A stretch of DNA of 64,000 nucleotides from Streptomyces sp. TN58 (GTDB lineage Bacteria; Actinomycetota; Actinomycetes; Streptomycetales; Streptomycetaceae). Of the stretch, positions 1 through 64,000 are shown in pieces (the stretch's first letter is position 1; each line of letters starts with the position of its first letter). Below the pieces are notes generated by a model. It was not told the DNA's origin. It searched no databases and saw nothing but the letters and a program-made list of their open reading frames with translations. The translations under genes and the position numbers were made by a program. The stretch covers positions 744,001-808,000 of the forward strand of contig NZ_CP018870.1 of assembly GCF_001941845.1 (NCBI RefSeq). The letters run 5' to 3'.

Positions 1-586
1 CGGCACCCGTCGCGTAGCCGAGGATCGCCGTACCGCCCGAGGTGATGTTCATCAGGGAGCGGGCCCGCGCGTAGGCGGACACCGGCACGACCTCGGACAG
101 CAGCCCGAGCCGTGCGCCCGTGCCCAGGGACTGGAAGAAGCCGAGGAGCAGCAGCAGTGCGAAGCGTGCGGCCAGCGGCAGTCCCGGGACGGCCTGCGCG
201 GCGACCCCGGCCAGCGAGGCGAGTTGGAGCAGGACGACGGTGCGGCGCGGGTGGCCCGCGTCCGCGACCGACATCAGCGTCAGCGCGCCGAGGACGGTCG
301 CGAAGGTGGCGCCGTACATGCTCACGGCCGTCAGGAAGGGGGAACCGGTCTGTGCGTCGACGAGCGTGCCGAGCGCGAAGCCCGACAGGGTGCCCGCCGC
401 GACGGTCAGGGTGAAGCCGGCGTACAGCCCGGTGAACTCCCGGCTGCGCAGCAGGCCGAGATAGCCGCCGGGGGTGGGCTGGGGGTCGGGGGCGGGAGTC
501 GTGTCCGGGCGGGAGTCGTGTCCGGGCCGGGGCGAGGGGTGGTGGGAGGGGCTTGAAGAGGAGTGGGGAGAAGGGTCTGAAGGCAT
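1..586 (-). CDS. MFS transporter, N-terminal part (runs off the left edge)
   Basis: The frame opens at an ATG on the minus strand at 586 and stays open to the window edge, giving about 195 residues. A Pro/Ser-rich cytoplasmic leader of about 40 residues is followed by a conserved-looking GLLRSREFTGLYAGF segment and then hydrophobic helices with an Ala/Gly/Leu composition typical of actinobacterial major facilitator proteins. The arrangement resembles DHA-type drug exporters, but the signature loops of the C-terminal half are outside the window, so no substrate can be named. A GGAGG ribosome site lies eight bases before the ATG, which fixes the start. It is divergent from the B12-riboswitch cobalt genes, with about 360 bases between them. 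Family call is good; function is unknown. Confidence 0.8.
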   Translation of the reverse strand, partial: MPSDPSPHSSSSPSHHPSPRPGHDSRPDTTPAPDPQPTPGGYLGLLRSREFTGLYAGFTLTVAAGTLSGFALGTLVDAQTGSPFLTAVSMYGATFATVLGALTLMSVADAGHPRRTVVLLQLASLAGVAAQAVPGLPLAARFALLLLLGFFQSLGTGARLGLLSEVVPVSAYARARSLMNITSGGTAILGYATGA

Positions 587-745
587 GAAAAAAGCCTCCG
601 GACGCATGCACGGGGCACGCACGCCGAAGGCCAACACCGGGGATTCTAGCAGGAGTCCCGGCCCGCTCGCCGCGCACCGCCGGCCCCACGATCGTAGGGA
701 GAGCGTATTACCGCAGCGTAACTGTGTGATCAGGGACTCACGGTC

Positions 746-774
746 TTGGCCGCGCGTCCGCCACGCGGTAGCGT
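746..774 (+). promoter_or_regulatory. Candidate promoter of the cbtB-cbtA transcript
   Basis: TTGGCC at 746-751 and TAGCGT at 769-774 are separated by 17 bases, a reasonable sigma-70-type (HrdB) arrangement. The predicted start near 781 lies just before the riboswitch. The -35 is only a partial match. Confidence 0.45.
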
Positions 775-784
775 CAACGCGACA

Positions 785-912
785 TAAAGACATAGCGACG
801 ACGGCGAGACGGAAGTCCGGTGAGAATCCGGCATGGTCGCGCCACTGTGTGCTGCGGTGACCTCCCCAGGGGGCCCTCGCGGCGAGTCAGACCCGAGGAC
901 CGTCGTCCTGCA
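785..912 (+). ncRNA. Cobalamin (B12) riboswitch
   Basis: The leader of cbtB carries the hallmarks of the cobalamin aptamer. There is a GGAAGTCCGGTGAGAATCCGG stem-loop type segment around 821-840, a GCCACTGT B12-box-like motif at 841-848, and a downstream CAGACCCGAGGA segment at 888-899. The aptamer sits between a candidate promoter and the AAGGAGG ribosome site of cbtB at 939-945. B12 riboswitches upstream of cbtB/cbtA cobalt transporters are well established in bacteria. Ligand binding should lower expression of the uptake genes, probably by hiding the ribosome site. Outer boundaries are approximate. Confidence 0.88.
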
Positions 913-952
913 CCACCGTATGGGACGCGTTGTTCCCCAAGGAGGTTCCATC

Positions 953-1180
953 ATGGCCGAGGCCGTCGCTTCCGCTGCCGTTCACACCCCTGCCGTCTCG
1001 CCGTCGGCTCCGCTGCCCGTGCGCGCCGTCCTGCCCTGGGCGCTCTTCGTCGGTCTTCTGATGCTCGTGGCCCTGTACTTCGTCGGAGCCGAGCAGGGCG
1101 CCACCGCCCTGTTCGCCGGTGAGGGCGTGCACGAGTGGGTGCACGACGGCCGCCACCTGCTCGGCTTCCCCTGCCACTGA
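953..1180 (+). CDS. cbtB: CbtB, small subunit of a predicted cobalt transporter
   Basis: A 75-residue protein with one membrane helix (about residues 24-43) and a C-terminal histidine cluster, HEWVHDGRHLLGFPCH, which matches the CbtB family (one helix plus a conserved metal-binding tail). The tail has four His and one Cys and ends directly in CH. The ATG at 953 has a strong AAGGAGG seven bases upstream. It is the first gene after the B12 riboswitch and is followed after 11 bases by cbtA, so the two are certainly co-transcribed. The family is assigned to cobalt uptake for B12 synthesis by genomic association; transport by this pair is inferred. Confidence 0.88.
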   Translation: MAEAVASAAVHTPAVSPSAPLPVRAVLPWALFVGLLMLVALYFVGAEQGATALFAGEGVHEWVHDGRHLLGFPCH

Positions 1181-1191
1181 GAGGCCGTGCC

Positions 1192-2022
1192 ATGTACGCC
1201 TCTACTGTCAGGGGTCTGCTGGTCCGCGGCATGCTCGCGGGCCTGATCGCCGGGCTGTTCGCCTTCGCGGTCGCCTATGTGGTGGGTGAGCCTCCGGTTC
1301 GGGGTTCCATCGCCGTGGAGGAGGCGGCCGCCGCCCAGGACGCCGCGAGCGCCCCGAGCGGCCACGCCGGCCACGGGGGTGACGCCGCGTCGGGCGGGGC
1401 CGCCGAGGAGGAGGAAGAACTCGTCAGCCGGCCCGTCCAGTCGACCCTCGGACTGGCCACCGGTGTGCTGGTCTACGGGGTCGCGCTGGGCGGTATCGCC
1501 TCGCTCGCGTTCGCGTTCGCCCTCGGCCGTGTCGGCGGGTTCAGCCCGCGGGCGACGGCCGCGCTCACCGGTGCGGGCGCGTTCGCCCTGGTCTACCTGG
1601 TGCCGTTCCTCAAGTACCCGGCCACCCCGCCGGCGGTCGGCAACCCGGACACCATCGGGCAGCGCACCACGCTGTTCTTCCTGATGATCCTGCTGAGCGT
1701 GCTGCTCGGCGTCGGCGCGATCATCCTCGGGCGGCGGCTGGCACCGCGCCTGGGCAACTGGAACGCGACACTGACGGCGGCCGGCGGCTTCGTCGCCGCC
1801 ACCGCCGTGGCGTTCGTGTTCCTGCCGGACAACAGCGACGCGGTGCAGCCCGGGTTCCCCGCGGCCCTGCTGTGGGAGTTCAGGCTCGCCTCGCTGGCCG
1901 TCCAGCTCGTGCTGTGGGCGGTGTTCGCCGTCGTCTTCGGTGTCCTGGCCCAGCGGCTGCTGGCGTCGCGCACCGACGAAACGGAAGTGACGGCCCGGCA
2001 GCAGGCGCCCGCCCTCGGCTGA
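1192..2022 (+). CDS. cbtA: CbtA, membrane subunit of a predicted cobalt transporter
   Basis: A 276-residue protein with five predicted membrane helices, the usual topology of CbtA. The first helix (about residues 8-30) is followed by an acidic, His-containing external loop (about residues 38-75, with GHAGHGGD), which could be a metal entry site. The ATG at 1192 lies 11 bases after the cbtB stop. A strong terminator follows at 2043-2078, so cbtBA is a two-gene operon controlled by the B12 riboswitch. Cobalt as substrate follows from the family and from the riboswitch, not from a visible specificity residue. Confidence 0.88.
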   Translation: MYASTVRGLLVRGMLAGLIAGLFAFAVAYVVGEPPVRGSIAVEEAAAAQDAASAPSGHAGHGGDAASGGAAEEEEELVSRPVQSTLGLATGVLVYGVALGGIASLAFAFALGRVGGFSPRATAALTGAGAFALVYLVPFLKYPATPPAVGNPDTIGQRTTLFFLMILLSVLLGVGAIILGRRLAPRLGNWNATLTAAGGFVAATAVAFVFLPDNSDAVQPGFPAALLWEFRLASLAVQLVLWAVFAVVFGVLAQRLLASRTDETEVTARQQAPALG

Positions 2023-2042
2023 CGCCCGCCCCGTCCGCGTAC

Positions 2043-2078
2043 GGGCCCCGCGACCCCTTGGAGGGCGCGGGGCCCTTT
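2043..2078 (+). terminator. Rho-independent terminator after cbtA
   Basis: A perfect 10-bp stem (GGGCCCCGCG at 2043-2052 with CGCGGGGCCC at 2066-2075), a 13-base loop, then TTT. It lies 20 bases after the cbtA stop. Confidence 0.8.
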
Positions 2079-2227
2079 CGCGTCCGCATGCGTGCGTGGA
2101 AGCGCACGCTTCACCCCACGGCCCGGGGCGTGTCGCGCAGACGGCGCCGTCGCCCGGAGCGAGCCGGACGGGACTCTCACAGCACCCCCTAGAGCTGCGA
2201 CCGCAGGGGTTCACCGGGTCGCGGCAC

Positions 2228-2233
2228 TAGGAT
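2228..2233 (+). promoter_or_regulatory. -10 box of a probably leaderless arsR-family transcript
   Basis: TAGGAT ends at 2233 and the ATG of the ArsR-family gene is at 2240, so transcription would begin on or next to the start codon. No ribosome site is seen before this ATG, which fits leaderless translation. Confidence 0.5.
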
Positions 2234-2239
2234 GTCCGG

Positions 2240-2593
2240 ATGAGCCGAGGCACGCACGTGGCAGGTGCGCATGACGCGCGGGAGCGGGGCGACGACCGGC
2301 TTGAGGCCGCCGCGGCCGTCCTGGCCCTGCTCGCGGACCGCACGCGCCTGGCGCTGATGGAGCGGCTCGGCCGGGGCGAGGCGGACGTCACCACGCTCAC
2401 CGAGGCGTGCGGGGCGGCCCGGCCTTCCGTCAGCCAGCACCTGGCCAAGCTCCGGCTCGCCGGCCTGGTCACCGCACGCAAGGACGGCCGCCGCGTGGTC
2501 TACGCCCTGCGTCACGGACACCTGCGCCGGCTGGTGGACGAGGCCATGAACGTCGCGGACCACCAGCTCGGCTCCCTGCCGCCGCACGACTGA
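2240..2593 (+). CDS. ArsR/SmtB-family transcriptional regulator
   Basis: A 117-residue winged-helix repressor of the ArsR class. The recognition helix is in the ARPSVSQHLAKLRLAGLV stretch (about residues 55-75), followed by the wing KDGRRVVYAL. There is no CxC motif in the alpha-3 region, which argues against arsenic or cadmium sensing. The last helix has HGH and, 13 residues further on, DH. These positions partly overlap the alpha-5 metal site of CzrA/NmtR-type sensors, although not all ligands are present. The neighbour downstream is an exporter with a His-rich tail, and an imperfect dyad in its promoter looks like the operator. A metal sensor for zinc, nickel or cobalt is therefore likely; which metal cannot be read from the sequence. 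Confidence 0.87.
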   Translation: MSRGTHVAGAHDARERGDDRLEAAAAVLALLADRTRLALMERLGRGEADVTTLTEACGAARPSVSQHLAKLRLAGLVTARKDGRRVVYALRHGHLRRLVDEAMNVADHQLGSLPPHD

Positions 2594-2670
2594 GCCCGCC
2601 GGCGGAAACCGCCCGCCGCCTCCCCCGCCGCCTCCCCCCTCGCCGCTTTGCGCCTCCCCTTCCCGGCGAC

Positions 2671-2706
2671 CAACAGGTGCACGCGTGCGCACATGCTGGC
2701 TACGCT
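2671..2706 (+). promoter_or_regulatory. Promoter with candidate ArsR operator before the MFS exporter
   Basis: GTGCAC at 2677-2682 and TACGCT at 2701-2706 (18-base spacing) look like -35 and -10 boxes. A 28-base imperfect dyad at 2671-2698 (10 of 14 positions match between half-sites CAACAGGTGCACGC and CAGCATGTGCGCAC) covers the spacer, where an ArsR repressor would block RNA polymerase. Confidence 0.4.
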
Positions 2707-2748
2707 GGTCCCGCGTCATCGATCCGCCGACCGGAACGGGGGCCGCCC

Positions 2749-4155
2749 TTGCCGTCCGTGCTCCGCAACAGGACCTACCGCCACCTGTTCACCGCCCAGG
2801 TCGTCGCCCTGGTCGGCACCGGGCTCGCCACCGTCGCGCTGAGCCTGCTCGCGTACGACCTCGCCGGCGGCGGGGCCCCGGCGGTCCTCGGCACCGCCCT
2901 GGCGATCAAGATGACCGCCTACGTGACCGTCGCACCGCTGGCCACGGCCGTCGCCGCACGGGTGCCGCGACGGACCCTCATGGCGGCGACGGACCTCGTC
3001 CGCGCCGGGGTGGCCGCGGCCCTCCCCCTCGTCAGCGAGGTGTGGCAGGTCTACGTCCTCGTCTTCCTGCTCCAGGCGGCCTCCGCCGCCTTCACCCCTG
3101 TCTTCCAGGCCACGATCCCCCAGGTCCTGCCGGACGAACAGGACTACACCCGGGCCCTGTCGGCGAGTCGGCTCGCCTATGACCTGGAGAGCCTGTGCAG
3201 CCCGGTGCTGGCCGCGGCGCTGCTCACCGTCGTCTCCTACGACCGGCTGTTCGCCGGCACCGCCGCCGGCTTCCTCGCCTCCGCCGCGCTCGTGGCCGCC
3301 ACGGCGCTGCCCGGGCCCGCCGCCCCCGCCGAGGAAACGGGCGGGGTCCACGCCAGATCCGCCTTCGGGACCCGCCTGTTCCGCGCCACACCGCGGCTGC
3401 GGGCCCTGCTCGCCCTCGACCTGGCGGTCGCCGCCGCCGGATCCTTGGTCTTCGTGGACACCGTGGCCCTCGTCCGCGGCCATCTGGGCCGGGCGGAAGG
3501 CGCGGTCTCCGTCGCCCTCGGCGCGTACGGTGCCGGGTCCGTGCTGGCCGCGCTCGCCCTGCCCCGGCTGCTGCGGCGCACCACCGACCGCGCGGTGATG
3601 CTCTCGGCAGCCGCCTGCCTTCCGGCCGTGCTCGCCGCCGTGGCCGTGCTCACCGCGACCACCCCCGGGCCCTGGTCCTGGCCCGCTCTCCTGGCGGCGT
3701 GGGCGGCGATCGGAGCGGCCTGCTCGGCCGTGCTGACCCCCGGGGGCCGTGTGATCCGCCGCTCCGCGGCCGACACCGACCTGCCCGCCGCCTTCGCCGC
3801 CCGCTTCTCCCTCTCCCACGGCTGCTGGCTGCTCACCTACCCGCTGGCCGGGTGGCTCGCCCCGTGGGCCGGCCTTGCGCTGACGGCCTCGGTCCTGGGG
3901 GCGGCCGCCCTGGCCGCCACCGCCGCGGCGGCGGCGATGTGGCCGGTCCGCGACCCGGACCGGCTCGAACACGTACACCCGGACCTGCCGCCCGGTCACC
4001 CGCACCTCGCCGACGCCCGTGCCGCCGGGGGCGGTTGGCTGCACGGCCACCACTACGTCATCGACCAGCACCACCACCGCTGGCCCGGGCGGGCCGGCCC
4101 GCGCCGGAAAACACCTCGCCGGTCGCGGCCGGGATCGCTACGATCACCGCGATGA
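2749..4155 (+). CDS. MFS exporter with His-rich C-terminal tail, probable metal efflux
   Basis: About 468 residues with twelve likely membrane helices. It begins LRNRTYRHLFTAQVVALVGTG, a typical MFS first helix, and the loop between helices 2 and 3 reads VAARVPRRTLM. The tail from about residue 400 contains roughly a dozen histidines in short clusters (EHVHP, GHPH, HGHHY, DQHHHR). His-rich tails occur on the nickel exporter NreB, also an MFS protein, and on cation diffusion facilitators. The start is uncertain: TTG at 2749 follows a G-rich stretch, and an in-frame GTG lies at 2758. It follows the ArsR-type gene and has its own promoter with a candidate operator. Nickel or cobalt efflux is inferred from tail, regulator and the cbtBA genes next door. 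Confidence 0.8.
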   Translation: MPSVLRNRTYRHLFTAQVVALVGTGLATVALSLLAYDLAGGGAPAVLGTALAIKMTAYVTVAPLATAVAARVPRRTLMAATDLVRAGVAAALPLVSEVWQVYVLVFLLQAASAAFTPVFQATIPQVLPDEQDYTRALSASRLAYDLESLCSPVLAAALLTVVSYDRLFAGTAAGFLASAALVAATALPGPAAPAEETGGVHARSAFGTRLFRATPRLRALLALDLAVAAAGSLVFVDTVALVRGHLGRAEGAVSVALGAYGAGSVLAALALPRLLRRTTDRAVMLSAAACLPAVLAAVAVLTATTPGPWSWPALLAAWAAIGAACSAVLTPGGRVIRRSAADTDLPAAFAARFSLSHGCWLLTYPLAGWLAPWAGLALTASVLGAAALAATAAAAAMWPVRDPDRLEHVHPDLPPGHPHLADARAAGGGWLHGHHYVIDQHHHRWPGRAGPRRKTPRRSRPGSLRSPR

Positions 4156-4208
4156 CCACTTCCTCCCTTCACGGATCGGAGGTCCCCACCGCGCAAGGTG
4201 AGTGCTGA
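4139..4208 (+). other. Possible leaderless leader peptide, 18 codons, linking two genes
   Basis: A TACGAT -10-like box at 4139-4144 is followed seven bases later by an ATG at 4152. The short frame MTTSSLHGSEVPTAQGEC overlaps the exporter stop in an ATGA and ends in a TGA that shares its last base with the ATG of the next gene at 4208. Such end-to-start contact suggests translational coupling or a leader peptide. It could be chance; no homolog is known to me. Confidence 0.3.
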
Positions 4209-5638
4209 TGCTCACTCAGACCGCGCCCCGGGACCCCCGCCTCGCCCTCTGGCTCCGCGTACGCGAGTACGCCGTGCCGGCGTCCATGATCGAGACTGCG
4301 ACCGCCCGCCGCCACGCCGGCGACTGGGCCGCGGCATGTGCCGCCGCAGGCGTCGACGTCGATTTCAACCTGCGTTCCCTGGCCCGCTCACACGGCCGCG
4401 ACCTCGCGGACCGGATCCGGGCCGATCTACGCCACCTGGCCCCCGACCTCCTCCGCTGGCACATGCCGCGCGTCGCTCCCGACGGGCTGCTGCGCCCCGG
4501 CCTGACCCTCACCCTGGCCCGGTACGACACCGCCGGACCCGGGGACACCGCACCCCCGGTGCACCTCGTGGCCCGTACCCCGCCCGCCTGGGCGGACGGC
4601 GGGCAGCGCATCAGCCTCGCCCTGTGGGACGGTGTCCGCACCGAGACCGGGGTCGCCGCCCGTGATCCGCACCGCAGGTCCCACCCCGACCGGCGGTTCC
4701 GCCTCGACCTGCACCGCCATTTGTGGGACGCGCGCAGGTCGGACGAGCTGCGGGCCCGCTCCGGGGCCGACCGGCCGGCCGGCGACCGCCCGAGCGGCCC
4801 GGAACCGGAGCTGACGCGAACGCTGCCGCCGGAACACCGCCGGGCCGCCGGCCGGTGGGCGGTCGACCGGTGGGCCGCGGAGGCGGCGATCGTGCTCCGG
4901 GCCGAGGGCCGGACCGCCGGCCGCGTCACCGTCCGGCTCGGGACCCGGCAGCGGCTGCTTCTGGACCTGGCCGTGGACGGACCCGCACCCGGCCCGCGGC
5001 CCGCGCTACGGATCGCAGCCGCCCCCGCGGACGGCAGCGCCCGCACCCTGCCGGTCCTGCCCGATGCGGCGGCATGGATACTGCCCGACCTGGAACTTCT
5101 CCGCGCGGGCGCCGTCGAGGCCGACCGGCTGCACCCCCTGGTCGCGGCCGCCCTGGCACCGGACCGTGCTCCGGCCGGGACGGGCCGGACCGGGGCACCG
5201 GGGCCGGGGACCGGCCCCGGGCAGCCGCGCTTCGTCGAATGCCGCGGAGCCCGGCACCGCATCGGCCTGGTCGACGGGGTGCTGGCGGCGCTGGACCACG
5301 ACCCGGCCGAGGTCCGGCGCGAGGAACTGCTCGCCGCCCTGTCCGGCACCCCCCTGCCCTGCCTCCAGGCCATCGAGACGGCCCACCGCCGGCCGGACTG
5401 CCTCACCGGCGTCCGCGAACGCCTGGACCACGGCGACACCGCCGGGGCGCTCGCCGTCGTCGAAGGCCTCCTGGGCCCGGGCGCGCTGCTGCGCCCCGGT
5501 GCCCTGCGCGACGAACTGGAGGCGGCCGCCCGACGGCGGGTCACCTACGGGCTGTTCCGCGCCGGGCTGGCCGGACCGGGCCCCAAGCGCCTGCCTCCGC
5601 AGGCCCGCCGCCCCCGGCAGGACCGCCGGGCCGCCTGA
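4208..5638 (+). CDS. Conserved-type protein of unknown function beside MoxR/VWA genes
   Basis: A 476-residue soluble protein, very rich in Arg, Ala, Asp and Leu, without signal peptide or membrane helix. I do not recognise a domain. The N-terminal half (about 1-170) reads like a folded domain with an IETATARRHAGDWAAACAAAGVDVDF segment. A central stretch (about 170-240) is low complexity, and the C-terminal third (about 330-460) is helical and Leu/Arg-rich. The ATG at 4208 is preferred over the GTG at 4202 because AAGGTGA ends six bases before it. It precedes a MoxR-type ATPase (132-base gap with a tandem repeat) and a VWA protein, so it is likely the third partner of that system. Function unknown. 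Confidence 0.75.
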   Translation: MLTQTAPRDPRLALWLRVREYAVPASMIETATARRHAGDWAAACAAAGVDVDFNLRSLARSHGRDLADRIRADLRHLAPDLLRWHMPRVAPDGLLRPGLTLTLARYDTAGPGDTAPPVHLVARTPPAWADGGQRISLALWDGVRTETGVAARDPHRRSHPDRRFRLDLHRHLWDARRSDELRARSGADRPAGDRPSGPEPELTRTLPPEHRRAAGRWAVDRWAAEAAIVLRAEGRTAGRVTVRLGTRQRLLLDLAVDGPAPGPRPALRIAAAPADGSARTLPVLPDAAAWILPDLELLRAGAVEADRLHPLVAAALAPDRAPAGTGRTGAPGPGTGPGQPRFVECRGARHRIGLVDGVLAALDHDPAEVRREELLAALSGTPLPCLQAIETAHRRPDCLTGVRERLDHGDTAGALAVVEGLLGPGALLRPGALRDELEAAARRRVTYGLFRAGLAGPGPKRLPPQARRPRQDRRAA

Positions 5639-5709
5639 GGCCGCGCCCTGCGGCTCCCGCCGGGCCCGCTCCCGAACCCGCTCGTCTTCCCCCTTTCCAC
5701 CCACATCCC

Positions 5710-5757
5710 TGCACGCATCCCTTCACGCATCCCTTCACGCATCCCTTCACGCATCCC
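5710..5757 (+). repeat. 12-bp tandem repeat, four copies
   Basis: TTCACGCATCCC occurs three times in a row at 5722-5757, preceded by a variant TGCACGCATCCC at 5710-5721. The array ends two bases before the AGGTGA ribosome site of the AAA gene, so it forms the 5' flank of that gene. It encodes nothing obvious. Confidence 0.95.
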
Positions 5758-5770
5758 ACAGGTGATCACC

Positions 5771-7012
5771 ATGACCGTGAACCCGCCCGTCCCCTCTCAA
5801 CTCGACGTCGCAGGCGAGCTGCTGGCCCTGCTCCGCGAGACCACCACCGAACCGCGCCCCGACAACCAGCTGGAAGCCCTCACCCTGGCCGTCGCCGCGG
5901 ACCTGCCCGTACTGCTGTGGGGTGAGCCGGGCATCGGCAAGACCGCCGCCCTGACCCAGCTGGCCGCCGCTCTGGACCTGCCGCTCACCACGGTGATCGC
6001 CAGCGTGCACGAGCCGTCCGACTTCTCCGGGCTGCCCGTCGTCGGCGACGATCCCGCGGAGCAGGGCGTCCCCATGGCCCCGCCGGACTGGGCGGTGCGC
6101 CTGGTACGGGCCGGGCGGGGGCTGCTCTTCCTCGACGAGCTGTCCACCGCGCCGCCGGCCGTGCAGGCCGCGCTGCTGCGCCTCGTACTCGAACGGCGGG
6201 TCGGAGCCCTGCAACTGCCGCCCGGCGTACGGATCGTGGCGGCCGCCAACCCGCGGTCCTCGGCGGCCGACGGCTGGGAGCTGAGCCCGCCGCTGGCGAA
6301 CCGGTTCGTCCACCTCCAGTGGGCCCATGACCACGAGGTCGTCGTGCGCGGTCTGGGCGGGACCTGGCCGCGGGCCACGCTGCCGCGCCTCGACGCGCGG
6401 GCGCTGCCGGCGGCCGTGGAACACGCCCGCCGCGCGGTGTGCGAGTTCCTGACGGTGCGGCCTCCGCTCGTGCACCGCCTGCCCAGCGGCGAGACGAGGC
6501 GCGGCGGCGCCTGGCCGTCGCCCCGCAGCTGGGACATGACGCTGCGTCTGATCGCGTTCGCCACCGCGGCCGGATCCTCCAGGGAGGTGCTGTCCATGCT
6601 GGTCAGGGGGACGGTGGGGGACGGTCCGGCGTTGGAGCTGCTGGCCGCCCTGGACCGGATGGAACTCCCCGACCCGGAAGTGCTGTTGGCCGACCCGGCC
6701 GGCGCCGAGCTGCCGGAACGGGGTGATCGGCGCCAGGCCGTCCTCGACGGGATCGTGTCGGCGGTGTGCCGCCGCCCGGAGAAGTCCCGCTGGGACGCGG
6801 CATGGACGATCATGGTCCGGGCTCTGGAGACGGGGGCTCCCGACCTGGTTGTGGTCCCCGCGACCTCGCTGGCCGCGCTCCGCCGGGAGGAGTGGGACGT
6901 TCCGGCCGCGATCGAGCGGCTCGCCGGGGTGGTGGACCTGTCCCGGCGTGCGGATCTGGCCGCCGAACGGACCGCGGACCGTACGGGTGCCCGCGTCGGG
7001 GCCGGCCGGTGA
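5771..7012 (+). CDS. MoxR-type AAA+ ATPase
   Basis: A 413-residue AAA+ protein of the MoxR/RavA class. Walker A is GEPGIGKT (about residues 51-58) and Walker B LLFLDEL (about 118-124); the VHEPSDFSGLPVV segment between them and the AAANP sensor-1 motif are as in MoxR proteins. The ATG at 5771 is chosen because AGGTGA (5760-5765) sits five bases upstream; an in-frame GTG at 5762 overlaps that site. The stop overlaps the start of the VWA gene in a GTGA, so the two are translationally coupled. MoxR ATPases usually work with a VWA partner to remodel or metallate a client protein. The client here is not known. Confidence 0.88.
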   Translation: MTVNPPVPSQLDVAGELLALLRETTTEPRPDNQLEALTLAVAADLPVLLWGEPGIGKTAALTQLAAALDLPLTTVIASVHEPSDFSGLPVVGDDPAEQGVPMAPPDWAVRLVRAGRGLLFLDELSTAPPAVQAALLRLVLERRVGALQLPPGVRIVAAANPRSSAADGWELSPPLANRFVHLQWAHDHEVVVRGLGGTWPRATLPRLDARALPAAVEHARRAVCEFLTVRPPLVHRLPSGETRRGGAWPSPRSWDMTLRLIAFATAAGSSREVLSMLVRGTVGDGPALELLAALDRMELPDPEVLLADPAGAELPERGDRRQAVLDGIVSAVCRRPEKSRWDAAWTIMVRALETGAPDLVVVPATSLAALRREEWDVPAAIERLAGVVDLSRRADLAAERTADRTGARVGAGR

Positions 7013-8292
7013 GCGCCGCTGTGCCGGGGGCGCCGGTGAGCGCCGTCGCGCCGGGGACACTGGACCTCGGCAAGCTCTTCGCGGCGCGGCTGCACGCCGC
7101 GCGGGTCCGGCCGTACCTGGCGACGGCCCTGTTCGCCCTGCACACCGTGGAGTCGCGGCGGGTGCCGACGATGGCCGTCGACAGGTACTGGCGCTGCTAC
7201 GTCTCGCCGGCGTTCGTGGACCGCACCCCGGTGGAGGAGCTGGCCGGGGTGTGGGTCCACGAGGTGTCGCACCTGCTGCGCGACCACCACGGGCGCGGTG
7301 ACCGGGCGGCGCGGCTGCAGGGGCTGAACGGCCCGGGGGCGCGGCTGCGGATGAACATCGCCGCGGACTGCGAGATCAACGACGACGTGTTCGGCGACGG
7401 CCTGGTGATGCCGGAGGGCGCCGTCACTCCGGAAGCCCTGGGCCTGTGCGGCGGTGAGCTGATGGAGGACTACCTGCGCCGCTTCGGGCTCGGGCCGCTG
7501 ACGCACAACCTTGTCTGGCTGGACTGCGGCAGCGGGGCGGACGGGATGGAACGTGACTGGGACCTCGGGCCGGACGGCGCGCACGGCCTCAGCGAGCAGG
7601 AGCAGGACGCGGTCCGCTTCCGGGTCGCGCAGGGGATCAACGGGCGGCCCGGGCACACCCCGAAGGGGTGGAAGCGGTGGGCGGAGGACGCCTTTCACCC
7701 GCCGCAGCCGTGGCGGGAGCTGCTGGGAGCCGCCGTCCGGTCGGCGGCCTCCGGCGCGGGCGCCGGCGAGGACTACAGCTACGGCCGGCCCTCCCGGCGC
7801 TCAGCCTGCCTGCCGGGCGTCGTCCTGCCGAGCCTGCGGCGCCGGCCGCCGCGGGTGTCCGTGGTGATCGACACCTCGGGGTCGGTGAGCGACGCCGAAC
7901 TGGGCAGTGCGCTCCTGGAGGTCGCCGCGATCGCGCAGGCCCTGGGCGGCCGCCGCGACCTGGTCACCGTGGTGCCGTGCGACGCGGCCGCCCGGATCGT
8001 GCATCCGCTGTGCGAGGGCGAGGGCATTCCACTGCTGGGCGGTGGCGGTACGGACCTGCGTGCCGGTTTCGCCAGGGCGCTGGGGCAGGGTCCCCGGCCG
8101 GACGTGATCGTGGTCCTCACGGACGGGCAGACGGCCTGGCCCGCCGTACGGCCGCCCTGCCGGACGGTGGTGGGTGTCTTCGACCGTCCGGAGCGCGCGC
8201 GGTGGGACGAGGACGATCCCGACTACGTGCCGGACCCCACCCCTGCATGGGCCCGCGTGGTGTCCGTCGGCTCGTCCGCCTCCTCCCGGTGA
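7009..8292 (+). CDS. VWA-like protein with metallopeptidase-like N-terminal domain (DUF2201 type)
   Basis: A 427-residue protein with two parts. The N-terminal part has HEVSH at residues 84-88 (a zincin HExxH) followed by RDHH, inside the pattern seen in DUF2201 putative metallopeptidases. The C-terminal part is a VWA-like domain whose MIDAS motif begins with DTSGSVSD at about residue 288, and a later TD is present in VLTDGQ. The start is the GTG at 7009, overlapping the ATPase stop by four bases. This is the standard partner of a MoxR-type ATPase. Whether it cleaves peptide bonds is untested in the family as far as I know. It ends the co-directional run that starts with the ArsR gene. Confidence 0.85.
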   Translation: MSAAVPGAPVSAVAPGTLDLGKLFAARLHAARVRPYLATALFALHTVESRRVPTMAVDRYWRCYVSPAFVDRTPVEELAGVWVHEVSHLLRDHHGRGDRAARLQGLNGPGARLRMNIAADCEINDDVFGDGLVMPEGAVTPEALGLCGGELMEDYLRRFGLGPLTHNLVWLDCGSGADGMERDWDLGPDGAHGLSEQEQDAVRFRVAQGINGRPGHTPKGWKRWAEDAFHPPQPWRELLGAAVRSAASGAGAGEDYSYGRPSRRSACLPGVVLPSLRRRPPRVSVVIDTSGSVSDAELGSALLEVAAIAQALGGRRDLVTVVPCDAAARIVHPLCEGEGIPLLGGGGTDLRAGFARALGQGPRPDVIVVLTDGQTAWPAVRPPCRTVVGVFDRPERARWDEDDPDYVPDPTPAWARVVSVGSSASSR

Positions 8293-8349
8293 GCCGGGCC
8301 GCCCGCGCGGCGCCGACGGCCGCGGGGGCTCCTCGTGCCCGCGGTGCGG

Positions 8350-9498
8350 TCAGGCCTCCGCCGGCCGGCCGGCCCGGTCCGCGGGCTCCGCGGGCTCTGC
8401 GGTGTCCGCCGGGCTGAGGCGCTGTACGCCGTGGGCGGTGGCCAGCCTGGCGATCAGCAGGCAGTACACCGGCGCCGCCACGAGTTCCAGGACGAGTGCC
8501 TGCCAGGGGGCGTCCGCGGCGCTGCCCGACTCGGCCAGCTCCCCGAAGGCGACGGTGAGGCCGTAGGCGGTGACGTTGTTCGCCACATGGATCGCGATGG
8601 CCGCTTCGAGTCCTCCCGTACGGACGGTCAGCCAGCCCCACCACAGGGCGGAGTAGAAGAGCAGGGCGAATCCCGACAGCCGGCCGAAGCCGTGGGCGAG
8701 GGCGAAGAGGGCGGACCCGATGACGATGCCGGGCCAGGGGGAGGCGAGGAAGCCGCCGAAGAACTGGGTGATCCAGCCCCGGAAGACGAACTCCTCGGCG
8801 GCGGCCTGGAAGGGGATCAGCGCCCACAGCACGACGAGGCCGAGTACGAACCCGGACCAGCCGGGGAAGTCGCCCGCAAGGCTCTCCTCGCCCTCGCTGA
8901 GGTAGCCCCACAGCGCGAGGCCGCCCATCTGGAGCACGATCAGGGGGAAGGCGACCGCCGAGCAGCGGACCAGCCAGCGCAGGCGGACCCGCCCCAGGAC
9001 GGAGGCGACGGTGCCGGCGGGGCGGCTGCCGCACCAGCGGACCGCGAGCAGTACGACGGGGATGCCGACGGCTATGGAGAGCAGGGCGAGTGCCTCGTCG
9101 GCGAGCGGGTCCTGAAGTATCCGCTCGCCGTCCCGCGGGGCGAAGTCCAAGCCCAGGACGTACCAGACGAGGGCGCCGAACGCGATCACCAGCAGCGGTC
9201 CGAGCAGGTTCCCGACGAGGACGAGAGCGAACTCCCCGATGCGCCGCGGTGCCTTCTGGCGGCCGTTGCGGGCCTGTTCGTGATAGGCGCTCCCGGGCGG
9301 CGCGGTCTGGGGCCGCGGCCGCGGAACGGGCGGGAAACCGTAAGGCGGGGCACCGAAGGGCGGACCCCCATGGGCGGGGGTCGGCCACACCTGCGCGGGG
9401 ACCGGCCGGTGCGGAGCGCTTCCGGCCGGCGCGGCCCAGACGTCGGGCGGCGGGGGCGTATCTGACACAGCGGGACCCTTTCCGTCACGGCCGTTCAC
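8350..9498 (-). CDS. CPBP-family intramembrane metalloprotease
   Basis: A 382-residue membrane protein. After a Pro-rich cytoplasmic leader of about 90 residues there are roughly eight helices. The CPBP (Abi/CAAX protease) signature is complete: AAEEFVFRGW holds the EExxxR motif, FALAHG the second-motif His, and HVANN the third. These residues form the active site in the Rce1/CPBP family. Bacterial members are often linked to bacteriocin immunity or signalling; nothing nearby points to a substrate. It is convergent with the VWA gene (57 bases apart) and lies 31 bases from the stop of the next minus-strand gene upstream of it in the map. Confidence 0.85.
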   Translation of the reverse strand: MNGRDGKGPAVSDTPPPPDVWAAPAGSAPHRPVPAQVWPTPAHGGPPFGAPPYGFPPVPRPRPQTAPPGSAYHEQARNGRQKAPRRIGEFALVLVGNLLGPLLVIAFGALVWYVLGLDFAPRDGERILQDPLADEALALLSIAVGIPVVLLAVRWCGSRPAGTVASVLGRVRLRWLVRCSAVAFPLIVLQMGGLALWGYLSEGEESLAGDFPGWSGFVLGLVVLWALIPFQAAAEEFVFRGWITQFFGGFLASPWPGIVIGSALFALAHGFGRLSGFALLFYSALWWGWLTVRTGGLEAAIAIHVANNVTAYGLTVAFGELAESGSAADAPWQALVLELVAAPVYCLLIARLATAHGVQRLSPADTAEPAEPADRAGRPAEA

Positions 9499-9529
9499 CC
9501 GCCCATTCGATCACGTGACCGACCGCGGC

Positions 9530-11464
9530 TCAGCCGGATTCCGCGCGGGTCTGCGCCGGGGCCCGGCCCGGCGGACCGGGGCGTGGGCCGGTTCGGGGGG
9601 CGGGCAGGGGCAGGGAGAACCAGACGGCCTTGCCCTCGGCCGTCGGCAGCGTCCCCCAGGAGGTGGCGAGGGAGTCGACGAGGAGCAGACCGCGGCCGGA
9701 TTCGGCGTCGGGTTCGGCGAAGCGGGCCTGGGGCAGGACCGGGCTGCCGTCGCAGACCTCGACGCTCAGTTCACGGCCGGCCTGGCGCAGGCGCAGGCGG
9801 ACCGGGCCGCGGCTGTGGTTCACGGCGTTGGAGAGCAGCTCGGAGGTGAGCAGGCAGGCGGTGTCGCGAAGCTGCTCGTCGTCCCTGCCCCACTGGGCCA
9901 GGGTGGAGCGCAGGAACCGCCGCCCGGCACCGACGCTGCTCGGGTCGGCGGCGAGGAGCATGCTCTGAGAGGTCACCGGCTCGTCGGGGATCCGGACGAG
10001 GAGGAGGGTGACGTCGTCGGGGTTGTCGTCGGCGTCGGGCAGCAGGTCGGCCAGCAGCCGGTCGGCGGCCGCCTCCAGGCCGTTCGTCGTCGCGACGGCC
10101 TTCTCCAACGCCGCCGCGAGACCGTCCACCTGGCCCTCAATGTCGCCGTCGGGCGTCTCCACCAGGCCGTCCGTGTAGAGCGCGAGGACCGAGCCGGGCA
10201 GCACGGTGTGCCGGGTCTCGTGGTGGGGCACCTCCCCCACCCCGAGGGGCACGCTCACCTCGACGGGCAGCCGGGTGACCTCGCCGCCCGGGCTGACGAG
10301 GAGGACCGGCAGGTGGCCGGCCGAGCACATGGTGATCTCGGCCGCGTCGGCATCGACGACGAGGTAGCAGCAGGTGACGAACTGGTCCGGCAGTTCGGTC
10401 ACGACGGCGTCCAGGGCGCGCATGAGCTGCCAGGGCGGCATCCCGGTCTTGGCCAGGGCATGCGAGGCCGACCGGAGCTGGCCCATGACGGCGGCGGCGT
10501 CCAGGCCGCGCCCCATCACGTCGCCGACCATCACCCCGACCCGGCCGCCTCCCAGCGGGATGAGGTCGAACCAGTCACCGCCCACGCCGGCACCCTGCCG
10601 GGCCGGGAAGTAGCGGCTCGCCGTGGGCATCCCCGGTACGTCCGGCGGCGATCCCATGAGGCTGCGCTGGAGGGTGAGCGCGACGTGGCGCTGCTGCTCG
10701 TAGAGCTTCGCGAGCATCTCCTCGGCGGACTTGCGCTCGGTGACGTCGCGGATGGCCGCGGAGACCAGGGTGCCGTCGGGGGTCTCCAGCGGGCTCAGGC
10801 TGATCTCGACCGGGAACTCGCCCCCGTCTCGGCGCAGGCCGTACAGCTCCAGGCCCGCACCCATGGGGCGGGTCCTGCGGTTGCCGAAGTAGCCGTTCCG
10901 GAAGCCGGAGTGGCGCCCGCGGAACCGTTCCGGGACGAGTACCTCGACCGGTCTTCCCAGCAGGTCCTCGCGGGCGTACCCGAAGAGCGCCTCGGTCTGG
11001 GCGTTGACGAGCTGGATCGCGCCCCGCTCGTCGACGATCACCATCGCGTCCGGTGCCGCCTCCAGCAGCGCCCGGAAGCGCTCCTCGGCGGCCCGGCGCT
11101 CGCTCACGTCGCGCACGGCCGCCGAGATCAGCAGGCCCTCCGGGGTCTCCAGCGGGCTCAGGCTGATCTCCACGGGGAACTCTCGCCCGTCCCGGCGCAG
11201 GCCGCGGAGTTCCAGGCCCGCGCCCATCGGGCGGACCTGGCGGCTGGCCGCGTAGCCGAGCCGGTGGCCCGGGTGCTGGCCGCGGAACCGTTCGGGGACG
11301 AGGATCTCGATGTGCCGGCCCAGGAGTTCCCCGCGGGGATGGCCGAACAGGGCCTCGGTCTGCGCGTTCACCAGCCGGATCAAGCCGGCGTCGTCCACGA
11401 TCACCATCGCGTCCGGTGCCGCTTCCAGCAGAGCCCGGAAGGGCTCCTCAGATGTCGCTGCCAC
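9530..11464 (-). CDS. PAS-PAS-SpoIIE phosphatase-HATPase regulator
   Basis: A 644-residue soluble regulator. Two PAS domains (about residues 5-120 and 127-245) are nearly duplicates of each other: both contain RALLEAAPDAMVIVD and FPVEISLSPLETP. A PP2C/SpoIIE phosphatase follows (about 270-480, GGDWFD and MVGDVMGRGLDAA are the metal-binding motifs), then an RsbW-like ATPase domain (about 510-630, ELLSNAVNHS and GRGLLLVDSL). Such proteins act on anti-sigma-factor antagonists of the STAS type. The GTG at 11464 is chosen because GAGG lies six bases before it, although the frame stays open further upstream. It is an orphan: no STAS or sigma gene is adjacent. Confidence 0.9.
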   Translation of the reverse strand: MAATSEEPFRALLEAAPDAMVIVDDAGLIRLVNAQTEALFGHPRGELLGRHIEILVPERFRGQHPGHRLGYAASRQVRPMGAGLELRGLRRDGREFPVEISLSPLETPEGLLISAAVRDVSERRAAEERFRALLEAAPDAMVIVDERGAIQLVNAQTEALFGYAREDLLGRPVEVLVPERFRGRHSGFRNGYFGNRRTRPMGAGLELYGLRRDGGEFPVEISLSPLETPDGTLVSAAIRDVTERKSAEEMLAKLYEQQRHVALTLQRSLMGSPPDVPGMPTASRYFPARQGAGVGGDWFDLIPLGGGRVGVMVGDVMGRGLDAAAVMGQLRSASHALAKTGMPPWQLMRALDAVVTELPDQFVTCCYLVVDADAAEITMCSAGHLPVLLVSPGGEVTRLPVEVSVPLGVGEVPHHETRHTVLPGSVLALYTDGLVETPDGDIEGQVDGLAAALEKAVATTNGLEAAADRLLADLLPDADDNPDDVTLLLVRIPDEPVTSQSMLLAADPSSVGAGRRFLRSTLAQWGRDDEQLRDTACLLTSELLSNAVNHSRGPVRLRLRQAGRELSVEVCDGSPVLPQARFAEPDAESGRGLLLVDSLATSWGTLPTAEGKAVWFSLPLPAPRTGPRPGPPGRAPAQTRAESG

Positions 11465-11723
11465 GCTGCGCCTCGCAGTCGTCGAATCCCGCAGAAGCAG
11501 ACATCCGACCACGTGGCCGAATCTCACGCTTCCGGTTGACCGCATGCGGCGGCAATTGACCGATTCTGCGCACCGGGCGCGCCCGGCCCGGGCGCGGGTG
11601 GGCGCACTCGGGCGCGGTGGGCAGGGGGTTGACGCGGCCCGGCGGTCGGCGGAGCCGTGGCGGCAGCGCTGATCTATGGTGGCGGGAGGACCGGCCAGGG
11701 CGGACCCGAGGCGAGGAGATCCG

Positions 11724-12338
11724 GTGCGTGACGCAGAGTTCTTCCGGAGCTGGATGGCGGCCACCGCGGCGGCCGTGGAGCGTGAGGCGGACCGGCTCAC
11801 CGAGCTCGACTCCCCCATCGGGGACGCCGACCACGGGAGCAATCTGCTGCGCGGGTTCACGGCAGTGCGCGGCGCGCTGGAATCGGAGGCCCCGGCGGCG
11901 CCCGGCGCGGTGCTCCAGCTCGCCGGGCGGACGCTGATCTCGACGGTCGGCGGCGCGTCGGGGCCGCTGTACGGGATGCTGCTGCGGCGGACCGGCAAGG
12001 AGCTCGGCGAGGCGGCGGAGGTGTCCGACGCCGAGCTGCGCGAGGCCCTGGGCCGGGGGGTCGCCGCGGTGGCGCAGCTGGGCGGCGCCGCGCCGGGCGA
12101 CAAGACGATGCTGGACGCGCTGCTGCCGGGCGTGGCCGCGCTGGGCACCTCGTACCGGGCGGCCGCGGAGGCGGCGGAGAGCGGGGCGCTCGCCACCGTG
12201 CCGATGCAGGCGCGCAAGGGGCGGGCCAGCTACCTGGGCGAGCGGAGCATCGGACACCAGGATCCGGGGGCGACCTCGTCGGCGCTGCTGCTGGGGGCGC
12301 TCGCGGACGTGGCGGAGCGGGCGGAGGGCACGCGGTGA
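11724..12338 (+). CDS. dhaL: Dihydroxyacetone kinase subunit DhaL
   Basis: A 204-residue helical protein of the DhaL family, the ADP-binding subunit of PTS-dependent dihydroxyacetone kinase. The GDADHG motif near residue 37 (GDGDHG in most members) supplies Asp/His ligands for the two Mg ions, and the GGASGPLYG and GDKTMLDAL motifs are present. The GTG at 11724 has GAGGAG five bases upstream. It overlaps dhaM by four bases (GTGA). DhaL needs DhaK, which binds dihydroxyacetone covalently, but no dhaK gene lies next to it: the upstream 260 bases are non-coding and then comes a SpoIIE gene. Confidence 0.9.
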   Translation: MRDAEFFRSWMAATAAAVEREADRLTELDSPIGDADHGSNLLRGFTAVRGALESEAPAAPGAVLQLAGRTLISTVGGASGPLYGMLLRRTGKELGEAAEVSDAELREALGRGVAAVAQLGGAAPGDKTMLDALLPGVAALGTSYRAAAEAAESGALATVPMQARKGRASYLGERSIGHQDPGATSSALLLGALADVAERAEGTR

Positions 12339-12772
12339 CGGCCGGACGGGGCGCCGGGGCCGCTGCCGGGCAGCCCGCCCTCGTCGGGGTGGTGCTGGTC
12401 TCGCACAGCGCGCCCGTCGCCGAGTCGGTGGCGGAGCTGGCGCGGGGCCTGGCGGCGGGCGGGCCGGTGGCGCCGGTGGCCGCGGCGGGCGGCACGTCCG
12501 CGGGCGGGCTGGGTACGAGCGCGGAACTGGTCGTCGCGGCCGCCCGGGAGGTGGACCGGGGTGCCGGAGTCGCGCTGCTGGCGGACCTGGGGAGTTCGGT
12601 GCTGACGGTGAAGGCGCTGCTGCTGGAGGACGAACTGCCGCCTGGTTCACGGCTGGTGGACGCCCCGTTCGTCGAGGGCGCGGTGGCGGCGGTGGTCGCC
12701 TCGTCGGCGGGAGCCCCGCTGGAACAGGTCGCGGAGGCCGCCGCCGAGGCGTACGCGTACCGCAAGGCCTGA
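12335..12772 (+). CDS. dhaM: DhaM, EIIA-Man-like phosphotransfer subunit
   Basis: A 145-residue protein containing only the EIIA domain of the mannose PTS family. The phosphorylated histidine is His24 in VLVSHSAP. It lacks the HPr and EI-like extensions found in the long E. coli DhaM, as expected for Gram-positive forms. It should take phosphate from HPr and pass it to ADP bound to DhaL. Start at the GTG at 12335, overlapping the dhaL stop. Confidence 0.87.
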   Translation: MTAGRGAGAAAGQPALVGVVLVSHSAPVAESVAELARGLAAGGPVAPVAAAGGTSAGGLGTSAELVVAAAREVDRGAGVALLADLGSSVLTVKALLLEDELPPGSRLVDAPFVEGAVAAVVASSAGAPLEQVAEAAAEAYAYRKA

Positions 12773-12834
12773 GGACCCGGGCGGGCGGCGGGAGCCGTCC
12801 CGGCCGGGCCTCGCGGTGGCGGTCGCGCTCGGCG

Positions 12835-13224
12835 TCAGCGTCCGCGCAGCGACTGGATCTCGCGGCGGTCGCGCTTGGTGGGGCGGCCCGTGCCGCGGTC
12901 GCGGATGCCGACGACCGCGGCCTCCACGGGGGTCGGCGGCGGCGGGCTCTTGTCGATCAGGCACTCGGCGGCGACGGGCGCGCCCACCCTCTTCGACACC
13001 GGCCGTCTGACGACGACGATCCGCTCGCGGCCGGCGTGGAAGAGGCGTACCTCGTCACCCGCGCGGATCGGCTGCGCCGGCTTGGCGCGTTCCCCGTTGA
13101 CCTTCACATGGCCCGCCCGGCAGGCGGTCGCCGCGATCGAGCGGGTCTTGGTCAGACGCACGGACCAGATCCACGCATCGACCCGCACCGTGCCCGTTTC
13201 CGTTCCCGATACCTCATCAGCCAT
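12835..13224 (-). CDS. S4-domain RNA-binding protein, Hsp15-like
   Basis: A 129-residue protein. The S4 domain (about residues 13-75) begins VRVDAWIWSVRLTKTRSIA and contains GHVKVNGERAKPAQPIRAGDEV, the usual S4 turn. A basic tail with GTGRPTKRDRREI is as in heat-shock protein 15 (HslR). Hsp15 in E. coli rescues stalled 50S subunits carrying nascent chains. It is a single gene, convergent with dhaM (62 bases) and divergent from the Mop regulator. Confidence 0.88.
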   Translation of the reverse strand: MADEVSGTETGTVRVDAWIWSVRLTKTRSIAATACRAGHVKVNGERAKPAQPIRAGDEVRLFHAGRERIVVVRRPVSKRVGAPVAAECLIDKSPPPPTPVEAAVVGIRDRGTGRPTKRDRREIQSLRGR

Positions 13225-13321
13225 GCCCCGACTCTAATGCCGTGCCGTTTCGCCGCGCCGTGGCTTTTCGGCGGATGCACCAACACGCTCGGCATCTGCC
13301 ATGGTGTTCCGCCAAAGAAGG

Positions 13322-13351
13322 TTGCACCTGCGCGGTATATGCGCCTACGTT
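13322..13351 (+). promoter_or_regulatory. Leaderless promoter of the HTH-Mop regulator
   Basis: TTGCAC at 13322-13327 and TACGTT at 13346-13351 with an 18-base spacer; the ATG is at 13359, eight bases after the -10, so the mRNA should be leaderless. The spacer holds GCGC-GGTATAT-GCGC, a short dyad that could be an operator. Confidence 0.65.
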
Positions 13352-13358
13352 GTCGCAC

Positions 13359-13754
13359 ATGCAGTCCTACACCATCGGCCAGGCCGCGCGTCTGCTGGCC
13401 GTCAGCCCGGACACGGTGCGGCGCTGGGCGGACGCCGGCCGGGTCGTGACCCGTCGCGACGAGGCCGGCCGGCGGATGATCGACGGCCGTGACCTGGCCG
13501 CGTTCTCCGTGGAGGTGGGCCAGGGTGGCCACGCCGAGGACAGGGAGCCGTACACGTCGGCACGCAACGCCTTCCCCGGCATCGTCACGGCCGTCCGGCT
13601 CGGCGAGGTGTCCGCCCAGGTCGACATCCAGGCCGGTCCCCACCGCCTGGTCTCCCTGCTCACCCGCGAGGCCGTCGAGGAACTCGGGCTGGAGGTCGGC
13701 ATGCGGGCCACCGCCCGCGTGAAGTCCACGAGCGTCCACATCGACCGGGACTGA
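13359..13754 (+). CDS. Molybdenum-binding regulator, HTH plus Mop/TOBE domain
   Basis: A 131-residue protein. Residues 1-50 are an excisionase/MerR-like helix-turn-helix ([26 protein letters not shown]). Residues about 63-130 are a Mop/TOBE domain ([25 protein letters not shown] and [11 protein letters not shown]), which binds molybdate or tungstate. The organisation resembles short ModE-like regulators common in actinobacteria. It lies 155 bases before modA on the same strand, so it probably reports molybdate status to the transporter operon. The ATG at 13359 fits a leaderless promoter. Confidence 0.88.
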
Positions 13755-13909
13755 ACCACGCACGCCGCCCGGCGTCCAGCACCGCCACCGCTGCCCACAC
13801 CGCTCAGCACCGACGCACCCATCCCCACCCGCTCCGCCGTCACCGGCGCGGGCAACCAGCGCGGATCCGGCACCGGCCGGCCGCCGGCCCGACCGAGGAG
13901 CCAGCGCTC

Positions 13910-14710
13910 ATGTCCCCGACCCCGACCCGCACCCGTCGTCGTACCGTCGTCTCCGCGGCCGCCCTGTCCGCCGCCCTGCTCGCCGGGCTGACCGCCTGCG
14001 GAGGGGGCGAGGAGCCCGCCGCGCCGTCGGCCTCCGGCGCGCCACCGGCGAACCTCACCGTCCTGGCCGCCTCCTCCCTGACCGACGTCTTCAGGACGGC
14101 GGGGGCCGCGTACGAGAAGGCCCACCCCGGTACGAAGGTCACCTTCTCCTTCGCCGGTTCGCAGGAGCTCGCGGCGCAGGTCAAGCAGGGTGCCCCGGCC
14201 GACGCACTGGTCACCGCCGACACCAGGACCATGGACGGGCTGAGGGCCGAGACCGGCGAGCCCAGGGTCGTCGCGAAGAACCGCCTGGTCATCGCGACCG
14301 GCAAGGGCAACCCCTTCAAGGTCGACGAGCTGAAGGACCTCGCCGATCCCGGACTCAAGGTCGTGCTCGCCGCGCCCGAGGTACCGGTCGGCCGCTACAG
14401 CAGGCAGATCCTCGACGCCCAGAAGGTGGCGGTGAAGCCGGTCTCCCAGGAGCCCAGCGTCCGCGCCGTCCTGGGCAAGGTCGAGATGGGCGAGGCCGAC
14501 GCCGGCCTCGTCTACCGGACGGACGCCGCCAGGTCGGGCGGCAAGGTCGTCACCGTGGAGATCCCGGACGGGCAGAACGCCGTGGCCTCCTACCCCGCCG
14601 CCACGCTGAGGCACTCCCGGAACGCCGGGGCCGCCGCCGCGTTCACGGCGTGGCTGAGCGGCCCCGAGGCACAGAAGATCTTCCAGGAGGCGGGTTTCCA
14701 GCAGCCGTAG
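13910..14710 (+). CDS. modA: Molybdate ABC transporter substrate-binding lipoprotein
   Basis: A 266-residue exported lipoprotein. The signal peptide ends with the lipobox LTAC (Cys about residue 28), then a Pro/Ala-rich linker. The mature part has the ModA pattern: [13 protein letters not shown] near the start, [22 protein letters not shown], and VYRTDA near the end. It should capture molybdate outside the membrane for ModBC. GAGGAG precedes the ATG. Its stop codon touches the left end of the hairpin element at 14711, which separates it from modBC by 357 bases. Confidence 0.92.
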
Positions 14711-14884
14711 GGCGTGTTGCGAAAGTGGCGTCGTCCGCCCGCAGGGCGGTGCTCGCCGTGTCTGGTGCCGTGCCTCGCAAGGCGGAGGGTCGCCCGCGTA
14801 CCGGTCCGTGCGCGGGTAACCCCGACAACGCGGCGGGATGCCGTGCCAGGCACCGCCGGCCCGACGAGACTTGCGCAACACGCC
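14711..14884 (+). mobile_element. Long-hairpin intergenic element, copy A (MITE-like)
   Basis: Perfect 11-bp terminal inverted repeats, GGCGTGTTGCG at 14711-14721 and its complement at 14874-14884, with further pairing inside (AAAGTGGCGTCG against a GACGAGACTTG end). The core has GCAAGGCGGAGG at 14777-14788 and GACAACGCGGCG at 14824-14835 around a hairpin (CCCGCGTAC, loop CGGTCC, GTGCGCGGG) at 14793-14816. The same 12-mers at the same spacing occur in copy B. It lies inside the molybdate operon. No transposase is encoded and no target duplication is evident. Confidence 0.8.
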
Positions 14885-14953
14885 TTGGCCGGCGGGGCCT
14901 GCGCACCGGTCGGGTCCGTCGGTTCGGGGTGGAACGTCCCGCCCCGCATACGC

Positions 14954-14993
14954 TGCACCCCTGCACCCACCCATGCACCCACCCCTGCACCCC
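14954..14993 (+). repeat. C-rich 12-bp imperfect tandem repeat before modBC
   Basis: TGCACCC starts at 14954, 14962, 14974 and 14986; the units TGCACCCACCCA and TGCACCCACCCC are 12 bases long. The unit resembles TGCACGCATCCC at 5710. The rest of 14994-15056 is C-rich with no other signal until the ribosome site AGGAAG before the modBC start. Confidence 0.8.
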
Positions 14994-15067
14994 GCGCCCG
15001 TGCCCGCCCGCGTCCCCGCCGCCGGCCCCGCCCCGTCCGGCCACGCCCGCCCGAGCCAGGAAGTCCC

Positions 15068-17026
15068 GTGAGCAGACTCCGTACCCGCACCCGGCCCCCG
15101 GCGGCCCTGGCGCTCCCCGCGCTGCTCGCCGTCGCGTTCCTGCTGATGCCGCTTCTCGGGATCCTGGTACGCACTCCGTGGGGCGAGCTCGTGGAACACC
15201 TCGGCAGCCCAGGTGTGGTCCAGGCTCTGAAGCTCTCCCTCGTGGTGTCCCTGTGGGCGCTGGGCCTCTCGCTCCTCCTCGGCGTGCCCCTGGCCTGGCT
15301 GCTGGCCCGTGTGGACTTCAGGGGCAAGGCCCTGGTCCGCTCGCTGGTGCTGCTCCCCATGGTGCTGCCGCCGACCGTGGGCGGTGTCGCCCTCCTCCTC
15401 GGCTTCGGCCGGCGCGGTCTGCTGGGGCCGTGGCTGGAGGACGTCTTCGGGATCACCCTGCCGTTCCACACCTCGGGGGCCGTCGTCGCGGCGACCTTCG
15501 TCGCCATGCCGTTCCTGGTCATCAGTTTGGAAGGCGCCCTCGGCGGTCTCAGGCGGAGTTACGAGGAGACGGCGGCCTCGCTCGGCGCGTCGCCGGTCCG
15601 TGTGTTCGCCACCGTGACCCTGCCCATGGTGGCGCCCGGTCTGATCGCCGGAGCCGCCCTCACCTGGGCCCGCGCACTGGGTGAGTTCGGCGCGACCATC
15701 ACCTTCGCGGGAAACCTGCCCGGCACCACGCAGACCCTGCCGCTCCAGGTGTACCTGCTGCTCCAGGACCAGCCCGAGGCGGCCACCTCCGTCTCCCTGC
15801 TGCTGCTGGCGATCGCCATGGCCGTACTGATCGCACTGCGCGGCCGCTGGACGGGCACCCCGGCCGACCGCGGCGCGGTGACGGCGCCGCGGTCCGGCCG
15901 GGAGGACGGCCCGGACCCCGGGCGGATGGCCGGCCGGGAACCGGAAGCGGACGCGGCGGCCGCCGCACCGGCGCCGTCCGGGGAGACCGGGCACTGGCCG
16001 CTGCACGCCACCGTCACGGGCTTCGACCGCCTCACCCTCGAAGCGGAACCGGGCACCACCATCGCCGTCGTCGGCGAGAACGGGGCCGGCAAGACCACCC
16101 TGCTGCGCGCCCTGCTCGGCCTGACCCCGCGGGCCCACGCCGACCTGCGGCTTGGGGACACCGACGTCACCGCCCTGCCGCCGCACCAGCGGCAGGTGGC
16201 CTGGGTGCCCCAGGACGGGGCGCTGTTCCCGCACCTGAGCGCCCTGGCGAACACCTCGTACGGGCTGCGGGCCCGCCGGGTGCCGCGTGCCGACGCCCGC
16301 CGGGAGGCGCAGGCCTGGCTGGACCGGCTGGGCGTGGGCCACCTCGCCCGGCGCAGGCCCGCCCAGCTCTCCGGCGGCCAGGCCCAGCGGGTCGCGCTCG
16401 CGCGCGCCCTTGCGGCGCGCCCGCGGCTCCTGCTGCTGGACGAACCGCTCGCCGCCCTCGACCAGACCACGCGGGCCCGGGTCCGGCACACCCTGCGCAC
16501 GCACCTGGCCGGCTTCGGCGGGGTCTGCCTCATCGTCACCCACGACCCGGTCGAGGCGGTGTCCCTGGCGGACCGGGTCCTCGTACTGGCCGACGGCCGG
16601 GCCCTGCAGGACGCGCCGCCCGCCGAGGTCACCCGGCACCCGCGCTCCCCGTGGGTGGCCCGGATGCTGGGTCGCAACGCCTGGCCGGGCATCGCCGTCG
16701 CAGACGGCCTCGCCCTCGCGGGGGGCGGCCGCCTGGTGGTCGCCGAGACCCTGCCCGAGGGAGCCGAGGCCCTGGCGGTCGTCGCCCCGGAGGCGGTTTC
16801 GGTGCACCGGGACCGGCCGAGCGGCAGCCCCCGCAACGTGTGGCGGGGCACCGTCCGGGAGATCACCGCGGTGGGCAGCCGCCTGCGCGTGCTGATCGAG
16901 TCGCCCGACGCGCCCGAGCTGGTCGCCGAGATCACCCCGGCCGCGGCGGCCGAACTGGGCCTGGCCGACGGGTCCGAGGTCTGGACGAGCGTGAAGGCCA
17001 CCGAGGTCACCCTCGTCCGCCTGTAG
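15068..17026 (+). CDS. modBC: Molybdate ABC transporter, permease and ATPase fused in one chain
   Basis: A 652-residue fusion. Residues 1-260 are ModB: about five helices and the EAA loop (EETAASLGASPVRVFATVTLPMVAPG region, 166-195). A Pro/Ala-rich linker of about 45 residues follows. Residues 312-540 are the ModC ATPase: Walker A GENGAGKT (336-343), signature LSGGQ (434-438), Walker B LLLLDEP (454-460) and the switch His in VTHDP. Residues about 580-650 form a Mop/TOBE regulatory domain that ends the protein. The beginning of the ATPase is shortened by about 15 residues compared with stand-alone ModC. The GTG at 15068 follows AGGAAG. Such ModBC fusions are known in actinobacteria. Confidence 0.9.
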   Translation: MSRLRTRTRPPAALALPALLAVAFLLMPLLGILVRTPWGELVEHLGSPGVVQALKLSLVVSLWALGLSLLLGVPLAWLLARVDFRGKALVRSLVLLPMVLPPTVGGVALLLGFGRRGLLGPWLEDVFGITLPFHTSGAVVAATFVAMPFLVISLEGALGGLRRSYEETAASLGASPVRVFATVTLPMVAPGLIAGAALTWARALGEFGATITFAGNLPGTTQTLPLQVYLLLQDQPEAATSVSLLLLAIAMAVLIALRGRWTGTPADRGAVTAPRSGREDGPDPGRMAGREPEADAAAAAPAPSGETGHWPLHATVTGFDRLTLEAEPGTTIAVVGENGAGKTTLLRALLGLTPRAHADLRLGDTDVTALPPHQRQVAWVPQDGALFPHLSALANTSYGLRARRVPRADARREAQAWLDRLGVGHLARRRPAQLSGGQAQRVALARALAARPRLLLLDEPLAALDQTTRARVRHTLRTHLAGFGGVCLIVTHDPVEAVSLADRVLVLADGRALQDAPPAEVTRHPRSPWVARMLGRNAWPGIAVADGLALAGGGRLVVAETLPEGAEALAVVAPEAVSVHRDRPSGSPRNVWRGTVREITAVGSRLRVLIESPDAPELVAEITPAAAAELGLADGSEVWTSVKATEVTLVRL

Positions 17027-17100
17027 TCCCGCCGGGCGGGTGGGCCGGACTCCGTGTGCGCGACCTGGCGGGCGGCCAGGACCGGCCCCGGCGCGTGAAG

Positions 17101-19182
17101 TCAGGCCACGCCGTCGGGGCTCTCCGGCCGCGGCGGGGCGAATTCGCACCAGACGCACTTGCCGCCGCCGCGCGGTTCCACACCCCACGCGTCCGCGAGC
17201 TGTTCCACCAGCATCAGTCCGCGCCCCGACACCGCCCAGTCCCCCGCCTCGCGCCGCCGCGGCAGCGCGCTGCTGGTGTCCTCGACCTCGATCCGGATCC
17301 GCCCCTGGGGCGTGATCCGCATGTTGACGTGGCCGCCGCCGTCCGTGTGGACGAGGGCGTTGGTCATCAGCTCGTCCGCCGCCAGCTCGATCTCGTCGGC
17401 GCGGTCCTCGGCGCCCCAGGCCGCCACCGCCGCTCGGATGAGGTGGCGGGCCATGGCCGGACCCCGGGTGTCCCCCGGCTCCAGGCGCTGGCGCAGCGGG
17501 CCGCCGCCCCGCCCGGTGGGGTTGCCGCGGCGGCGCAGGACGAGCAGGGCCATGTCGTCGCCCCCGCCCGCGTCGCCGACGAGGTCGCACAGCACGTCGG
17601 CGAGCTCCTCGACGTCCGTGGGGCCGCTGTGGACCGCCGCCGTCAGCTCCCGCATGCCGGTGTCGGGATCGGCGCCGGGTCTTTCGACGAGGCCGTCCGT
17701 GCACAGCACCAGGGTGTCGCCCGGGTGCAGTTCCAGACTGGTGACCGGATAGCCGGAGCCCGCCGCCGCGGACGGTTCGGGAGGCGGCAGCCCGAGCGGC
17801 AGCCCGCCCGCCACCTGGACCCGGTGGCAGCTGCCGTCCCCGCGCCGCACGACCGGGTCGAGGTGCCCGGCGCGGACGATCTGGAGCATGCCGCTGTTGA
17901 GGTCGACCTCGGCGTACGTGCAGGTGGCGAAGCGCTCCGTCTCCAGTTCCCGCAGGAAGGCGGAGGCTCGGGCCATCGCCGCGCCCGGTGTGTGCCCCTC
18001 GACCACGTACGCCCGCATCACGATGCGCAGCTGCCCCATGACGGCGGCCGCGTCCGTGTCGTGGCCCTCGACGTCGCCGATCATCACCCCGACGCGGCCG
18101 CCGCCGAGCGGCACCACGTCGTACCAGTCCCCGCCGATGTCCCGCCCGATCCGGGCGGAGCGGTAGCGTACGGCGATCAGCGCTCCGGGCACCGCGGGGA
18201 TCCGGCGGGGCAGCATGGCCCGCTGGAGGCCCTCGGCCAGGTCGTGCTCCTGCTCGAAGAGGATGGCGCGCTGGAGGCTCTGGGCGACGCCGCTGCCGAG
18301 CGCCATGAGCAGGTTGCGTTCCTCGGCGGTGAAGTCGCCGTCCCGTTTGTAGAGCAGCCCCAGCGCTCCGACGGCCCGCCCCTGGGCGATCAGCGGCAGG
18401 TAGACGCCGCTGCGGACGGCCAGCGGCTCGATGTACGGCCACAGTTCGGGGTAGCCCTGCTGGAACTCCTCCCGCGAGAGGATGAAGACGGGCTGCATGG
18501 TGCGTACGGCCACACTCATCGGGAACTGCGCGTCGATCCGGGTGTACTCGATCTCGGGGACGTACGTGCCGAGCTGTCCCTCCGCGACGAGGTGGATGCG
18601 GCCTCCGTCGACGACGCCCAGCATCACGCTCACGGCGCCGAGGTGGCCGAGGGCCTGGGGGTCCTTGAGGATGTCGGTCACGTCGTTGACGGTGCGGGCG
18701 TGGGCGAGGATGGCGGTCGTCCGCTCGACGACGCCGGTCATCCGGCGGCGCCCCTCGTCCTGCTCGCCGGCGGCGCCCGGCTCGCCGGGGTCGTGGGCGG
18801 CGTCGCGGAGGATGCCGATGACGCGGTACGGGCGGCCGCCCGGGTCCCTCAGGATGTGGCCCTGGATGTGGGTCCAGGCGGGTGTGCCGTCGCGGCGGCG
18901 GCTGCGGACGTAGGCGCCGTAGTGGCTCCGCCCGTCCTTGATCGCCTGGGCGACCCTGGCGTCGAGCCGGGCCTCCTCGGCGGGCGCTATCCGCGCGCGG
19001 AGCCCGGCGGGGGTGCCGTCGTACTCGTCCGGGCGCAGGTCGAGCACGTCGAGGGCGGTGGGATCCAGGTGCATCCGCCCACTGTCGAGGTCCCAGTCGA
19101 AGGTGCCCATCCGGTTGAGCGCAAGGCTCGTGTCCGGCCGCGCGGGCCAGTCGACCTCGGGAACGTCTCCCCTACGGGCCAT
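17101..19182 (-). CDS. PAS-GAF-SpoIIE phosphatase-HATPase regulator
   Basis: A 693-residue regulator. A PAS domain (about 20-125, MGTFDWDLDSG) is followed by a GAF domain (about 150-310), a PP2C/SpoIIE phosphatase (about 330-530, GGDWYD and MIGDVEGHDTDAA), and an RsbW-like ATPase (about 560-680, DELMTNALVH and GRGLMLVEQLADAWG). It is the second protein of this class in the window, built with a different sensor set. It is convergent with modBC (74 bases apart). No cognate STAS antagonist is encoded nearby, so its target is unknown. Confidence 0.9.
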   Translation of the reverse strand: MARRGDVPEVDWPARPDTSLALNRMGTFDWDLDSGRMHLDPTALDVLDLRPDEYDGTPAGLRARIAPAEEARLDARVAQAIKDGRSHYGAYVRSRRRDGTPAWTHIQGHILRDPGGRPYRVIGILRDAAHDPGEPGAAGEQDEGRRRMTGVVERTTAILAHARTVNDVTDILKDPQALGHLGAVSVMLGVVDGGRIHLVAEGQLGTYVPEIEYTRIDAQFPMSVAVRTMQPVFILSREEFQQGYPELWPYIEPLAVRSGVYLPLIAQGRAVGALGLLYKRDGDFTAEERNLLMALGSGVAQSLQRAILFEQEHDLAEGLQRAMLPRRIPAVPGALIAVRYRSARIGRDIGGDWYDVVPLGGGRVGVMIGDVEGHDTDAAAVMGQLRIVMRAYVVEGHTPGAAMARASAFLRELETERFATCTYAEVDLNSGMLQIVRAGHLDPVVRRGDGSCHRVQVAGGLPLGLPPPEPSAAAGSGYPVTSLELHPGDTLVLCTDGLVERPGADPDTGMRELTAAVHSGPTDVEELADVLCDLVGDAGGGDDMALLVLRRRGNPTGRGGGPLRQRLEPGDTRGPAMARHLIRAAVAAWGAEDRADEIELAADELMTNALVHTDGGGHVNMRITPQGRIRIEVEDTSSALPRRREAGDWAVSGRGLMLVEQLADAWGVEPRGGGKCVWCEFAPPRPESPDGVA

Positions 19183-19273
19183 GCAGCCAGGGTCTCACTG
19201 TCCCCCGCCGGTGTCCCCGTGGAGCGGCCGGCGGGGGCCCGGTCGGGGGTGGGGCCTGGGTGCGTACACAGCA

Positions 19274-19302
19274 CTGTGCGGCCCGTCGCGCGGGCCGCAC
19301 AG
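19274..19302 (-). terminator. Strong hairpin, terminator for the small secreted-peptide gene
   Basis: A perfect 12-bp stem, CTGTGCGGCCCG with CGGGCCGCACAG, around a 5-base loop, ten bases after the stop of the gene ending at 19313. There is no T-run, as is usual in Streptomyces. Confidence 0.6.
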
Positions 19303-19312
19303 CATGCCGGGG

Positions 19313-19540
19313 TCAGCAGCCCTTGCCGTGGCCTCCGCCACGGTAGTGGTCGTTGTCATTGTCGTGCCAGCCGTGGTGGTGGCCGCCCCTGTCGTGGTCC
19401 CAGCCGCCGCCGCTCACGTACGTGACGGACTGTGAGGGGGTCGCCGCCGAGGCGGTACCCGCGGCTCCCAGGGCGCCGCCTGCCATCAGAACGCCGATGG
19501 CGGACACCGCGAAGAGGCGCTTGACTCTCGTTGCTCGCAT
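19313..19540 (-). CDS. Small secreted His/Gly/Asp-rich peptide
   Basis: A 75-residue precursor. A classical signal peptide (residues 1-33: RVKR, a hydrophobic core, then TASA-A) would release a mature peptide of about 42 residues. This has eight His and seven Asp among many glycines (WDHDRGGHHHGWHDNDNDHYRG is the centre, in two clusters) and ends GHGKGC with a single C-terminal Cys. The composition suggests metal binding outside the cell or in the wall. No family is recognised; it is not a chaplin. AGAAGGG lies nine bases before the ATG, and a hairpin follows the gene. Confidence 0.75.
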   Translation of the reverse strand: MRATRVKRLFAVSAIGVLMAGGALGAAGTASAATPSQSVTYVSGGGWDHDRGGHHHGWHDNDNDHYRGGGHGKGC

Positions 19541-19898
19541 GGTTGAGAACCCTTCTCGTTGCTACGGCACGAAAATTTGTTCTTCCTCCTCAGGCGAGGG
19601 GTTTTCATGGCTGCACCTGCGGCCGTACAGATGTCATGAATGCGCGTCACCCCCGTCAACGCGGCCTCATCGGGCCACGGACCTTCGGGGCCGGTGCGAT
19701 ATGTCGCACGCCTCGCGCTCCGGCGTATCACCGCGGGTAAAGGGTTGCGATCCCGGCGGTCGCCGCAGTTACCTACGGATGATATTAGTCACCGCCTCGG
19801 CGATCGGCATCTCGGGCGGGTATGGAATGGGCCCGCGATTCACCGCATTTCCGGTGTAGCGGGCAACTATGCAGGGATCGGCTGGTCACCGCAACGGG
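19541..19898. other. Divergent non-coding region
   Basis: It holds the leader of the small secreted-peptide gene (minus strand) with an AT-rich patch at 19570-19585. On the plus strand there is a possible promoter, TTGCGA at 19745-19750, before the AlkD-like gene. A minus-strand frame of about 40 codons (MKTPRLRRKNKF...) starts at 19605 and overlaps the peptide gene, but has no support. No other signal is seen. Confidence 0.5.
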
Positions 19899-20069
19899 CC
19901 AAGGGCTGTCCCGTAAAGTCCTGGCGGATCAGTGCGCGGTGTCGGATGCGGTGCACCGCAAGGCGGAGGAGCGTCCTCGTACTGGGCGTATGCGGGCGCT
20001 TTGCGACAACGCGGCGAGGCGCCGTAGCCGGCGCCGCGCGCCCGCCGGGGAACACGGGACAGCCCTTGG
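19899..20069 (+). mobile_element. Long-hairpin intergenic element, copy B (MITE-like)
   Basis: Perfect 16-bp terminal inverted repeats: CCAAGGGCTGTCCCGT at 19899-19914 and its complement at 20054-20069. The core contains GCAAGGCGGAGG at 19958-19969 and GACAACGCGGCG at 20005-20016, 47 bases apart start to start, exactly as in copy A; from the second 12-mer to the right end is also 49 bases in both. The core hairpin AGCGTCCTCGTAC / GTATGCGGGCGCT has loop TGGGC. It ends 43 bases before the AlkD-like start codon, so it lies in that gene's leader. Confidence 0.8.
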
Positions 20070-20112
20070 GCTCACCGCCGCGCGTAGGGACAGCAGGAGA
20101 GATGAGGCCGGG

Positions 20113-20802
20113 ATGGCAGAGGTGACCGGGACGGCACTGGCCGACGTGATGGCCGAACTGGCCGGGCTGGAGGATCCGAAGGCCCGCGCCGTGAACGAGA
20201 AGCACGGCGACGACCACGGGGTGAACCTCGGAAAACTGCGTGCGGTCGCGAAACGGCTGAAGACGCAGCAGGAACTGGCGCGCGAACTCTGGGGCACGCA
20301 GGACACCGCGGCGAGGCTGCTGGCGCTCCTGATCTGCCGCCCGAAGGCTTTCGGGCGGGACGAGTTGGACGCCATGCTGCGCGGGGCGCGAGCGCCCAAG
20401 GTGCAGGACTGGCTCGTGAACTACGTGGTGAAGAAGAGCCCGCACGCGGAGGATCTGCGCCTGGCCTGGTCGGCCGACCCGGATCCGCTCGTCGCGAGCG
20501 CGGGCTGGGCGCTGACCACGGAGCGCGTGGCGAAGCGGCCGGAGGGCCTGGATCTGCCGGGGCTGCTCGACGTCGTGGAGGCGGAGATGAAGGACGCCCC
20601 GGATCGCCTGCAGTGGGCGATGAACCACTGCCTGGCGCAGATCGGCATCGAGCATCCGGAGCACCGCGCCCGCGCGGTCGCCGTCGGCGAGCGCCTGGAG
20701 GTGCTGAAGGACTATCCGACGTCCCCCGGCTGCACGTCCCCGTACGCCCCGGTCTGGATCGCCGAGATGGTCCGCCGCCGGTCGGCTCAGCCGGGGGCGT
20801 GA
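20113..20802 (+). CDS. DNA alkylation repair protein, AlkD-like HEAT-repeat glycosylase
   Basis: A 229-residue all-helical protein of the AlkD family of DNA glycosylases. The segments GVNLGKLRAVAKRLKTQQELARELWGT, DTAARLLALLI and DWLVNYVVKKSPHA match the HEAT-like repeats of AlkD, which removes 3-methyladenine and 7-methylguanine without base flipping. The ATG at 20113 is used; a weak AGGAGA lies 12 bases upstream. A hairpin element lies directly before the gene. It is the first of two alkylation-repair genes in the window (see the AlkB homolog at 61063). Confidence 0.85.
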   Translation: MAEVTGTALADVMAELAGLEDPKARAVNEKHGDDHGVNLGKLRAVAKRLKTQQELARELWGTQDTAARLLALLICRPKAFGRDELDAMLRGARAPKVQDWLVNYVVKKSPHAEDLRLAWSADPDPLVASAGWALTTERVAKRPEGLDLPGLLDVVEAEMKDAPDRLQWAMNHCLAQIGIEHPEHRARAVAVGERLEVLKDYPTSPGCTSPYAPVWIAEMVRRRSAQPGA

Positions 20803-20842
20803 GGCCGGTTCCCCACCGTCGGGGGCGGCCCGCCGCGACCGG

Positions 20843-22552
20843 TCACCGGTTCCCGCCGTTGCCGCCGTCGTTCCCGCCGTCGTTCCCGCCGCCGTCCTCG
20901 CGGGGCTGGTCCGCCGGCGGCTCGACGGCCGTACGGGCCGGTTCCGGCTCCGGCTGCGGGGCGACCGGTGACTGCGGAGCCGCGGACCTGGTCGGCAGGG
21001 ACGGCGTGCGGTCGGTCGGCGGCGGCGTCCGCGTCGGCAGGGGCGGCGTGCGGTCGGTCGGCTGGGGCGAACGCGCCTCAGAGGGCGACGGTGACGGCCT
21101 GGGCGAGGGCGATGCCGCCGGGGACCCCGAGGGGGAGCCCGACGGCGACGGAGGTTCCGACGGGGACCCCGGCGGCGTCTCGGACGGCGACGGCGACGCC
21201 GGAGGAGTCGGCGAAACCGCAGGCGATCCGGAAGGCGTCGCCGACGGCGAGGGCGACGGCGAGACCGACGGGGATCCCGACGGCGAGGGCGACGGGGATC
21301 CCGACGGCGAGACCGACGGGGCCGGCGTCCCCGACGGCGATGTCGAGGGGGACTTCGACGGTGATTCGGAGCCGGACGGCTTGCCCGTCGGGGACGTCGA
21401 GGGCGACTTCGAGGGCGACTTCGACGGCGCCTTGGACGGCGGCTTGGACGGCGGCTTGGACGGCGACTTCGAGCCCGTGTGCGAAGGCGACTTCGACGGC
21501 GGTCCCGACGGCTTCGGCCCGGTGTGCGTCGGCGTGACTCCCGGGCTCGGCGTGGTCGGCGGCGTCGGGAACACGGGCGGCGGGACCGGCCGGTCGGGCC
21601 GCCGGTCCGGGTGGTGGCCCTTCTCGCGCTCGAACCAGTGCCGGTTCTTGTGGTCGTAGATCACGATCTTCTTGACGGGCTCCACCGCCGGTGCGATGAC
21701 GACCACCTTCGCCGGCTGGTACGAGGGCCACGTCTGCCCGTAGCGCTTCGGAGCGGCCTTCAGCGGGACCGGCTGACCGAGCGGGTTCCCGCACGCGCAG
21801 CGCACCCGGGGCACGCCCCGGTCGTCGACGAGCACGGCCGTCCCGGCCTGCAGGACGGCCTGGTAGCTCGTGACCTTGCCGTTCTGGAAGCCGTGGTTGG
21901 TGACCCGGGTGTCCATGCGCAGTTGCACGGGGGTGAGCGAGCGCAGGTACTCGGGAACGGCCGCCGGCTGGATGCCCAGCGTCGCGGCGAAGGCCTGGTT
22001 CTTGGCGGGTTCCGCGGCCAGCACCTTGATCTGCTTCTCGACGTCGCAACTCGCCACGTCCTGGGTGCCCCCGTACACGCCCGGTGCGGAACCGCTGACG
22101 CTCCTGGTGCCCGTGGTGGTGCCCTGGGTGGTGGGAGCGGCGCCGGTCCCGCTGGGGGACGGCGCCGGGCTCTGCGGCGCCGGGCTCTGCGGGGGCGGCG
22201 CGTCCTCCTTCACCACGGTGGACTCGGTGAAGGGGTCGGGGCCCGCGGCGGCGGCCGGCTGGAGGAACACCTCACCCCCGGCGCCGGGCGTGCCGCTGGG
22301 CCGGGTCAGCACCACCGCCAGGGCCACGACCGCGACCACCGCGACGAGCGCGGTGGCGAGCCGTGGAACGGACCGCCACCAGGGACCCTTGCCCGGGCCC
22401 GGGCCAGCGGGGCCCACGGGTCCGGCGGGACCGCCGGGCGGCCCGGTCGGCGGCGGGGGCGGCGGTACCTGCCGCCCTCCCGACAGCGGACCGGAAGGCG
22501 GGCCGGTGGGTCGCTCTGACGACGGCTGCCCACCGGAGGGATGTGTGCTCAC
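20843..22552 (-). CDS. Membrane-anchored protein with long Pro/Ser-rich C-terminal tail (DUF6777-like)
   Basis: A protein of about 569 residues. A Pro/Gly-rich cytoplasmic leader (1-60) is followed by one membrane helix (about 65-85), then an external domain (about 130-270) with CDVEKQIKVL and a CACGNPLGQPVPL motif near residue 250 that resembles DUF6777. The last 270 residues are a Ser/Pro/Lys tail (SKSPSKPPSK, SPSGSPSPSPSG) and a Gly/Asn end. The tail DNA is repetitive and likely length-variable. The GTG at 22552 follows a purine-rich site; an ATG at 22585 is the alternative. It is divergent from the streptophobe gene. Wall-spanning stalk is an inference. Confidence 0.75.
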   Translation of the reverse strand: MSTHPSGGQPSSERPTGPPSGPLSGGRQVPPPPPPTGPPGGPAGPVGPAGPGPGKGPWWRSVPRLATALVAVVAVVALAVVLTRPSGTPGAGGEVFLQPAAAAGPDPFTESTVVKEDAPPPQSPAPQSPAPSPSGTGAAPTTQGTTTGTRSVSGSAPGVYGGTQDVASCDVEKQIKVLAAEPAKNQAFAATLGIQPAAVPEYLRSLTPVQLRMDTRVTNHGFQNGKVTSYQAVLQAGTAVLVDDRGVPRVRCACGNPLGQPVPLKAAPKRYGQTWPSYQPAKVVVIAPAVEPVKKIVIYDHKNRHWFEREKGHHPDRRPDRPVPPPVFPTPPTTPSPGVTPTHTGPKPSGPPSKSPSHTGSKSPSKPPSKPPSKAPSKSPSKSPSTSPTGKPSGSESPSKSPSTSPSGTPAPSVSPSGSPSPSPSGSPSVSPSPSPSATPSGSPAVSPTPPASPSPSETPPGSPSEPPSPSGSPSGSPAASPSPRPSPSPSEARSPQPTDRTPPLPTRTPPPTDRTPSLPTRSAAPQSPVAPQPEPEPARTAVEPPADQPREDGGGNDGGNDGGNGGNR

Positions 22553-22642
22553 GGGCTCTTCTTCCCAGGAGGAGGGAGTTCCCATCGGACCATTGTGTGC
22601 GCCGTCCGGGTGGTGGCCGCAAGCCGGGAGTGCCACGGTTGC

Positions 22643-23938
22643 ATGGTGAGCCAGACGCCGAGAGCAGCACCGACCGGGGGCTCCGCGAGGGCTTGGCGCG
22701 ACGCCCTCGCCACCGTCGTCGCGGGTTTCGCCGCGATGACGGTGGTCGCCGCGGCCGGCCTGGCGTGCGCCGGCGCCGGCGACCTCCCGGAGGGGGCGTT
22801 CCCGCACGTGGTCGCCGCGGTCGTGGTGATGGCGGCCGGCGGTGCCGTGGAGGTGTCCGGCGACGCCGGTCCGCTGGCGGGCGCGGAAGCGACCCTGGAG
22901 GTGCTCCCGCTCTCGGTGAGCCTGGCGGGCGCACTCGCCGCCGGCTACTTCTTCCTGCGCCCGCTGCACAACCGTGCCGTGGCCCGGCCCCGGGAACTCC
23001 TGGGCCGGGCCGTTCCGTCGGTCGTCCTGTGGCTGCTCGCGCTGCTCGGCTCGGCGCTCCTGGCCCGGCAGGACTTCGGCGTCTCCACCGGCGACCCCGC
23101 CGTCGCGGTGATCGGTGAACTCCTCGACGCCGCGCCGACGGTGGGCTTCCGCGCCGACGTGCCCGCCACCCTCCTGTTCGGTCTGCTGTGGATCCTGGGC
23201 CTGTTGCTGATCGCCCTGCTGGTGTCGCGCCGGGCACCGCTCCCGGCCGGACTGGTCCGCTTCCACACGGCGGTGCGGCCGGCCGCCTTCGCCACGCTGC
23301 TGCTCCTCCTGTCGTACGTCGTGATCGGCGTCGTCGTCGGGCTGGTGGCGGCCGCGACCCAGGGGGACGCCGGCCGGACCCTGGCGGTGGTCCTGCTCGG
23401 GCTGCCCAACCTCGTCTGGATCGCGCTCACCCTCGGCTTCGGCGGATCCTGGGAGGCCCGTGTCGAAGGGGCCTTCGGGCTGCCGATGCCGCAGCTGCTG
23501 GACGAGGTGCTGCGTGACGCCGACGGGGCCCCGGTCGACGTGGCGTCGTTCGCGGCGCGCGACCCGCGGGCGTGGTGGATGGTGGTGGCGGCCGCGGTCC
23601 TGCTGCTGGCCACGGGCGTACTGGCGGCCGTACGGTCGCCCGCGCACGTCCGGCCCTGGCAGCACGCCCTGCATCTCGGCGCGGCCCTCGCCCTGGCCAC
23701 CCTCGCGGTCTGCCTGCTGTGCCGGGTCCAGGCCGCGTACGGGCTGTCCCTGCTCGGCATCGGCGAGGTGGAGGGCCTCGGCGGGGAGCTCGTCCTGGAC
23801 CCGGTGCTGTGGCGGACGGTCGGCCTCGGCCTCCTCTGGGGCGCCGTGGCCGGCTTCCTCGGCGGCCTCCTGGCCCGGCCGCTGCACCGCCGCCGCGGGC
23901 CGGCCGGCGCGCCCGCCGGGACGGCCGCTCACGGCTGA
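22643..23938 (+). CDS. Streptophobe family membrane protein
   Basis: A 431-residue protein with ten or so membrane helices and long small-residue-rich loops. The layout and the FHTAVRPAAFATLLLLLSYVVIGVVVGLVAA type segments match the family named streptophobe, which is confined to streptomycetes and relatives and has no known function. The ATG at 22643 is followed at once by a GTG, either of which could be the start. It is divergent from the DUF6777-like gene, with 90 bases between them. Confidence 0.75.
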   Translation: MVSQTPRAAPTGGSARAWRDALATVVAGFAAMTVVAAAGLACAGAGDLPEGAFPHVVAAVVVMAAGGAVEVSGDAGPLAGAEATLEVLPLSVSLAGALAAGYFFLRPLHNRAVARPRELLGRAVPSVVLWLLALLGSALLARQDFGVSTGDPAVAVIGELLDAAPTVGFRADVPATLLFGLLWILGLLLIALLVSRRAPLPAGLVRFHTAVRPAAFATLLLLLSYVVIGVVVGLVAAATQGDAGRTLAVVLLGLPNLVWIALTLGFGGSWEARVEGAFGLPMPQLLDEVLRDADGAPVDVASFAARDPRAWWMVVAAAVLLLATGVLAAVRSPAHVRPWQHALHLGAALALATLAVCLLCRVQAAYGLSLLGIGEVEGLGGELVLDPVLWRTVGLGLLWGAVAGFLGGLLARPLHRRRGPAGAPAGTAAHG

Positions 23939-23993
23939 GCCGCACCCGTCAGCGGGGCGCGCCTCCCTCACACGCTTCCTTCACGCGCCTGTC

Positions 23994-24671
23994 TCACTCC
24001 GCTTCGGGGTCGTGGGTGTCCACGATCCGGGTCGGGCCGGCCTGCCGGCCGTGTCCGCCCGCCTCCGGGCCGGCAGGCGGCTCGCCGGGCCCCGCGCCGG
24101 CGCCGTCCGCACCGGCGCCGTCCCGTTCGGCCGGCGGCGCCTGGGGCCCGTGGGCGATCCCGGGTCCCTCGGTGACCGCGTACGTAGCCAGTCGGGTCCC
24201 GTCGCCGTACATCCACCGTCCCGAGGCCTCGTCGTAGAGCCACACCGACTCCCCGTCGACGACGACGCCCGCCCGCAGTCCGCGCAGGGACCGCCGGAAG
24301 GCGTCGCTGTCGGCCCGGCCGGAGGCGAGTTCGTCCACGGCGTGCCGGTAGCGTTCGACGGCGTCGGCGCCTCGTGCGAGCAGCGGCCTCGGGTCCTCGG
24401 CCCGTACGGAGGGCCGCTCTCCCGTGGTGGGCGGCGGCTGCGGGACCGCGATGAGGAGCCGCCCGTCGACCCAGGCGCTCCATCCGTTGGCGCAGAGGAT
24501 CTCCCCCCACTCGCCCCGCCGGGACAGCAGCTGCACGGGCAGGAAGGCGTCCAGGGCGGCGGTCGGCCGGGAGACGTCGGGGGCTTCCCAGGCGGACAGT
24601 CCGGGGGGCGGCACCACATGGGTGGGCCGGAAGTCGGCCACGGCGATCCCAGGATCCATCGAGCTGCTCAT
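23994..24671 (-). CDS. Unknown protein next to FHA-ABC transporter
   Basis: A 225-residue soluble protein. Residues about 45-75 (LSRRGEWGEILCANGWSAWVDGRLL) read like an SH3-type strand pattern, and residues about 145-175 include a WLYDEASGRWMYGDG strand pair. The last 45 residues are Gly/Ala/Pro-rich and disordered. No signal peptide or helix is present. It begins five bases after the stop of the FHA-ABC gene and is surely in its operon, so it may be a cytoplasmic partner. No function can be given. Confidence 0.7.
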   Translation of the reverse strand: MSSSMDPGIAVADFRPTHVVPPPGLSAWEAPDVSRPTAALDAFLPVQLLSRRGEWGEILCANGWSAWVDGRLLIAVPQPPPTTGERPSVRAEDPRPLLARGADAVERYRHAVDELASGRADSDAFRRSLRGLRAGVVVDGESVWLYDEASGRWMYGDGTRLATYAVTEGPGIAHGPQAPPAERDGAGADGAGAGPGEPPAGPEAGGHGRQAGPTRIVDTHDPEAE

Positions 24672-24676
24672 GGCGC

Positions 24677-27064
24677 CTACTTCCGCATGACCGCGGGCTC
24701 GTGCCGGCGCAGCAGCCTGGCCACCAGCACCCCGAAGAGGACCGACAGGACCACCAGCATGCCCAGGTTCAGCAGCCACACCGCGGGGGTGTGCGCGAAG
24801 AGCGGGTCGTCGGCGAGGGTACCGGGCAGGATCGCGCCGAGGTCGATGGTGCCCGCCATGGCGCCGAGGGCCCAGCGGGAGGGGACGAGCCAGGCCAGTT
24901 GCTCGATCACCGGCACGCCGTCCAGCCGTAGCAGCGCGCCGCAGAAGACCACCTGCACGATGGCGAGGAGGACCAGCAGCGGCATGGTGACCTCCTCCTT
25001 GCCGACCAGTGCGGAGATGAGCAGGCCGAGCATCATGGCGGTGAACGCGAGCAGGGCCACGGCGACGGTGATCTCGACGAGGGGTCCCGTGATCACGCCG
25101 TGGCCGCCGGGGGCGCTCAGGTCCACGCCGTAGAGCGCCACCAGGGTGAGCACCACGGCCTGTGCCGTGGTGACGGCGCCCAGCACCACCACCTTCGACA
25201 TCAGGTACGCGGAGCGGGACAGCCCCACGGCCCGCTCCCGCCGGTGGATGGCCCGTTCCTTGACCAGCTCGCGTACGGCGTTCGCGGCGCCGGTGAGTAC
25301 GGCGCCGACGGACAGGATGAGCAGGGCGTTGACCGCGGTCTCCTGGGTGAGTCTGCTTCCGGCCAGGGCCCGGGCCATGGCGCCCATGACGAAGGGGAGC
25401 GCGATCATGATGGCGAGGAAGGTCCGGTCCGCGGAGAGTGCGGCCGTGTAGCGCCGGACGAGGGTGGACAGCTGGGAGCCCCAGCTCTGCGCCTTGTGCG
25501 GCGGGGGGACGGGCCCGGCCGGTGCGGCCGGTGCGGCCCCCGGGGCCGCCGCGCGGCGGCCGCCGTGCCACGGTTGGCGGGTGGCGCCCAGGACGTACGT
25601 GCGGTAGGCCGCCGAGGCGGCGTACTCCCCCGCCCAGTCGCGGCCCCGCTGGTTCTCGAAGGCCTCGAAGGCCTCCGGCCACTGGGTGGCGCCGAAGTGG
25701 CGGAGGGTTTCTCCGGGCGGTCCGTAGTAGGCGATGCGGCCGCCCGGGGCGAGGACCAGCAGCCGGTCGCAGACGTCGAGGCTGAGGACGCTGTGGGTGA
25801 CGACGATGACGGTGCGGCCGTCGTCGGCGAGGGCGCGCAGCATGTGCATCACCGAGCGGTCCATGCCCGGGTCGAGGCCGGAGGTGGGCTCGTCCAGGAA
25901 GAGCAGGGAGGGCTTGGTGAGCAGTTCCAGGGCGACGGAGACGCGTTTGCGCTGGCCGCCGGAGAGGCTGTGGACGGGCTGGGCGGCGCGCTCCTGGAGG
26001 CCGAGTTCGCGGATGACCTCGTCCACCCGCGCCTGGCGTTCGGCCTTCGCGGTGTCCTGGGGGAAGCGCAGTTCGGCGGCGTAGGTGAGGGCGCGCCGGA
26101 CGGTGAGCTGGGAGTGCAGGATGTCGTCCTGCGGTACGAGGCCGATGCGGCTGCGCAGTTCGGCGTAGTCGCGGTAGAGGTCGCGGCCGTCGTAGAGGAC
26201 GGTGCCGCGGTCGGCCGGGCGCAGGCCGGTGAGGGCGCCGAGCAGGGTGGACTTGCCGGCTCCGCTGGGGCCGATGACGGCGAGCAGGCATTTGGCGCCG
26301 ACCGGGAAGGACACCTCGTCGAGGAGGGTCTTGCGGCCCCGGTCGACGGCGACGGTGAGGCCCTGGACGTCGAGGGTGACCTCGCCGGTGTCCTCGTACT
26401 CCTGGAGGCGGTCGCCGACGAGGCAGAAGGCCAGGTGGCCGATGCCGACGATGTCGCCCTCGGCCAGGGGGGCTGCGCCGGTGACGGGGGCGCCGTTGAG
26501 GTAGGTGCCGTTGTGGCTGCCGAGGTCGGCGATCTCGTAGCCGCCGTCCGGGAGGGCGCGCAGTTCGGCGTGCCGGCGCGACACGTCGAGCTCGTCGACG
26601 ACGAGGTCGTTGTCGGTGGCGCGGCCGATGCGCAGGGCGGTGCGGGCGGGCAGCGCAAGGACGGCGCTGGGGCGGCGGAAGGTGCTGGTCATCGACGGGT
26701 TGGAGATCCGGGCCGGCCCGGGGCCGGGGCTTGCGGGGCCGGTCCGGGGGGTGTTGAGGACGGCCCGGGGGCCGTCCTGTGCGTCGCCGAAGCGCAGTTC
26801 GCTGCCGGCGCCGACGCTCCACTCGTGGACGCGGTGGCCGTCGGCCCAGGTGCCGTTGGTGCTGTGCTCGTCCTCCACCGTCCAGTGGTCTCCCTCGGGG
26901 CGCAGGACCGCGTGGTGCCAGGAGACGCGGGCGTCCTCGAAGCAGATCTCGCAGAGCGGGTCCCTGCCGACGTGGTAGGTCCGGCCCGGGCTCATCGGTG
27001 TGGAGCCCGTGTCGGTTTCCAGGACGAGCTCGGGCGCGGTCGGCACACCGGGGCGCTGGACCAT
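24677..27064 (-). CDS. ABC exporter with two FHA domains (ABCG-like half transporter)
   Basis: A 795-residue protein. Two FHA domains come first (about 20-95 and 135-215; VGRDP...VSWHHA and IGRATDNDLVV...VSRRHAEL...SHNGTYLNG), then an ATPase (about 230-450: Walker A GPSGAGKST at 265, LSGGQ at 367, DEPTSGLD at 391), then an ABC-2 membrane domain with six helices (about 545-790). Mycobacterial Rv1747 has the same order and is controlled by phosphothreonine on a partner kinase. FHA domains here should bind Thr-phosphorylated proteins, and a Ser/Thr kinase lies 3 kb away at 30251. Substrate unknown. Start at ATG 27064; a GTG at 27091 is possible. Confidence 0.9.
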   Translation of the reverse strand: MVQRPGVPTAPELVLETDTGSTPMSPGRTYHVGRDPLCEICFEDARVSWHHAVLRPEGDHWTVEDEHSTNGTWADGHRVHEWSVGAGSELRFGDAQDGPRAVLNTPRTGPASPGPGPARISNPSMTSTFRRPSAVLALPARTALRIGRATDNDLVVDELDVSRRHAELRALPDGGYEIADLGSHNGTYLNGAPVTGAAPLAEGDIVGIGHLAFCLVGDRLQEYEDTGEVTLDVQGLTVAVDRGRKTLLDEVSFPVGAKCLLAVIGPSGAGKSTLLGALTGLRPADRGTVLYDGRDLYRDYAELRSRIGLVPQDDILHSQLTVRRALTYAAELRFPQDTAKAERQARVDEVIRELGLQERAAQPVHSLSGGQRKRVSVALELLTKPSLLFLDEPTSGLDPGMDRSVMHMLRALADDGRTVIVVTHSVLSLDVCDRLLVLAPGGRIAYYGPPGETLRHFGATQWPEAFEAFENQRGRDWAGEYAASAAYRTYVLGATRQPWHGGRRAAAPGAAPAAPAGPVPPPHKAQSWGSQLSTLVRRYTAALSADRTFLAIMIALPFVMGAMARALAGSRLTQETAVNALLILSVGAVLTGAANAVRELVKERAIHRRERAVGLSRSAYLMSKVVVLGAVTTAQAVVLTLVALYGVDLSAPGGHGVITGPLVEITVAVALLAFTAMMLGLLISALVGKEEVTMPLLVLLAIVQVVFCGALLRLDGVPVIEQLAWLVPSRWALGAMAGTIDLGAILPGTLADDPLFAHTPAVWLLNLGMLVVLSVLFGVLVARLLRRHEPAVMRK

Positions 27065-27140
27065 GAGCAGATTTTCCCACGATCGCACCACGCTGGCAGC
27101 GGCCCACTGAAACCGCAGGTCAGAGGCCTGTTATGGGTAA

Positions 27141-27160
27141 TGACAACGGTCCCCGTTGCA
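27141..27160 (+). promoter_or_regulatory. Possible Zur site upstream of the CDF zinc exporter
   Basis: A dyad CAACGG-TCC-CCGTTG at 27144-27158 with TGA and CA flanks resembles actinobacterial Zur boxes. It lies about 85 bases before the exporter start codon. In S. coelicolor Zur is reported to activate the zinc exporter zitB from an upstream site, so position and identity fit. Confidence 0.35.
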
Positions 27161-27243
27161 GCCTTTGCCAGTCTCGCCGCGGTGCGCTTCACTTCACGCG
27201 ACGGCACCGGACGAACGGCTGCCGCGACGAGACGGGGGATGCC

Positions 27244-28278
27244 ATGAGCGGGCACGACGACCACGGCCACGGGCCCGGGGGCGGCGGCCACGGCCACGAT
27301 CACGGCCATGGGCCGGGGGGCCACAGCCACGGCGTGGCCGCCGACGCCGACCGCCGCTGGCTGGCCATCGCGCTCGGCCTGATCGGCGGGTTCATGGCCG
27401 TCGAGGTCGTCATCGGCGTCATGGCCCACTCCCTGGCCCTGATCTCCGACGCCGCCCACATGCTGACGGACGCCGTCTCGATCGTCCTCGCGCTGATCGC
27501 GATGCGGCTGGCGGCCCGCCCCGCCCGCGGCGGATTCACGTACGGCCTCAAGCGCGCGGAGATACTGTCCGCCCAGGCCAACGGTCTGACGCTGCTCCTG
27601 CTGGCCGTGTGGCTGGCGTACGAGGCGGTGCGCCGGCTGGTGGACCCGCCGCCGGTGGAGGGCGGGCTGGTGCTGGTGACGGCGCTCGCGGGCATCGTCG
27701 TCAACGTGGCCGCGGCCTGGTGCATCTCGCGGGCGAACCGGTCGTCGCTGGCGGTCGAGGGCGCCTACCAGCACGTCCTGAACGACCTGTTCGCCTTCAT
27801 CGGGACGGCCGTCGCCGGTCTGGTCGTCATGACGACCGGGTTCCGGCAGGCCGACGCCATCGCCACGCTGGTGGTGGTCGTCCTGATGGTGAAGGCGGGC
27901 TACGGCCTGGTCCGCGACTCCGGCCGGATCTTCCTGGAGGCGGCGCCCGCGCACGTGGACCCGGACGCGGTCGGGGACCGGCTCGTCGGGCACCCGCCGG
28001 TCACCGAGGTCCACGACCTGCACATATGGACGATCACCTCGGGGCAGGCCGCGCTCTCCGCGCACGTGCTGGTCGAGCCCGCCGGCGACTGCCACGCCGT
28101 CCGCCGGGAGCTGGAGCGGATGCTGGAGAAGGAGTACGGCATCACGCACACCACCCTGCAGGTGGACCACGTCCAGGACTCCCTCCTCTCGGTCGGCCGG
28201 CGGGGCGAGGCCCCGTACGACCCGCACTGCGCGGACGCGCACGGTCCGGTCCACCGCGAGGGCCCGCACGACCACTGA
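27244..28278 (+). CDS. CDF-family zinc exporter, ZitB-like
   Basis: A 344-residue cation diffusion facilitator. The first 31 residues are a His-rich run (HDDHGHG, HGHDHGHG, HSHG). Six helices follow; the transport site residues are in HSLALISDAAHMLTDA (helix 2) and HVLNDLF (helix 5). The C-terminal cytoplasmic domain (about 215-300) ends HTTLQVDH as in ZitB/CzcD, and an additional His-rich tail closes the protein. It exports zinc in exchange for protons. The ATG at 27244 has a GGGGA site. The gene is divergent from the FHA-ABC operon. Confidence 0.92.
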   Translation: MSGHDDHGHGPGGGGHGHDHGHGPGGHSHGVAADADRRWLAIALGLIGGFMAVEVVIGVMAHSLALISDAAHMLTDAVSIVLALIAMRLAARPARGGFTYGLKRAEILSAQANGLTLLLLAVWLAYEAVRRLVDPPPVEGGLVLVTALAGIVVNVAAAWCISRANRSSLAVEGAYQHVLNDLFAFIGTAVAGLVVMTTGFRQADAIATLVVVVLMVKAGYGLVRDSGRIFLEAAPAHVDPDAVGDRLVGHPPVTEVHDLHIWTITSGQAALSAHVLVEPAGDCHAVRRELERMLEKEYGITHTTLQVDHVQDSLLSVGRRGEAPYDPHCADAHGPVHREGPHDH

Positions 28279-28331
28279 CGGGCGCGGGGCCCCATCACTG
28301 ACCGGCGCCCTGGCTGGGCATGTATGGGCCC

Positions 28332-28799
28332 ATGACGTACAAGCGCAGCGCCGGACTGCTCCTCTTCCGGCGGACGGCGGCCGGGGTCGAGGTCCTGCTC
28401 GGGCACATGGGCGGCCCGCTGTGGTCGGGCCGGAGGGCCGGGGACTGGGCCATCCCCAAGGGCGAGTACGGGCCGGAGGAGACTCCGCGCGACGCGGCCC
28501 GGCGGGAGTTCACAGAGGAGATCGGGCTGCCGCCGCCGGACGGCGAGTACCTTCCGCTGGGCGACGTACGGCTGTCCAGCGGGAAGCTGGTGACCATCTG
28601 GGCGGTGGAGGCGGACCTCGATCCGGCGCTCATGGTGCCGGGGACCTTCACCATGGAGTGGCCGCCGCGCTCCGGGAACGTGCAGGAGTTCCCGGAGCTG
28701 GACCGGGTGGCGTGGTGCACGCCCGAGATGGCCCGGACGATGCTGATCCCCTCGCAACTCCCGTTCCTGGAACGGCTGTCCGAGCTCCTGAAGGCCTGA
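28332..28799 (+). CDS. NUDIX hydrolase
   Basis: A 155-residue protein with the Nudix box G-x5-E-x7-REUxEExGU, here GEYGPEETPRDAARREFTEE followed by IG. It begins KRSAGLLLFRR, and IPKGEYG precedes the box, a pattern frequent in small house-cleaning NUDIX proteins related to diadenosine polyphosphate hydrolases. Substrate cannot be told. The ATG at 28332 is preferred over an in-frame ATG at 28320. It is followed after 48 bases by the Tm-1-like gene. Confidence 0.87.
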   Translation: MTYKRSAGLLLFRRTAAGVEVLLGHMGGPLWSGRRAGDWAIPKGEYGPEETPRDAARREFTEEIGLPPPDGEYLPLGDVRLSSGKLVTIWAVEADLDPALMVPGTFTMEWPPRSGNVQEFPELDRVAWCTPEMARTMLIPSQLPFLERLSELLKA

Positions 28800-28847
28800 C
28801 CAGAGCTCGTACTTGCCAACGTCCCCTCCTGCCTGGACATTGCATCC

Positions 28848-30098
28848 ATGACCAACGTCGTGCTGGTGGGAACCCTGGACACCAAGGGTGTGGAGTACGG
28901 CTGGCTGCGCGAGAGGCTGCTGCGCGCCGGCGTCGAAGTGACAGTGGTCGACACGGGAATCATGGGTGAGCCCCGGGTGGCCGCGGACGTGCCGCGCGCC
29001 GAGGTGGCCCGGGCCGCCGGGGCCGAGCTGTCCCTGCTGCGGTCGGACGCCGACCGGGGCGCGGCCGTGACCACGATGGCCCGGGGCGCCGAGGCGACCC
29101 TGTTGCGCCTGTACGCCGAGGGCCGGCTGCACGGGGTCCTCGCGATAGGCGGCAGCGGCGGCACCTCCATCGCCACCCGGGCGATGCGCGCCCTGCCGCT
29201 GGGCGTTCCGAAGGTGATGGTCTCGTCGATGGCGTCCGGGGACACCGCCCCGTACGTGGGCTCCTCGGACATCACGATGATGTACAGCGTCGTGGACATC
29301 GCGGGCATCAACAGCGTGTCCGAGCCGATCCTGGCGAACGCCGCGGCGGCCGTCGCGGGGATGGCCCGGTGCTTCGGCCGCGCCGGGGCGGACCGGCCGC
29401 CCCGGCTGGGGGCAGGCCCCCGTCCGCTGGTGGCGGCGAGCATGGCGGGCGTGACCACGTCCGGTGTGGACGCGGCGCGCGAGCGGCTGACCGAGCTGGG
29501 CTACGAGGTGCTGGTCTTCCACGTCAGCGGCACCGGCGGCCGCACCCTGGAGACCCTGGCCGGCCAGGGGGTGTTCGCCGGGGTCCTCGACCTGACCCTC
29601 AGCGAGCTGGCCGACGACCTGTGCGGGGGGATCCTGACCGCGGGGCCCGACCGGCTCAGCGCGGCCGGGCGGGCGGGCGTGCCGCAGGTGGTGAGCCTGG
29701 GTGCGCTGGACATGGTGAAGTTCGGCCCGCTGGAGTCCCTGCCCCAGCGGGTCCTGGACCGGGGTGTCCACGTCCACAACCCGTCGATCACGGTGATCCG
29801 CACGAGCGAGGCGGAGTGCGCGGAGCTGGGCCGCCGGGTGGCCGCCAAACTCCGTGCGGCGACCGGCCCCACGGCCGTGTGCGTTCCGCTCCGTGGACTG
29901 TCCACGCTCGGCGCGCCGGGCGGCCCGTACCATGACCCCCGTGCGGACCGGGCGCTGTTCTCGGCGCTGCGCGAGGGCTTGCACGGCAGTGCCGCGCGGC
30001 TCTACGACTACGACACGCACATCAACGATCCGGCCTTCGGGCGGGCGGCCGCCGACCGGCTGCACGCCATGATCGGCACGGTGTCGGCCGCGGCCTGA
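28848..30098 (+). CDS. Tm-1-like ATP-binding protein (UPF0261)
   Basis: A 416-residue protein covering the whole UPF0261/Tm-1 family. It opens VVLVGTLDTKGVEYGWLRERL, has the GGSGGTSIATRAMRALPLGVPK and SSMASGDTAPYVG nucleotide-site motifs, and ends with a conserved DYDTHINDPAF segment. The plant homolog Tm-1 binds ATP and a tobamovirus helicase; the bacterial role is unsettled. In many bacteria and fungi it neighbours a phosphoenolpyruvate-hydrolase-like TIM barrel, which is absent here. Confidence 0.87.
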   Translation: MTNVVLVGTLDTKGVEYGWLRERLLRAGVEVTVVDTGIMGEPRVAADVPRAEVARAAGAELSLLRSDADRGAAVTTMARGAEATLLRLYAEGRLHGVLAIGGSGGTSIATRAMRALPLGVPKVMVSSMASGDTAPYVGSSDITMMYSVVDIAGINSVSEPILANAAAAVAGMARCFGRAGADRPPRLGAGPRPLVAASMAGVTTSGVDAARERLTELGYEVLVFHVSGTGGRTLETLAGQGVFAGVLDLTLSELADDLCGGILTAGPDRLSAAGRAGVPQVVSLGALDMVKFGPLESLPQRVLDRGVHVHNPSITVIRTSEAECAELGRRVAAKLRAATGPTAVCVPLRGLSTLGAPGGPYHDPRADRALFSALREGLHGSAARLYDYDTHINDPAFGRAAADRLHAMIGTVSAAA

Positions 30099-30250
30099 GA
30101 CACCCGCCGCGGTCGGGAACCGGCCGTGGCCGGAACCACGTCCCATGGGGAGTCCGGTGCGGGGCGGCCGGTGAGCGGCCGGCCCCGTACCGGCCGCTGA
30201 CATGGGCGGTTCGGCGCGAGACGGCAGGCAGCAGGCAGGGGGCAGGAACG

Positions 30251-31882
30251 ATGAACGACACTCGGGCGGCATGGTCGGTCCCCGGTTACACGCAGGTGCG
30301 CGAGCTCGGCTCGGGCGCCAGTGGGCGCGTGGTACTCGCCGTGCACGAGGCGACGGGTACGGCGGTCGCGGTGAAGTACCTCACCGACCGGCTGCGCGAG
30401 GACCCCGCCTTCGTCGGGGAGTTCAGGGCCGAGGCCCGGCTCCTCGGCGGACTGGAGTCCCCCTACGTGGTGCGGCTGTACGAGTACGTCGAGGCGCCGG
30501 GCGGCGCCGCCATCGTGATGGAGCTGGTCGACGGCATCTCCCTGCAGGCCCTGCTCAAGGAGGCCGGGCAGACCGACCCCGAGGCCGCGCTCGTGGTGTT
30601 GAAGGGCTCGCTGCTGGGTCTCGCCCACGCGCACCGGGCGGGAGTCGTCCACCGTGACTACAAGCCGGCGAACGTGCTGGTGGCGGCGGACGGCTCGTCG
30701 CGGTTGGTGGACTTCGGGATCGCCGCCCGCCGCGGCACGACGCCCGGTGTCGCCGGCACGCCCGCCTACATGGCGCCGGAGCAGTGGCAGGGCCGGCCGG
30801 CGTCGCCCGCCGCCGACGTGTACGCGGCGACGGCGACCTTCTTCGAGTGCCTGACCGGGCGCAAGCCGTTCGACGGGGAGAACTTCGCCGAACTCGCGGT
30901 GCAGCACATCGAGGCTCCGGTGCCGGAGACCGAGGCCCCCGAGCCCGTGCGTCCGCTGATCCGGCGCGGCCTCGCCAAGGCACCCGAGCAGCGGCCGGAG
31001 AACGCCGAGGCGTTCGTGGCCGAGCTGGAGGACGTGGCGCTGGCCGCGTACGGGCCCGAGTGGGAGGAGCGCGGGCAGCGCAAGCTGGCGGCGCTGGCCG
31101 CGCTGCTGCCGCTGTTGTTCCCCTCGGCGGGCGCGTCGGCGGCGGGCACCACCGCGGTGGCGACGACCACGCTGGCGCCGCCGCCCCGCAGTTGGCTGCC
31201 CGACCGGCGCGGAGCGGTGGCCGCCGGTGTGGCCCTCGTCGTCGGCGCGATGATCGTGTTCTCGGCGCAGGCGGCCGGTGACCAGCGAGGCGGCGCGTCG
31301 GCCCTGAGCGCGTTCGCGACGACCAGCGCGGCGCCGGGCGGCGGCTTCCCCTCCCCGGTGGCCACCGCGTCGGCTTCACCTTCGGCGACGGCGTCGGCGT
31401 CCGCGTCTCCTTCCGCGTCGCCGTCCACGTCCGCGTCCGCCTCCCCCTCGCCGTCGCTGTCGCCCTCCGCGAGCCCGGGTACGTCGGCGACGCCGACCGT
31501 GACGGCCACGCCGACGACGACCTCGCCGACGACCAGCCGGCCGCCGTCCCCGCGGCCGACGGTCGTGGTCGGGGCGGTCAGGGTGGATCTCCGGCAGGTC
31601 GACTTCACCACGGGTGAGGCCGCCATCTCCATCGACGCCAAGGGCACTGCGCCGGTGAGCGTCACCGTGCAGTGGTTCAGCAGCAACCAGTCCGGTGTGC
31701 TGGGTACCGCCGACGGCCGGGCGGAGACGCTGACGTACCAGCCGGGCAGCGGTGCGGTCGTCCGGCGGCACGCCTTCTCCGGGAAGGGCTGCTACTGGGG
31801 CGTGCGGGTCACCACGACGCCCGCCGCCGGCAACGGTTCCCCGACCGACCAGGTCTGGCTGACGAGGTGCATGATCCGATGA
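30251..31882 (+). CDS. Membrane Ser/Thr protein kinase with Ig-like extracellular tail
   Basis: A 543-residue PknB-type kinase. Gly loop GSGASG at 20-25, catalytic Lys42, HRDYKPAN at 134-141 (an RD-class loop), DFG at 154-156 and an APE-like MAPEQ at 174. A membrane helix spans about 320-340. Outside, a Ser/Pro/Thr-rich stalk of about 90 residues precedes a small beta domain (about 440-543) with CYWGVRVTT near the end. It has no PASTA repeats. It overlaps the next gene by four bases, and the next gene encodes the same kind of extracellular domain. Confidence 0.92.
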   Translation: MNDTRAAWSVPGYTQVRELGSGASGRVVLAVHEATGTAVAVKYLTDRLREDPAFVGEFRAEARLLGGLESPYVVRLYEYVEAPGGAAIVMELVDGISLQALLKEAGQTDPEAALVVLKGSLLGLAHAHRAGVVHRDYKPANVLVAADGSSRLVDFGIAARRGTTPGVAGTPAYMAPEQWQGRPASPAADVYAATATFFECLTGRKPFDGENFAELAVQHIEAPVPETEAPEPVRPLIRRGLAKAPEQRPENAEAFVAELEDVALAAYGPEWEERGQRKLAALAALLPLLFPSAGASAAGTTAVATTTLAPPPRSWLPDRRGAVAAGVALVVGAMIVFSAQAAGDQRGGASALSAFATTSAAPGGGFPSPVATASASPSATASASASPSASPSTSASASPSPSLSPSASPGTSATPTVTATPTTTSPTTSRPPSPRPTVVVGAVRVDLRQVDFTTGEAAISIDAKGTAPVSVTVQWFSSNQSGVLGTADGRAETLTYQPGSGAVVRRHAFSGKGCYWGVRVTTTPAAGNGSPTDQVWLTRCMIR

Positions 31883-32460
31883 GCGACGAAGAGTACAGCG
31901 CGACCGTCCTCGGCAGCCACTGGATCAGCGGCCCCCCGCAGCCGCGGGAGGCCGTGCCCGACCGTGTCGAGGGGTCCGTCATGCGGTTCGGGCCGGGCGT
32001 GACGGCCGCCCTGCCCGCGCCCTTCCCGGTGGTCGTCCCCGTCCTCGCACCGCGCCCGCGAAGGGGCGCCGGGCTGCGCCGGTACACGCTCGCCGCGGTG
32101 GTGCTGGCGGCGGTCCTCGCGTACCTCGGATGGCAGCGGTTCGGTCCGGAGATCGAGGTCCGCGAAGTGGCCGTGAGCACCGATCCGGCCGGCCCGGCCT
32201 GCGACGCGACCGCCGACGTGGTGGCCGTGGTGGGCACGAACGGCCGCCCGGGGACGCTGACCTACCGCTGGGTCCGCAGTGACGGCACCAGGTCCGAGGA
32301 GCTGACCGAGCGGGTGCCGCGCGGGCAGAAGGAGGCCCGGCTGCACCTGCTGTGGACCTTCAAGGGCACGGGCAGCTACCCGGCGAAGGCCGAGCTCCAG
32401 CTGCTGTCGCCCGGACAGCGCACGGCCGCGGTGGAGTTCACGTACCGCTGTACCCCGTAG
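31879..32460 (+). CDS. Single-pass membrane protein paired with the Ser/Thr kinase
   Basis: A 193-residue protein. A cytoplasmic part (1-70) has a Ser/Thr/Tyr-containing start (MSDEEYSATVLGSHW) that could be a kinase target. One helix spans about 72-90. The outside domain (about 95-193) has an Ig-like pattern (GRPGTLTYRWVRSDG...GTYPAKAELQLLSP, in similar spelling) and resembles the kinase's own tail, e.g. in the wish-for-W-R/W-F strands. The ATGA overlap with the kinase stop shows translational coupling. Function as a co-sensor or substrate is inferred. Its 3' end overlaps the convergent DUF6191 gene by 23 bases. Confidence 0.75.
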   Translation: MSDEEYSATVLGSHWISGPPQPREAVPDRVEGSVMRFGPGVTAALPAPFPVVVPVLAPRPRRGAGLRRYTLAAVVLAAVLAYLGWQRFGPEIEVREVAVSTDPAGPACDATADVVAVVGTNGRPGTLTYRWVRSDGTRSEELTERVPRGQKEARLHLLWTFKGTGSYPAKAELQLLSPGQRTAAVEFTYRCTP

Positions 32461-32764
32461 CGGGCATCCGGATCACGGCGAGGCCGCCTTCGAGGTCGAC
32501 GCGGGAGCGCGGCGGCGCGCCGTCCTCCTCGTCGTCGCGCATGACGAGGGCGCTCTGGCGTTCCTTCAGCTCGTTCTGCTTGCCCGGCGAGAAACTGGCG
32601 TGCAGCTGCTCGAAGCCGGTGGAGGAGATCTGCCCCTGGCGCCCGTTCCACCGCCAGGGGAGCAGGCCGGCGCGGCCCGCGCGCACCAGCGCGAGGTCGA
32701 GGAAGGCCATCGCGGTGAGCAGGATGGCCAGCCCCGGGAGGGTCATGAAGACGACGAAGCCCAT
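32438..32764 (-). CDS. DUF6191-type small membrane protein
   Basis: A 108-residue protein with one N-terminal helix (FVVFMTLPGLAILLTAMAFLDLAL) and a conserved-looking ISSTGFEQLHASFSPGKQNEL segment that I associate with DUF6191. The end overlaps the kinase-partner gene on the other strand by 23 bases. No function is known. Confidence 0.7.
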   Translation of the reverse strand: MGFVVFMTLPGLAILLTAMAFLDLALVRAGRAGLLPWRWNGRQGQISSTGFEQLHASFSPGKQNELKERQSALVMRDDEEDGAPPRSRVDLEGGLAVIRMPATGYSGT

Positions 32765-32830
32765 GGCGTGACCGTAACCGACCCGGCCGGTCGCGGACCA
32801 GGCCGGTCGCGGGCCGCGCCCGGCCTGGGG

Positions 32831-34120
32831 TCAGAACCGTGCGTGCGCGGTGATGTCGGCCTCGAACTCGCCCGTCATCGCCGGGGTCACCGTGGGCCGG
32901 CACTGCCGGACGGCCTCCAGGTAGTCCCGCGTGGTCGCGCCGAGCCGGGCGGTCGCCGCGCCGCGCGCGCCCACCGCCTCCAGGTCCCGTTCGAAGGACA
33001 CCTGCGCCGCGATCCTCGCCGCGTGCTCGATGTCGGCGGGCGTGAACAGTTCGGTCGCCGCGACCAGGGCGCCGAGGTCGACGTCTGCGCGACCCTCCGT
33101 GTAGCGGGCCCATATCGCGGCGCGCGCCCCGGCGTCGGGGGTGCCGATCGGGATGAGGTAGTCGAAGCGCCCCGGGCGCAGGAAGGCCGGGTCGAGGGAG
33201 CGGATGGAGTTGGTGGCGCAGACGAGCAGCCGTTCACCGCCCTCCCGGAAGCCCGGTATCAGCTTGAGCAGTTCGTTGGTGACGCCGTGGATGCCGCCCG
33301 GCTGTGCGGGCTCGGTGCGCACGGGCGCGATCTCCTCCACCTCGTCGATGAAGACGAGTACGCGCTCCAGTTCCGCGATCCGGGCGAAGGCGTCGCGCAG
33401 CGCCGCGGCCAGGTTGCCCTCGTCGGCGAGGCGCGAGGGCAGCAGTTCGACGAAGGGCCAGCCGAGCCGGGAGGCGATGGCCCGCGCGAAGGTGGTCTTG
33501 CCGGTGCCGGGCGGGCCGAAGAGGGTGACGGCGCGTGGCGGCCGCACTCCGTGGGCGGCTGCCCGTTCGGGTTCGGCGAGCGGCAGCACCACGCGACGCT
33601 CGATGAGGTCCTTCTCCTTCTCCATGCCGGCGACCCCGGCCCACAGGCCGGTCGGCAGGAACCGGCCGCCGAGGTCGTCGAGGAGGCCGGCGGCCGGTCC
33701 GTGGAGCGGCTCGGTCTTCTCGAAGTAGGCGACGGCGGGCTGCCGGGTGTAGCCGGCGTTGAGCAGGCCCTCGCCGAGCAGGTCCTCCTCGGGAAGGACA
33801 TAGGCGATGCGGCCGACACGGGCGGCGATGAGCCGCCGTTCCAGCTCGACGAGCAGGGCGCTGGCCAAGCCCCGGCCGCGCCAGCCGGCGGCGATGGCGA
33901 TGCGCATGACCCAGGCGCGCTCGCCGGTGACGCAGGCGAGGGCCGCGCCGATGGGGACGCCCTGGTGGACGGCGACGACGCAGGGCTGCCGGCCGGTCAG
34001 TGCGCTGATGCACTCGGCGAGCGAGAAGACGGACTCCTGGCCGAGTTCGGCCGTGGTGTCGATCAGGTGGACCACCGCGGCGAGATCGCTCTCGCGGTAG
34101 TCGTGGATGAGCCAGTTCAC
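32831..34120 (-). CDS. GNAT acetyltransferase fused to an AAA+ ATPase
   Basis: A 429-residue fusion. Residues 1-140 are a GNAT domain; the acetyl-CoA loop is GWRGRGLASALL (79-90). Residues about 160-400 are a classical AAA domain: Walker A GPPGTGKT (202-209), Walker B LVFIDE (255-260), an ATNSIRSLDPAFLRPGRFD sensor/arginine-finger segment. It resembles the FtsH/Cdc48-type clade rather than MoxR. The GTG at 34120 follows GAGGGG. The two activities joined suggest ATP-driven handling of proteins plus acetylation, but no substrate is known. It is divergent from the glycosyltransferase gene, with the hairpin element C between. Confidence 0.88.
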   Translation of the reverse strand: MNWLIHDYRESDLAAVVHLIDTTAELGQESVFSLAECISALTGRQPCVVAVHQGVPIGAALACVTGERAWVMRIAIAAGWRGRGLASALLVELERRLIAARVGRIAYVLPEEDLLGEGLLNAGYTRQPAVAYFEKTEPLHGPAAGLLDDLGGRFLPTGLWAGVAGMEKEKDLIERRVVLPLAEPERAAAHGVRPPRAVTLFGPPGTGKTTFARAIASRLGWPFVELLPSRLADEGNLAAALRDAFARIAELERVLVFIDEVEEIAPVRTEPAQPGGIHGVTNELLKLIPGFREGGERLLVCATNSIRSLDPAFLRPGRFDYLIPIGTPDAGARAAIWARYTEGRADVDLGALVAATELFTPADIEHAARIAAQVSFERDLEAVGARGAATARLGATTRDYLEAVRQCRPTVTPAMTGEFEADITAHARF

Positions 34121-34160
34121 CGGGTACCGCCCCTCGTTCGTGCTCCTTGCGGCCAAGGCC

Positions 34161-34326
34161 AGGGTCTGTATCGAGTTGCCTCGTGGAGCAAGGAGCGGCG
34201 TTCGGTGCGTGCCCTCGGCGTGCGGGACGAATGCCCTCGTAGCGGAGCTACTAGGACATTCGGCTCGTGCGCCGAGGGTGCGTTGCCGAACGCCGCGACG
34301 CCGCGGGGCAACTCGATACGGACCCT
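34161..34326. mobile_element. Long-hairpin intergenic element, copy C (near-perfect 166-base palindrome)
   Basis: Both halves pair over almost their whole length. The outer 20 bp match with one mismatch (AGGGTCTGTATCGAGTTGCC at 34161-34180 against 34307-34326). Inner paired blocks are GCGGCGTTCGG, CCCTCGGCG and CCTCGTAGC, and the apex is GTAGC-GGA-GCTAC. It sits between two divergent genes, so it is not a shared terminator. It carries a GCAAGGAGCGG segment at 34188 that resembles the GCAAGGCGGAGG of copies A and B. Confidence 0.75.
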
Positions 34327-34398
34327 AGGGGCGGGCGGCCCCGGCGATCCCGCTCCGCGGTGCACAACAGGCGGTCCGGAAACCCTCCGTGGCGTCCA

Positions 34399-34404
34399 TA
34401 GACT
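34399..34404 (+). promoter_or_regulatory. -10 box candidate for the glycosyltransferase gene
   Basis: TAGACT would start transcription near 34411, 38 bases before the ATG at 34449. This argues against the upstream in-frame GTG at 34389. Confidence 0.35.
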
Positions 34405-34448
34405 GGTGCCTTCCGCCCGAACGCCAGAGCGAGGATGCCAGCATTTTC

Positions 34449-35930
34449 ATGCGTTGCCACATACCCGCGGCCCGACGCGGGCTCCTCCTCTGCCTGATCC
34501 CCTTCCTCTGGACCCTGGCGTTCGGCCTGTGGGGGCTCTCCCGGCAGGACAGCGTGTGGCGGGACGAGGCGGCGACCTGGCAGGTGGCCGGCCGGCCGGC
34601 GGGTGAGATCTGGCGGATGCTAGGGAACGTCGACGCCGTCCACGGCCTCTACTACCTGCTGATGCACGGCCTCTTCGAGGTCTTCGGTGCGAGTACGACG
34701 ACCCTGCGGCTGCCGTCCGTGCTGGCGATCGCGGCCGCCGCGGTGTGCGTGGCGGTGATCGGGCGGCGGCTGGCCGGCTTCTGGGCGGGGCTGGGGGGCG
34801 GTCTGGCGCTCGGGCTGCTGCCCGCGGTGCAGTTCTACCTCCAGGAGGGCAGGCCCTACGCGCTGGTCGCGGCGGGCGCCGGGCTGTCGGCCCTGCTGCT
34901 GGTGTCGCTCCTCGACGACCGGCCCGGACGGCCCGGCCGGCCCGACGGCCCCGGCCGCCGCGCGTGGCCGCGCTGGACGGCGTACGCGGTGGTCGTGCTG
35001 GTGTGCGCGCTGCTGAACTGGCTGTCGCTGCTGGTGCTGCCCGCGCACGCGGCGACGCTGTGGTGGGTGCGGGCGCGGCGCGGCGTGTGGCTGCGCTGGG
35101 CGGCGTACGGCTCGGCGGCGGTCGCCGGTGCGCTGCCGCTGGTGCTGTTCAGCCGGGGCCAGTCCGACCAGGTGTCCTGGATCCCGCCGCTGACCTGGCA
35201 CATGATGATCGGCCCGGGGATCCTGCTGGCGGTCGGCGCGCTCGGGGCGTGGGCGGACGGGCCGGACCGGTCGCGGGTTTCGGCGGCGGCGGTGGGGCTG
35301 CCGCTGCTGGCGGTGCCTCAGCTCGGCCTGGCGGGGCTGTCGGTGGTCCAGCCGCTGTTCCTGGACCGGTACGTGCTGTTCTCCATGGTGGGGCTCGCGC
35401 TGCTGATCGGTGCGGCTCTGGGGGCGGCCGTACGGGCCTGCGCGCCCCGGTTCCCGCGGGCGTCGGCCGTGCTGGTGCCGGGGGTGGTCGGGGTCTCGGT
35501 GCTGGCGCTGCTGCCGGTGGAGCTGGGCAAGCGGGCCCCGGCCAGCCGGGTCGACGACGTGCTGGCGGTGGCGGGCGAGGTGGCCCGGCTGAAGCGGGAC
35601 GGGGACGCCGTGCTGTTCGTGCCGGCGGCGCGGCGGGACACGGCACTGGTCTCCCCGCACGCCTTCACGGGTCTGGCGGACGTGGCGCTGGCCGAGAGCC
35701 CGCTGGCGTCGGCCACCCTCAAGGGCGAGGAGGCGCGGCCGGACCGGATCCGGGAGGCGCTGCTGGAGCGGCGGCGGGTGCTGCTGGTGACGGACTCGGC
35801 GAAGGTCGCGAAGGCCCCGTCGGCGGAGCGGGACAAGGCGAAGGCCGCCGTGCTGCGGGAGCGGTTCACGGCGGTGGAGGACCGCCAGGTACGGGGCCGC
35901 AGGGTGACGGTGTACGAGCGCCGCGACTGA
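34449..35930 (+). CDS. Glycosyltransferase family 39-like membrane protein
   Basis: A 493-residue protein with about ten helices. The first outside loop has VWRDEAATW, the Asp-Glu pair typical of PMT/ArnT-type (GT39/GT83) enzymes that use a polyprenyl-phosphate sugar. LQEGRPYALVAAGAGL in the next loop is common in actinobacterial members. The C-terminal outer domain (about 370-490) is soluble. It probably adds mannose or a similar sugar to exported proteins or glycolipids. The ATG at 34449 is used, based on the upstream -10 box. Confidence 0.82.
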   Translation: MRCHIPAARRGLLLCLIPFLWTLAFGLWGLSRQDSVWRDEAATWQVAGRPAGEIWRMLGNVDAVHGLYYLLMHGLFEVFGASTTTLRLPSVLAIAAAAVCVAVIGRRLAGFWAGLGGGLALGLLPAVQFYLQEGRPYALVAAGAGLSALLLVSLLDDRPGRPGRPDGPGRRAWPRWTAYAVVVLVCALLNWLSLLVLPAHAATLWWVRARRGVWLRWAAYGSAAVAGALPLVLFSRGQSDQVSWIPPLTWHMMIGPGILLAVGALGAWADGPDRSRVSAAAVGLPLLAVPQLGLAGLSVVQPLFLDRYVLFSMVGLALLIGAALGAAVRACAPRFPRASAVLVPGVVGVSVLALLPVELGKRAPASRVDDVLAVAGEVARLKRDGDAVLFVPAARRDTALVSPHAFTGLADVALAESPLASATLKGEEARPDRIREALLERRRVLLVTDSAKVAKAPSAERDKAKAAVLRERFTAVEDRQVRGRRVTVYERRD

Positions 35931-36008
35931 TCCCGCGGCGGTGCGGGCCGCGGGCGTCTCGTCCGGGGCTGGGCGGTTCGCTGCCGTCTCGTCCGATCAT
36001 GGCCCGGA

Positions 36009-36051
36009 TTCCACAGGGCCTTCACGGGATTCACAGGAGATTCATACGGAA
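36009..36051 (+). promoter_or_regulatory. Direct repeats resembling a PhoP (PHO) box
   Basis: TTCCACAGGGC, TTCACGGGA, TTCACAGGAGA and TTCATACGGAA follow each other at about 9-12 base intervals. Streptomyces PHO boxes are 11-base direct repeats with a GTTCACC-like core. The array ends about 40 bases before the protease start at 36094, and a TAGGTT box follows at 36068. Confidence 0.4.
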
Positions 36052-36093
36052 CTCCGCCCTCCGGTCATAGGTTCGGGGGGCAGGGTGGCATTC

Positions 36094-36870
36094 ATGATCC
36101 TCGACGTGCTCCCCCGAACGGCCCGGCGCTCCCGTGCGCGGCGGGCATCACGGATCCTGCTCTCGCTGACCGCGATGGCCGCCCTGATCGGCGTGGACCT
36201 CCCGGACGGCGCCTCCGGCCCACCGCTCGGCGTCACGGCGTGGGCACAACCCGGCGCCGAGGCCGACCGGGTGGGCGCGCTCTTCGCGAACGGCCTGGAC
36301 GGCGGGCACTCATGCACCGCCGCGGTGGTGCGCAGCGCCGACCGCGACGTGATCGCCACGGCGGCGCACTGCCTGGCGAAGACGGGCAACGCCGTCTTCG
36401 CCCCGGGATACCGGGACGGAGAGACCCCGTACGGCCTGTGGCGGATCACCGGCGTGTTCGTGGCTCCGGAGTGGACCGCGGGCCAGGACCCGGACGCCGA
36501 CATCGCCTTCGCGACGGTGGCCCCGGTGGACGCCGGGCGGAACCGCCGGATCGAGGACCTGGTGGGCGGCTACCCGATCGCCCCCGAGCAGGCCCCCCGG
36601 GCTCGGGCGACGGTCATCGGCTACCCGAGCACGATGGAGGCCCCGCTGCGCTGCGCCAACCGTACCGGCCTGCACTCCCCGACCCAGCGCCGCATCGCCT
36701 GCCCCGATCTCAGCGGCGGCACCAGTGGCAGCCCCTGGCTGGTGGACGGCGCACTGGCCGGGGTGCTCGGAGGGTTCGAGGGCGGTGGGACCGTACCGGA
36801 GATCTCGTACAGCGCGGTGATGGGCGGCCGGGCGCTGGAGCTGTACCGGGCGGCCGCCGCCGTCGGCTGA
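36094..36870 (+). CDS. Secreted trypsin-like serine protease
   Basis: A 258-residue exported protein. The Arg-rich N-terminus and hydrophobic stretch (about 20-45) form a signal peptide, ending in an AWAQPG site. The catalytic triad is visible: His in TAAHC, Asp in DPDADIAF, Ser in GGTSGSPW. Cys pairs (HSC/AHC and RCANRT/IACPD) could form the usual disulfides. It is a compact member of the S1 family with a V8/Glu-protease-like layout. The ATG at 36094 follows a G-rich site; GTG at 36085 is possible. A PHO-like repeat lies upstream. Confidence 0.88.
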   Translation: MILDVLPRTARRSRARRASRILLSLTAMAALIGVDLPDGASGPPLGVTAWAQPGAEADRVGALFANGLDGGHSCTAAVVRSADRDVIATAAHCLAKTGNAVFAPGYRDGETPYGLWRITGVFVAPEWTAGQDPDADIAFATVAPVDAGRNRRIEDLVGGYPIAPEQAPRARATVIGYPSTMEAPLRCANRTGLHSPTQRRIACPDLSGGTSGSPWLVDGALAGVLGGFEGGGTVPEISYSAVMGGRALELYRAAAAVG

Positions 36871-36907
36871 CGGACGGCGGGGGCCGTGTGGGGTGGCCGT
36901 CGGGACC

Positions 36908-38116
36908 TCAGGAGCGGGCGGCCGGGATGCGTTCCGCCTCGGGCGCGGAGGGCTGGGCGGGCAGCCGGCCGAGCGTCGCCGGGTACGGCGTGCCGGAGCG
37001 GATGTCCTGCACTCCGCGTCGCAGGCTGTCGCGCAGCCGGCGGCCCAGCGGGCGTTCGACGAGGCGGTGGACGAGCCAGGCGAGGGCGACCATCGCGGCG
37101 GTCACGCCGAGGGCCAGCGGGACGGGCGGGACGTCGCCGCGGAAGTGGTGGATGGCGGTCATCCCGGCCATCATGTGGATCAGGTAGAGCGGGTAGGTGA
37201 CCGCTCCGGCGTGCGGGAGCCAGCGCCACCGGACGCCGTCGAGGGCGCCGAGGGCGATGGCCGCCATGACGGCGAAGCCGAGGGCGATGATCACGTGGGC
37301 GGGCCAGGCGGGCGTCTGCTGGGCGGCGCTGCGGCCCAGGCTGGAGATCATGCGGGCGTGCACGTGGTGCTGCGCGAGGAGGAACTGCACGCCGACGACG
37401 GCCCACAGCACGGCGTTCGGCCGGAAGCGGCGCATCAGGTGGAAGGCGATGCCGGCGATGAAGTACGGGGACGCCGACGACACCGCGAAGAAGGACAGCA
37501 GGCCGCTGTCGGCGGTCGGTGCCACGACGCCGGCGAGGGTCCAGGCCCCGCAGAAGAGGACGCAGTTGCGGTACGTCACACCGCGCATGACGACCAGCGC
37601 GAACAGCACGTAGAACTTGAGCTCGACGAAGAGGGTCCAGTACGCGTCGTCGACGTGCGGGACCCCGATACCGGCCTGGAGCATCGACAGGTTCACCACG
37701 ACGTCACTGAACGACGCGACCTCGCGCACCTCGGGCCAGTTGAACAGCACGAGCGAGGTGAAGACCACGGCCGCCCAGTAGGCGGGAAAGAGCCGGGAGA
37801 CCCGGGAGACCGCGAAGTCGCCGACGGTGCGGCCCCAGGCGCTCATGCAGATCACGAAGCCGCTGACCAGGAAGAAGATCTCGACGCCGAGCCAGCCGTA
37901 GACGGCCACCGCGTGCGCGGCCGGGAAGACGTCCTTGGCCGGCTCGCCCCAGGCGCTGTCGAGGGCGGCGTAGTGGTAGAAGAGGACGGAGAACGCGGCG
38001 AGGACCCGGACGGCGTCGAGGGCGGCGAGGCGCGGAGAGGGTCCTCCGGCGCGCGTGGCGCCGCCCCTCGGATGGCCGCCCGTTGCCGGTATGCCGGCCT
38101 TTCCACCTGCGCTCAT
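36908..38116 (-). CDS. Membrane acyltransferase, OafA/acyltransferase-3 family
   Basis: A 402-residue protein with ten helices. RLAALDAVRVLAAFSVLFYHYA at the start carries the catalytic His, and GWLGVEIFFLVSGFVI is the conserved second helix of the acyltransferase-3 family. YPLYLIHMMAGM near the end is also typical. The family O-acetylates or O-acylates sugars at the cell surface. It has no clear partner nearby; the neighbours are a secreted protease (convergent) and a NUDIX gene upstream. Confidence 0.87.
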   Translation of the reverse strand: MSAGGKAGIPATGGHPRGGATRAGGPSPRLAALDAVRVLAAFSVLFYHYAALDSAWGEPAKDVFPAAHAVAVYGWLGVEIFFLVSGFVICMSAWGRTVGDFAVSRVSRLFPAYWAAVVFTSLVLFNWPEVREVASFSDVVVNLSMLQAGIGVPHVDDAYWTLFVELKFYVLFALVVMRGVTYRNCVLFCGAWTLAGVVAPTADSGLLSFFAVSSASPYFIAGIAFHLMRRFRPNAVLWAVVGVQFLLAQHHVHARMISSLGRSAAQQTPAWPAHVIIALGFAVMAAIALGALDGVRWRWLPHAGAVTYPLYLIHMMAGMTAIHHFRGDVPPVPLALGVTAAMVALAWLVHRLVERPLGRRLRDSLRRGVQDIRSGTPYPATLGRLPAQPSAPEAERIPAARS

Positions 38117-38200
38117 CGCTCGACCCCGTGCGTGTGTGACGGTGACGGTCCCGGTCGGACCCGTCGGATCTGCGGAACCTTACAGCGCACCCGTGGCGGA

Positions 38201-38728
38201 TCAGGCCGACGCCCGCCCTGCCCCGGGGGACGCGGCCTGCGCCGTGCCGGCGATCGCGGCGGGGACCTCGAACCAGGTGGGTTCGTCGCGCAGGGCCCGA
38301 TGGATGCGGTCCAGGGCGAAGGGCTCCAGCGGCGGCAGGGCGTCCACCCCGAACCAGGCCACTTCGAGGGACTCGTGGTCGTTGGCCCGCGCCTCACCGC
38401 CGGTGGCCCGGCATCGGAAGGTGATGTCCTGGAACTGGCAGACGTCCCCGTTGGGGTAGGTGATCGGCTCCAGCATCTGGACGAGGACCACGCGCTCCGG
38501 CACGCAGTGCACGGCCGTCTCCTCGTACACCTCGCGCACGGCGGTCTCCGCCGGCTGCTCGCCCGGCTCGGCGATGCCGCCGACCACGGACCACCGCCCG
38601 GTGTCGGTGCGCCGGCCGAGCAGCACCCTGCCGCGGTCGTCGAGCACGATGGCCGTGACCCCGGGCAGCAGGAGCAGCTGGTGCCCGGCGGATTCGCGGA
38701 TCCGCCGGATGAAATCGGGTGTGGTCAT
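38201..38728 (-). CDS. NUDIX hydrolase
   Basis: A 175-residue protein. The Nudix box is GIAEPGEQPAETAVREVYEE followed by TA, preceded by RRTDTGRWSVVGG as in MutT-like and ADP-ribose/nucleotide-sugar hydrolases. It begins FIRRIRESAGHQLLLLPGVTAIV, a common start in actinobacterial NUDIX proteins. Substrate cannot be told. It is 34 bases from the stop of lnt, so the order lnt then nudix may be one transcript. Confidence 0.88.
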   Translation of the reverse strand: MTTPDFIRRIRESAGHQLLLLPGVTAIVLDDRGRVLLGRRTDTGRWSVVGGIAEPGEQPAETAVREVYEETAVHCVPERVVLVQMLEPITYPNGDVCQFQDITFRCRATGGEARANDHESLEVAWFGVDALPPLEPFALDRIHRALRDEPTWFEVPAAIAGTAQAASPGAGRASA

Positions 38729-38762
38729 CCTCCGACCCTACGAGACGGTGCCCGGGCCCGGA

Positions 38763-40403
38763 TCAGGCGGTGCGGCGGGCGCGGATCCGGCGGGCGGCGA
38801 GGACGCCGAACCCGCCCGCGGCGAGCAGCAGCAGGGCGTACTCGGGGAGCGGTCCGAGGACGGTGGCCGGGGTACGGCCGGAGCGCAGCGGGATCTCGGC
38901 GACGAGGGCGTCCGCGGTGAACATCTCCGTCTGCGACACGATCCGGCCGTCGGGGCGGATGACGGCGCTCACCCCGCTGGTGACGGGCACGAGGACGGTA
39001 CGGCTGTGCTCGACCGCGCGGACCCGGTCCATGGCGAGCTGCTGGTAGGTCATCTGGGTGCGGCCGAAGGTGGCGTTGTTGCTGGGCACGGCGATCACCT
39101 GGGCGCCGTCCTGGACGGTCGAGCGGACGGCGTCGTCGAAGGCGGCCTCGAAACAGGTGACCATGCCGACGCCGCTGCCGGCCATGTCGAAGACGCCGGG
39201 GTCCCTGCCGGGGCCGAAGTCGCGGCGGACCCGGTCCACGTCGGAGCTGAAGAGCCGGACGAAGGAGCGCATCGGGATGCGCTCGCCGAAGGGCTGGATC
39301 TTCCGCTTGTCGTAGTTCTCGGTGGGTCCCTCGACGGGGTCCCAGAGGATCATCGTGTTGCGCAGCGGGCCCGTCTCCGGGGCGACGACCGCGCCGATCG
39401 CGACGGGTACGCCGATGGCCTTGACCGCCTCGTCGATGACGGCGCGGGCGTCGGGTTCGGCGTACGGGTCGAGGTCGGAGGAGTTCTCGGGCCAGACGAC
39501 GAAGTCGGGCTTGGGGGTCTTGCCGGCCTTGACGTCCTGGGCGAGCTGGATGGTGCGCTTGGCGTGGTTGTCGAGGACGGCGCGGCGCTGGGAGTTGAAG
39601 TCGAGGCCGAGGCGGGGCACGTTGCCCTGGATGACGGCGGCGACGACGGTGCCGTCCTCGGCGGCGTCGGAGACCAGCGGGCGGGCGGCGAGGGCGGCCC
39701 CGATCGGGGCGGCGACGGTGAGGGCGGTCAGCGCGGCGGTGGTGCGGGCGGGGTGGCGGCGGGCGGTGCGCACGGCCTCGTACAGGCCGAATCCGCAGAG
39801 GGCCACGCCGAAGGAGAGCAGCGGTGTGCCGCCGAGGGCGGCGAGCGGGGTGAAGACGCCGTCGGCCTGTCCGAAGGCGAGCTTGCCCCAGGGGAACCCG
39901 CCGAAGGGGGCCCGGGCGCGCAGGGCCTCGCCGGCGACCCAGACGGCGGCGGCGAACACCGGCCAGGCCGGGAGGCGGCTCACGAGGGCGATGCCGAGGC
40001 CGGTGAGGCCGATGAAGAGGGCTTCGAGGGAGGCCAGAGCCAGCCAGGGCACCGGGCCGACCTCCTCACCGGTCCACACCAGCAGCGGCAGCAGGTAGCC
40101 GAGCCCCGCGAGGGTGGCGAGCCCGAAACCCGCCCGCGGACGGCGCCCGTGCAGGCAGCCTGCGAGCAGGGCGAGGGCGAGCGGGGCCAGCCACCACAGG
40201 GGGCGGGGCGGGAAGCTGAGGTAGAGCAGCACGCCGGACAGTGCGGCCAGTACGCACCTGACCAGGAGCGTTCCGCGCCGCCGCGGCGGCGCGGCCGGGC
40301 CGTCGGGGGGCGTCACGGAGGGCGTCCTGGGCTCGGCCGGGCGGTCGGCGGGCCGCGGGGGCTCGCCGCTTCCGGCGGCCTGGCGCGTCACACTGCTGCT
40401 CAT
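38763..40403 (-). CDS. lnt: Apolipoprotein N-acyltransferase
   Basis: A 546-residue enzyme. Eight helices in residues 40-230 precede a carbon-nitrogen hydrolase domain (about 245-500). The Glu-Lys-Cys triad is complete: Glu in VVWPENSS, Lys in NYDKRKIQPFGER, Cys in MVTCFEAAF. It N-acylates the lipid-modified Cys of lipoproteins at the outer face of the membrane. Lipoproteins in this window (modA, 62637) are possible substrates. Streptomycetes have more than one Lnt; which one this is cannot be told. Start at ATG 40403. Confidence 0.92.
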   Translation of the reverse strand: MSSSVTRQAAGSGEPPRPADRPAEPRTPSVTPPDGPAAPPRRRGTLLVRCVLAALSGVLLYLSFPPRPLWWLAPLALALLAGCLHGRRPRAGFGLATLAGLGYLLPLLVWTGEEVGPVPWLALASLEALFIGLTGLGIALVSRLPAWPVFAAAVWVAGEALRARAPFGGFPWGKLAFGQADGVFTPLAALGGTPLLSFGVALCGFGLYEAVRTARRHPARTTAALTALTVAAPIGAALAARPLVSDAAEDGTVVAAVIQGNVPRLGLDFNSQRRAVLDNHAKRTIQLAQDVKAGKTPKPDFVVWPENSSDLDPYAEPDARAVIDEAVKAIGVPVAIGAVVAPETGPLRNTMILWDPVEGPTENYDKRKIQPFGERIPMRSFVRLFSSDVDRVRRDFGPGRDPGVFDMAGSGVGMVTCFEAAFDDAVRSTVQDGAQVIAVPSNNATFGRTQMTYQQLAMDRVRAVEHSRTVLVPVTSGVSAVIRPDGRIVSQTEMFTADALVAEIPLRSGRTPATVLGPLPEYALLLLAAGGFGVLAARRIRARRTA

Positions 40404-40524
40404 CTGGCGGAGTGTACGTCCCCTCGCCCTCGGATCCCGTAAGCGCCTCGGCCCCGGCGGCGCCCGCAAGCGGAGGGGCGGGGCTCAGGGGGCGAGGCTC
40501 CGCTGCGCGCTCAGCGGGCGCTGC

Positions 40525-41040
40525 TCAGCGGGCGAGGGAGCGCAGGTGGGCGCGGATGACGCGGACCGCGTCCGCGGCGTCGTCGACGGTCACCGTGAAG
40601 AGCTTGCCGTCGTCCAGTGTCAGCTCGAAGCCCTCGCCGCGCCGCACGATCACGGCGGTGCCCTTCTCGGGGCGCCAGCGGTAGCCCCAGCCGCCCCAGT
40701 GCTGCGGGGTGATCCGGGGGAGGAACTGGACCGAGGCCACCTCGGCGAGCGCGATCCTGCGCCGTGGGAACCCGACGTGTCCGCAGCGCACCAGCAGGGC
40801 CTCCGGGTCGATGGTGACGGAGACGTGCACGAAGGCGACCGTGCCGTAGACCATGAGCAGTCCGGCGGCGAGACAGCCGGTCACGGCCATGAGGAGCGGG
40901 ACGAAGCCGGAGGACCAGGCGTTGTCGACGGCGAGCTCGACCCCGAGCGCCACGCAGGCCGCGCCGGCCACCGCGAGCAGCCACTGCATGGGGTTGGAGG
41001 CCCGGCCCGTCCAGAGCGGACCAGGGGGGTGACCCGTCAT
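40525..41040 (-). CDS. Two-helix membrane protein with PH-like domain
   Basis: A 171-residue protein. Two helices (about 18-35 and 45-70) are followed by a bacterial PH-like domain (about 75-170) with SVTIDPEALLVRCGHVGFPRRRI and FTVTVDDAADAVRVI. Such proteins are widespread in actinobacteria and unassigned. The ATG at 41040 is used; no clear ribosome site is seen. A second frame at 40511-41062 in the other register is an artefact of GC bias. Confidence 0.75.
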   Translation of the reverse strand: MTGHPPGPLWTGRASNPMQWLLAVAGAACVALGVELAVDNAWSSGFVPLLMAVTGCLAAGLLMVYGTVAFVHVSVTIDPEALLVRCGHVGFPRRRIALAEVASVQFLPRITPQHWGGWGYRWRPEKGTAVIVRRGEGFELTLDDGKLFTVTVDDAADAVRVIRAHLRSLAR

Positions 41041-41146
41041 ACGTAGCAGCGTACCCACGCATCGCCCCGGCACCACCGGCGCGCGCCCGGTCGGCCCACA
41101 GCGCGCCGCGCCGCCCCTGTGCTCCCCTCCCCTCCCCGGAGGTGCG

Positions 41147-42214
41147 TCACCCGGGGAGCATCCCCACGAGCGCGTCGCGCAGGGCCGGACGGCGGCCGGT
41201 CATGAAGCGGTGCAGGGTGCGGGAGCAGAAGGCGACCCGCTGGGCGCTGCGACGGCGCTCGGCGTCGTACGCGCGCAGGGCGCCGGTCAGCCCGCCCGGC
41301 GGGGCGGCGGCCACGGCGCGGGTCAGGGCCTCGGCGTCGAGGAGGGCGGTGCAGGCGCCCTGGCCGAGGTTGGGCGTCATGGCGTGGGCGGCGTCGCCGA
41401 CGAGGGCGATCCGGCCGTCGGCGACGAAGGCGGGGAGCGCGGGGTGGAGGTGGCGCATCTCGTACCGGATCCAGGTCTCGGGGTCGGTGCCGGCCAGCAC
41501 GCGCGGTATCGGGTCGTGCCAGCCGGCGAAGGCCTCCCGCACGTCCGGCGCGGTGGTGGCCGCCGGCACGGTGGCGTACCAGTTGGTGCGGCCGGGCTCG
41601 ACCGGGGTCATGCCGAAGAAGCGGCCTTCGCCCCAGGTCTCGCCGTACAGGCCGGTCTCGAATCCGGCGGCGCCGATCCAGGCGACCGTGCCGATCGCGC
41701 GGGGGCGGCTGCGGGTGCCGAAGTACGCCGTCCGCACCGCGCTGTTGATGCCGTCGGCGCCGACGACGAGGTCGGCGCCGAGTGTGGCCGGGTCGGTCAG
41801 GTGGCGCCCGTACGCGATGGGCGCGCCGCCGAGGCGGTCGAGTTCGGCGAGCAGCGCGTCGATCAGGTGGGGCCGTGAGATGAGCAGTTCGGGCCGGCCC
41901 GCCTTGCGCTCGATCCGCTCCAGCGGGAGGGCGGCGAGGATCCTGCCGTCGGGGCGCCGGATGCGGGCGTCGCGGTACGGCACGGCGCGCGCCCGCAGCG
42001 CGTCGCCGATGCCGAGCCGGTCGAGGGCGGTCTGGGCGGTGGGGTGGATGCCGAAGGCGGTTCCGTAGCGGTCGGATGCCGGCCGCCGTTCCAGGACGGT
42101 CACCGTCCAGCCGGCCCGGCGCAGGCCGATGGCGGTGGCGAGCCCGCCGACCCCCGCACCGACCACCACGGCCTTGGATGCCGTGCCGGGCCCGTCCGCG
42201 GTCTCCTCACGCAT
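41147..42214 (-). CDS. FAD-dependent monooxygenase, PHBH type
   Basis: A 355-residue flavoprotein. The Rossmann motif VVGAGVGGLATAIGLRRAGW (GxGxxG) is at residues about 16-35, the DG motif GADLVVGADG at about 155, and the GD motif GRIALVGDAAHAMTPNLGQGACTALLDA at about 280. These define the p-hydroxybenzoate hydroxylase class. It probably hydroxylates an aromatic or polyketide-like compound with NAD(P)H and O2. It is divergent from a TetR gene across an excellent operator, so the substrate or a related drug likely induces it. AAGAAGGGG lies five bases before its ATG. Confidence 0.9.
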   Translation of the reverse strand: MREETADGPGTASKAVVVGAGVGGLATAIGLRRAGWTVTVLERRPASDRYGTAFGIHPTAQTALDRLGIGDALRARAVPYRDARIRRPDGRILAALPLERIERKAGRPELLISRPHLIDALLAELDRLGGAPIAYGRHLTDPATLGADLVVGADGINSAVRTAYFGTRSRPRAIGTVAWIGAAGFETGLYGETWGEGRFFGMTPVEPGRTNWYATVPAATTAPDVREAFAGWHDPIPRVLAGTDPETWIRYEMRHLHPALPAFVADGRIALVGDAAHAMTPNLGQGACTALLDAEALTRAVAAAPPGGLTGALRAYDAERRRSAQRVAFCSRTLHRFMTGRRPALRDALVGMLPG

Positions 42215-42247
42215 GGCTCACCCCTTCTTGTTGCGACTCAGACATCA

Positions 42248-42294
42248 CCACAGCCGTGGTACTACATCTGCGGTACCACGGCTGTGGTTATGCT
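42248..42294. promoter_or_regulatory. TetR operator between divergent monooxygenase and regulator, with leaderless -10
   Basis: Perfect 15-bp inverted repeat: CCACAGCCGTGGTAC at 42248-42262 and its complement at 42273-42287, with a 10-base spacer. Each arm contains a CCACRGCYGTGG imperfect palindrome, so two repressor dimers may bind. A -10 box TATGCT follows at 42289-42294 and would start transcription on the GTG at 42301. Confidence 0.88.
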
Positions 42295-42300
42295 GGCAAG

Positions 42301-42894
42301 GTGAATCAGGACCGGAGGGACCGGCTGCGGGACGCGGCCGTCGCAGTACTGGCGGAGTCGGGCGGGCGGGGGCTGACCCACCGGGCCGTGGACGCGGCGG
42401 CCGACGTGCCGACGGGCACGGCGAAGAACTACTTCCCCACGCGCGACGCGCTGCTGCGGGCGGTCGCGGAACGCTGCCTGGAGCAGTACCGGGCGCTGGC
42501 CGCGTCCCTGGCGGGGGCCGGGCCCGGACCGGCAGACGCGGACGGCCTCGCGGCGCTGCTCGCCGGGCTGTTGCGGGATGTGGCGGGGCCCGGCCGGCCC
42601 CGCGTCCTCGCCTATCTGGAGCTGCAGACCGAGGGGACGCGCCGGCCGTGGCTGGCCGCACTGCTGGATCCGATCGCCGCGGCGGACTTCGCCGCGCACG
42701 CGCACCTGTTGCGTGCGGCCGGACTGCCGGCCGGCGAGGAGCAGGCGAGGGCTCTGACCCTGGCCCTGCACGGCGCCATCCCCCACCTGCTGGCCGGAGC
42801 CCCGGCGACCCTCGCCGCCGCCGGCCTGGACGACCTCGACCGCTTCGCCCGCGAGGTGCTGGCCGCCGTATGCCACGGGACGGCGGCCCCGTGA
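42301..42894 (+). CDS. TetR-family transcriptional regulator
   Basis: A 197-residue regulator. The N-terminal HTH (RRDRLRDAAVAVLAESGGRGLTHRAVDAAADVPTGTAKNYF, about residues 5-45) is clearly TetR. The C-terminal ligand domain is all-helical. The GTG at 42301 sits seven bases after a TATGCT box and has no ribosome site, so the mRNA is leaderless. The operator just upstream covers both this promoter and the divergent monooxygenase promoter, so the protein should repress both. It overlaps the ADP-ribosylglycohydrolase gene by four bases (GTGA). Confidence 0.93.
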   Translation: MNQDRRDRLRDAAVAVLAESGGRGLTHRAVDAAADVPTGTAKNYFPTRDALLRAVAERCLEQYRALAASLAGAGPGPADADGLAALLAGLLRDVAGPGRPRVLAYLELQTEGTRRPWLAALLDPIAAADFAAHAHLLRAAGLPAGEEQARALTLALHGAIPHLLAGAPATLAAAGLDDLDRFAREVLAAVCHGTAAP

Positions 42895-43838
42895 CCGCGC
42901 CCACCCGGCTCGACCGGGCGGTGGGGGCCGTCCTCGGGTCCGCCGCCGGTGACGCGCTCGGCGCGCCGTACGAGTTCGGGCCGGCGGGGCAGTTGAGCGC
43001 GCGCGGCGCGGAGATGCGCGGGGGCGGCGGCTGGGATCCGGGGGAGGCGACGGACGACACCCAGATGGCCGTCCTGGTCGCCGAGTCGCTGCTGGAGCGG
43101 GACGGCCTCGAACTCCCCGACGTCTTCGGCCGGTTCCAGCGGTGGGCGGCCGGGCAGCCCAAGGACATCGGCCTCCAGACGGAGGATGTGCTCACCAACG
43201 GCGAGCCCTGGGACCTCGCCGCGGCCCTGCACTTCCAGATGAACGCCCGGGCGGCCGGCAACGGTTCGCTGATGCGGGCGGCCGACTCGGCCGTGTACTT
43301 CTCCGCCGCCGGGCGGGAGGGGAGCATGGACGCCGCACGCCGGATCGCGGCGCTGACGCACGGCGACCGGGCGGCCTGGGAGGGCACCGCGATCCTGCAC
43401 GATCTCGTCCGCGTCGCCCTGGACGGCGCCGATCCGCTGGCGGCCCTGCCGGCCACGCTCGACGCGGTGCACCCCGGCCACCGCGAACGGTACGGCCGGG
43501 TGCTCGCCCCCGACTGGCACCCGGGCCTGGCCACCGAGTTCAACGGGGCGGTGTGGCCCTGCCTGGGCTCGGCGGTGTGGGCGCTGCGGACCACCTGCGG
43601 TTTCGCGGAGGCGGTCCGGGCCGCAGTGGACCTGGGCGGTGACACGGACACGGTGGCCGCGGTGACGGGTGCGCTGGCCGGTGCCACGTACGGGCAGGAC
43701 GCGGTCCCCACACACTGGACGGCTCCGCTGCACGTGCCGCTGCCCGGCTTCGGCGAGCGCGTCCTGTACGCGGACGATCTGCGCGCCCTGGCTCAGCGGC
43801 TCGTCGCGGCCGGGGAGTTGCGCGCCGGCTCCGGCTGA
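42891..43838 (+). CDS. ADP-ribosylglycohydrolase family protein
   Basis: A 315-residue helical protein of the DraG/ARH family. Metal-binding motifs are present: GSAAGDALGAPYE at the start, TDDTQM at about 51-56, and GGDTDTVAA near residue 245. These hold the two Mg ions that support hydrolysis of ADP-ribose from proteins or small molecules. It is co-transcribed with the TetR gene (overlap of four bases). Its last 46 bases overlap the convergent ABC-F gene. Target unknown; ADP-ribosylation of an antibiotic or of a host protein are both possible. Confidence 0.9.
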   Translation: MTAPTRLDRAVGAVLGSAAGDALGAPYEFGPAGQLSARGAEMRGGGGWDPGEATDDTQMAVLVAESLLERDGLELPDVFGRFQRWAAGQPKDIGLQTEDVLTNGEPWDLAAALHFQMNARAAGNGSLMRAADSAVYFSAAGREGSMDAARRIAALTHGDRAAWEGTAILHDLVRVALDGADPLAALPATLDAVHPGHRERYGRVLAPDWHPGLATEFNGAVWPCLGSAVWALRTTCGFAEAVRAAVDLGGDTDTVAAVTGALAGATYGQDAVPTHWTAPLHVPLPGFGERVLYADDLRALAQRLVAAGELRAGSG

Positions 43839-45448
43839 AGTTCCAGGCGTCGGCCGCGGAAGCCCGCGCGCAGCCGCCGGTCGTGCGTGACCACCACGAG
43901 GGTGCCTGCGAAGTGGACCAGGGCCGCCTCCAGTTCCTCCACGACGGCCGGGGCCAGGTGGTTCGTCGGTTCGTCCAGCAGGAGCAGGTCGAGGGGGCGC
44001 GCCACCAGCCGGGACAGCTCCAGCTTCCGGCGCTGGCCGGCCGAGAGGGCGTGGACCGGCCGGGTCAGGTCGGCGGGAGCCAGCAGGCCGAGCCCGGCGA
44101 CGTACCGGTCGGCGTGTGCGCGACCGAACAGCTCGACGGCGGAGCGGAGTTCGCCTGCCCACGGGTCGTCCTGCCGCAGCAGCCCCACCCGCGCGGGTGC
44201 GCGTACGAGGCCGTGCGCGGGCTGCAGTTCTCCGGCGAGGAGGTGCAACAGGGTGGTCTTTCCGGCTCCGTTGGGGCCGGTGACCAGGAGCCGTTCCCCC
44301 GGGGCGAGTTCGAGGGTGAGGGGTGCGAGCCGTCCCGGGAGGGCCGCGCCCGCCAGTTCGACGGCCCCGGCGGCTCCGGCGGCTCCTTCGGCCCTGGCGG
44401 CTCCTTCGGTGAACCGGCCGGTGAAGGTGAGCGGCCGTGGTGGCGGCGGTACGGGATTCCCGTGCAGCCGGTGGAGCCGTTCGCGGGCTGTGCGGATACG
44501 GCTCGCGGCGCCGTGGGTGCGCGACCTGGCCCGGAAGGCGCCGGCGCCGCTGAAGCCGCGCGGCAGCTTGCGCGGGATCGCGGCGAACCGCCCGATGTTG
44601 GTCTCGGCGAGCCGTTCGGCGCTGCGCACCTCCTGGCGCCACTCCTCGTAGTCCCTTTCACGGCGGGCCCGTTCGGCGGCGCGGCCGGCCAGGAACCCGG
44701 CGTAGCCGTTGCCGAAGCGGCGCACCGTGCGGCGGTCGGCGTCGACCTCCAGGACGGCGGTCGTGACCCGGTCGAGGAAGTGCCGGTCGTGGGTGACGGC
44801 CACGAGGGTGCCGCGGCGGGCGCGCAGGTGCTCCTCCAGCCAGGCGACGGCCTCGTCGTCGAGGTCGTTGGTCGGCTCGTCGAGCAGCAGCAGTTCCGGC
44901 TCGGCGGCCAGGGCGGCCGCGAGGGCGAGCCGGGAGCGCTGCCCGCCGGAGAGGGTGCCGAGGCGGCGGTCGGCGTCGATGCCGGCGCGTTCTCCGAGGC
45001 GGCGCAGGGTGGCCGCGACCCGGCGTCGGGCGTCGCGCCCGCCGCGTGCCTCGTAGGCGGCGAGGAGGTCCGCGTAGGCGGTGAGCTCGTCGGGGCCGGC
45101 CCGGTGCAGGAGGGATTCGGCGGAGCGGATGCGGTGTTCGAGGGCGAGGAGGTCGGCGAGGGCGAGGTCGACGGCCTCGCCGACGCGGGCGCCCGGGGGA
45201 AGGTCGAGGGTCTGCCCGAGGTGTCCCGTGCCGCCAGGGGCGGTGACGGTGATCTCGCCGTGGTCGGGGTCTTCCCGTCCGGCGAGGAGCCGCAGGAGGG
45301 TGGATTTGCCGGAGCCGTTGTCGCCGACGACGCCGACCCGCTCGCCGGGCCGGACCGTGCAGGTGACCCGGTCCAGGACGACGCGGGTGTCGTAGGCCTT
45401 GGTGACCTCGGACAGGACGATCTGGGTCGAGGCGAGTGGAGCGCGCAA
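43793..45448 (-). CDS. ABC-F ATPase, possible antibiotic-resistance (ribosome protection) type
   Basis: A 551-residue soluble protein with two ATP sites and no membrane helix. First site: Walker A GDNGSGKST near residue 45, signature LSGGQ, Walker B LLLLDEPTNDLDD. Second: GPNGAGKTT, variant signature LSAGQ, LLLLDEPTNHL. The linker (about 230-310) is Arg-rich. ABC-F proteins act on ribosomes; those of the ARE branch free it from antibiotics such as lincosamides, pleuromutilins or macrolides. The TTG at 45448 is preferred because AAAGG precedes it; an ATG at 45481 lies next to an operator. Two operators surround its promoter, suggesting drug induction. Confidence 0.85.
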   Translation of the reverse strand: MRAPLASTQIVLSEVTKAYDTRVVLDRVTCTVRPGERVGVVGDNGSGKSTLLRLLAGREDPDHGEITVTAPGGTGHLGQTLDLPPGARVGEAVDLALADLLALEHRIRSAESLLHRAGPDELTAYADLLAAYEARGGRDARRRVAATLRRLGERAGIDADRRLGTLSGGQRSRLALAAALAAEPELLLLDEPTNDLDDEAVAWLEEHLRARRGTLVAVTHDRHFLDRVTTAVLEVDADRRTVRRFGNGYAGFLAGRAAERARRERDYEEWRQEVRSAERLAETNIGRFAAIPRKLPRGFSGAGAFRARSRTHGAASRIRTARERLHRLHGNPVPPPPRPLTFTGRFTEGAARAEGAAGAAGAVELAGAALPGRLAPLTLELAPGERLLVTGPNGAGKTTLLHLLAGELQPAHGLVRAPARVGLLRQDDPWAGELRSAVELFGRAHADRYVAGLGLLAPADLTRPVHALSAGQRRKLELSRLVARPLDLLLLDEPTNHLAPAVVEELEAALVHFAGTLVVVTHDRRLRAGFRGRRLELQPEPARNSPAATSR

Positions 45449-45481
45449 GGGCGGCGCCTTTCGTCGGGGGCGAATGGGCAT

Positions 45482-45557
45482 CGAGACGATACGTCTCGTC
45501 TCGACATGCCGAGAGAGTAGGCCACGACCAGGGAGCTACGCAAGACGTTTCGTCTCG
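45482..45557 (-). promoter_or_regulatory. Promoter with two matching operators before the ABC-F gene
   Basis: On the minus strand TTGCGT (45543-45538) and TACTCT (45519-45514) have an 18-base spacer, with transcription from about 45507. CGAGACG-ATA-CGTCTCG at 45482-45498 lies just downstream, and CAAGACG-TTT-CGTCTCG at 45541-45557 overlaps the -35. The sites share GAGACG/CGTCTC arms, a TetR-type layout. Confidence 0.75.
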
Positions 45558-45583
45558 CCTACGGTGCCGCGGTGGGGAGCGGG

Positions 45584-46375
45584 TTACCCGACGGGTGCGC
45601 CCTGGCCCGCCAGGAGCCGGCCCTCGGCATACGCGAACGCGGCGGCGGGCAGCGCCGCTTCGCGGCCGCTGTGCAGGACGGTCAGGCTCCCCGTACGGGG
45701 CAGGGCGGGCTCGGCTACGGCGCCGATGCGGCGCAGCGCCTGGGTGGCGACGGGCTCGGCGGAGCCGTAGTAGACCAGCTCCGCTCCCCCGGTGCGCGCG
45801 GCGAGGGCGGCCCGGATGGGGCTCTCGGTCAGCTCGTAGTGGGTGCATCCGAGCACCACGCTGGTGACGTCGGCCGGAGTCAGGGCGGCCGCCGCGGCGA
45901 CGGCCGCGGTCACCGCCGCGTCGTCGGCCGCCTCCACGGCGTCGGCCAGTCCGGGGCAGGGCACCTCGGTGACGCGGGCGCCTGTGGCGAAGTCGCGGAT
46001 CAGCCCTCGCTGGTAGGGGCTGCCGGTGGTGGCGGGGGTGGCCCAGATGGCCACCCGGCCGCCGGAGGCCGCGGCGGGCTTGATCGCCGGGACGGTGCCG
46101 ATGACCGGGATGTCCGGCTCCAGTTCCGCCCGCACGGCGTCCAGGGCGTGCACGGTGGCGGTGTTGCAGGCCACGATGAGCGCGTCGGGGCGGAGCGCGG
46201 CGGCGGCCCGGGCCACCGCGAGGGCCCGCCCGGTGAGGTCTTCGGGGGTCCGCGGGCCCCAGGGCATTCCGTCGGGGTCGGACGACAGGACGAGATCCGC
46301 GTCCGGCCGCAGCCGCCGCACCGCCGCGGCCGCCGCGAGGAGGCCGATTCCGGAGTCCATGAGCGCGATCTTCAC
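45584..46375 (-). CDS. Glutamate racemase-type Asp/Glu racemase
   Basis: A 263-residue protein of the MurI fold. The DSGIG motif (residues 8-12) and both catalytic cysteines (ACNTAT at about 91 and GCTHY at about 185) are present, so it should be active. It makes D-glutamate for peptidoglycan. It lacks neighbours of a normal murI (rph, rdgB) seen in streptomycetes, so it may be a second copy with another role. It sits just upstream of the drug-regulated ABC-F gene but in its own unit. Confidence 0.82.
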   Translation of the reverse strand: MKIALMDSGIGLLAAAAAVRRLRPDADLVLSSDPDGMPWGPRTPEDLTGRALAVARAAAALRPDALIVACNTATVHALDAVRAELEPDIPVIGTVPAIKPAAASGGRVAIWATPATTGSPYQRGLIRDFATGARVTEVPCPGLADAVEAADDAAVTAAVAAAAALTPADVTSVVLGCTHYELTESPIRAALAARTGGAELVYYGSAEPVATQALRRIGAVAEPALPRTGSLTVLHSGREAALPAAAFAYAEGRLLAGQGAPVG

Positions 46376-46920
46376 CCGGCCACTTTAGTCGACCCCGACT
46401 CCGGCCCGACCCGGCACCGACCGGATCCCGCCGCACGCCACCGCCCTTCAACGGTCCCGGCATCGCCCGCCCCAGCCCTGTCAGAGCATCCGCCGCGTAC
46501 CGCGCCCGCCCCCCGATGGCGCACCCCGCACACCGCCGACCGACCCCCGGCCCGCCCCGGAACCCGCCATCCGCCCCGCGCTACGCACCCCTGCCCAGCC
46601 CCCGCCTCACACACCCGTACACCCGCCGGGGGCAGCCGCAGCACGCGCCTCGCCCGTCCCCGCACGCCGCCGGCCTGGCGGGGCCCGGCCCGCCCGCGTC
46701 AGCCGCACGCGATGACACAGCCCGCGACCCACCCCGGGAGGGCCCCGCGCCCCGCGCTGCACGCCGCCGGGCCAGGCACCCCATCCCGTACACCGCCGCC
46801 CCAGCCCTGCCCGCAGGCGGCCCGGTTCGGCGGCCGGGGCCGCGTCCGGGCCCGGGAGGGCGCCGCACCGGGGCCGGGCGGTTGCGGGACAGGTCCCCGG
46901 CGGCCCGGCACACTGCCGCC
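46376..46920. other. 545-base region without a gene
   Basis: The region is very C-rich on the plus strand. Frames there give Pro/Arg/Ala-only proteins with no strand-specific codon pattern, so I see no gene. No long dyad or -10/-35 pair stands out. It separates divergently transcribed murI-type and hpnB genes. Confidence 0.6.
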
Positions 46921-48102
46921 ATGGGCCTCATCACCGGCGCCACCGCCGCGTCCTACGCCTCCCTCGCCGCCTGGCTCTGGCTCACCCTCGCCCAGGGCAT
47001 GTTCTGGCGCACCGACGTCCGGCTCCCGCCGCGCACCGCCCCCGCCCGCTGGCCGTCGGTCGCGATCGTCGTACCCGCCCGGGACGAGGCCGGGGTGCTG
47101 CCGCTGAGCCTGCCCTCGCTCATCGCCCAGGACTACCCCGGCGAAGCCGAGGTCATCCTGGTCGACGACGGCAGCACGGACGGCACCGGCGCCCTCGCGC
47201 TGCGGATCGCCGCCGAACAGCCGGGGCTTGCGCTCACCGTCATCTCCCCCGGCCCGCCCGCCCCCGGCTGGACGGGCAAGCTGTGGGCGCTGCGCCACGG
47301 CATCTCGCTCGCCCGCACCGCGCACGCCGGCGAGCCCGAGTTCCTGCTGCTCACCGACGCCGACATCGCACACGAACCCGACAGTCTGCGCGAACTGGTC
47401 TCGGCCGCGACCTCCGCCGGCCTCGACCTCGTCTCACAGATGGCCCGCCTGCGCGTCGCCGGCCTGTGGGAGCGCCTCGTCGTCCCGGCCTTCGTGTACT
47501 TCTTCGCCCAGCTCTACCCCTTCCGCCGGATCAACCGGCCCGGCGCGCGCACCGCCGCGGCCGCGGGCGGATGCGTACTGCTGCGCACCGAGGCCGCCGT
47601 ACGGGCGGGCGTGCCCGACCGCATCCGCCAGGCCGTCATCGACGACGTCAGCCTGGCCCGCGCGGTGCAGGACTCCGGCGGCCGGATCTGGCTGGGGCTC
47701 GCGGAGCGGGTGGACAGCGTGCGCCCCTACCCGGCCCTCGCCGACCTGTGGCGGATGGTCTCGCGCAGCGCCTACGCGCAACTGCGCCACCAGCCCCTGC
47801 TGCTGGCGGGGACGGTCGCCGGGCTGGCGCTCGTCTACCTGGTGCCGCCGGCCGCCCTCCTGGCGGGCCTCGCCTCCGGACGGGCGCCGATGGCGTGGGC
47901 GGGGGGCCTGGCCTGGCTCCTGATGGCCGGCACCTACCTGCCGATGATCCGCTACTACCGCCAGCCCGCCGCACTCGCCGCGCTGCTTCCGTTCACGGCG
48001 CTGCTCTACCTCCTGATGACCGTCGACTCGGCGGTCCAGCACTACCGCGGGCGCGGGGCGTCGTGGAAGGGCCGCACCTATGCCCGCCCGAGCGACGCCT
48101 GA
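46921..48102 (+). CDS. hpnB: HpnB-type membrane glycosyltransferase
   Basis: A 393-residue GT2 enzyme. An N-terminal helix precedes the GT-A domain (VAIVVPARDEAGVLPLSLPSL; DDGSTDGT; LLTDADI; and the acceptor motif region RQAVIDDVSLARAV). Two or three helices close the protein. The layout matches HpnB, the hopene-associated glycosyltransferase found in hopanoid clusters. No squalene-hopene cyclase or other hpn genes are nearby. The ATG at 46921 has no strong ribosome site. Confidence 0.8.
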   Translation: MGLITGATAASYASLAAWLWLTLAQGMFWRTDVRLPPRTAPARWPSVAIVVPARDEAGVLPLSLPSLIAQDYPGEAEVILVDDGSTDGTGALALRIAAEQPGLALTVISPGPPAPGWTGKLWALRHGISLARTAHAGEPEFLLLTDADIAHEPDSLRELVSAATSAGLDLVSQMARLRVAGLWERLVVPAFVYFFAQLYPFRRINRPGARTAAAAGGCVLLRTEAAVRAGVPDRIRQAVIDDVSLARAVQDSGGRIWLGLAERVDSVRPYPALADLWRMVSRSAYAQLRHQPLLLAGTVAGLALVYLVPPAALLAGLASGRAPMAWAGGLAWLLMAGTYLPMIRYYRQPAALAALLPFTALLYLLMTVDSAVQHYRGRGASWKGRTYARPSDA

Positions 48103-48267
48103 CCCCGCGGGACGGCCGTCCGGACCCGCGTCATCCGAGGTCATCGCATTGTGACGCTACGTCAGCAAGAAGTCGGTGCAACGCACAACCAGCGGGTACG
48201 AGTTGGGCCAAGGCGGGATGGAAGTGGCGAAATCGTGCACGTGATCGCCAAGTGAAAGGTGTGGCTC

Positions 48268-48289
48268 TGACCTGCGAATATGCAGGTCA
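48268..48289. promoter_or_regulatory. Perfect 8-bp-arm dyad upstream of the DUF6643 gene
   Basis: TGACCTGC at 48268-48275 and GCAGGTCA at 48282-48289, with a 6-base AT-rich spacer. It lies 62-83 bases before the start at 48351. A further short dyad, TGACG-CTA-CGTCA, is at 48152-48164. The protein that binds is unknown. Confidence 0.6.
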
Positions 48290-48337
48290 GCGCGGTGTTG
48301 ACGGCGCCACGCTATGGACCCGGTGAATCCGTGGGCT

Positions 48338-48343
48338 TAACTT
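48338..48343 (+). promoter_or_regulatory. -10 box of a leaderless DUF6643 transcript
   Basis: TAACTT ends seven bases before the ATG at 48351, so the start codon would be at or next to the first base of the mRNA. A TTGACG further upstream (48298) is too far away to be its -35. Confidence 0.45.
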
Positions 48344-48350
48344 ATGTCTC

Positions 48351-48857
48351 ATGACCTCCCCCCGCTCCACTTATGGCGGCGGTTACTACTCCGCGCCCTC
48401 CTTCCCGGACACCCCCATCTACGACTCCCTCGTCGCCGAACGCGGCACTCCGCAGATCGCCCCGATCCGCGTCCCGGCCGCCTACGAGTCCCCGAGCGCG
48501 GGTTATTCGAGCGGTGGGTACCTGCCGGCCCTCCCGTCGGCCCTGCCCGCACTGCCGTCTGCCGCCCCTCAGCAGCAGACGTCGGGGTACGGGTACCCGT
48601 ACCAGCAGCAGGCCGCTCCGCAGCCGATGCCGCTGCAGAACGCGCCCGCGCCCTACATCCCCCAGCAACAGCCGGTGGCCGCCCGGGCCGGGTACATGCC
48701 GCAGCCCCAGGCGCAGCAGCCCCGCCCGGCGGCCATGGCCAGCGGCTACGAGGCGATGCGCCCGGCCGCGCCGCGGCCCGTGCAGGTGCCGGCTCCGGTG
48801 GCGGGCGCCTCGTACGAGGACCCCTACGGCCGCCCCTACCAGGGGCGCGGCTACTGA
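48351..48857 (+). CDS. DUF6643 family, Pro/Gln/Tyr-rich protein
   Basis: A 168-residue protein. The first 40 residues (STYGGGYYSAPSFPDTPIYDSLVAERGTPQIAPIRVP) are the conserved part that I associate with DUF6643 of streptomycetes. The rest is low-complexity Pro, Ala, Gln, Tyr and Gly and probably disordered. No signal peptide or helix is seen. It is a conserved actinobacterial protein of unknown role; the dyad and leaderless promoter upstream point to tight control. Confidence 0.8.
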   Translation: MTSPRSTYGGGYYSAPSFPDTPIYDSLVAERGTPQIAPIRVPAAYESPSAGYSSGGYLPALPSALPALPSAAPQQQTSGYGYPYQQQAAPQPMPLQNAPAPYIPQQQPVAARAGYMPQPQAQQPRPAAMASGYEAMRPAAPRPVQVPAPVAGASYEDPYGRPYQGRGY

Positions 48858-48909
48858 CCGGGCCCCTCACGCGCGCCGGGACGGCGGAGCGGGCTGGCAG
48901 GATGCCCCC

Positions 48910-49734
48910 ATGTCGAAGTTGCACGTTCAGGCGCTCCACGTCCACCCCGTCAAGTCGGTAGCGGGGAGCGCTCCCGACGAGGTGGCCGTGGAGCCCTGGG
49001 GGCTGTCCGGGGACCGGCGGTGGGCCCTGGTCGACCCCGAGGGGACGGTCCTCACCCAACGCCGCCATCCCCGGCTGGCCTTGGCCTCGGCGCGCCCGGT
49101 GGGCGGCGGCCGGATCGCGCTGACCGCTGCGGACATGGCGGAGCTCGTCGTGGAGGTGCCCGAGCCCGGTCCGCTGGAGCCGGTGTCACTGTTCGGGAAG
49201 AAGGTCGAGACCGTGGTCGCGGCGAGGGTCGCGGCCGACTGGTTCAGCACGTTCCTCGGGGTTCCGGTTCGGCTGGTGCATCTGGACGATCCGGCCGTCC
49301 GCCGTCCCGTGGACCCGGACTACGCACTGCCGGGCGAGACGGTGAGCCTCGCCGACGGCCATCCGGTGCTGATCACCACGCTCGCCTCGCTGGACGCCCT
49401 GAACTCCCTGATCGCGGCGGGGGACCATCCCGATGAGGGCCCGCTGCCCATGAACCGCTTCCGCCCGAACATCGTCGTCTCGGGGGCCGAGGCCTGGGCG
49501 GAGGACGGCTGGCAGCGCCTCGCGATCGGCGACGCCCTCTTCCGCGGCGCGCGCGAGTGCGGCCGGTGCGTCATCACCACGACCGACCAGCGGACGGCGG
49601 AGCGGGGCAGGGAGCCGCTGAAGACGCTGGCCGCGCACCGGCGGATCGGCACGTCACTGGCCTTCGGGCGACTGCTGGTCCCGCTGCGGCCGGGCACCCT
49701 GCACGTCGGCGACGAGGTCCGCGTCCTCGCCTGA
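48910..49734 (+). CDS. MOSC domain protein
   Basis: A 274-residue protein. Residues 1-110 form the MOSC N-terminal beta-barrel (LHVQALHVHPVKSVAGSAPDEVAVEPWGLSGDRRWALVD). The MOSC domain proper spans about 120-270 and has the invariant Cys in ARECGRCVITTTDQ with FRPNIVVSG upstream. MOSC proteins handle molybdopterin-bound sulfur, as in mARC and Moco sulfurase. It is a partner of molybdoenzyme chemistry, but is far from the mod operon. The ATG at 48910 is used. Confidence 0.88.
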   Translation: MSKLHVQALHVHPVKSVAGSAPDEVAVEPWGLSGDRRWALVDPEGTVLTQRRHPRLALASARPVGGGRIALTAADMAELVVEVPEPGPLEPVSLFGKKVETVVAARVAADWFSTFLGVPVRLVHLDDPAVRRPVDPDYALPGETVSLADGHPVLITTLASLDALNSLIAAGDHPDEGPLPMNRFRPNIVVSGAEAWAEDGWQRLAIGDALFRGARECGRCVITTTDQRTAERGREPLKTLAAHRRIGTSLAFGRLLVPLRPGTLHVGDEVRVLA

Positions 49735-49910
49735 CGGGCACGACGGGCGAGACAGGCGTGACGGTCCGCGTCCGGGTGGCGGCAGCGGCACCGGAATGAC
49801 ACCTTCGGGGGGCTCCGCCCCCAAGCTGGAACCAACCGGCGTGACCAGGCCGTTGGAGCAGTCGGAACAGGAGACAGGCGGAGACTGGCGCTAGTAGGGG
49901 GAGCCGGACC

Positions 49911-50522
49911 GTGCGGACAGCTTTGGGCGTGTGGCGATGGCGGCACAATCCGCTGCGCAGACCGACCGACCTCTTCGAGGCGTGGGTGGCGTTCGCGGCG
50001 CTGGTGTGCGTCGTGGTGGTGGCCCCGGCCGTCGGCTGGGTCGCGGGCCTGCGCGTGGACGGCACGCTCCAGCAGGCCGTGTACGAGCAGCGGCAGGAGC
50101 GCCATCTCGTCCCGGCCGTGGTGGTCAGGCCCGCCGCGGCTCTGGACGAGGAGGTGTCCGGCGACCCGTCGGTGCAGCGGACGGCACCGCGGCGTACGCA
50201 GATCGTGGCCTCGTGGACGGCCCCCGACGGCAGCAGCCACCAGGGCACGGTGCCGGCCGCGGAGGAACCACCGCTGCCCGGCGACCGGTTCCGCGTGTGG
50301 ACCGACGCCCGTGGCCGGCTGGTGGGTCAGCCGCTGGACCCGTCCTCCGCCTCCTTCCACGCGGGGACGGCGGGTCTGGCCGCCGCTGCCGGGGTGGCCG
50401 TGTTGGCCGTGACGGTCCGTCGCCTGGTCGTACGCCGGCTCATGCATCGGCGGTACATACGGTTGGACCGGGCGTGGGCGGCGGCCGGACCGGACTGGGG
50501 ACGGGCGGGCGCCGGTGGCTGA
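49911..50522 (+). CDS. Rv1733c-like two-helix membrane protein
   Basis: A 203-residue protein. It begins GVWRWRHNPLRRPTDLFEAWV, the conserved start of the Rv1733c family, then a helix (about 27-46), an external domain (about 50-140), and a second helix (about 148-165). The mycobacterial relative is a dormancy-regulon membrane protein; its biochemistry is unknown. The GTG at 49911 follows GTAGGGGGAG. Confidence 0.8.
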   Translation: MRTALGVWRWRHNPLRRPTDLFEAWVAFAALVCVVVVAPAVGWVAGLRVDGTLQQAVYEQRQERHLVPAVVVRPAAALDEEVSGDPSVQRTAPRRTQIVASWTAPDGSSHQGTVPAAEEPPLPGDRFRVWTDARGRLVGQPLDPSSASFHAGTAGLAAAAGVAVLAVTVRRLVVRRLMHRRYIRLDRAWAAAGPDWGRAGAGG

Positions 50523-50668
50523 GCTGGCGGCCCATCGGCTCCGCGCGCGCTACGGTGGGGCGGCCGGACCGGTCGCTCCGGTGGCAGCAGTCACGCGAGC
50601 GGCCTCGGACATCAGCGGCTCCGGCCGCATCGGCAGCGCGAGCACGAGGGTGGGGGCACGACAGCACC

Positions 50669-53173
50669 ATGGTTCAGGGCACGGTCCAGGTGACGCACGG
50701 CGGCGCTTCGCGGTGGCGGCGCCGCTCCGGTGAGTATCCGACGCTGACCGCCGCGCTCGCCGCCGCCGGCGACGGGGACGTGCTTTCCATCCCCCCGGGC
50801 ACCTACCGGGAGAATCTGGTGCTGCACCACGCCGTCACCCTGCGCGGGCCGGAGGACGGCTCGGGTTCGGTGCGGATCGCGCCCCTCGACGGCGTGGCGC
50901 TGACCCTGCACGCCTCGGCCGTGGTGCATGACCTGTACCTGGAGGGCCAGGACCGGGCTGCGCCGGCGCTGCTGGTGGAGGACGGCTCGCCCGAGCTGAC
51001 CGACCTGCGCGTGAGTACGCACTCGGCGGCCGGCATCGAGGTGCGCGGCCCCGGGGCCCGGCCGCTGGTGCGCCGCTGCACCGTCGAGAATCCGGCCGGC
51101 GTCGGGATCGCCGTACTGGACGGCGGCGGCGGGGTGTTCGAGGAGTGCGAGGTCGTGGCCTCGGGACAGACCGGGTTCTCGGTCCGCGGCGGAGGCCGGC
51201 CGCGTCTGGAGCGGTGCCGCATCCACCACTCCACCGGTGCCGGCATCGCGGTCACCGGAGAGGGCTCGGGCCTGGAGGCCCTGGGCTGTGAGGTCTACGA
51301 GGTCAGGGGCGCCGGGGTGCAGATCGCCGCGCGCGCCGCCGCCCGCCTCACCGACTGCGCGGTCCACCGGACCTCGGCCGACGGGGTCACCCTGGACACC
51401 GACGCCGTCCTCACCCTGGCCGGGTGCGACATCCACGACATCCCGGAGAACGCCGTCGACCTCCGGTCGCGTTCGGTGCTCACCCTCAGCCGCACCTCGG
51501 TGCGCCGCTTCGGGCGCAACGGCCTGTCCGTGTGGGACCCGGGCACCCGGGTGGATGCCGACTCCTGCGAGATCCACGACAGTACGGGCGACTATCCGGC
51601 GGTGTGGGTCAGCGACGGCGCCAGCGCCTCCCTGGACTCCTGCCGGGTCCACGATGTGCCGGACGCGCTGTTCGTCCTGGACCGCGGGTCGAGTGTCGAC
51701 GTCACCGACAGCGACCTGTCCCAGGTCCGCAACACCGCGGTCTCGGTCAGCGACGGTGCCACGGCGCAGCTCGACGACTGCCGTGTCCGCGAAGCCGCCA
51801 CCGGGGCGTGGTTCCGCGACCACGGCAGCGGCGGCACGCTCGCCGGCTGCACCATCGAGGCCGTACAGACCGGCGTGATCGTCACCAAGGGCGCCGATCC
51901 GACTTTGGAGCGCTGCACGGTCTCCTCCCCCGCCGAGGCCGGCTTCTACGTGTCGGCGGGCGGGCGCGGCACGTTCAAGGCCTGCCGGGTGACGGACAGT
52001 GCCGGCTTCGGCTTCCACATCCTCGACGGCTGCCGGACCACGCTGACGCGCTGTCACACGCAGCGGTGCTCCCGCGGCGGATACGAGTTTCCCGAGGACG
52101 GGCCCGTCGCCGAGGAGTGCACCTCCGACGGCTCCGGCCCGCGGTCGGCGGCGGCGTCGCCGCCGTCGGCATCGGCGTCGGCATCGGCGTCGGCGGCCCG
52201 GACGGCCCCGGGCGACGGCTTGACCGGGGCGCCGGGCGGCGTGCGTACGGTCACCGCGGCCCGCAGCCCTGCGGCGCAGCCGGCCCAGGCGGCCGCCGCG
52301 TCCGTGCCGCGGCCCGCGGATCCCGGGCCGGCCGGGGCCGCGGCTCCTGACGCCCGGCCGTCCGGAGCCGTGCTGGGGCAGCTCGACGCGCTGGTGGGCC
52401 TGGACAGCGTCAAACGCGAGGTGCGTGCCCTCACCGACATGATCGAGGTCGGCAGGCGGCGGCAGCAGGCGGGCCTCAAGGCCGCGTCGGTGCGCCGGCA
52501 CCTGGTCTTCACCGGCTCCCCCGGCACCGGGAAGACCACGGTCGCGAGGCTGTACGGCGAGATCCTCGCCTCCCTCGGGGTGCTGGAGCGCGGGCACCTG
52601 GTCGAGGTGTCGCGCGTGGACCTGGTGGGCGAGCACATCGGCTCCACGGCGATCCGCACGCAGGAGGCCTTCGACCGGGCGCGCGGCGGGGTGCTGTTCA
52701 TCGACGAGGCGTACGCGCTGGCCCCGGAGGACTCGGGCCGGGACTTCGGGCGCGAGGCGATCGACACGCTGGTGAAGCTGATGGAGGACCACCGGGACGC
52801 GGTGGTGGTGATCGTCGCCGGCTACACGGCGGAGATGGAACGCTTCCTGACCGTCAACCCGGGTGTGGCCTCGCGGTTCTCACGCACCATCGCCTTCGGC
52901 GACTACGGCCCGGGGGAACTGCTGCGGATCGTGGAACAGCAGGCGGAGGAGCACGAGTACCGCCTCGGGGAGGGCACCGCCGAGGCGCTGCTGGCGTATT
53001 TCACGGAGCTGCCCAAGGGTCCGGCCTTCGGCAACGGCCGCACCGCGCGCCAGACCTTCGAGTCGATGGTGGAGCGGCACGCGGGGCGGGTGGCCCAGCT
53101 GTCGGAGCCGAGCACGGACGAGCTCACCCTGCTGTTCCCGGCGGATCTGCCGACGCTGCCGGCCCCTTGCTGA
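50669..53173 (+). CDS. Right-handed beta-helix domain fused to CbxX/CfqX-type AAA ATPase
   Basis: An 834-residue fusion. Residues about 15-490 are parallel beta-helix repeats with a regular NG-rich register (for example CRVHDVPDALFVLDRGSSVDV), about 20 coils. A disordered Ser/Ala/Pro linker follows (about 490-565). The AAA domain is about 570-830: Walker A GSPGTGKT (about 614), Walker B VLFIDEA (about 674). It resembles CbbX and EccA of type VII secretion. The ATG at 50669 follows GGGGG. The last 50 bases overlap the convergent gene. Beta-helix plus AAA fusions recur in streptomycetes but are not understood. Confidence 0.88.
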   Translation: MVQGTVQVTHGGASRWRRRSGEYPTLTAALAAAGDGDVLSIPPGTYRENLVLHHAVTLRGPEDGSGSVRIAPLDGVALTLHASAVVHDLYLEGQDRAAPALLVEDGSPELTDLRVSTHSAAGIEVRGPGARPLVRRCTVENPAGVGIAVLDGGGGVFEECEVVASGQTGFSVRGGGRPRLERCRIHHSTGAGIAVTGEGSGLEALGCEVYEVRGAGVQIAARAAARLTDCAVHRTSADGVTLDTDAVLTLAGCDIHDIPENAVDLRSRSVLTLSRTSVRRFGRNGLSVWDPGTRVDADSCEIHDSTGDYPAVWVSDGASASLDSCRVHDVPDALFVLDRGSSVDVTDSDLSQVRNTAVSVSDGATAQLDDCRVREAATGAWFRDHGSGGTLAGCTIEAVQTGVIVTKGADPTLERCTVSSPAEAGFYVSAGGRGTFKACRVTDSAGFGFHILDGCRTTLTRCHTQRCSRGGYEFPEDGPVAEECTSDGSGPRSAAASPPSASASASASAARTAPGDGLTGAPGGVRTVTAARSPAAQPAQAAAASVPRPADPGPAGAAAPDARPSGAVLGQLDALVGLDSVKREVRALTDMIEVGRRRQQAGLKAASVRRHLVFTGSPGTGKTTVARLYGEILASLGVLERGHLVEVSRVDLVGEHIGSTAIRTQEAFDRARGGVLFIDEAYALAPEDSGRDFGREAIDTLVKLMEDHRDAVVVIVAGYTAEMERFLTVNPGVASRFSRTIAFGDYGPGELLRIVEQQAEEHEYRLGEGTAEALLAYFTELPKGPAFGNGRTARQTFESMVERHAGRVAQLSEPSTDELTLLFPADLPTLPAPC

Positions 53174-55499
53174 CAGCGGGGCGCTGTGCGGGTACGTCGG
53201 CGCGGGCCGCCGTGTCCAGCCGGGCGAGCAGGGCTGCGCGTTCGGCGGCGAAGGCGGGGTCCGCCTGGTAGTCGCTGTGGCCGAGGATCGGCGCGGGCAG
53301 CGGGTGGCGTGCGCTTCGTCCGTAGGCGAGGGGGTCGGCCAGCGGGCCGCGGTCCACTGCCGGTGAGGCGGGGCCGGGGAGCGCGGGGCCTCCGATGGGG
53401 TCGGTGGCCCGCCAGAGGTTGCGCCAGCAGTCGACGTCGCGGTGCAGGGCGGCGAGCGGGCCGGGGCCGAAGTAGGCGGGGAACCAGCGGCCGTAGAGGC
53501 GGGCGAGCGGGGATCCGTAGGTGAGCAGCGCGACGCGGCGGCGGGCGGGCGGCGGCAGCTGCCAGACGGCGGCGGCGGCGAGCACGCTGCCCTGCGAGTG
53601 GCCGGAGATCACCAGTCGGCCGCCGGTGCGGCCGGTCCACCCGGCCATCCGCCAGGTCAGGTCGGGGACGGCGCGCTCGGCGTAGCAGGGCGGGGCGAAG
53701 GGGTGGGCGGCGCGCGGCCAGAAGGTGCCGACGTCCCAGAGGATCCCTATGGTCCGCCGGGCGGCCGGGTCCCGGTAGGCGCGGCGGCCCCAGGCGGCGA
53801 AGAGGGCGATACCGAGTCCGATCAGCCAGGATCCGGCGTCCTGGGCTGCGCGGGCGGCGGTCTCCAGCAGCGGCGGGCCGCCGCGTGCGGCCTCGCCCGG
53901 GACACGCCCGCTGATCCAGGCTCCGGCCAGTGCGCCCGCGCCGAGCACCAGGGTGACCCCGGAGACGGCCGCGACGAACCAGGGCGCGGAGTCGGTGAGC
54001 GCGGCGGCCGTCCGTGCCCCGGCGATACGGCGGCTGCGCGCGGTGTCCGGGGTCTCCCCCGGGTATTCGTCCGCGACGGCCGCGGCGAGGCCGCGCCGGG
54101 CCCGGGCCGCACGTACCGCGAACCAGGCGGCGAGCAGCGCCAGGACGAGGAGCAGCGGGGGCAGGACGGCTGCCTGCCAGGACAGCAGCACGGGCGGGCC
54201 GGGCAGGGGTGCGCCGGCCATGCCGGGGGTGGCTCCTCCGTCCAGCCAGTCGGCGACGCGCTGGGCGACCCCGCCGGTCATGACCCCGCCGAGGGCGCAG
54301 CCCAGCATGGCGACGGCGGGGCCGCCGAGGCCGCGGAGGGCGGCCGCGGGATCGGGGGCCCTGCGGTACAGGTGGCGGGCGACGGCGGCGAGGGCGAGTA
54401 CGCACAGGCCCTGGCCGAGCATGAGCACCCCGAAGGCGAAGTCCCCGGGGAGCCGTCCGGTGGATGTCCAGTCCGGGCGCGGGAGGCAGGCGTGCAGGAG
54501 GACGGCGGCGAGGAGGGCGAGGGCGGCTCCGGGCAGCAGGCTGACCGCGGCCCGGTCCAGGCGGTGGTCGGGGCGGTCCTCGCTGCGGCCGCGCCGGCAG
54601 ACGACCCAGGCGACGGTGACGGCCCCGGCGGCGAGGAGGGCCTGGGTGATCCAGCCGAGGGCTTCGAGGGCGGGGGCGGCGGCCCCGGTGCGGCGGTCGT
54701 GGTCGGCGGTCGGCGCGGAGACGGCCACCGCGACGGTCAGCAGCCCGGCCGCGGTGTGCGCGGCCCGCAGCCGGGCCACGATGCGGCGCCCGTACCAGAA
54801 TCCGGGGCGGCCGAGCGCGGGCGCGGTGGCGGAGGCGGTGTCCGGGTCGGCGGCGCCGGCGGGCGGCGGCTGGGATTCGTATGCGCTCCAGGTGCGGTTC
54901 GACAGGTACCAGAGCAGCCCGGTCAGTGCGGTGGGGACCAGTGCGCCGAGGGCGAGGCGGCGGCCGGGCTGGGACCACCAGCCGCCGCCTTCGGGGGCGA
55001 GGAAACCGAGCGGGGAGCCGGCGGCGGTGCAGGTCGCGGAGCCGGCGCACTGCCAGGCGGCGAGGTCGAGCGCGACCTCGCAGGCGGCGGCGATCAGCAG
55101 GACGGTCAGGCTGAGCGCGAGGATCCGGACGAGGACCCCGTACGTGCGCACCGCGCGCGGCGCGGGGTCGGCGCCGGGGCCGGTGGGGGCGGCGGGCCGG
55201 GCCCAGTGGGCGAGGTTGGCCACCATGAAGGGCAGGAGCAGCAGCCACAGGGCGCGGGCGCCGTTGCCGGAGGTGAGCCGGGACCAGCAGTAGGCCTCGG
55301 GGACGGGCAGGCCGGCGTACCGCTCGGGGTGGGCTTCGGCGTCGGCGTCCTCGGTGCGGCGGAACACGGCCGCGGTGGAGTCGCCGGTGACGCGCACGGT
55401 GCGGGGGTCGCCGAGGAGTTCGGCGGGGGATGCTCCGGCGACTCCGTGCACCAGGAGTTCGAGGGCGAGGGGCGGGTCGGTGTGGGGGCGGTCGGGCAC
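53124..55499 (-). CDS. Large membrane protein with serine-hydrolase motif
   Basis: A protein of about 791 residues with some ten helices. It begins LALELLVHGVAGASPAELLGDP, and near the end (about residue 620) has ISGHSQGSVLAAAAVWQ, a GxSxG nucleophile elbow of an alpha/beta hydrolase. The family looks like the lipase-like membrane proteins of actinobacteria. The start GTG at 55499 has GGAGG five bases upstream and is better than ATG at 55562. It ends 50 bases inside the opposite AAA gene. Its substrate is unknown. Confidence 0.72.
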   Translation of the reverse strand: MPDRPHTDPPLALELLVHGVAGASPAELLGDPRTVRVTGDSTAAVFRRTEDADAEAHPERYAGLPVPEAYCWSRLTSGNGARALWLLLLPFMVANLAHWARPAAPTGPGADPAPRAVRTYGVLVRILALSLTVLLIAAACEVALDLAAWQCAGSATCTAAGSPLGFLAPEGGGWWSQPGRRLALGALVPTALTGLLWYLSNRTWSAYESQPPPAGAADPDTASATAPALGRPGFWYGRRIVARLRAAHTAAGLLTVAVAVSAPTADHDRRTGAAAPALEALGWITQALLAAGAVTVAWVVCRRGRSEDRPDHRLDRAAVSLLPGAALALLAAVLLHACLPRPDWTSTGRLPGDFAFGVLMLGQGLCVLALAAVARHLYRRAPDPAAALRGLGGPAVAMLGCALGGVMTGGVAQRVADWLDGGATPGMAGAPLPGPPVLLSWQAAVLPPLLLVLALLAAWFAVRAARARRGLAAAVADEYPGETPDTARSRRIAGARTAAALTDSAPWFVAAVSGVTLVLGAGALAGAWISGRVPGEAARGGPPLLETAARAAQDAGSWLIGLGIALFAAWGRRAYRDPAARRTIGILWDVGTFWPRAAHPFAPPCYAERAVPDLTWRMAGWTGRTGGRLVISGHSQGSVLAAAAVWQLPPPARRRVALLTYGSPLARLYGRWFPAYFGPGPLAALHRDVDCWRNLWRATDPIGGPALPGPASPAVDRGPLADPLAYGRSARHPLPAPILGHSDYQADPAFAAERAALLARLDTAARADVPAQRPAVSKGPAASADPPGTAG

Positions 55500-55737
55500 G
55501 GAGGCCTCCGCTCGCGGGGGATGGGCGTCGTCGGCGCGGCACCACAGGCGCGGATCCAGCATCCCGCGCGGCGGCGGCGCTGCCCAGGCCCCGTCCGGGG
55601 GAATCCGCGGTCGGCGACCGGGACGGACAGGAAGTGGTGGGGCGGGAGTTGCGGTGGGGAATCGTGGGGAGACCGCGGCGGACTTCTCCGGGGCGCGCCG
55701 CTATGGTGGCGCGCGCACGTCCGCCGGAACATCCCCC

Positions 55738-57090
55738 TCAGGAGGTACCGCCATGGTTCGCCGACTCCGCCCGGTGGGGCTGGACTTCATCGATGACGCG
55801 CCGGTCCGGCTGGTGTTCGCCGCGCAGGCGTCGGCGCCGCCCGAGGCCGTCTACCACGCGCTCGCCGACGAGGTGGAGGGCTGGCCGCGCTGGTTCAGGG
55901 CGGTGACGCTGGCCCGCCCGCTGTACGGCGGGGCGGGCCGCGAGATCGGGCTGCTGGGCGGGGTGCGCATGCAGGAGACGGTCATGGCGGCGGAGCCCGA
56001 ACGGCGTTACGCGTACCGGGTGGACACGACCAACGCGCCCGGTGTCCGGGCCCTGTTGGAGGAGTGGAGGCTCACTCCGGCCGGATCGGGCACGCACGTG
56101 CGCTGGACGTTCGCGGCGGACGGCCCGGCCGCGTTCCGCCTGGTCCTGACCGTCGCCCGGCCCGGCCTGGGCCACTCCTTCCGCACAGCCGTCCGTACGC
56201 TGGACGCCCGCCTCACCGCCCCCCGCGCGTCCGGCCGTTGACCCGGGGCGCGCCAGGCGGGCGTACTCCCAGGGGTCGTGCGCGCTGAAGACGGTGACCT
56301 CGTCCGGGTGGTCGCGGACGAGGTCGCGCAGCCGGTCGCGCGTCGCGGTGCGGGCCGCGGCGTCGGTCTGCGCGTCCTGCTGGACCGGTTCGAGGAGGGG
56401 ATGGCCGAGGGCCGGGGTGTGCTCAAGCTCGCCGTGGTACATGTACGCGTCGCCTGCGTGCAGCAGCCACCTGGCGTGGTCGTCGCGCACGGCGACGCCC
56501 GCGTGCCCGGCCGAGTGGCCCGGCAGCGGCACCAGCAGCAGCTCGTGTCCCAGCCCCTGCGGCCGGGCCGCGCCGGGGAAGCCGAACCAGTTCGCGGGCC
56601 CGTCCGTGGTCGCGGGTGTCAGCCGCGGGCCGTGCGCCCGGTGGGCGGGCATGAAGCGGTCCAGGCTGTGCCGGTGGTGCGCGGCCGAGGGGTCGGTGAC
56701 GGCCCGGTACTCGTCGGGGTGCACGTGCACCCGGGCGTGGGGGAAGTCCGCCAGGCCTCCGGTGTGGTCCCGGTGGAGGTGGGTGAGCACGATGTGCCGC
56801 ACGTCCCGCGGGTCGTACCCGAGGCGGACGAGCTGGTGCAGGGCGCTCTCCCGCGGGTCCAGCACCGGCTGGGCGTGGGCCACCCAGTCCGCGCCCAGTG
56901 CCTGGTCGGGCCGGCGCAGGTCGTCGGTGCCGAGGCCGGTGTCGACGAGCACCAGCCCGTCCGCGTCGGTCTCGATGAGCAGGCAGTGGCAGACCGCGGG
57001 CAGCCCGCCGGGGTCGGCCACGGGGACCGGCGTCCCGGGGAGCGGTGGAACCGTGCGGAGCGAACCGCAGTTGAGATGATGGATGCGCAC
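55738..57090 (-). CDS. MBL-fold metallo-hydrolase with an abnormal antisense extension
   Basis: The frame has 450 codons. Residues 1 to about 285 make a normal metallo-beta-lactamase fold: HLHRDH at 104-109, then a second His at about 182, Asp in LLHAGDA at about 205 and a C-terminal His in SAHDP. The natural end of the family is near residue 285, about 56235. Here the frame does not stop until 55738 and its last 165 codons run antisense through the whole SRPBCC gene. A +1 shift near 56215-56235 would give a stop within about ten codons. A frameshift, either real or from sequencing, is the simplest explanation. It is divergent from an HxlR gene. Confidence 0.7.
   Translation of the reverse strand: MRIHHLNCGSLRTVPPLPGTPVPVADPGGLPAVCHCLLIETDADGLVLVDTGLGTDDLRRPDQALGADWVAHAQPVLDPRESALHQLVRLGYDPRDVRHIVLTHLHRDHTGGLADFPHARVHVHPDEYRAVTDPSAAHHRHSLDRFMPAHRAHGPRLTPATTDGPANWFGFPGAARPQGLGHELLLVPLPGHSAGHAGVAVRDDHARWLLHAGDAYMYHGELEHTPALGHPLLEPVQQDAQTDAAARTATRDRLRDLVRDHPDEVTVFSAHDPWEYARLARPGSTAGRAGGGEAGVQRTDGCAEGVAQAGPGDGQDQAERGRAVRRERPAHVRARSGRSEPPLLQQGPDTGRVGRVHPVRVTPFGLRRHDRLLHAHPAQQPDLAARPAVQRAGQRHRPEPARPALHLVGERVVDGLGRRRRLRGEHQPDRRVIDEVQPHRAESANHGGTS
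55753..56241 (+). CDS. SRPBCC (START/Bet v1-like) ligand-binding protein
   Basis: A 162-residue protein. Residues about 18-150 follow the polyketide cyclase/START layout (VFAAQASAPPEAVYHALADEVEGWPRWFRAVTLA, then ETVMAAEPERRYAYRV). No catalytic residue is obvious. The ATG at 55753 has a perfect GGAGG seven bases upstream. It lies fully inside the opposite MBL frame; its codon pattern and ribosome site make it the gene that is real there. Confidence 0.87.
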   Translation: MVRRLRPVGLDFIDDAPVRLVFAAQASAPPEAVYHALADEVEGWPRWFRAVTLARPLYGGAGREIGLLGGVRMQETVMAAEPERRYAYRVDTTNAPGVRALLEEWRLTPAGSGTHVRWTFAADGPAAFRLVLTVARPGLGHSFRTAVRTLDARLTAPRASGR

Positions 57091-57149
57091 GAGGACCCCC
57101 TGGAGACGGACGGGCGGGCTGTTCGCAACGGACGTTAGGAGGGGCTTTC

Positions 57150-57581
57150 GTGACTCACCAAACGGTTGGCCACGCGCCGAAGGGCGCCCGGAACGGGCCG
57201 CCGGAAGGCACCCGGAACGACCCGCCGGCCGGCGGCCCTCTGGCGGACTGCCCGGACGGCTCCCTCGTCCCGCCGGCCGGGGAACCGCACTGTCCGGTCG
57301 ACGTCACCCTCACCGCCCTGGGGGGCCGCTGGACGCCGCTGGTCCTGCGGGAGTTCCTGCGCCGCGGCCGGGCCTCGTACTCGGAGCTGTCGGGGGCGCT
57401 GCCGGCCCTGTCGGACAAGGTCCTCTCCGACCGGCTGGCCCAGTTGGCCCGGGCCGGCGTCATCGAGCGCCACCGCACGCCCGGCTGGCCGCCCCGGGTC
57501 AGCTACGTCCTCACCGGCCGGGGCCGCGCCCTGGAACCGGTGGTGGACAGCATGTGGGAGTGGGGCAGCAACTCCCGGTAG
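57150..57581 (+). CDS. HxlR-family transcriptional regulator
   Basis: A 143-residue winged-helix protein. The family signature CPVDVTLTALGGRWTPLVLREFLRRGRASYSEL starts at residue 48, preceded by an unusual 40-residue leader rich in Pro, Gly and Asn. A second Cys lies at about 34. Many HxlR proteins sense oxidants or aldehydes by Cys. It is divergent from the MBL hydrolase and probably controls it. The GTG at 57150 follows AGGAGG. Confidence 0.9.
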   Translation: MTHQTVGHAPKGARNGPPEGTRNDPPAGGPLADCPDGSLVPPAGEPHCPVDVTLTALGGRWTPLVLREFLRRGRASYSELSGALPALSDKVLSDRLAQLARAGVIERHRTPGWPPRVSYVLTGRGRALEPVVDSMWEWGSNSR

Positions 57582-57585
57582 CGCC

Positions 57586-57650
57586 GGGGGTGTCGTCAAA
57601 GTAGCGTGCGTGCCGGGCCCCGCCACCCAGACGGGACTTCGACGACCCCC
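57586..57650. terminator. Hairpin between convergent genes, short relative of the long-hairpin elements
   Basis: GGGGGTGTCGTCAAAGT at 57586-57602 pairs imperfectly with ACTTCGACGACCCCC at 57636-57650, and GCC-GGGCCC pairs inside. It stands between the HxlR and PLP genes and would end both. The AAAGTAGCGT and AGACGGGACTT blocks match AAAGTGGCGT and CGACGAGACTT of copy A at 14711. Confidence 0.6.
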
Positions 57651-57662
57651 CACAGCGCCTGG

Positions 57663-58856
57663 TCAGGCGGTCGGTTCGCGCCAGACGCCGGTCGTCAGCA
57701 GCGTGTCGAGGGTCTCGGCGTACGGGGCGATGTCGAGGCCCTGCGCTGCCAGCCACTCGTCGGAGTAGTACTTGTCCAGGTAGCGGTCGCCCGGGTCGCA
57801 GAGCAGGGTGACGACGCTGCCGGTGCGGCCCTCCGCCACCATCTCCGAGACGATCTTCAGGGCGCTCCACAGGCCGGTGCCGGTCGAGCCGCCCGCCTTG
57901 CGCCCTATGGCCGTTTCGAGGGCGCGACAGGCGGCGACGGACGCCGCGTCGGGGACCTTCATCATCCGGTCGATGGCGCCCGGCACGAAGCTCGGCTCCA
58001 TGCGCGGGCGGCCGATGCCCTCGATGCGCGAGCCGCAATCGCTGCTCGCGTCCGGGTCGTTGCGGGTCCAGCCGTCGAAGAAGCAGGAGTTCTCCGGGTC
58101 CGGGACGCAGACGCGGGTGTCGTGCTGCATGTAGTGCACGTACCGCGCGATGGTCGCGGAGGTGCCGCCGGTGCCGGCGGTCGCCACGATCCAGGCGGGC
58201 TCGGGGAACCGCTCCAGGCGCAGCTGCTGGTACATCGACTCGGCGATGTTGTTGTTGCCGCGCCAGTCCGTGGCCCGTTCCGCGTACGTGAACTGGTCCA
58301 TGTAGTGGCCGCCGGTGCGGGCGGCGAGCCGCGCCGACTCCTCGTACATCTCCATCGGGTCGTCCACGAAGTGGCATTCGCCGCCGTGGAATTCGATCAG
58401 GCGGCACTTCTCGGGGCTGGTCGTGCGCGGCATGACCGCGATGAAGGGGACGCCGATCAGCTTGGCGAAGTACGCCTCGGAGACGGCGGTGGAGCCGGAG
58501 GAGGCCTCGATGACGGGCCGGCCGGGCCGGACCCAGCCGTTGCAGAGGGCGTAGAGGAACAGCGAGCGGGCGAGGCGGTGCTTGAGTGAGCCCGTCGGGT
58601 GCGTGGACTCGTCCTTGAGGTAGAGGTCGATGCCCCACGCCTCGGGGAGCGGGAACTTCAGCAGGTGGGTGTCCGCGGAGCGGTTGGCGTCGGCCTGGAC
58701 CTTGCGCACGGCCTCTTTCAGCCAGACGCGGTAGTCCGCGTCGCTGCGGTCGACGTCGACGGTCGTGGCGGTCGTCCCGGACGTGCCGGTCGTCCCGGTG
58801 GTGGTTCCGGTGGCGGTTCCGGTGCCGTTGGTGCCGGTAGTGCCGGTGGTGCTCAT
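57663..58856 (-). CDS. PLP-dependent cysteine synthase family protein
   Basis: A 397-residue fold-type II enzyme. The PLP Lys is in TGSLKHRLA (about residue 93), preceded by KDESTHP; ASSGSTA binds the cofactor phosphate side, and GTGGTSATI follows. It belongs to the cysteine synthase/cystathionine beta-synthase family, with [11 protein letters not shown] near the end, typical of actinobacterial paralogs. The first 33 residues are Thr/Gly repeats (GTTGT) coded by simple tandem DNA and are disordered. Substrate may be O-acetylserine, O-phosphoserine or another amino acid. Confidence 0.85.
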
Positions 58857-59054
58857 GCGCCGCGCTCCTTCATGGGTCTACTTCGCCCCTCCTTTCGCAA
58901 TGTACCCCTCTCACCTGCACAAACGGTCACTTTGGGTATCTATGCGGATCGCTTTCGGTCGCGATCGGTTGCACTGCGCGCCACGGTGGGTGACCCTGGT
59001 GGGGCATTACCGAGGGTGCAGCACCCGTAACACTCATGTCGGGGAGTCGCAGCC

Positions 59055-59603
59055 GTGATCAGTCATTCCCGCAGGCACTGCGTCGTCGAACTGCAGGCCT
59101 TGCCGTCGCGGATCGGCCAGATCCGCAGAATCGTCTCGGCCCAACTGCGCCACTGGCAGCTCGATCCGCTCATAGACCGGGCTGCGCTCGGCGTGACGGA
59201 GCTGCTGAGCAACGTCCACCGCCACGCGCAGCCGGACAAGACCTGCGTCGTCGAGATCGAGTTCCGGCTCGGGCGGCTGACGGTCTCGGTCGTCGACAGC
59301 GATCCGCGTCTTCCGGTTCTGCGCGCCGCGCCGGCCGGGCCGCTGGAGACCAGCGGTCGCGGGCTCGCCCTCGTGGAGGCGCTGAGTGAGGCCTGGGGGG
59401 TGCGCGAACGGCCCGACGGGCCGGGCAAGGCGGTCTGGTTCTCCCTGGCGGCCGCGCCCGCGCCGGTGGCGCCGACGCTCCCGGTCTCGATCGTGGCCCG
59501 GCCCGCGCGGGAGCCCCAGCGCACGGTGGTCGTGGCCGCCGATCCGGCGGGCGTGCCCGTGGCGCTGCCCCTGCCTGCGCCGGTGGCCGTCCGCCCCGGC
59601 TGA
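59055..59603 (+). CDS. RsbW-like ATP-binding protein (HATPase_c_2)
   Basis: A 182-residue protein. The ATPase fold (about 8-135) has TELLSNVHRHAQ (N box), SVVDSDPRLPVL (G1 box) and SGRGLALVEALSEAWGV (G2 box), as in the anti-sigma kinases RsbW/SpoIIAB. The C-terminal 45 residues are Pro/Ala/Val rich. It should bind a STAS antagonist or sigma factor. No partner gene is adjacent. The GTG at 59055 is used; a GGGAG precedes it. Confidence 0.88.
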   Translation: MISHSRRHCVVELQALPSRIGQIRRIVSAQLRHWQLDPLIDRAALGVTELLSNVHRHAQPDKTCVVEIEFRLGRLTVSVVDSDPRLPVLRAAPAGPLETSGRGLALVEALSEAWGVRERPDGPGKAVWFSLAAAPAPVAPTLPVSIVARPAREPQRTVVVAADPAGVPVALPLPAPVAVRPG

Positions 59604-59692
59604 CCGCGGCGGAGCGGCCGTGGCCGGCGCCGCGTGCCCGCCGGGGATCCCCCGGCGGTCAGGCACCTGTCCGCCGGGGGATCACGGGACGG

Positions 59693-60970
59693 TCAGGCGA
59701 GGGCCGCCAGCGGGTCGTCGAGCACGGGCTGCCAGGCCAGTTCCGCCGCGCCGACCAGGCTGTTGTGGTCCAGGGTGCAGGGCAGGATGGGCACGCCTCC
59801 GCTGCGGCCCCACAGGCTGCGGTCGGCGACGACCGCCCGGAGCCGTTCCGGGTCGGCGTGGAGCAGTTCGCGGTGCAGTCCGCCGAGGATGATCCGGTCC
59901 GGGTTCAGGATGTTGACCAGGCCTGCGAGGCCCAGGCCGAGCCGGTCGATCAGCTCCTCCGTGGCGGCCCGTACCGACGGCTCCCCCGGTTCCTGGCGCA
60001 GCAGGTCGCGGGCCTGCTGGAGCAGCGACACCTCGGGGCCGGGGCTCCGGCCGGCCGCGGTGAGGAAGGCCAGCGGGTCCGCCTCCACGTCCAGGCAGCC
60101 GCGGCCTCCGCAGTGGCAGGCCCGCCCTTCCGGGTTCACGGTGAGGTGGCCGACCTCCAGCGCCAGGCCGGAACTGCCGCTGTGCAGACGGCCGTCCAGG
60201 ACCAGGGCCCCACCCACCCCGCGGTGCCCGGTGGCGACGCACAGCAGGTGCTGGGCGCTGCGGCCCGCGCCGTGCCGGTGCTCGGCGAGCGCGGCGAGGT
60301 TGACGTCGTTGCCGGTCAGGGCCGGTCCGTCGATCCCGGCCGCCTTCACGCACTCCGCGAAGATGTCCCGTACGGGTGAGCCGGCCGGCCAGGCGAGGTG
60401 CAGCGGGTTCAGGGCGGTGCCGTCCGGCTCGGCGACGGCCGAGGGGACCGCGAGGCCCGCGCCGACACATCGGCGGCCGCTGTCCGCGAGCAGTTCCGCG
60501 CCGGCCCGCACGACCGCGCCGAGTACCTGTGCCGGATCCGCGGAGACGGTGACCTTGCCGGGGGCGGTGGCCACGATCCGGCCGCCGAGCCCCACCAGGG
60601 CTGCCCGGAAGCCGTCCGAGTGCACCTGCGCGGCGAGCGCCACCGGCCCGTCCTCGGCCACCGAGAGGCGGTGCGAGGGGCGTCCCTGGGCTCCGCCGGT
60701 GCCTCCGGTGCCGCCCGAGGCGCCCGGGCGGGAGTCGACCCGGATCAGTCCCAGCGCTTCCAGCTCGGCCGCGACGGCGCCGGCGGTGGCACGGGTGACC
60801 CCCAGCTCGGCCGTCAGCACCGCACGGGTCGGGGCGCGGCCGGTGTGGACGAGCTCCAGCGCCGGACCGAGCGCGCCGCGGCCGCGTTCCAGCTTGGTAC
60901 GCGTGCCGCTGTTCGACGCCGGTGGCGTGGTCGCGTCCCCCATGCGCGGTGGGACCCCGTTGCCGTTCAT
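59693..60970 (-). CDS. ROK-family transcriptional regulator
   Basis: A 425-residue ROK protein. The N-terminal HTH (about 35-75, VLTAELGVTRATAGAVAAELEALGLI) marks a regulator rather than a simple sugar kinase. The ROK domain has GAGLAVPSAV, GNDVNLAALAEHRHG, GVGGALVLDG, and the zinc motif CHCGGRGCLDVE. It probably responds to a sugar or phosphosugar. It is single, with no sugar transporter next to it. The ATG at 60970 is used. Confidence 0.92.
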   Translation of the reverse strand: MNGNGVPPRMGDATTPPASNSGTRTKLERGRGALGPALELVHTGRAPTRAVLTAELGVTRATAGAVAAELEALGLIRVDSRPGASGGTGGTGGAQGRPSHRLSVAEDGPVALAAQVHSDGFRAALVGLGGRIVATAPGKVTVSADPAQVLGAVVRAGAELLADSGRRCVGAGLAVPSAVAEPDGTALNPLHLAWPAGSPVRDIFAECVKAAGIDGPALTGNDVNLAALAEHRHGAGRSAQHLLCVATGHRGVGGALVLDGRLHSGSSGLALEVGHLTVNPEGRACHCGGRGCLDVEADPLAFLTAAGRSPGPEVSLLQQARDLLRQEPGEPSVRAATEELIDRLGLGLAGLVNILNPDRIILGGLHRELLHADPERLRAVVADRSLWGRSGGVPILPCTLDHNSLVGAAELAWQPVLDDPLAALA

Positions 60971-61062
60971 GGCATCGATCCTCGCATGATCGGAGGGTGC
61001 CGGACGCCGCCCCGGGGTGTCCGCGCACAGGAACACCGGCGCCCGCACGCCGCTACGGACGC

Positions 61063-61734
61063 TCAGAGTCCGGGGGCCCGGCCCAGGCCGCCGACCCTGA
61101 GCGTGATGTTGAGCCGCCCGGTCAGCCCGAGCGCCCGCGGACCGGTGCCCGGCAGGACCCTGGGCACTCCGTGGTAGGCCTGGCGGCTGGGGCCGCCGAA
61201 GACGAAGAGGTCGCCGCTGCGCAGCTCGACGTCCCGGTAGGGGCGTCCGCGCGAGGCGGTGTTCCCGAAGCGGAAGACGCAGCTGTCGCCGAGGCTGAGC
61301 GAGACCACGGGCGCAGGGGACTTCTCCTCCGCGTCGCGGTGCATGCCCATCCGGGCGTCCCCGTCGTAGAAGTTGATCAGCGCGATGTCGTAGGCGGCCG
61401 CGCCCGGCTGCGGCGGTGCCCCGTAGGCGGCGGCGACGGCGTCCCGGCCCAGCTCGGCCAGCCAGTCCGGCATCGGCTTGACCGGTTGCCCGTCCCCGTC
61501 GACGGCGGTGCGGGCGTAGCCGTACGGGTACCAGTGCAGGCCCAGGCACACCTGCCGGGCGGTCATCACCCCGCCGCCCGGGGTGCGCACGGTGCGCAGG
61601 CCCGCGGGCGGGCGGGCCCACGCGCGGCAGGCGGCCAGCAACTCGCCCTGCCGGCGCTCTCCGAGCCAGTCGGGCACGTGCACCGCGCCGGGGGCGATCA
61701 CCGTCCGCTCGCGCGGGAAGAGTTCCCCGTCCAC
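61063..61734 (-). CDS. AlkB-like Fe(II)/2-oxoglutarate dioxygenase
   Basis: A 223-residue protein. The iron ligands are HRD in MGMHRDAEE (about 130-135) and His in QAYHGVPR (about 187), and the 2-oxoglutarate Arg is in RLNITLR near the end; NFYDGDARMGMH matches the AlkB signature. AlkB proteins remove methyl groups from DNA or RNA bases. The GTG at 61734 is used. With the AlkD-like gene (20113) this window has two alkylation-repair functions, 40 kb apart. Confidence 0.92.
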   Translation of the reverse strand: MDGELFPRERTVIAPGAVHVPDWLGERRQGELLAACRAWARPPAGLRTVRTPGGGVMTARQVCLGLHWYPYGYARTAVDGDGQPVKPMPDWLAELGRDAVAAAYGAPPQPGAAAYDIALINFYDGDARMGMHRDAEEKSPAPVVSLSLGDSCVFRFGNTASRGRPYRDVELRSGDLFVFGGPSRQAYHGVPRVLPGTGPRALGLTGRLNITLRVGGLGRAPGL

Positions 61735-61772
61735 CCCTCCATTGTCGGCGCCGGGACTGCGAGACTCCCGGT

Positions 61773-62516
61773 ATGGAGATCACCGCGTACGTGAAGACCC
61801 TCGCCCGGGAAGGCGAGCTGCTCGCCGACATGGCAGAACGAGCCGGTACGGATGCTTTCGTACCGTCCTGTCCGGGCTGGCATGTCACCGACCTGCTGCG
61901 GCACACCGGGTCGGTGCACCGCTGGGCCGCCGCCTACGTCGCGGAGGGGCGGCTGGAGCCGACGGGTTTCCCGGAGGCGCCGGAACTGGTCGGCGGCGAG
62001 CTCCTGGCGTGGTTCAGGGAGGGGCACGCGGATCTGGTGCGGACACTGACGCAGGCGCCGGACGACGTCCAGTGCTGGACCTTCCTCCCGACGGCCCCGC
62101 CGTCACCGGTGGCCTTCTGGGCCCGGCGGCAGGCCCATGAGACCACCGTGCACCGGATGGACGCGGAGACCGCGGCGGGGACCGTCTTCTCGCCGGTGGC
62201 GCCGGAGTTCGCGGAGGACGGGGTGGACGAGCTGCTGACCGGCTTCCACGCGCGGCCGCGCAGCCGGGTGCGGACTCCCGAGCCGCGGACGATGCGGATC
62301 CGTGCCGCCGACACGGGCGCGGTGTGGACCGTGCACCTGTCGCCGGCCCCGCCGCGCACGGTGCTGGGCGACCTGGGCGACGCGGTCGACTGCGAGGTCA
62401 CCGGCGAGGCGTCCTGGCTGTACGAGGCGCTGTGGAACCGGACGCCCCTGGCGGGCCCCGGGGTGACGGGCGACCTGTCCCTGGCGGCACTGTGGATGGA
62501 CACGGCCGGCATCTGA
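61773..62516 (+). CDS. Mycothiol-dependent maleylpyruvate isomerase family protein (DinB-like)
   Basis: A 247-residue protein. The N-terminal helical DinB-like fold (about 5-150) contains FVPSCPGWHVTDLLRHTGSVHRWA and RRQAHETTVHRMDAE, which hold the metal-binding His and Glu. The rest is the MDMPI C-terminal domain. Members use mycothiol, which supports actinobacterial origin. Specific reaction unknown. Confidence 0.9.
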   Translation: MEITAYVKTLAREGELLADMAERAGTDAFVPSCPGWHVTDLLRHTGSVHRWAAAYVAEGRLEPTGFPEAPELVGGELLAWFREGHADLVRTLTQAPDDVQCWTFLPTAPPSPVAFWARRQAHETTVHRMDAETAAGTVFSPVAPEFAEDGVDELLTGFHARPRSRVRTPEPRTMRIRAADTGAVWTVHLSPAPPRTVLGDLGDAVDCEVTGEASWLYEALWNRTPLAGPGVTGDLSLAALWMDTAGI

Positions 62517-62636
62517 GCCCTCGGTGAGGCCGGGTGCGGCGGACGCCGCGCCCGGCGCCCGACGCCCACCCCCGGCGCGCACCGGCTCGGACCAGCGGTT
62601 ATGGTCTCCTCCTCAACAAGATCACGGGGGTAGCAG

Positions 62637-63191
62637 ATGTTCGGTTCCAGGGTGCGCGGCGCGGCGTTGGCCGCGGTGGTTCTGGCGGGGTTCGCGGTCT
62701 CCTGCTCTTCGGATCCGGCAGCGTCGGCCGGTGGGTCCTCGGCGGCTTCCGCGCCCGCCACGCCCTCCGCGTCCGCCGCGGACTCCGCGCCGTCGGCGTC
62801 CCCGCTGCCGGGGGCGGCGGAATCGGGTCCGGCCGCGCCCCCGGCGTCCCGCAGGCCCGCCACCGCCCCGCCCGGCACCCCGCCGCCGGAGAAGGTACGG
62901 GACGCCTTCGCGGGGCTGCAGGCGACGCTGGACGGCTCGTGCACGCCCTCCGAATGCGCCTACTTCCTCGGCCGGGTCTACGACGAACTCCACAGCCTGG
63001 ACGCGGCGATGAAGGCGGACCCGAAGGGGCCCGGGCACTTCCCGGAACCGATCGCGCTGGTCGCCAAGCTCGACACGGAGCTGGGCGGCGACCGGAGCTT
63101 CCAGAACCTGAAGAAGCACCAGACCCTGCTGATCGGAACCCGGGACAAGATCAACACCTGGATGCAGGGCCACCCGGACGACTACCGCTGA
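62637..63191 (+). CDS. Lipoprotein of unknown function
   Basis: A 184-residue exported protein. The signal peptide ends in FAVSCSS with the lipid-modified Cys at about residue 23. A Ser/Ala/Pro linker of about 50 residues follows. The folded part (about 85-184) has a CTPSECAYFLGRVYDELHSLDAAM helix with a likely Cys pair. It resembles actinobacterial secreted four-helix proteins, but no family is recognised. Confidence 0.82.
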   Translation: MFGSRVRGAALAAVVLAGFAVSCSSDPAASAGGSSAASAPATPSASAADSAPSASPLPGAAESGPAAPPASRRPATAPPGTPPPEKVRDAFAGLQATLDGSCTPSECAYFLGRVYDELHSLDAAMKADPKGPGHFPEPIALVAKLDTELGGDRSFQNLKKHQTLLIGTRDKINTWMQGHPDDYR

Positions 63192-63373
63192 TCCGGCGGA
63201 ACCGTCCGGGCGGGCGGAAGGCGCACATGTCCGGGCGCACGGCCGGGCGCAGGCCCAAACGCCCGGGCGTGAGGCCCGCGCGGCTGGTCCTTGCGGGGCG
63301 CAGCCGGCCCTTGATCGAGTGGCCGCGGCCTGACCGCCGGAGGACTCTCGACAGAGGGAGGAGGGTGGTCCGC

Positions 63374-64000
63374 GTGCATCGAAGGGCCTCGCCGTACACG
63401 GCCGCATCCGCCCTGCTCGTGGTCGCGCTCACCGGTGGCCCCGCGCCGGGGGCGTTCTCGGCCGACGACGACCGCGCGCAGCGCAGCGCCGCGGTACTCC
63501 GGGAGCTGGTGCCGTCCGCCGACGGCCCGGGGTGCGCGGCCGCGGTCGGTGAACGCGGTGAAGTCGTCTGGGAGGCGGGCAGGGGGAAGGCCGACCTGGC
63601 GACGGGGCGCGCCATCACCTCCGGGACGGTCTTCGACATGGCGTCCAATTCCAAGCAGTTCACCGCGGATGCCGTCCTCCTGCTGGCCGTACGGCATCGG
63701 CTCTCGCTGGACGACCCCCTGTCCGACTTCCTCGACGACCCGCCCGCCTGGACCCGGGAGGTCACGCTGGGGGATCTGATGCGCCACACCAGCGGCATCC
63801 CCGACTACCAGGACCTGTTGGAGGCCGAGGGCGTCGGGGTCACGGACCCGGCCGGCCAGTCGCAGGCGATCGCGGCCGTCCTCGCCTCGCGGCCGGAGGA
63901 ACCGCCGGGCAGGCGGTTCTCGTACTCCAACTCCAACTACGTCCTGCCGGCCCATGTCGTCGAGAGGGTCACCGGAAGGCCGTTCCCGTCCTTCCTCCAG
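63374..64000 (+). CDS. Serine beta-lactamase/DD-peptidase family protein, N-terminal part
   Basis: The frame runs open to the window edge (209 codons). A signal peptide (about 1-27) is followed by a beta-lactamase-class C/DD-peptidase fold. The active Ser and Lys are in MASNSKQFTA (SxxK, about 94-97), and the YSNSNY motif (YxN) is at about 182. LGDLMRHTSGIPDYQDL is typical of this family. The GTG at 63374 is used, with AGGGAGGAGGG 8 bases before it. The C-terminal KTG motif is beyond the edge. It is probably a secreted esterase or DD-peptidase. Confidence 0.85.
   Translation, partial: MHRRASPYTAASALLVVALTGGPAPGAFSADDDRAQRSAAVLRELVPSADGPGCAAAVGERGEVVWEAGRGKADLATGRAITSGTVFDMASNSKQFTADAVLLLAVRHRLSLDDPLSDFLDDPPAWTREVTLGDLMRHTSGIPDYQDLLEAEGVGVTDPAGQSQAIAAVLASRPEEPPGRRFSYSNSNYVLPAHVVERVTGRPFPSFLQ

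Follow-up and report, generated by a model that had tools for sequence, protein, structure and literature searches.

Results

Two intergenic elements with one core and different ends

The window, by which we mean the whole 64,000-nucleotide stretch of Streptomyces sp. TN58 DNA that was analyzed, holds two intergenic elements, copies A and B; all features given here are on the plus strand. Copy A (14711..14884), with ends of type I (GGCGTGTTGCG...CGCAACACGCC), abuts the stop codon of a modA-like gene for a solute-binding protein (13910..14710) and is followed by a modB-modC fusion (15068..17026) that carries permease, ATPase, and TOBE domains on one chain. An earlier note had put copy A inside the mod operon, and its place between the modA-like and the fused modB-modC-like genes stands. 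Copy B (19903..20065), with ends of type II (GGGCTGTCCCGT...ACGGGACAGCCC), lies directly upstream of a DNA_alkylation (AlkD-like) gene (20113..20802), as the note had said. The bounds first given to it, 19899-20069, contain the element proper at 19903-20065 but wrongly take in four flanking bases on each side, the left target flank CCAA (19899..19902) and its counterpart TTGG (20066-20069).

The ends of the two copies differ, and each pair is a perfect inverted repeat, of 11 bases in A (GGCGTGTTGCG) and 12 bases in B (GGGCTGTCCCGT). Inside, each copy has the same two 12-mers, which are the halves of a common core. In copy A, the 5′ half, GCAAGGCGGAGG (14777..14788), and the 3′ half, GACAACGCGGCG (14824..14835), enclose an apical hairpin of variable sequence (14789..14823); in copy B, the corresponding parts are at 19958..19969, 20005..20016, and 19970..20004. 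The 12-mers thus start 47 bases apart in both copies (14777 and 14824; 19958 and 20005), and, with B taken to end at 20065, the second 12-mer is followed in each by 49 more bases, the right repeat included. The 12-mer pair at such spacing did not occur in 100 shuffles of the window, and both copies fold better than their own shuffles (z of -4.2 for A and -8.95 for B). Site A is without the element in all five relatives examined; in relatives, the space between modA and modB contains a separate short hairpin.

A widespread family

A search with the 12-mer pair found 27 exact copies in the genome of origin, with none for a reversed-pattern control, and covariance model R2 gave 69 matches there at E ≤ 1e-4, A and B included. 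The possibility that only two copies exist is therefore set aside by this genome alone. Elements are about 150 to 200 bp long, and some copies are near-identical and recent. Set in unrelated arms, the core also occurs in other Actinobacteria and in a Firmicutes phylum, where about 16 of 398 genomes have it; one of these (G061) has 23 copies.

Not every pattern match belongs to the family. Among 10 Actinomycetota genomes, the matches in three (G404, G477, and G563) are without the stem and were taken as chance; L351 is tsaD-like coding DNA, a false positive of the model and pattern, and L389 (E of 4.1e-6), similar to it by eye, was taken as another. Viral contigs held no exact pattern; a shorter pattern matched 50 times, and three of these matches (L297, L324, and L333) show the stem and pass the model at E < 1e-6, the others being chance-like or weaker. 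BLAST of the Firmicute core against plasmids reached E < 0.01 for Streptomyces records only, among the 60 of 175 matches listed, and against phages every one of the 20 of 140 matches listed had an E value of 8. Rfam gave no relevant match for positions 14400-20400 of the window and five loci, up to E values of 5 and 1, and no paper on the family was found in a literature search confined mostly to work outside subscription journals.

Ends, targets, and candidate transposase partners

By our own grouping, the 69 matches in the genome of origin carry about nine types of ends; most have paired ends and five gave none, with the caveat that end-finding, here as in the pairing counts below, favors CTAG-like flanks and so biases flank counts. 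In G061, an identical 3-bp TNA target duplication flanks all 20 copies for which both flanks were read. Matches of 12 to 18 bp to IS5-family transposons were found for several end types, namely those of L490, L099, L146, L028/L089/L117, L138, and L016; within single genomes, L490 matches L063-L067 over 16 bp at each end and L099 matches L275 over 15 bp, and five of six transposons tested passed the IS5-family cut-off. Among the transposons of the genome of origin that were compared, PF13340 at 24 places and PF13359 at 5 (weak), none is a close partner for end type I or II; the best candidate for type I, L058, agrees at 12 of 16 bases.

None of 54 PF13340 loci scanned has the core inside an autonomous transposon, and the clear cores at these loci sit outside the transposons. 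The core is not tied to a single transposon, contrary to the view that it might be part of a known one with fixed ends. The elements are short and multicopy, with terminal inverted repeats and no transposase gene; A and B, with their IS5-type ends, are non-autonomous and MITE-like. Since the ends are so many and so different, the elements are probably moved by different transposases. Taken together, we consider it probable that A and B are members of a widespread group of miniature transposons, non-autonomous and built of exchangeable terminal inverted repeats around one constant core.

The core folds on one strand

In the fold, a C-G pair closes the outer stem; next come a loop with AAG on one side and a single free base on the other, three G/C pairs, and GA facing GA with a CAA bulge beside it. 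The apical hairpin is free in sequence. We take the CAA bulge to lie on the wrong side of the GA for a standard kink-turn, which was rejected on that ground; presumably the core also bears a short, one-strand resemblance to the Twister-sister ribozyme.

In the outer stem, both partners vary at 10 of 11 pairs, with a compensatory score of 0.552, compared with 0.158 for shuffled and at most 0.239 for slid alignments. Compensatory change in a conserved fold, the mark of a structured RNA family, is thus present. Pairing is also strand specific: the inner arms hold 654 G.T against 32 A.C, counted without an energy model choosing the paired positions, and the terminal 18 bp hold 139 against 43. Eighteen non-redundant Firmicutes or viral members have 21 G.T and 2 A.C, and the motif strand gives the more stable fold in 105 of 106 cases. 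Among 33 copies found without the motif, six, from four genomes, have GA/GA swapped for CC/GG. Between phyla, arms, ends, and base composition are wholly different and the core is constant. The earlier note had offered two alternatives, movement by more than one transposase and selection acting on the hairpin itself; the IS5-family end matches together with the compensatory change and strand-specific pairing support both at once.

Certain observations limit the role that can be given to the core. Core-less relatives are found in multiple copies (L436 and L437 in one genome and L456 elsewhere), so the core is not strictly needed for multiplication, and among the 69 copies of the genome of origin, 11 break GA/GA without compensation, 13 are without AAG, and 8 are without CAA. 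Part of the invariance in alignments A1 and A2 is there by construction, because members were picked by the motif; in the motif-free set (n = 33), the 12-mers are only moderately better kept (conservation of 0.903) than the arms (0.801). Counts are not independent, since the copies are related by descent, and the finding of a core in 130 of 132 loci, which were preselected for it, is uninformative on MITEs at large.

Orientation

In the genome of origin, 44 copies are head-on to replication and 22 are not (p = 0.009), and in G654 the figures are 9 and 1. In G012, the head-on bias drops to 18 versus 16 if the origin is moved to 4.8 Mb, and the single Firmicute tried gave 2 versus 2. Relative to flanking genes, all placed copies divide into 38 sense and 39 antisense; the subset from the genome of origin (33 copies, those of 37 loci tried that could be placed) has 15 sense and 5 antisense.

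Discussion

In our favored and probable reading, the ends determine which IS5-type transposase can move an element in trans, and the core is retained because one strand must fold, the folded strand acting in cis to help the element spread or survive. Both the movement in trans and this role in cis are inferred. That the fold acts as single-stranded DNA around replication seems to us about an even bet, favored over action as RNA because orientation follows replication; action as RNA is possible at lower probability, and a core with no function at all is unlikely.

The most serious alternative is that a structured RNA made from the element, whether a protein-binding motif, a ribozyme, or a small RNA, is selected as RNA. 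We hold this to be a possible account, though a less favored one: compensatory change, bases that are always unpaired, and an excess of G.T over A.C on a single strand are all features of a structured RNA, and, according to a review (PMC10969869), small RNAs arise from MITEs in another bacterium; yet all placed copies together show no orientation bias relative to flanking genes, although the 33 from the genome of origin lean to sense, and Rfam offers no match.

Less can be said for the reading that these are ordinary IS5-type MITEs whose functionless core is common by descent and transfer only. Multiplying core-less variants, decayed cores in many copies of the genome of origin, and near-identical recent copies speak in its favor. 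Against it, the core stays put while its surroundings differ between phyla, stems change in pairs, and G.T exceeds A.C in separate lineages, and we judge it improbable. Still weaker is the proposal that the mismatched core merely avoids a perfect palindrome, which the cell would destroy, so that any mismatch would suffice. The elements are near-palindromic, and hairpin loss on the lagging-strand template could yield a head-on bias; nevertheless, neither the recurrence of the same unpaired bases across phyla nor G.T replacing A.C is explained, and this seems very improbable. Immobile host hairpins, such as terminators, would suit the intergenic position of A and B and the hairpin that relatives have between modA and modB, but as a full account they are refuted by the target duplications, the empty site A, and the many end types of 69 scattered copies, and we give them almost no credence. 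A coding role was rejected, because no reading frame would survive inner lengths that range from 29 to 40 bases and because changes in the stems are paired.

The usual view of MITEs is that each is a degenerate copy of a single transposon. In the present family, the interior outlives the ends. The ends are exchanged and find their matches in various IS5-family transposons, and the asymmetric core, folding on one strand, is retained all the way from Streptomyces-like genomes to Firmicutes rich in AT; this persistence suggests that non-autonomous elements have some general function in their interior. Tentatively, and at a little under even probability, an undescribed single-strand-folding motif may be what stays constant and under selection in a superfamily of miniature transposons that spans phyla, in which ends, and hence transposases, are swapped around one cis-acting, replication-tied function, and in which lineage would follow the core, not the ends. 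In practice, the covariance model offers a means of locating and annotating these repeats, which number dozens of copies in some actinobacteria.

Among known systems, REP elements, which go with RAYT (Y1) transposases, are strand-specific folded repeats, intergenic and present in many copies. Our family shares the strand-specific fold, the intergenic position, and the copy number, but it differs in having inverted ends that pair and in duplicating 3 bp of its target, and a REP/RAYT assignment was rejected because of that duplication. Correia/NEMIS elements can fold over their entire length as one long hairpin. The same holds for QMITE2 of Coxiella (PMC10969869). Descriptions of folding in these elements refer to their full length, whereas here a fixed asymmetric internal loop sits under unrelated ends. 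Compensatory change and fixed unpaired bases recall the candidate structured RNAs of comparative genomics (PMC2864571), although the motif here is hosted by a transposable element and matched no Rfam family. Closest are the MITEs mobilized by IS5-family transposons: these, too, are short and geneless, with paired inverted ends that match such transposons and CTAG or TNA targets. Unlike them, the elements described here have an interior that is not a remnant of those transposons and, across two phyla, many end types around one folded core.

Copies in the window and in the TN58 genome

Copy A (14711-14884, plus strand), between the modA-like gene and a fused modB-modC-like gene, and copy B (plus strand), just upstream of the AlkD-like gene, do carry their two 12-mers at the 47-base spacing described in the earlier note (starts 14777/14824 and 19958/20005), and no such pair occurred in 100 shuffled windows. 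The limits proposed for A stand; those for B, 19899-20069, included four flanking bases per side, and B proper is 19903-20065. Both fold better than their shuffles (z -4.2 for A and -8.95 for B). A covariance model of the core, R2, matched A and B strongly and a third stretch, 33921-33995, weakly (E 0.0021); the latter is probably a chance match or a very old relic. In the mod operon, permease, ATPase and TOBE domains lie on one chain of 652 residues (15068-17026), a modB-modC fusion. Plasmid records matching A were Streptomyces in 31 of 31 cases, and those matching B in 47 of 48.

These are far from the only copies: the 12-mer pair, searched for in the TN58 genome (7.585 Mb, one contig), gave 27 exact pairs against 0 in the reversed control. 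The shorter motif AAGGCGGAGG...GACAACGC gave 42 against 0, and R2 gave 69 matches at E <= 1e-4, the exact 11+9-base motif being intact in 40 of them. Grouped by eye, with five rows lacking ends and several having implausible ones, the 69 show about nine end types: I (GGCGTGTTGCGAAAGT, copy A), II (GGGCTGTCCCGTAAT, copy B), III (TGCTGTGGCCGGAAAGG), IV (GGGGTGTCGTCGAAGT), V (GCCGTGTCTGACAAAT), VI (GGGGTGTCCGGCGGATCA), VII (GTCCTGTCTGGAGTTC), VIII (GCCGTCTCTTCCGGATC) and IX (GGGGTGTCTCGCCGATCA). At one locus (L461, genome positions 2867700-2868700), three members and a truncated fourth with differing end types adjoin within about 700 bp; from this arrangement, family elements seem to land beside each other at CTAG-like sites. 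R2 matches at 166848-175429 are mirrored at 7409606-7418187, which shows that the inverted repeats at the chromosome ends are about 175 kb or longer and that the chromosome is therefore linear.

Distribution across genomes

Of 61 genomes, 10 had exact pairs; these 10 belong to the 37 genomes of the same genus (TN58 included), and the 24 outside it had none. Scanning one genome per species gave at least 118 stretches; among the 80 listed, most were from Streptomyces, with others from Kitasatospora, Actinacidiphila, Nocardioides, Actinocatenispora, Sphaerimonospora, Microtetraspora and Leucobacter, one Bifidobacteriaceae MAG and one Oscillospiraceae MAG (G061). The latter holds 23 copies (0 in the reversed control) in surroundings of 35-41% G+C, and was itself the only one of 299 genomes of its phylum with the strict pattern. 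With R2 at E <= 1e-4, at least 17 of 398 genomes of that phylum had matches, or about 16 once G688 is dropped; R2 genome counts are lower bounds because 11 candidates were scored per genome and the filters were strict. The G688 locus, L389, resembles coding DNA and was rejected as a family member; tsaD-like coding DNA (L351, L389) mimics the core so closely that it passes weak thresholds. Of 296 Actinomycetota genomes, 10 had the shorter motif, which in three is probably a chance occurrence; G654, from another family, had 10 copies.

A conserved fold

Compensatory changes were found in the outer stem: in 37 diverse sequences, both sides had changed at 10 of 11 outer-stem pairs, and 95.9% of outer-stem cells paired (74.6% when shuffled). 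The covariation score was 0.552; shuffling lowered it to 0.158, and no slid alignment exceeded 0.239. The closing C-G, the GCG/CGC and the G-C above GA were invariant in this set, partly because the motif was used to find members; locus L388 has A-T in place of that G-C. The inner sequences were of 128 kinds among 155 elements, their stems changing in pairs. Counted by position, with no energy model, inner arms held 654 G.T and 32 A.C cells (254 elements); the terminal 18 bp, also by position, held 139 and 43 (166 elements); 18 non-redundant Firmicutes or viral members held 21 and 2; and in 105 of 106 the motif strand gave the more stable fold of the two strands (mean -45.0 kcal/mol, against -33.1 for the complement), the fold, G.T/A.C and strand counts all being non-independent, as copies share ancestry.

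In Firmicutes loci L374-L402, many members seem to have another internal loop in common, lower on the arms, such as CGAGGA opposite AACCG. Three of these loci (L380, L385 and L400) have TATAAT, a possible promoter, in the left arm, directed at the core; it was not seen in other end types.

In an unbiased set of 33 relatives, found by BLAST with A and without the motif, identity was 0.903 in the 12-mers, 0.801 in the arms and 0.719 in the inner hairpin. The GA facing GA, which we expect to form sheared pairs, had become CC facing GG in six of the 33 (L435, L438, L439, L440, L452 and L459, from four genomes), giving Watson-Crick pairing at those positions, and was altered on one side only in three (L423, L431 and L433). 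In the TN58 genome it was intact in 58 of 69 matches and altered on one side, uncompensated, in 11; the AAG loop was intact in 56 and the CAA bulge in 61 of the 69. Three loci (L436 and L437, near-identical and from one genome, and L456) retain arms and apical loop and have lost the core, which is thus not strictly needed for multiplication. A CTAG-flanked element of 227 bp without the core also lies in L084 (2300-2526).

Mobility and partner transposons

At site A, the element was absent from all five relatives examined, in which 88-196 bp separate the modA-like end from the modB-like match, against 357 bp in the window. Relatives L443-L447 have a short hairpin between modA and modB, at A's place. 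Elsewhere, L246 is inserted within an older relative, and the same site is uninterrupted in L239, L251 and L256. Counted by eye, all 20 copies of G061 with both flanks read had, beyond the end TACTAATCTCAA, an identical 3-bp TNA repeat (TTA, TAA, TCA or TGA); one further copy lacked a left flank and one row was a duplicate. Streptomyces ends often adjoin CTAG or one-base variants (CCAG, CTGG), a count biased by end-finding that favoured CTAG-like flanks.

Some PF13340 transposons of TN58 and ten other genomes are flanked by CTAG and have ends in the style of the MITEs. Copy L490 and transposons L063-L067, all of TN58, have the terminal 16 bases in common at each end; transposon L275 shares 15 bp with MITE L099 (both in G071) and 18 bp with L146; L028, L089 and L117 share 14 bp with transposon L292 or L056; and TN58 transposon L058 shares 14 bp with L138 and 12 bp with TN58 copy L016. 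Further in, MITE and transposon sequences are different; the MITEs are therefore not simple deletion derivatives of the matching transposons. Among the TN58 transposons examined (PF13340, PF13359), no close partner was found for end types I and II, the best match to type I being L058 (12 of 16 bases). In the 54 loci scanned, no core lay inside a transposon; three transposons (L059, L062 and L263) have core-bearing MITEs directly adjoining. The MITE at L062 (TN58, near 6825875), directly beside an IS5-family transposon, has a single core between a left end of type III and a right end of type I, which shows that arms can recombine.

Orientation to genes and replication

Relative to flanking genes, called with a simple caller of our own, 141 placed copies (four more were unplaceable) were sense in 38 cases, antisense in 39, convergent in 48, divergent in 12 and inside genes in 4. 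A subset of 33 TN58 copies (15 sense, 5 antisense, 12 convergent, 1 divergent) suggests that this genome may differ.

Relative to replication, with dnaA at 3.947 Mb, 44 TN58 copies were head-on and 22 co-oriented (p = 0.009; n = 66 after removal of three mirrored duplicates near the chromosome ends), a test picked after 27 TN58 copies and G012 already leaned head-on. G654, whose contig starts at dnaA, had 9 against 1, and the two genomes together 53 against 23 (p = 8e-4). With the midpoint taken as origin, G012 had 21 against 13 (18 against 16 with an origin at 4.8 Mb; no dnaA was found within 4.40-4.74 Mb), contig C2 of G004 had 6 against 0 (five C1 copies left out), and G071 had 7 against 2, two copies being close to the midpoint. 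Pooled, the five genomes gave 87 against 38 (p = 1.4e-5), or 84 against 41 with the other G012 origin. Outside the pool, single copies in five more genomes came to 5 against 1 altogether, and G025, with four copies found by BLAST, had 3 against 1; in Firmicutes, counted by hand and if contigs start at the origin, G277 had 2 against 2 and G749 1 against 1. The head-on sign puts the motif strand mostly on the leading-strand template. Hairpins lost from the lagging-strand template could produce such a bias, and so could oriented insertion.

Comparison with known elements

Both explanations offered earlier for differing yet self-complementary ends hold. For selection on the hairpin itself, the folded core looks selected; we infer that the folded strand plays a cis-acting role in how the element itself spreads or survives, single-stranded DNA being a likelier form for this role than RNA. 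Literature on MITEs, Streptomyces, IS5 and structure, with most subscription journals outside its scope, gave no description of the core, and searches for the 12-mers, of like scope, gave only papers unrelated by title; the term "actino" was absent from the part seen of a MITE review (PMC10969869). The core's absence from print is not thereby established. Mobilization by different transposases holds as well, with ends exchanged among IS5-type systems. Both ends could change together if one arm were copied onto the other by way of the hairpin. Of six transposons tested, five (L063, L058, L275, L276 and L263) passed the cut-off of the IS5-family model NF033580, and the sixth, L272, matched it below the cut-off.
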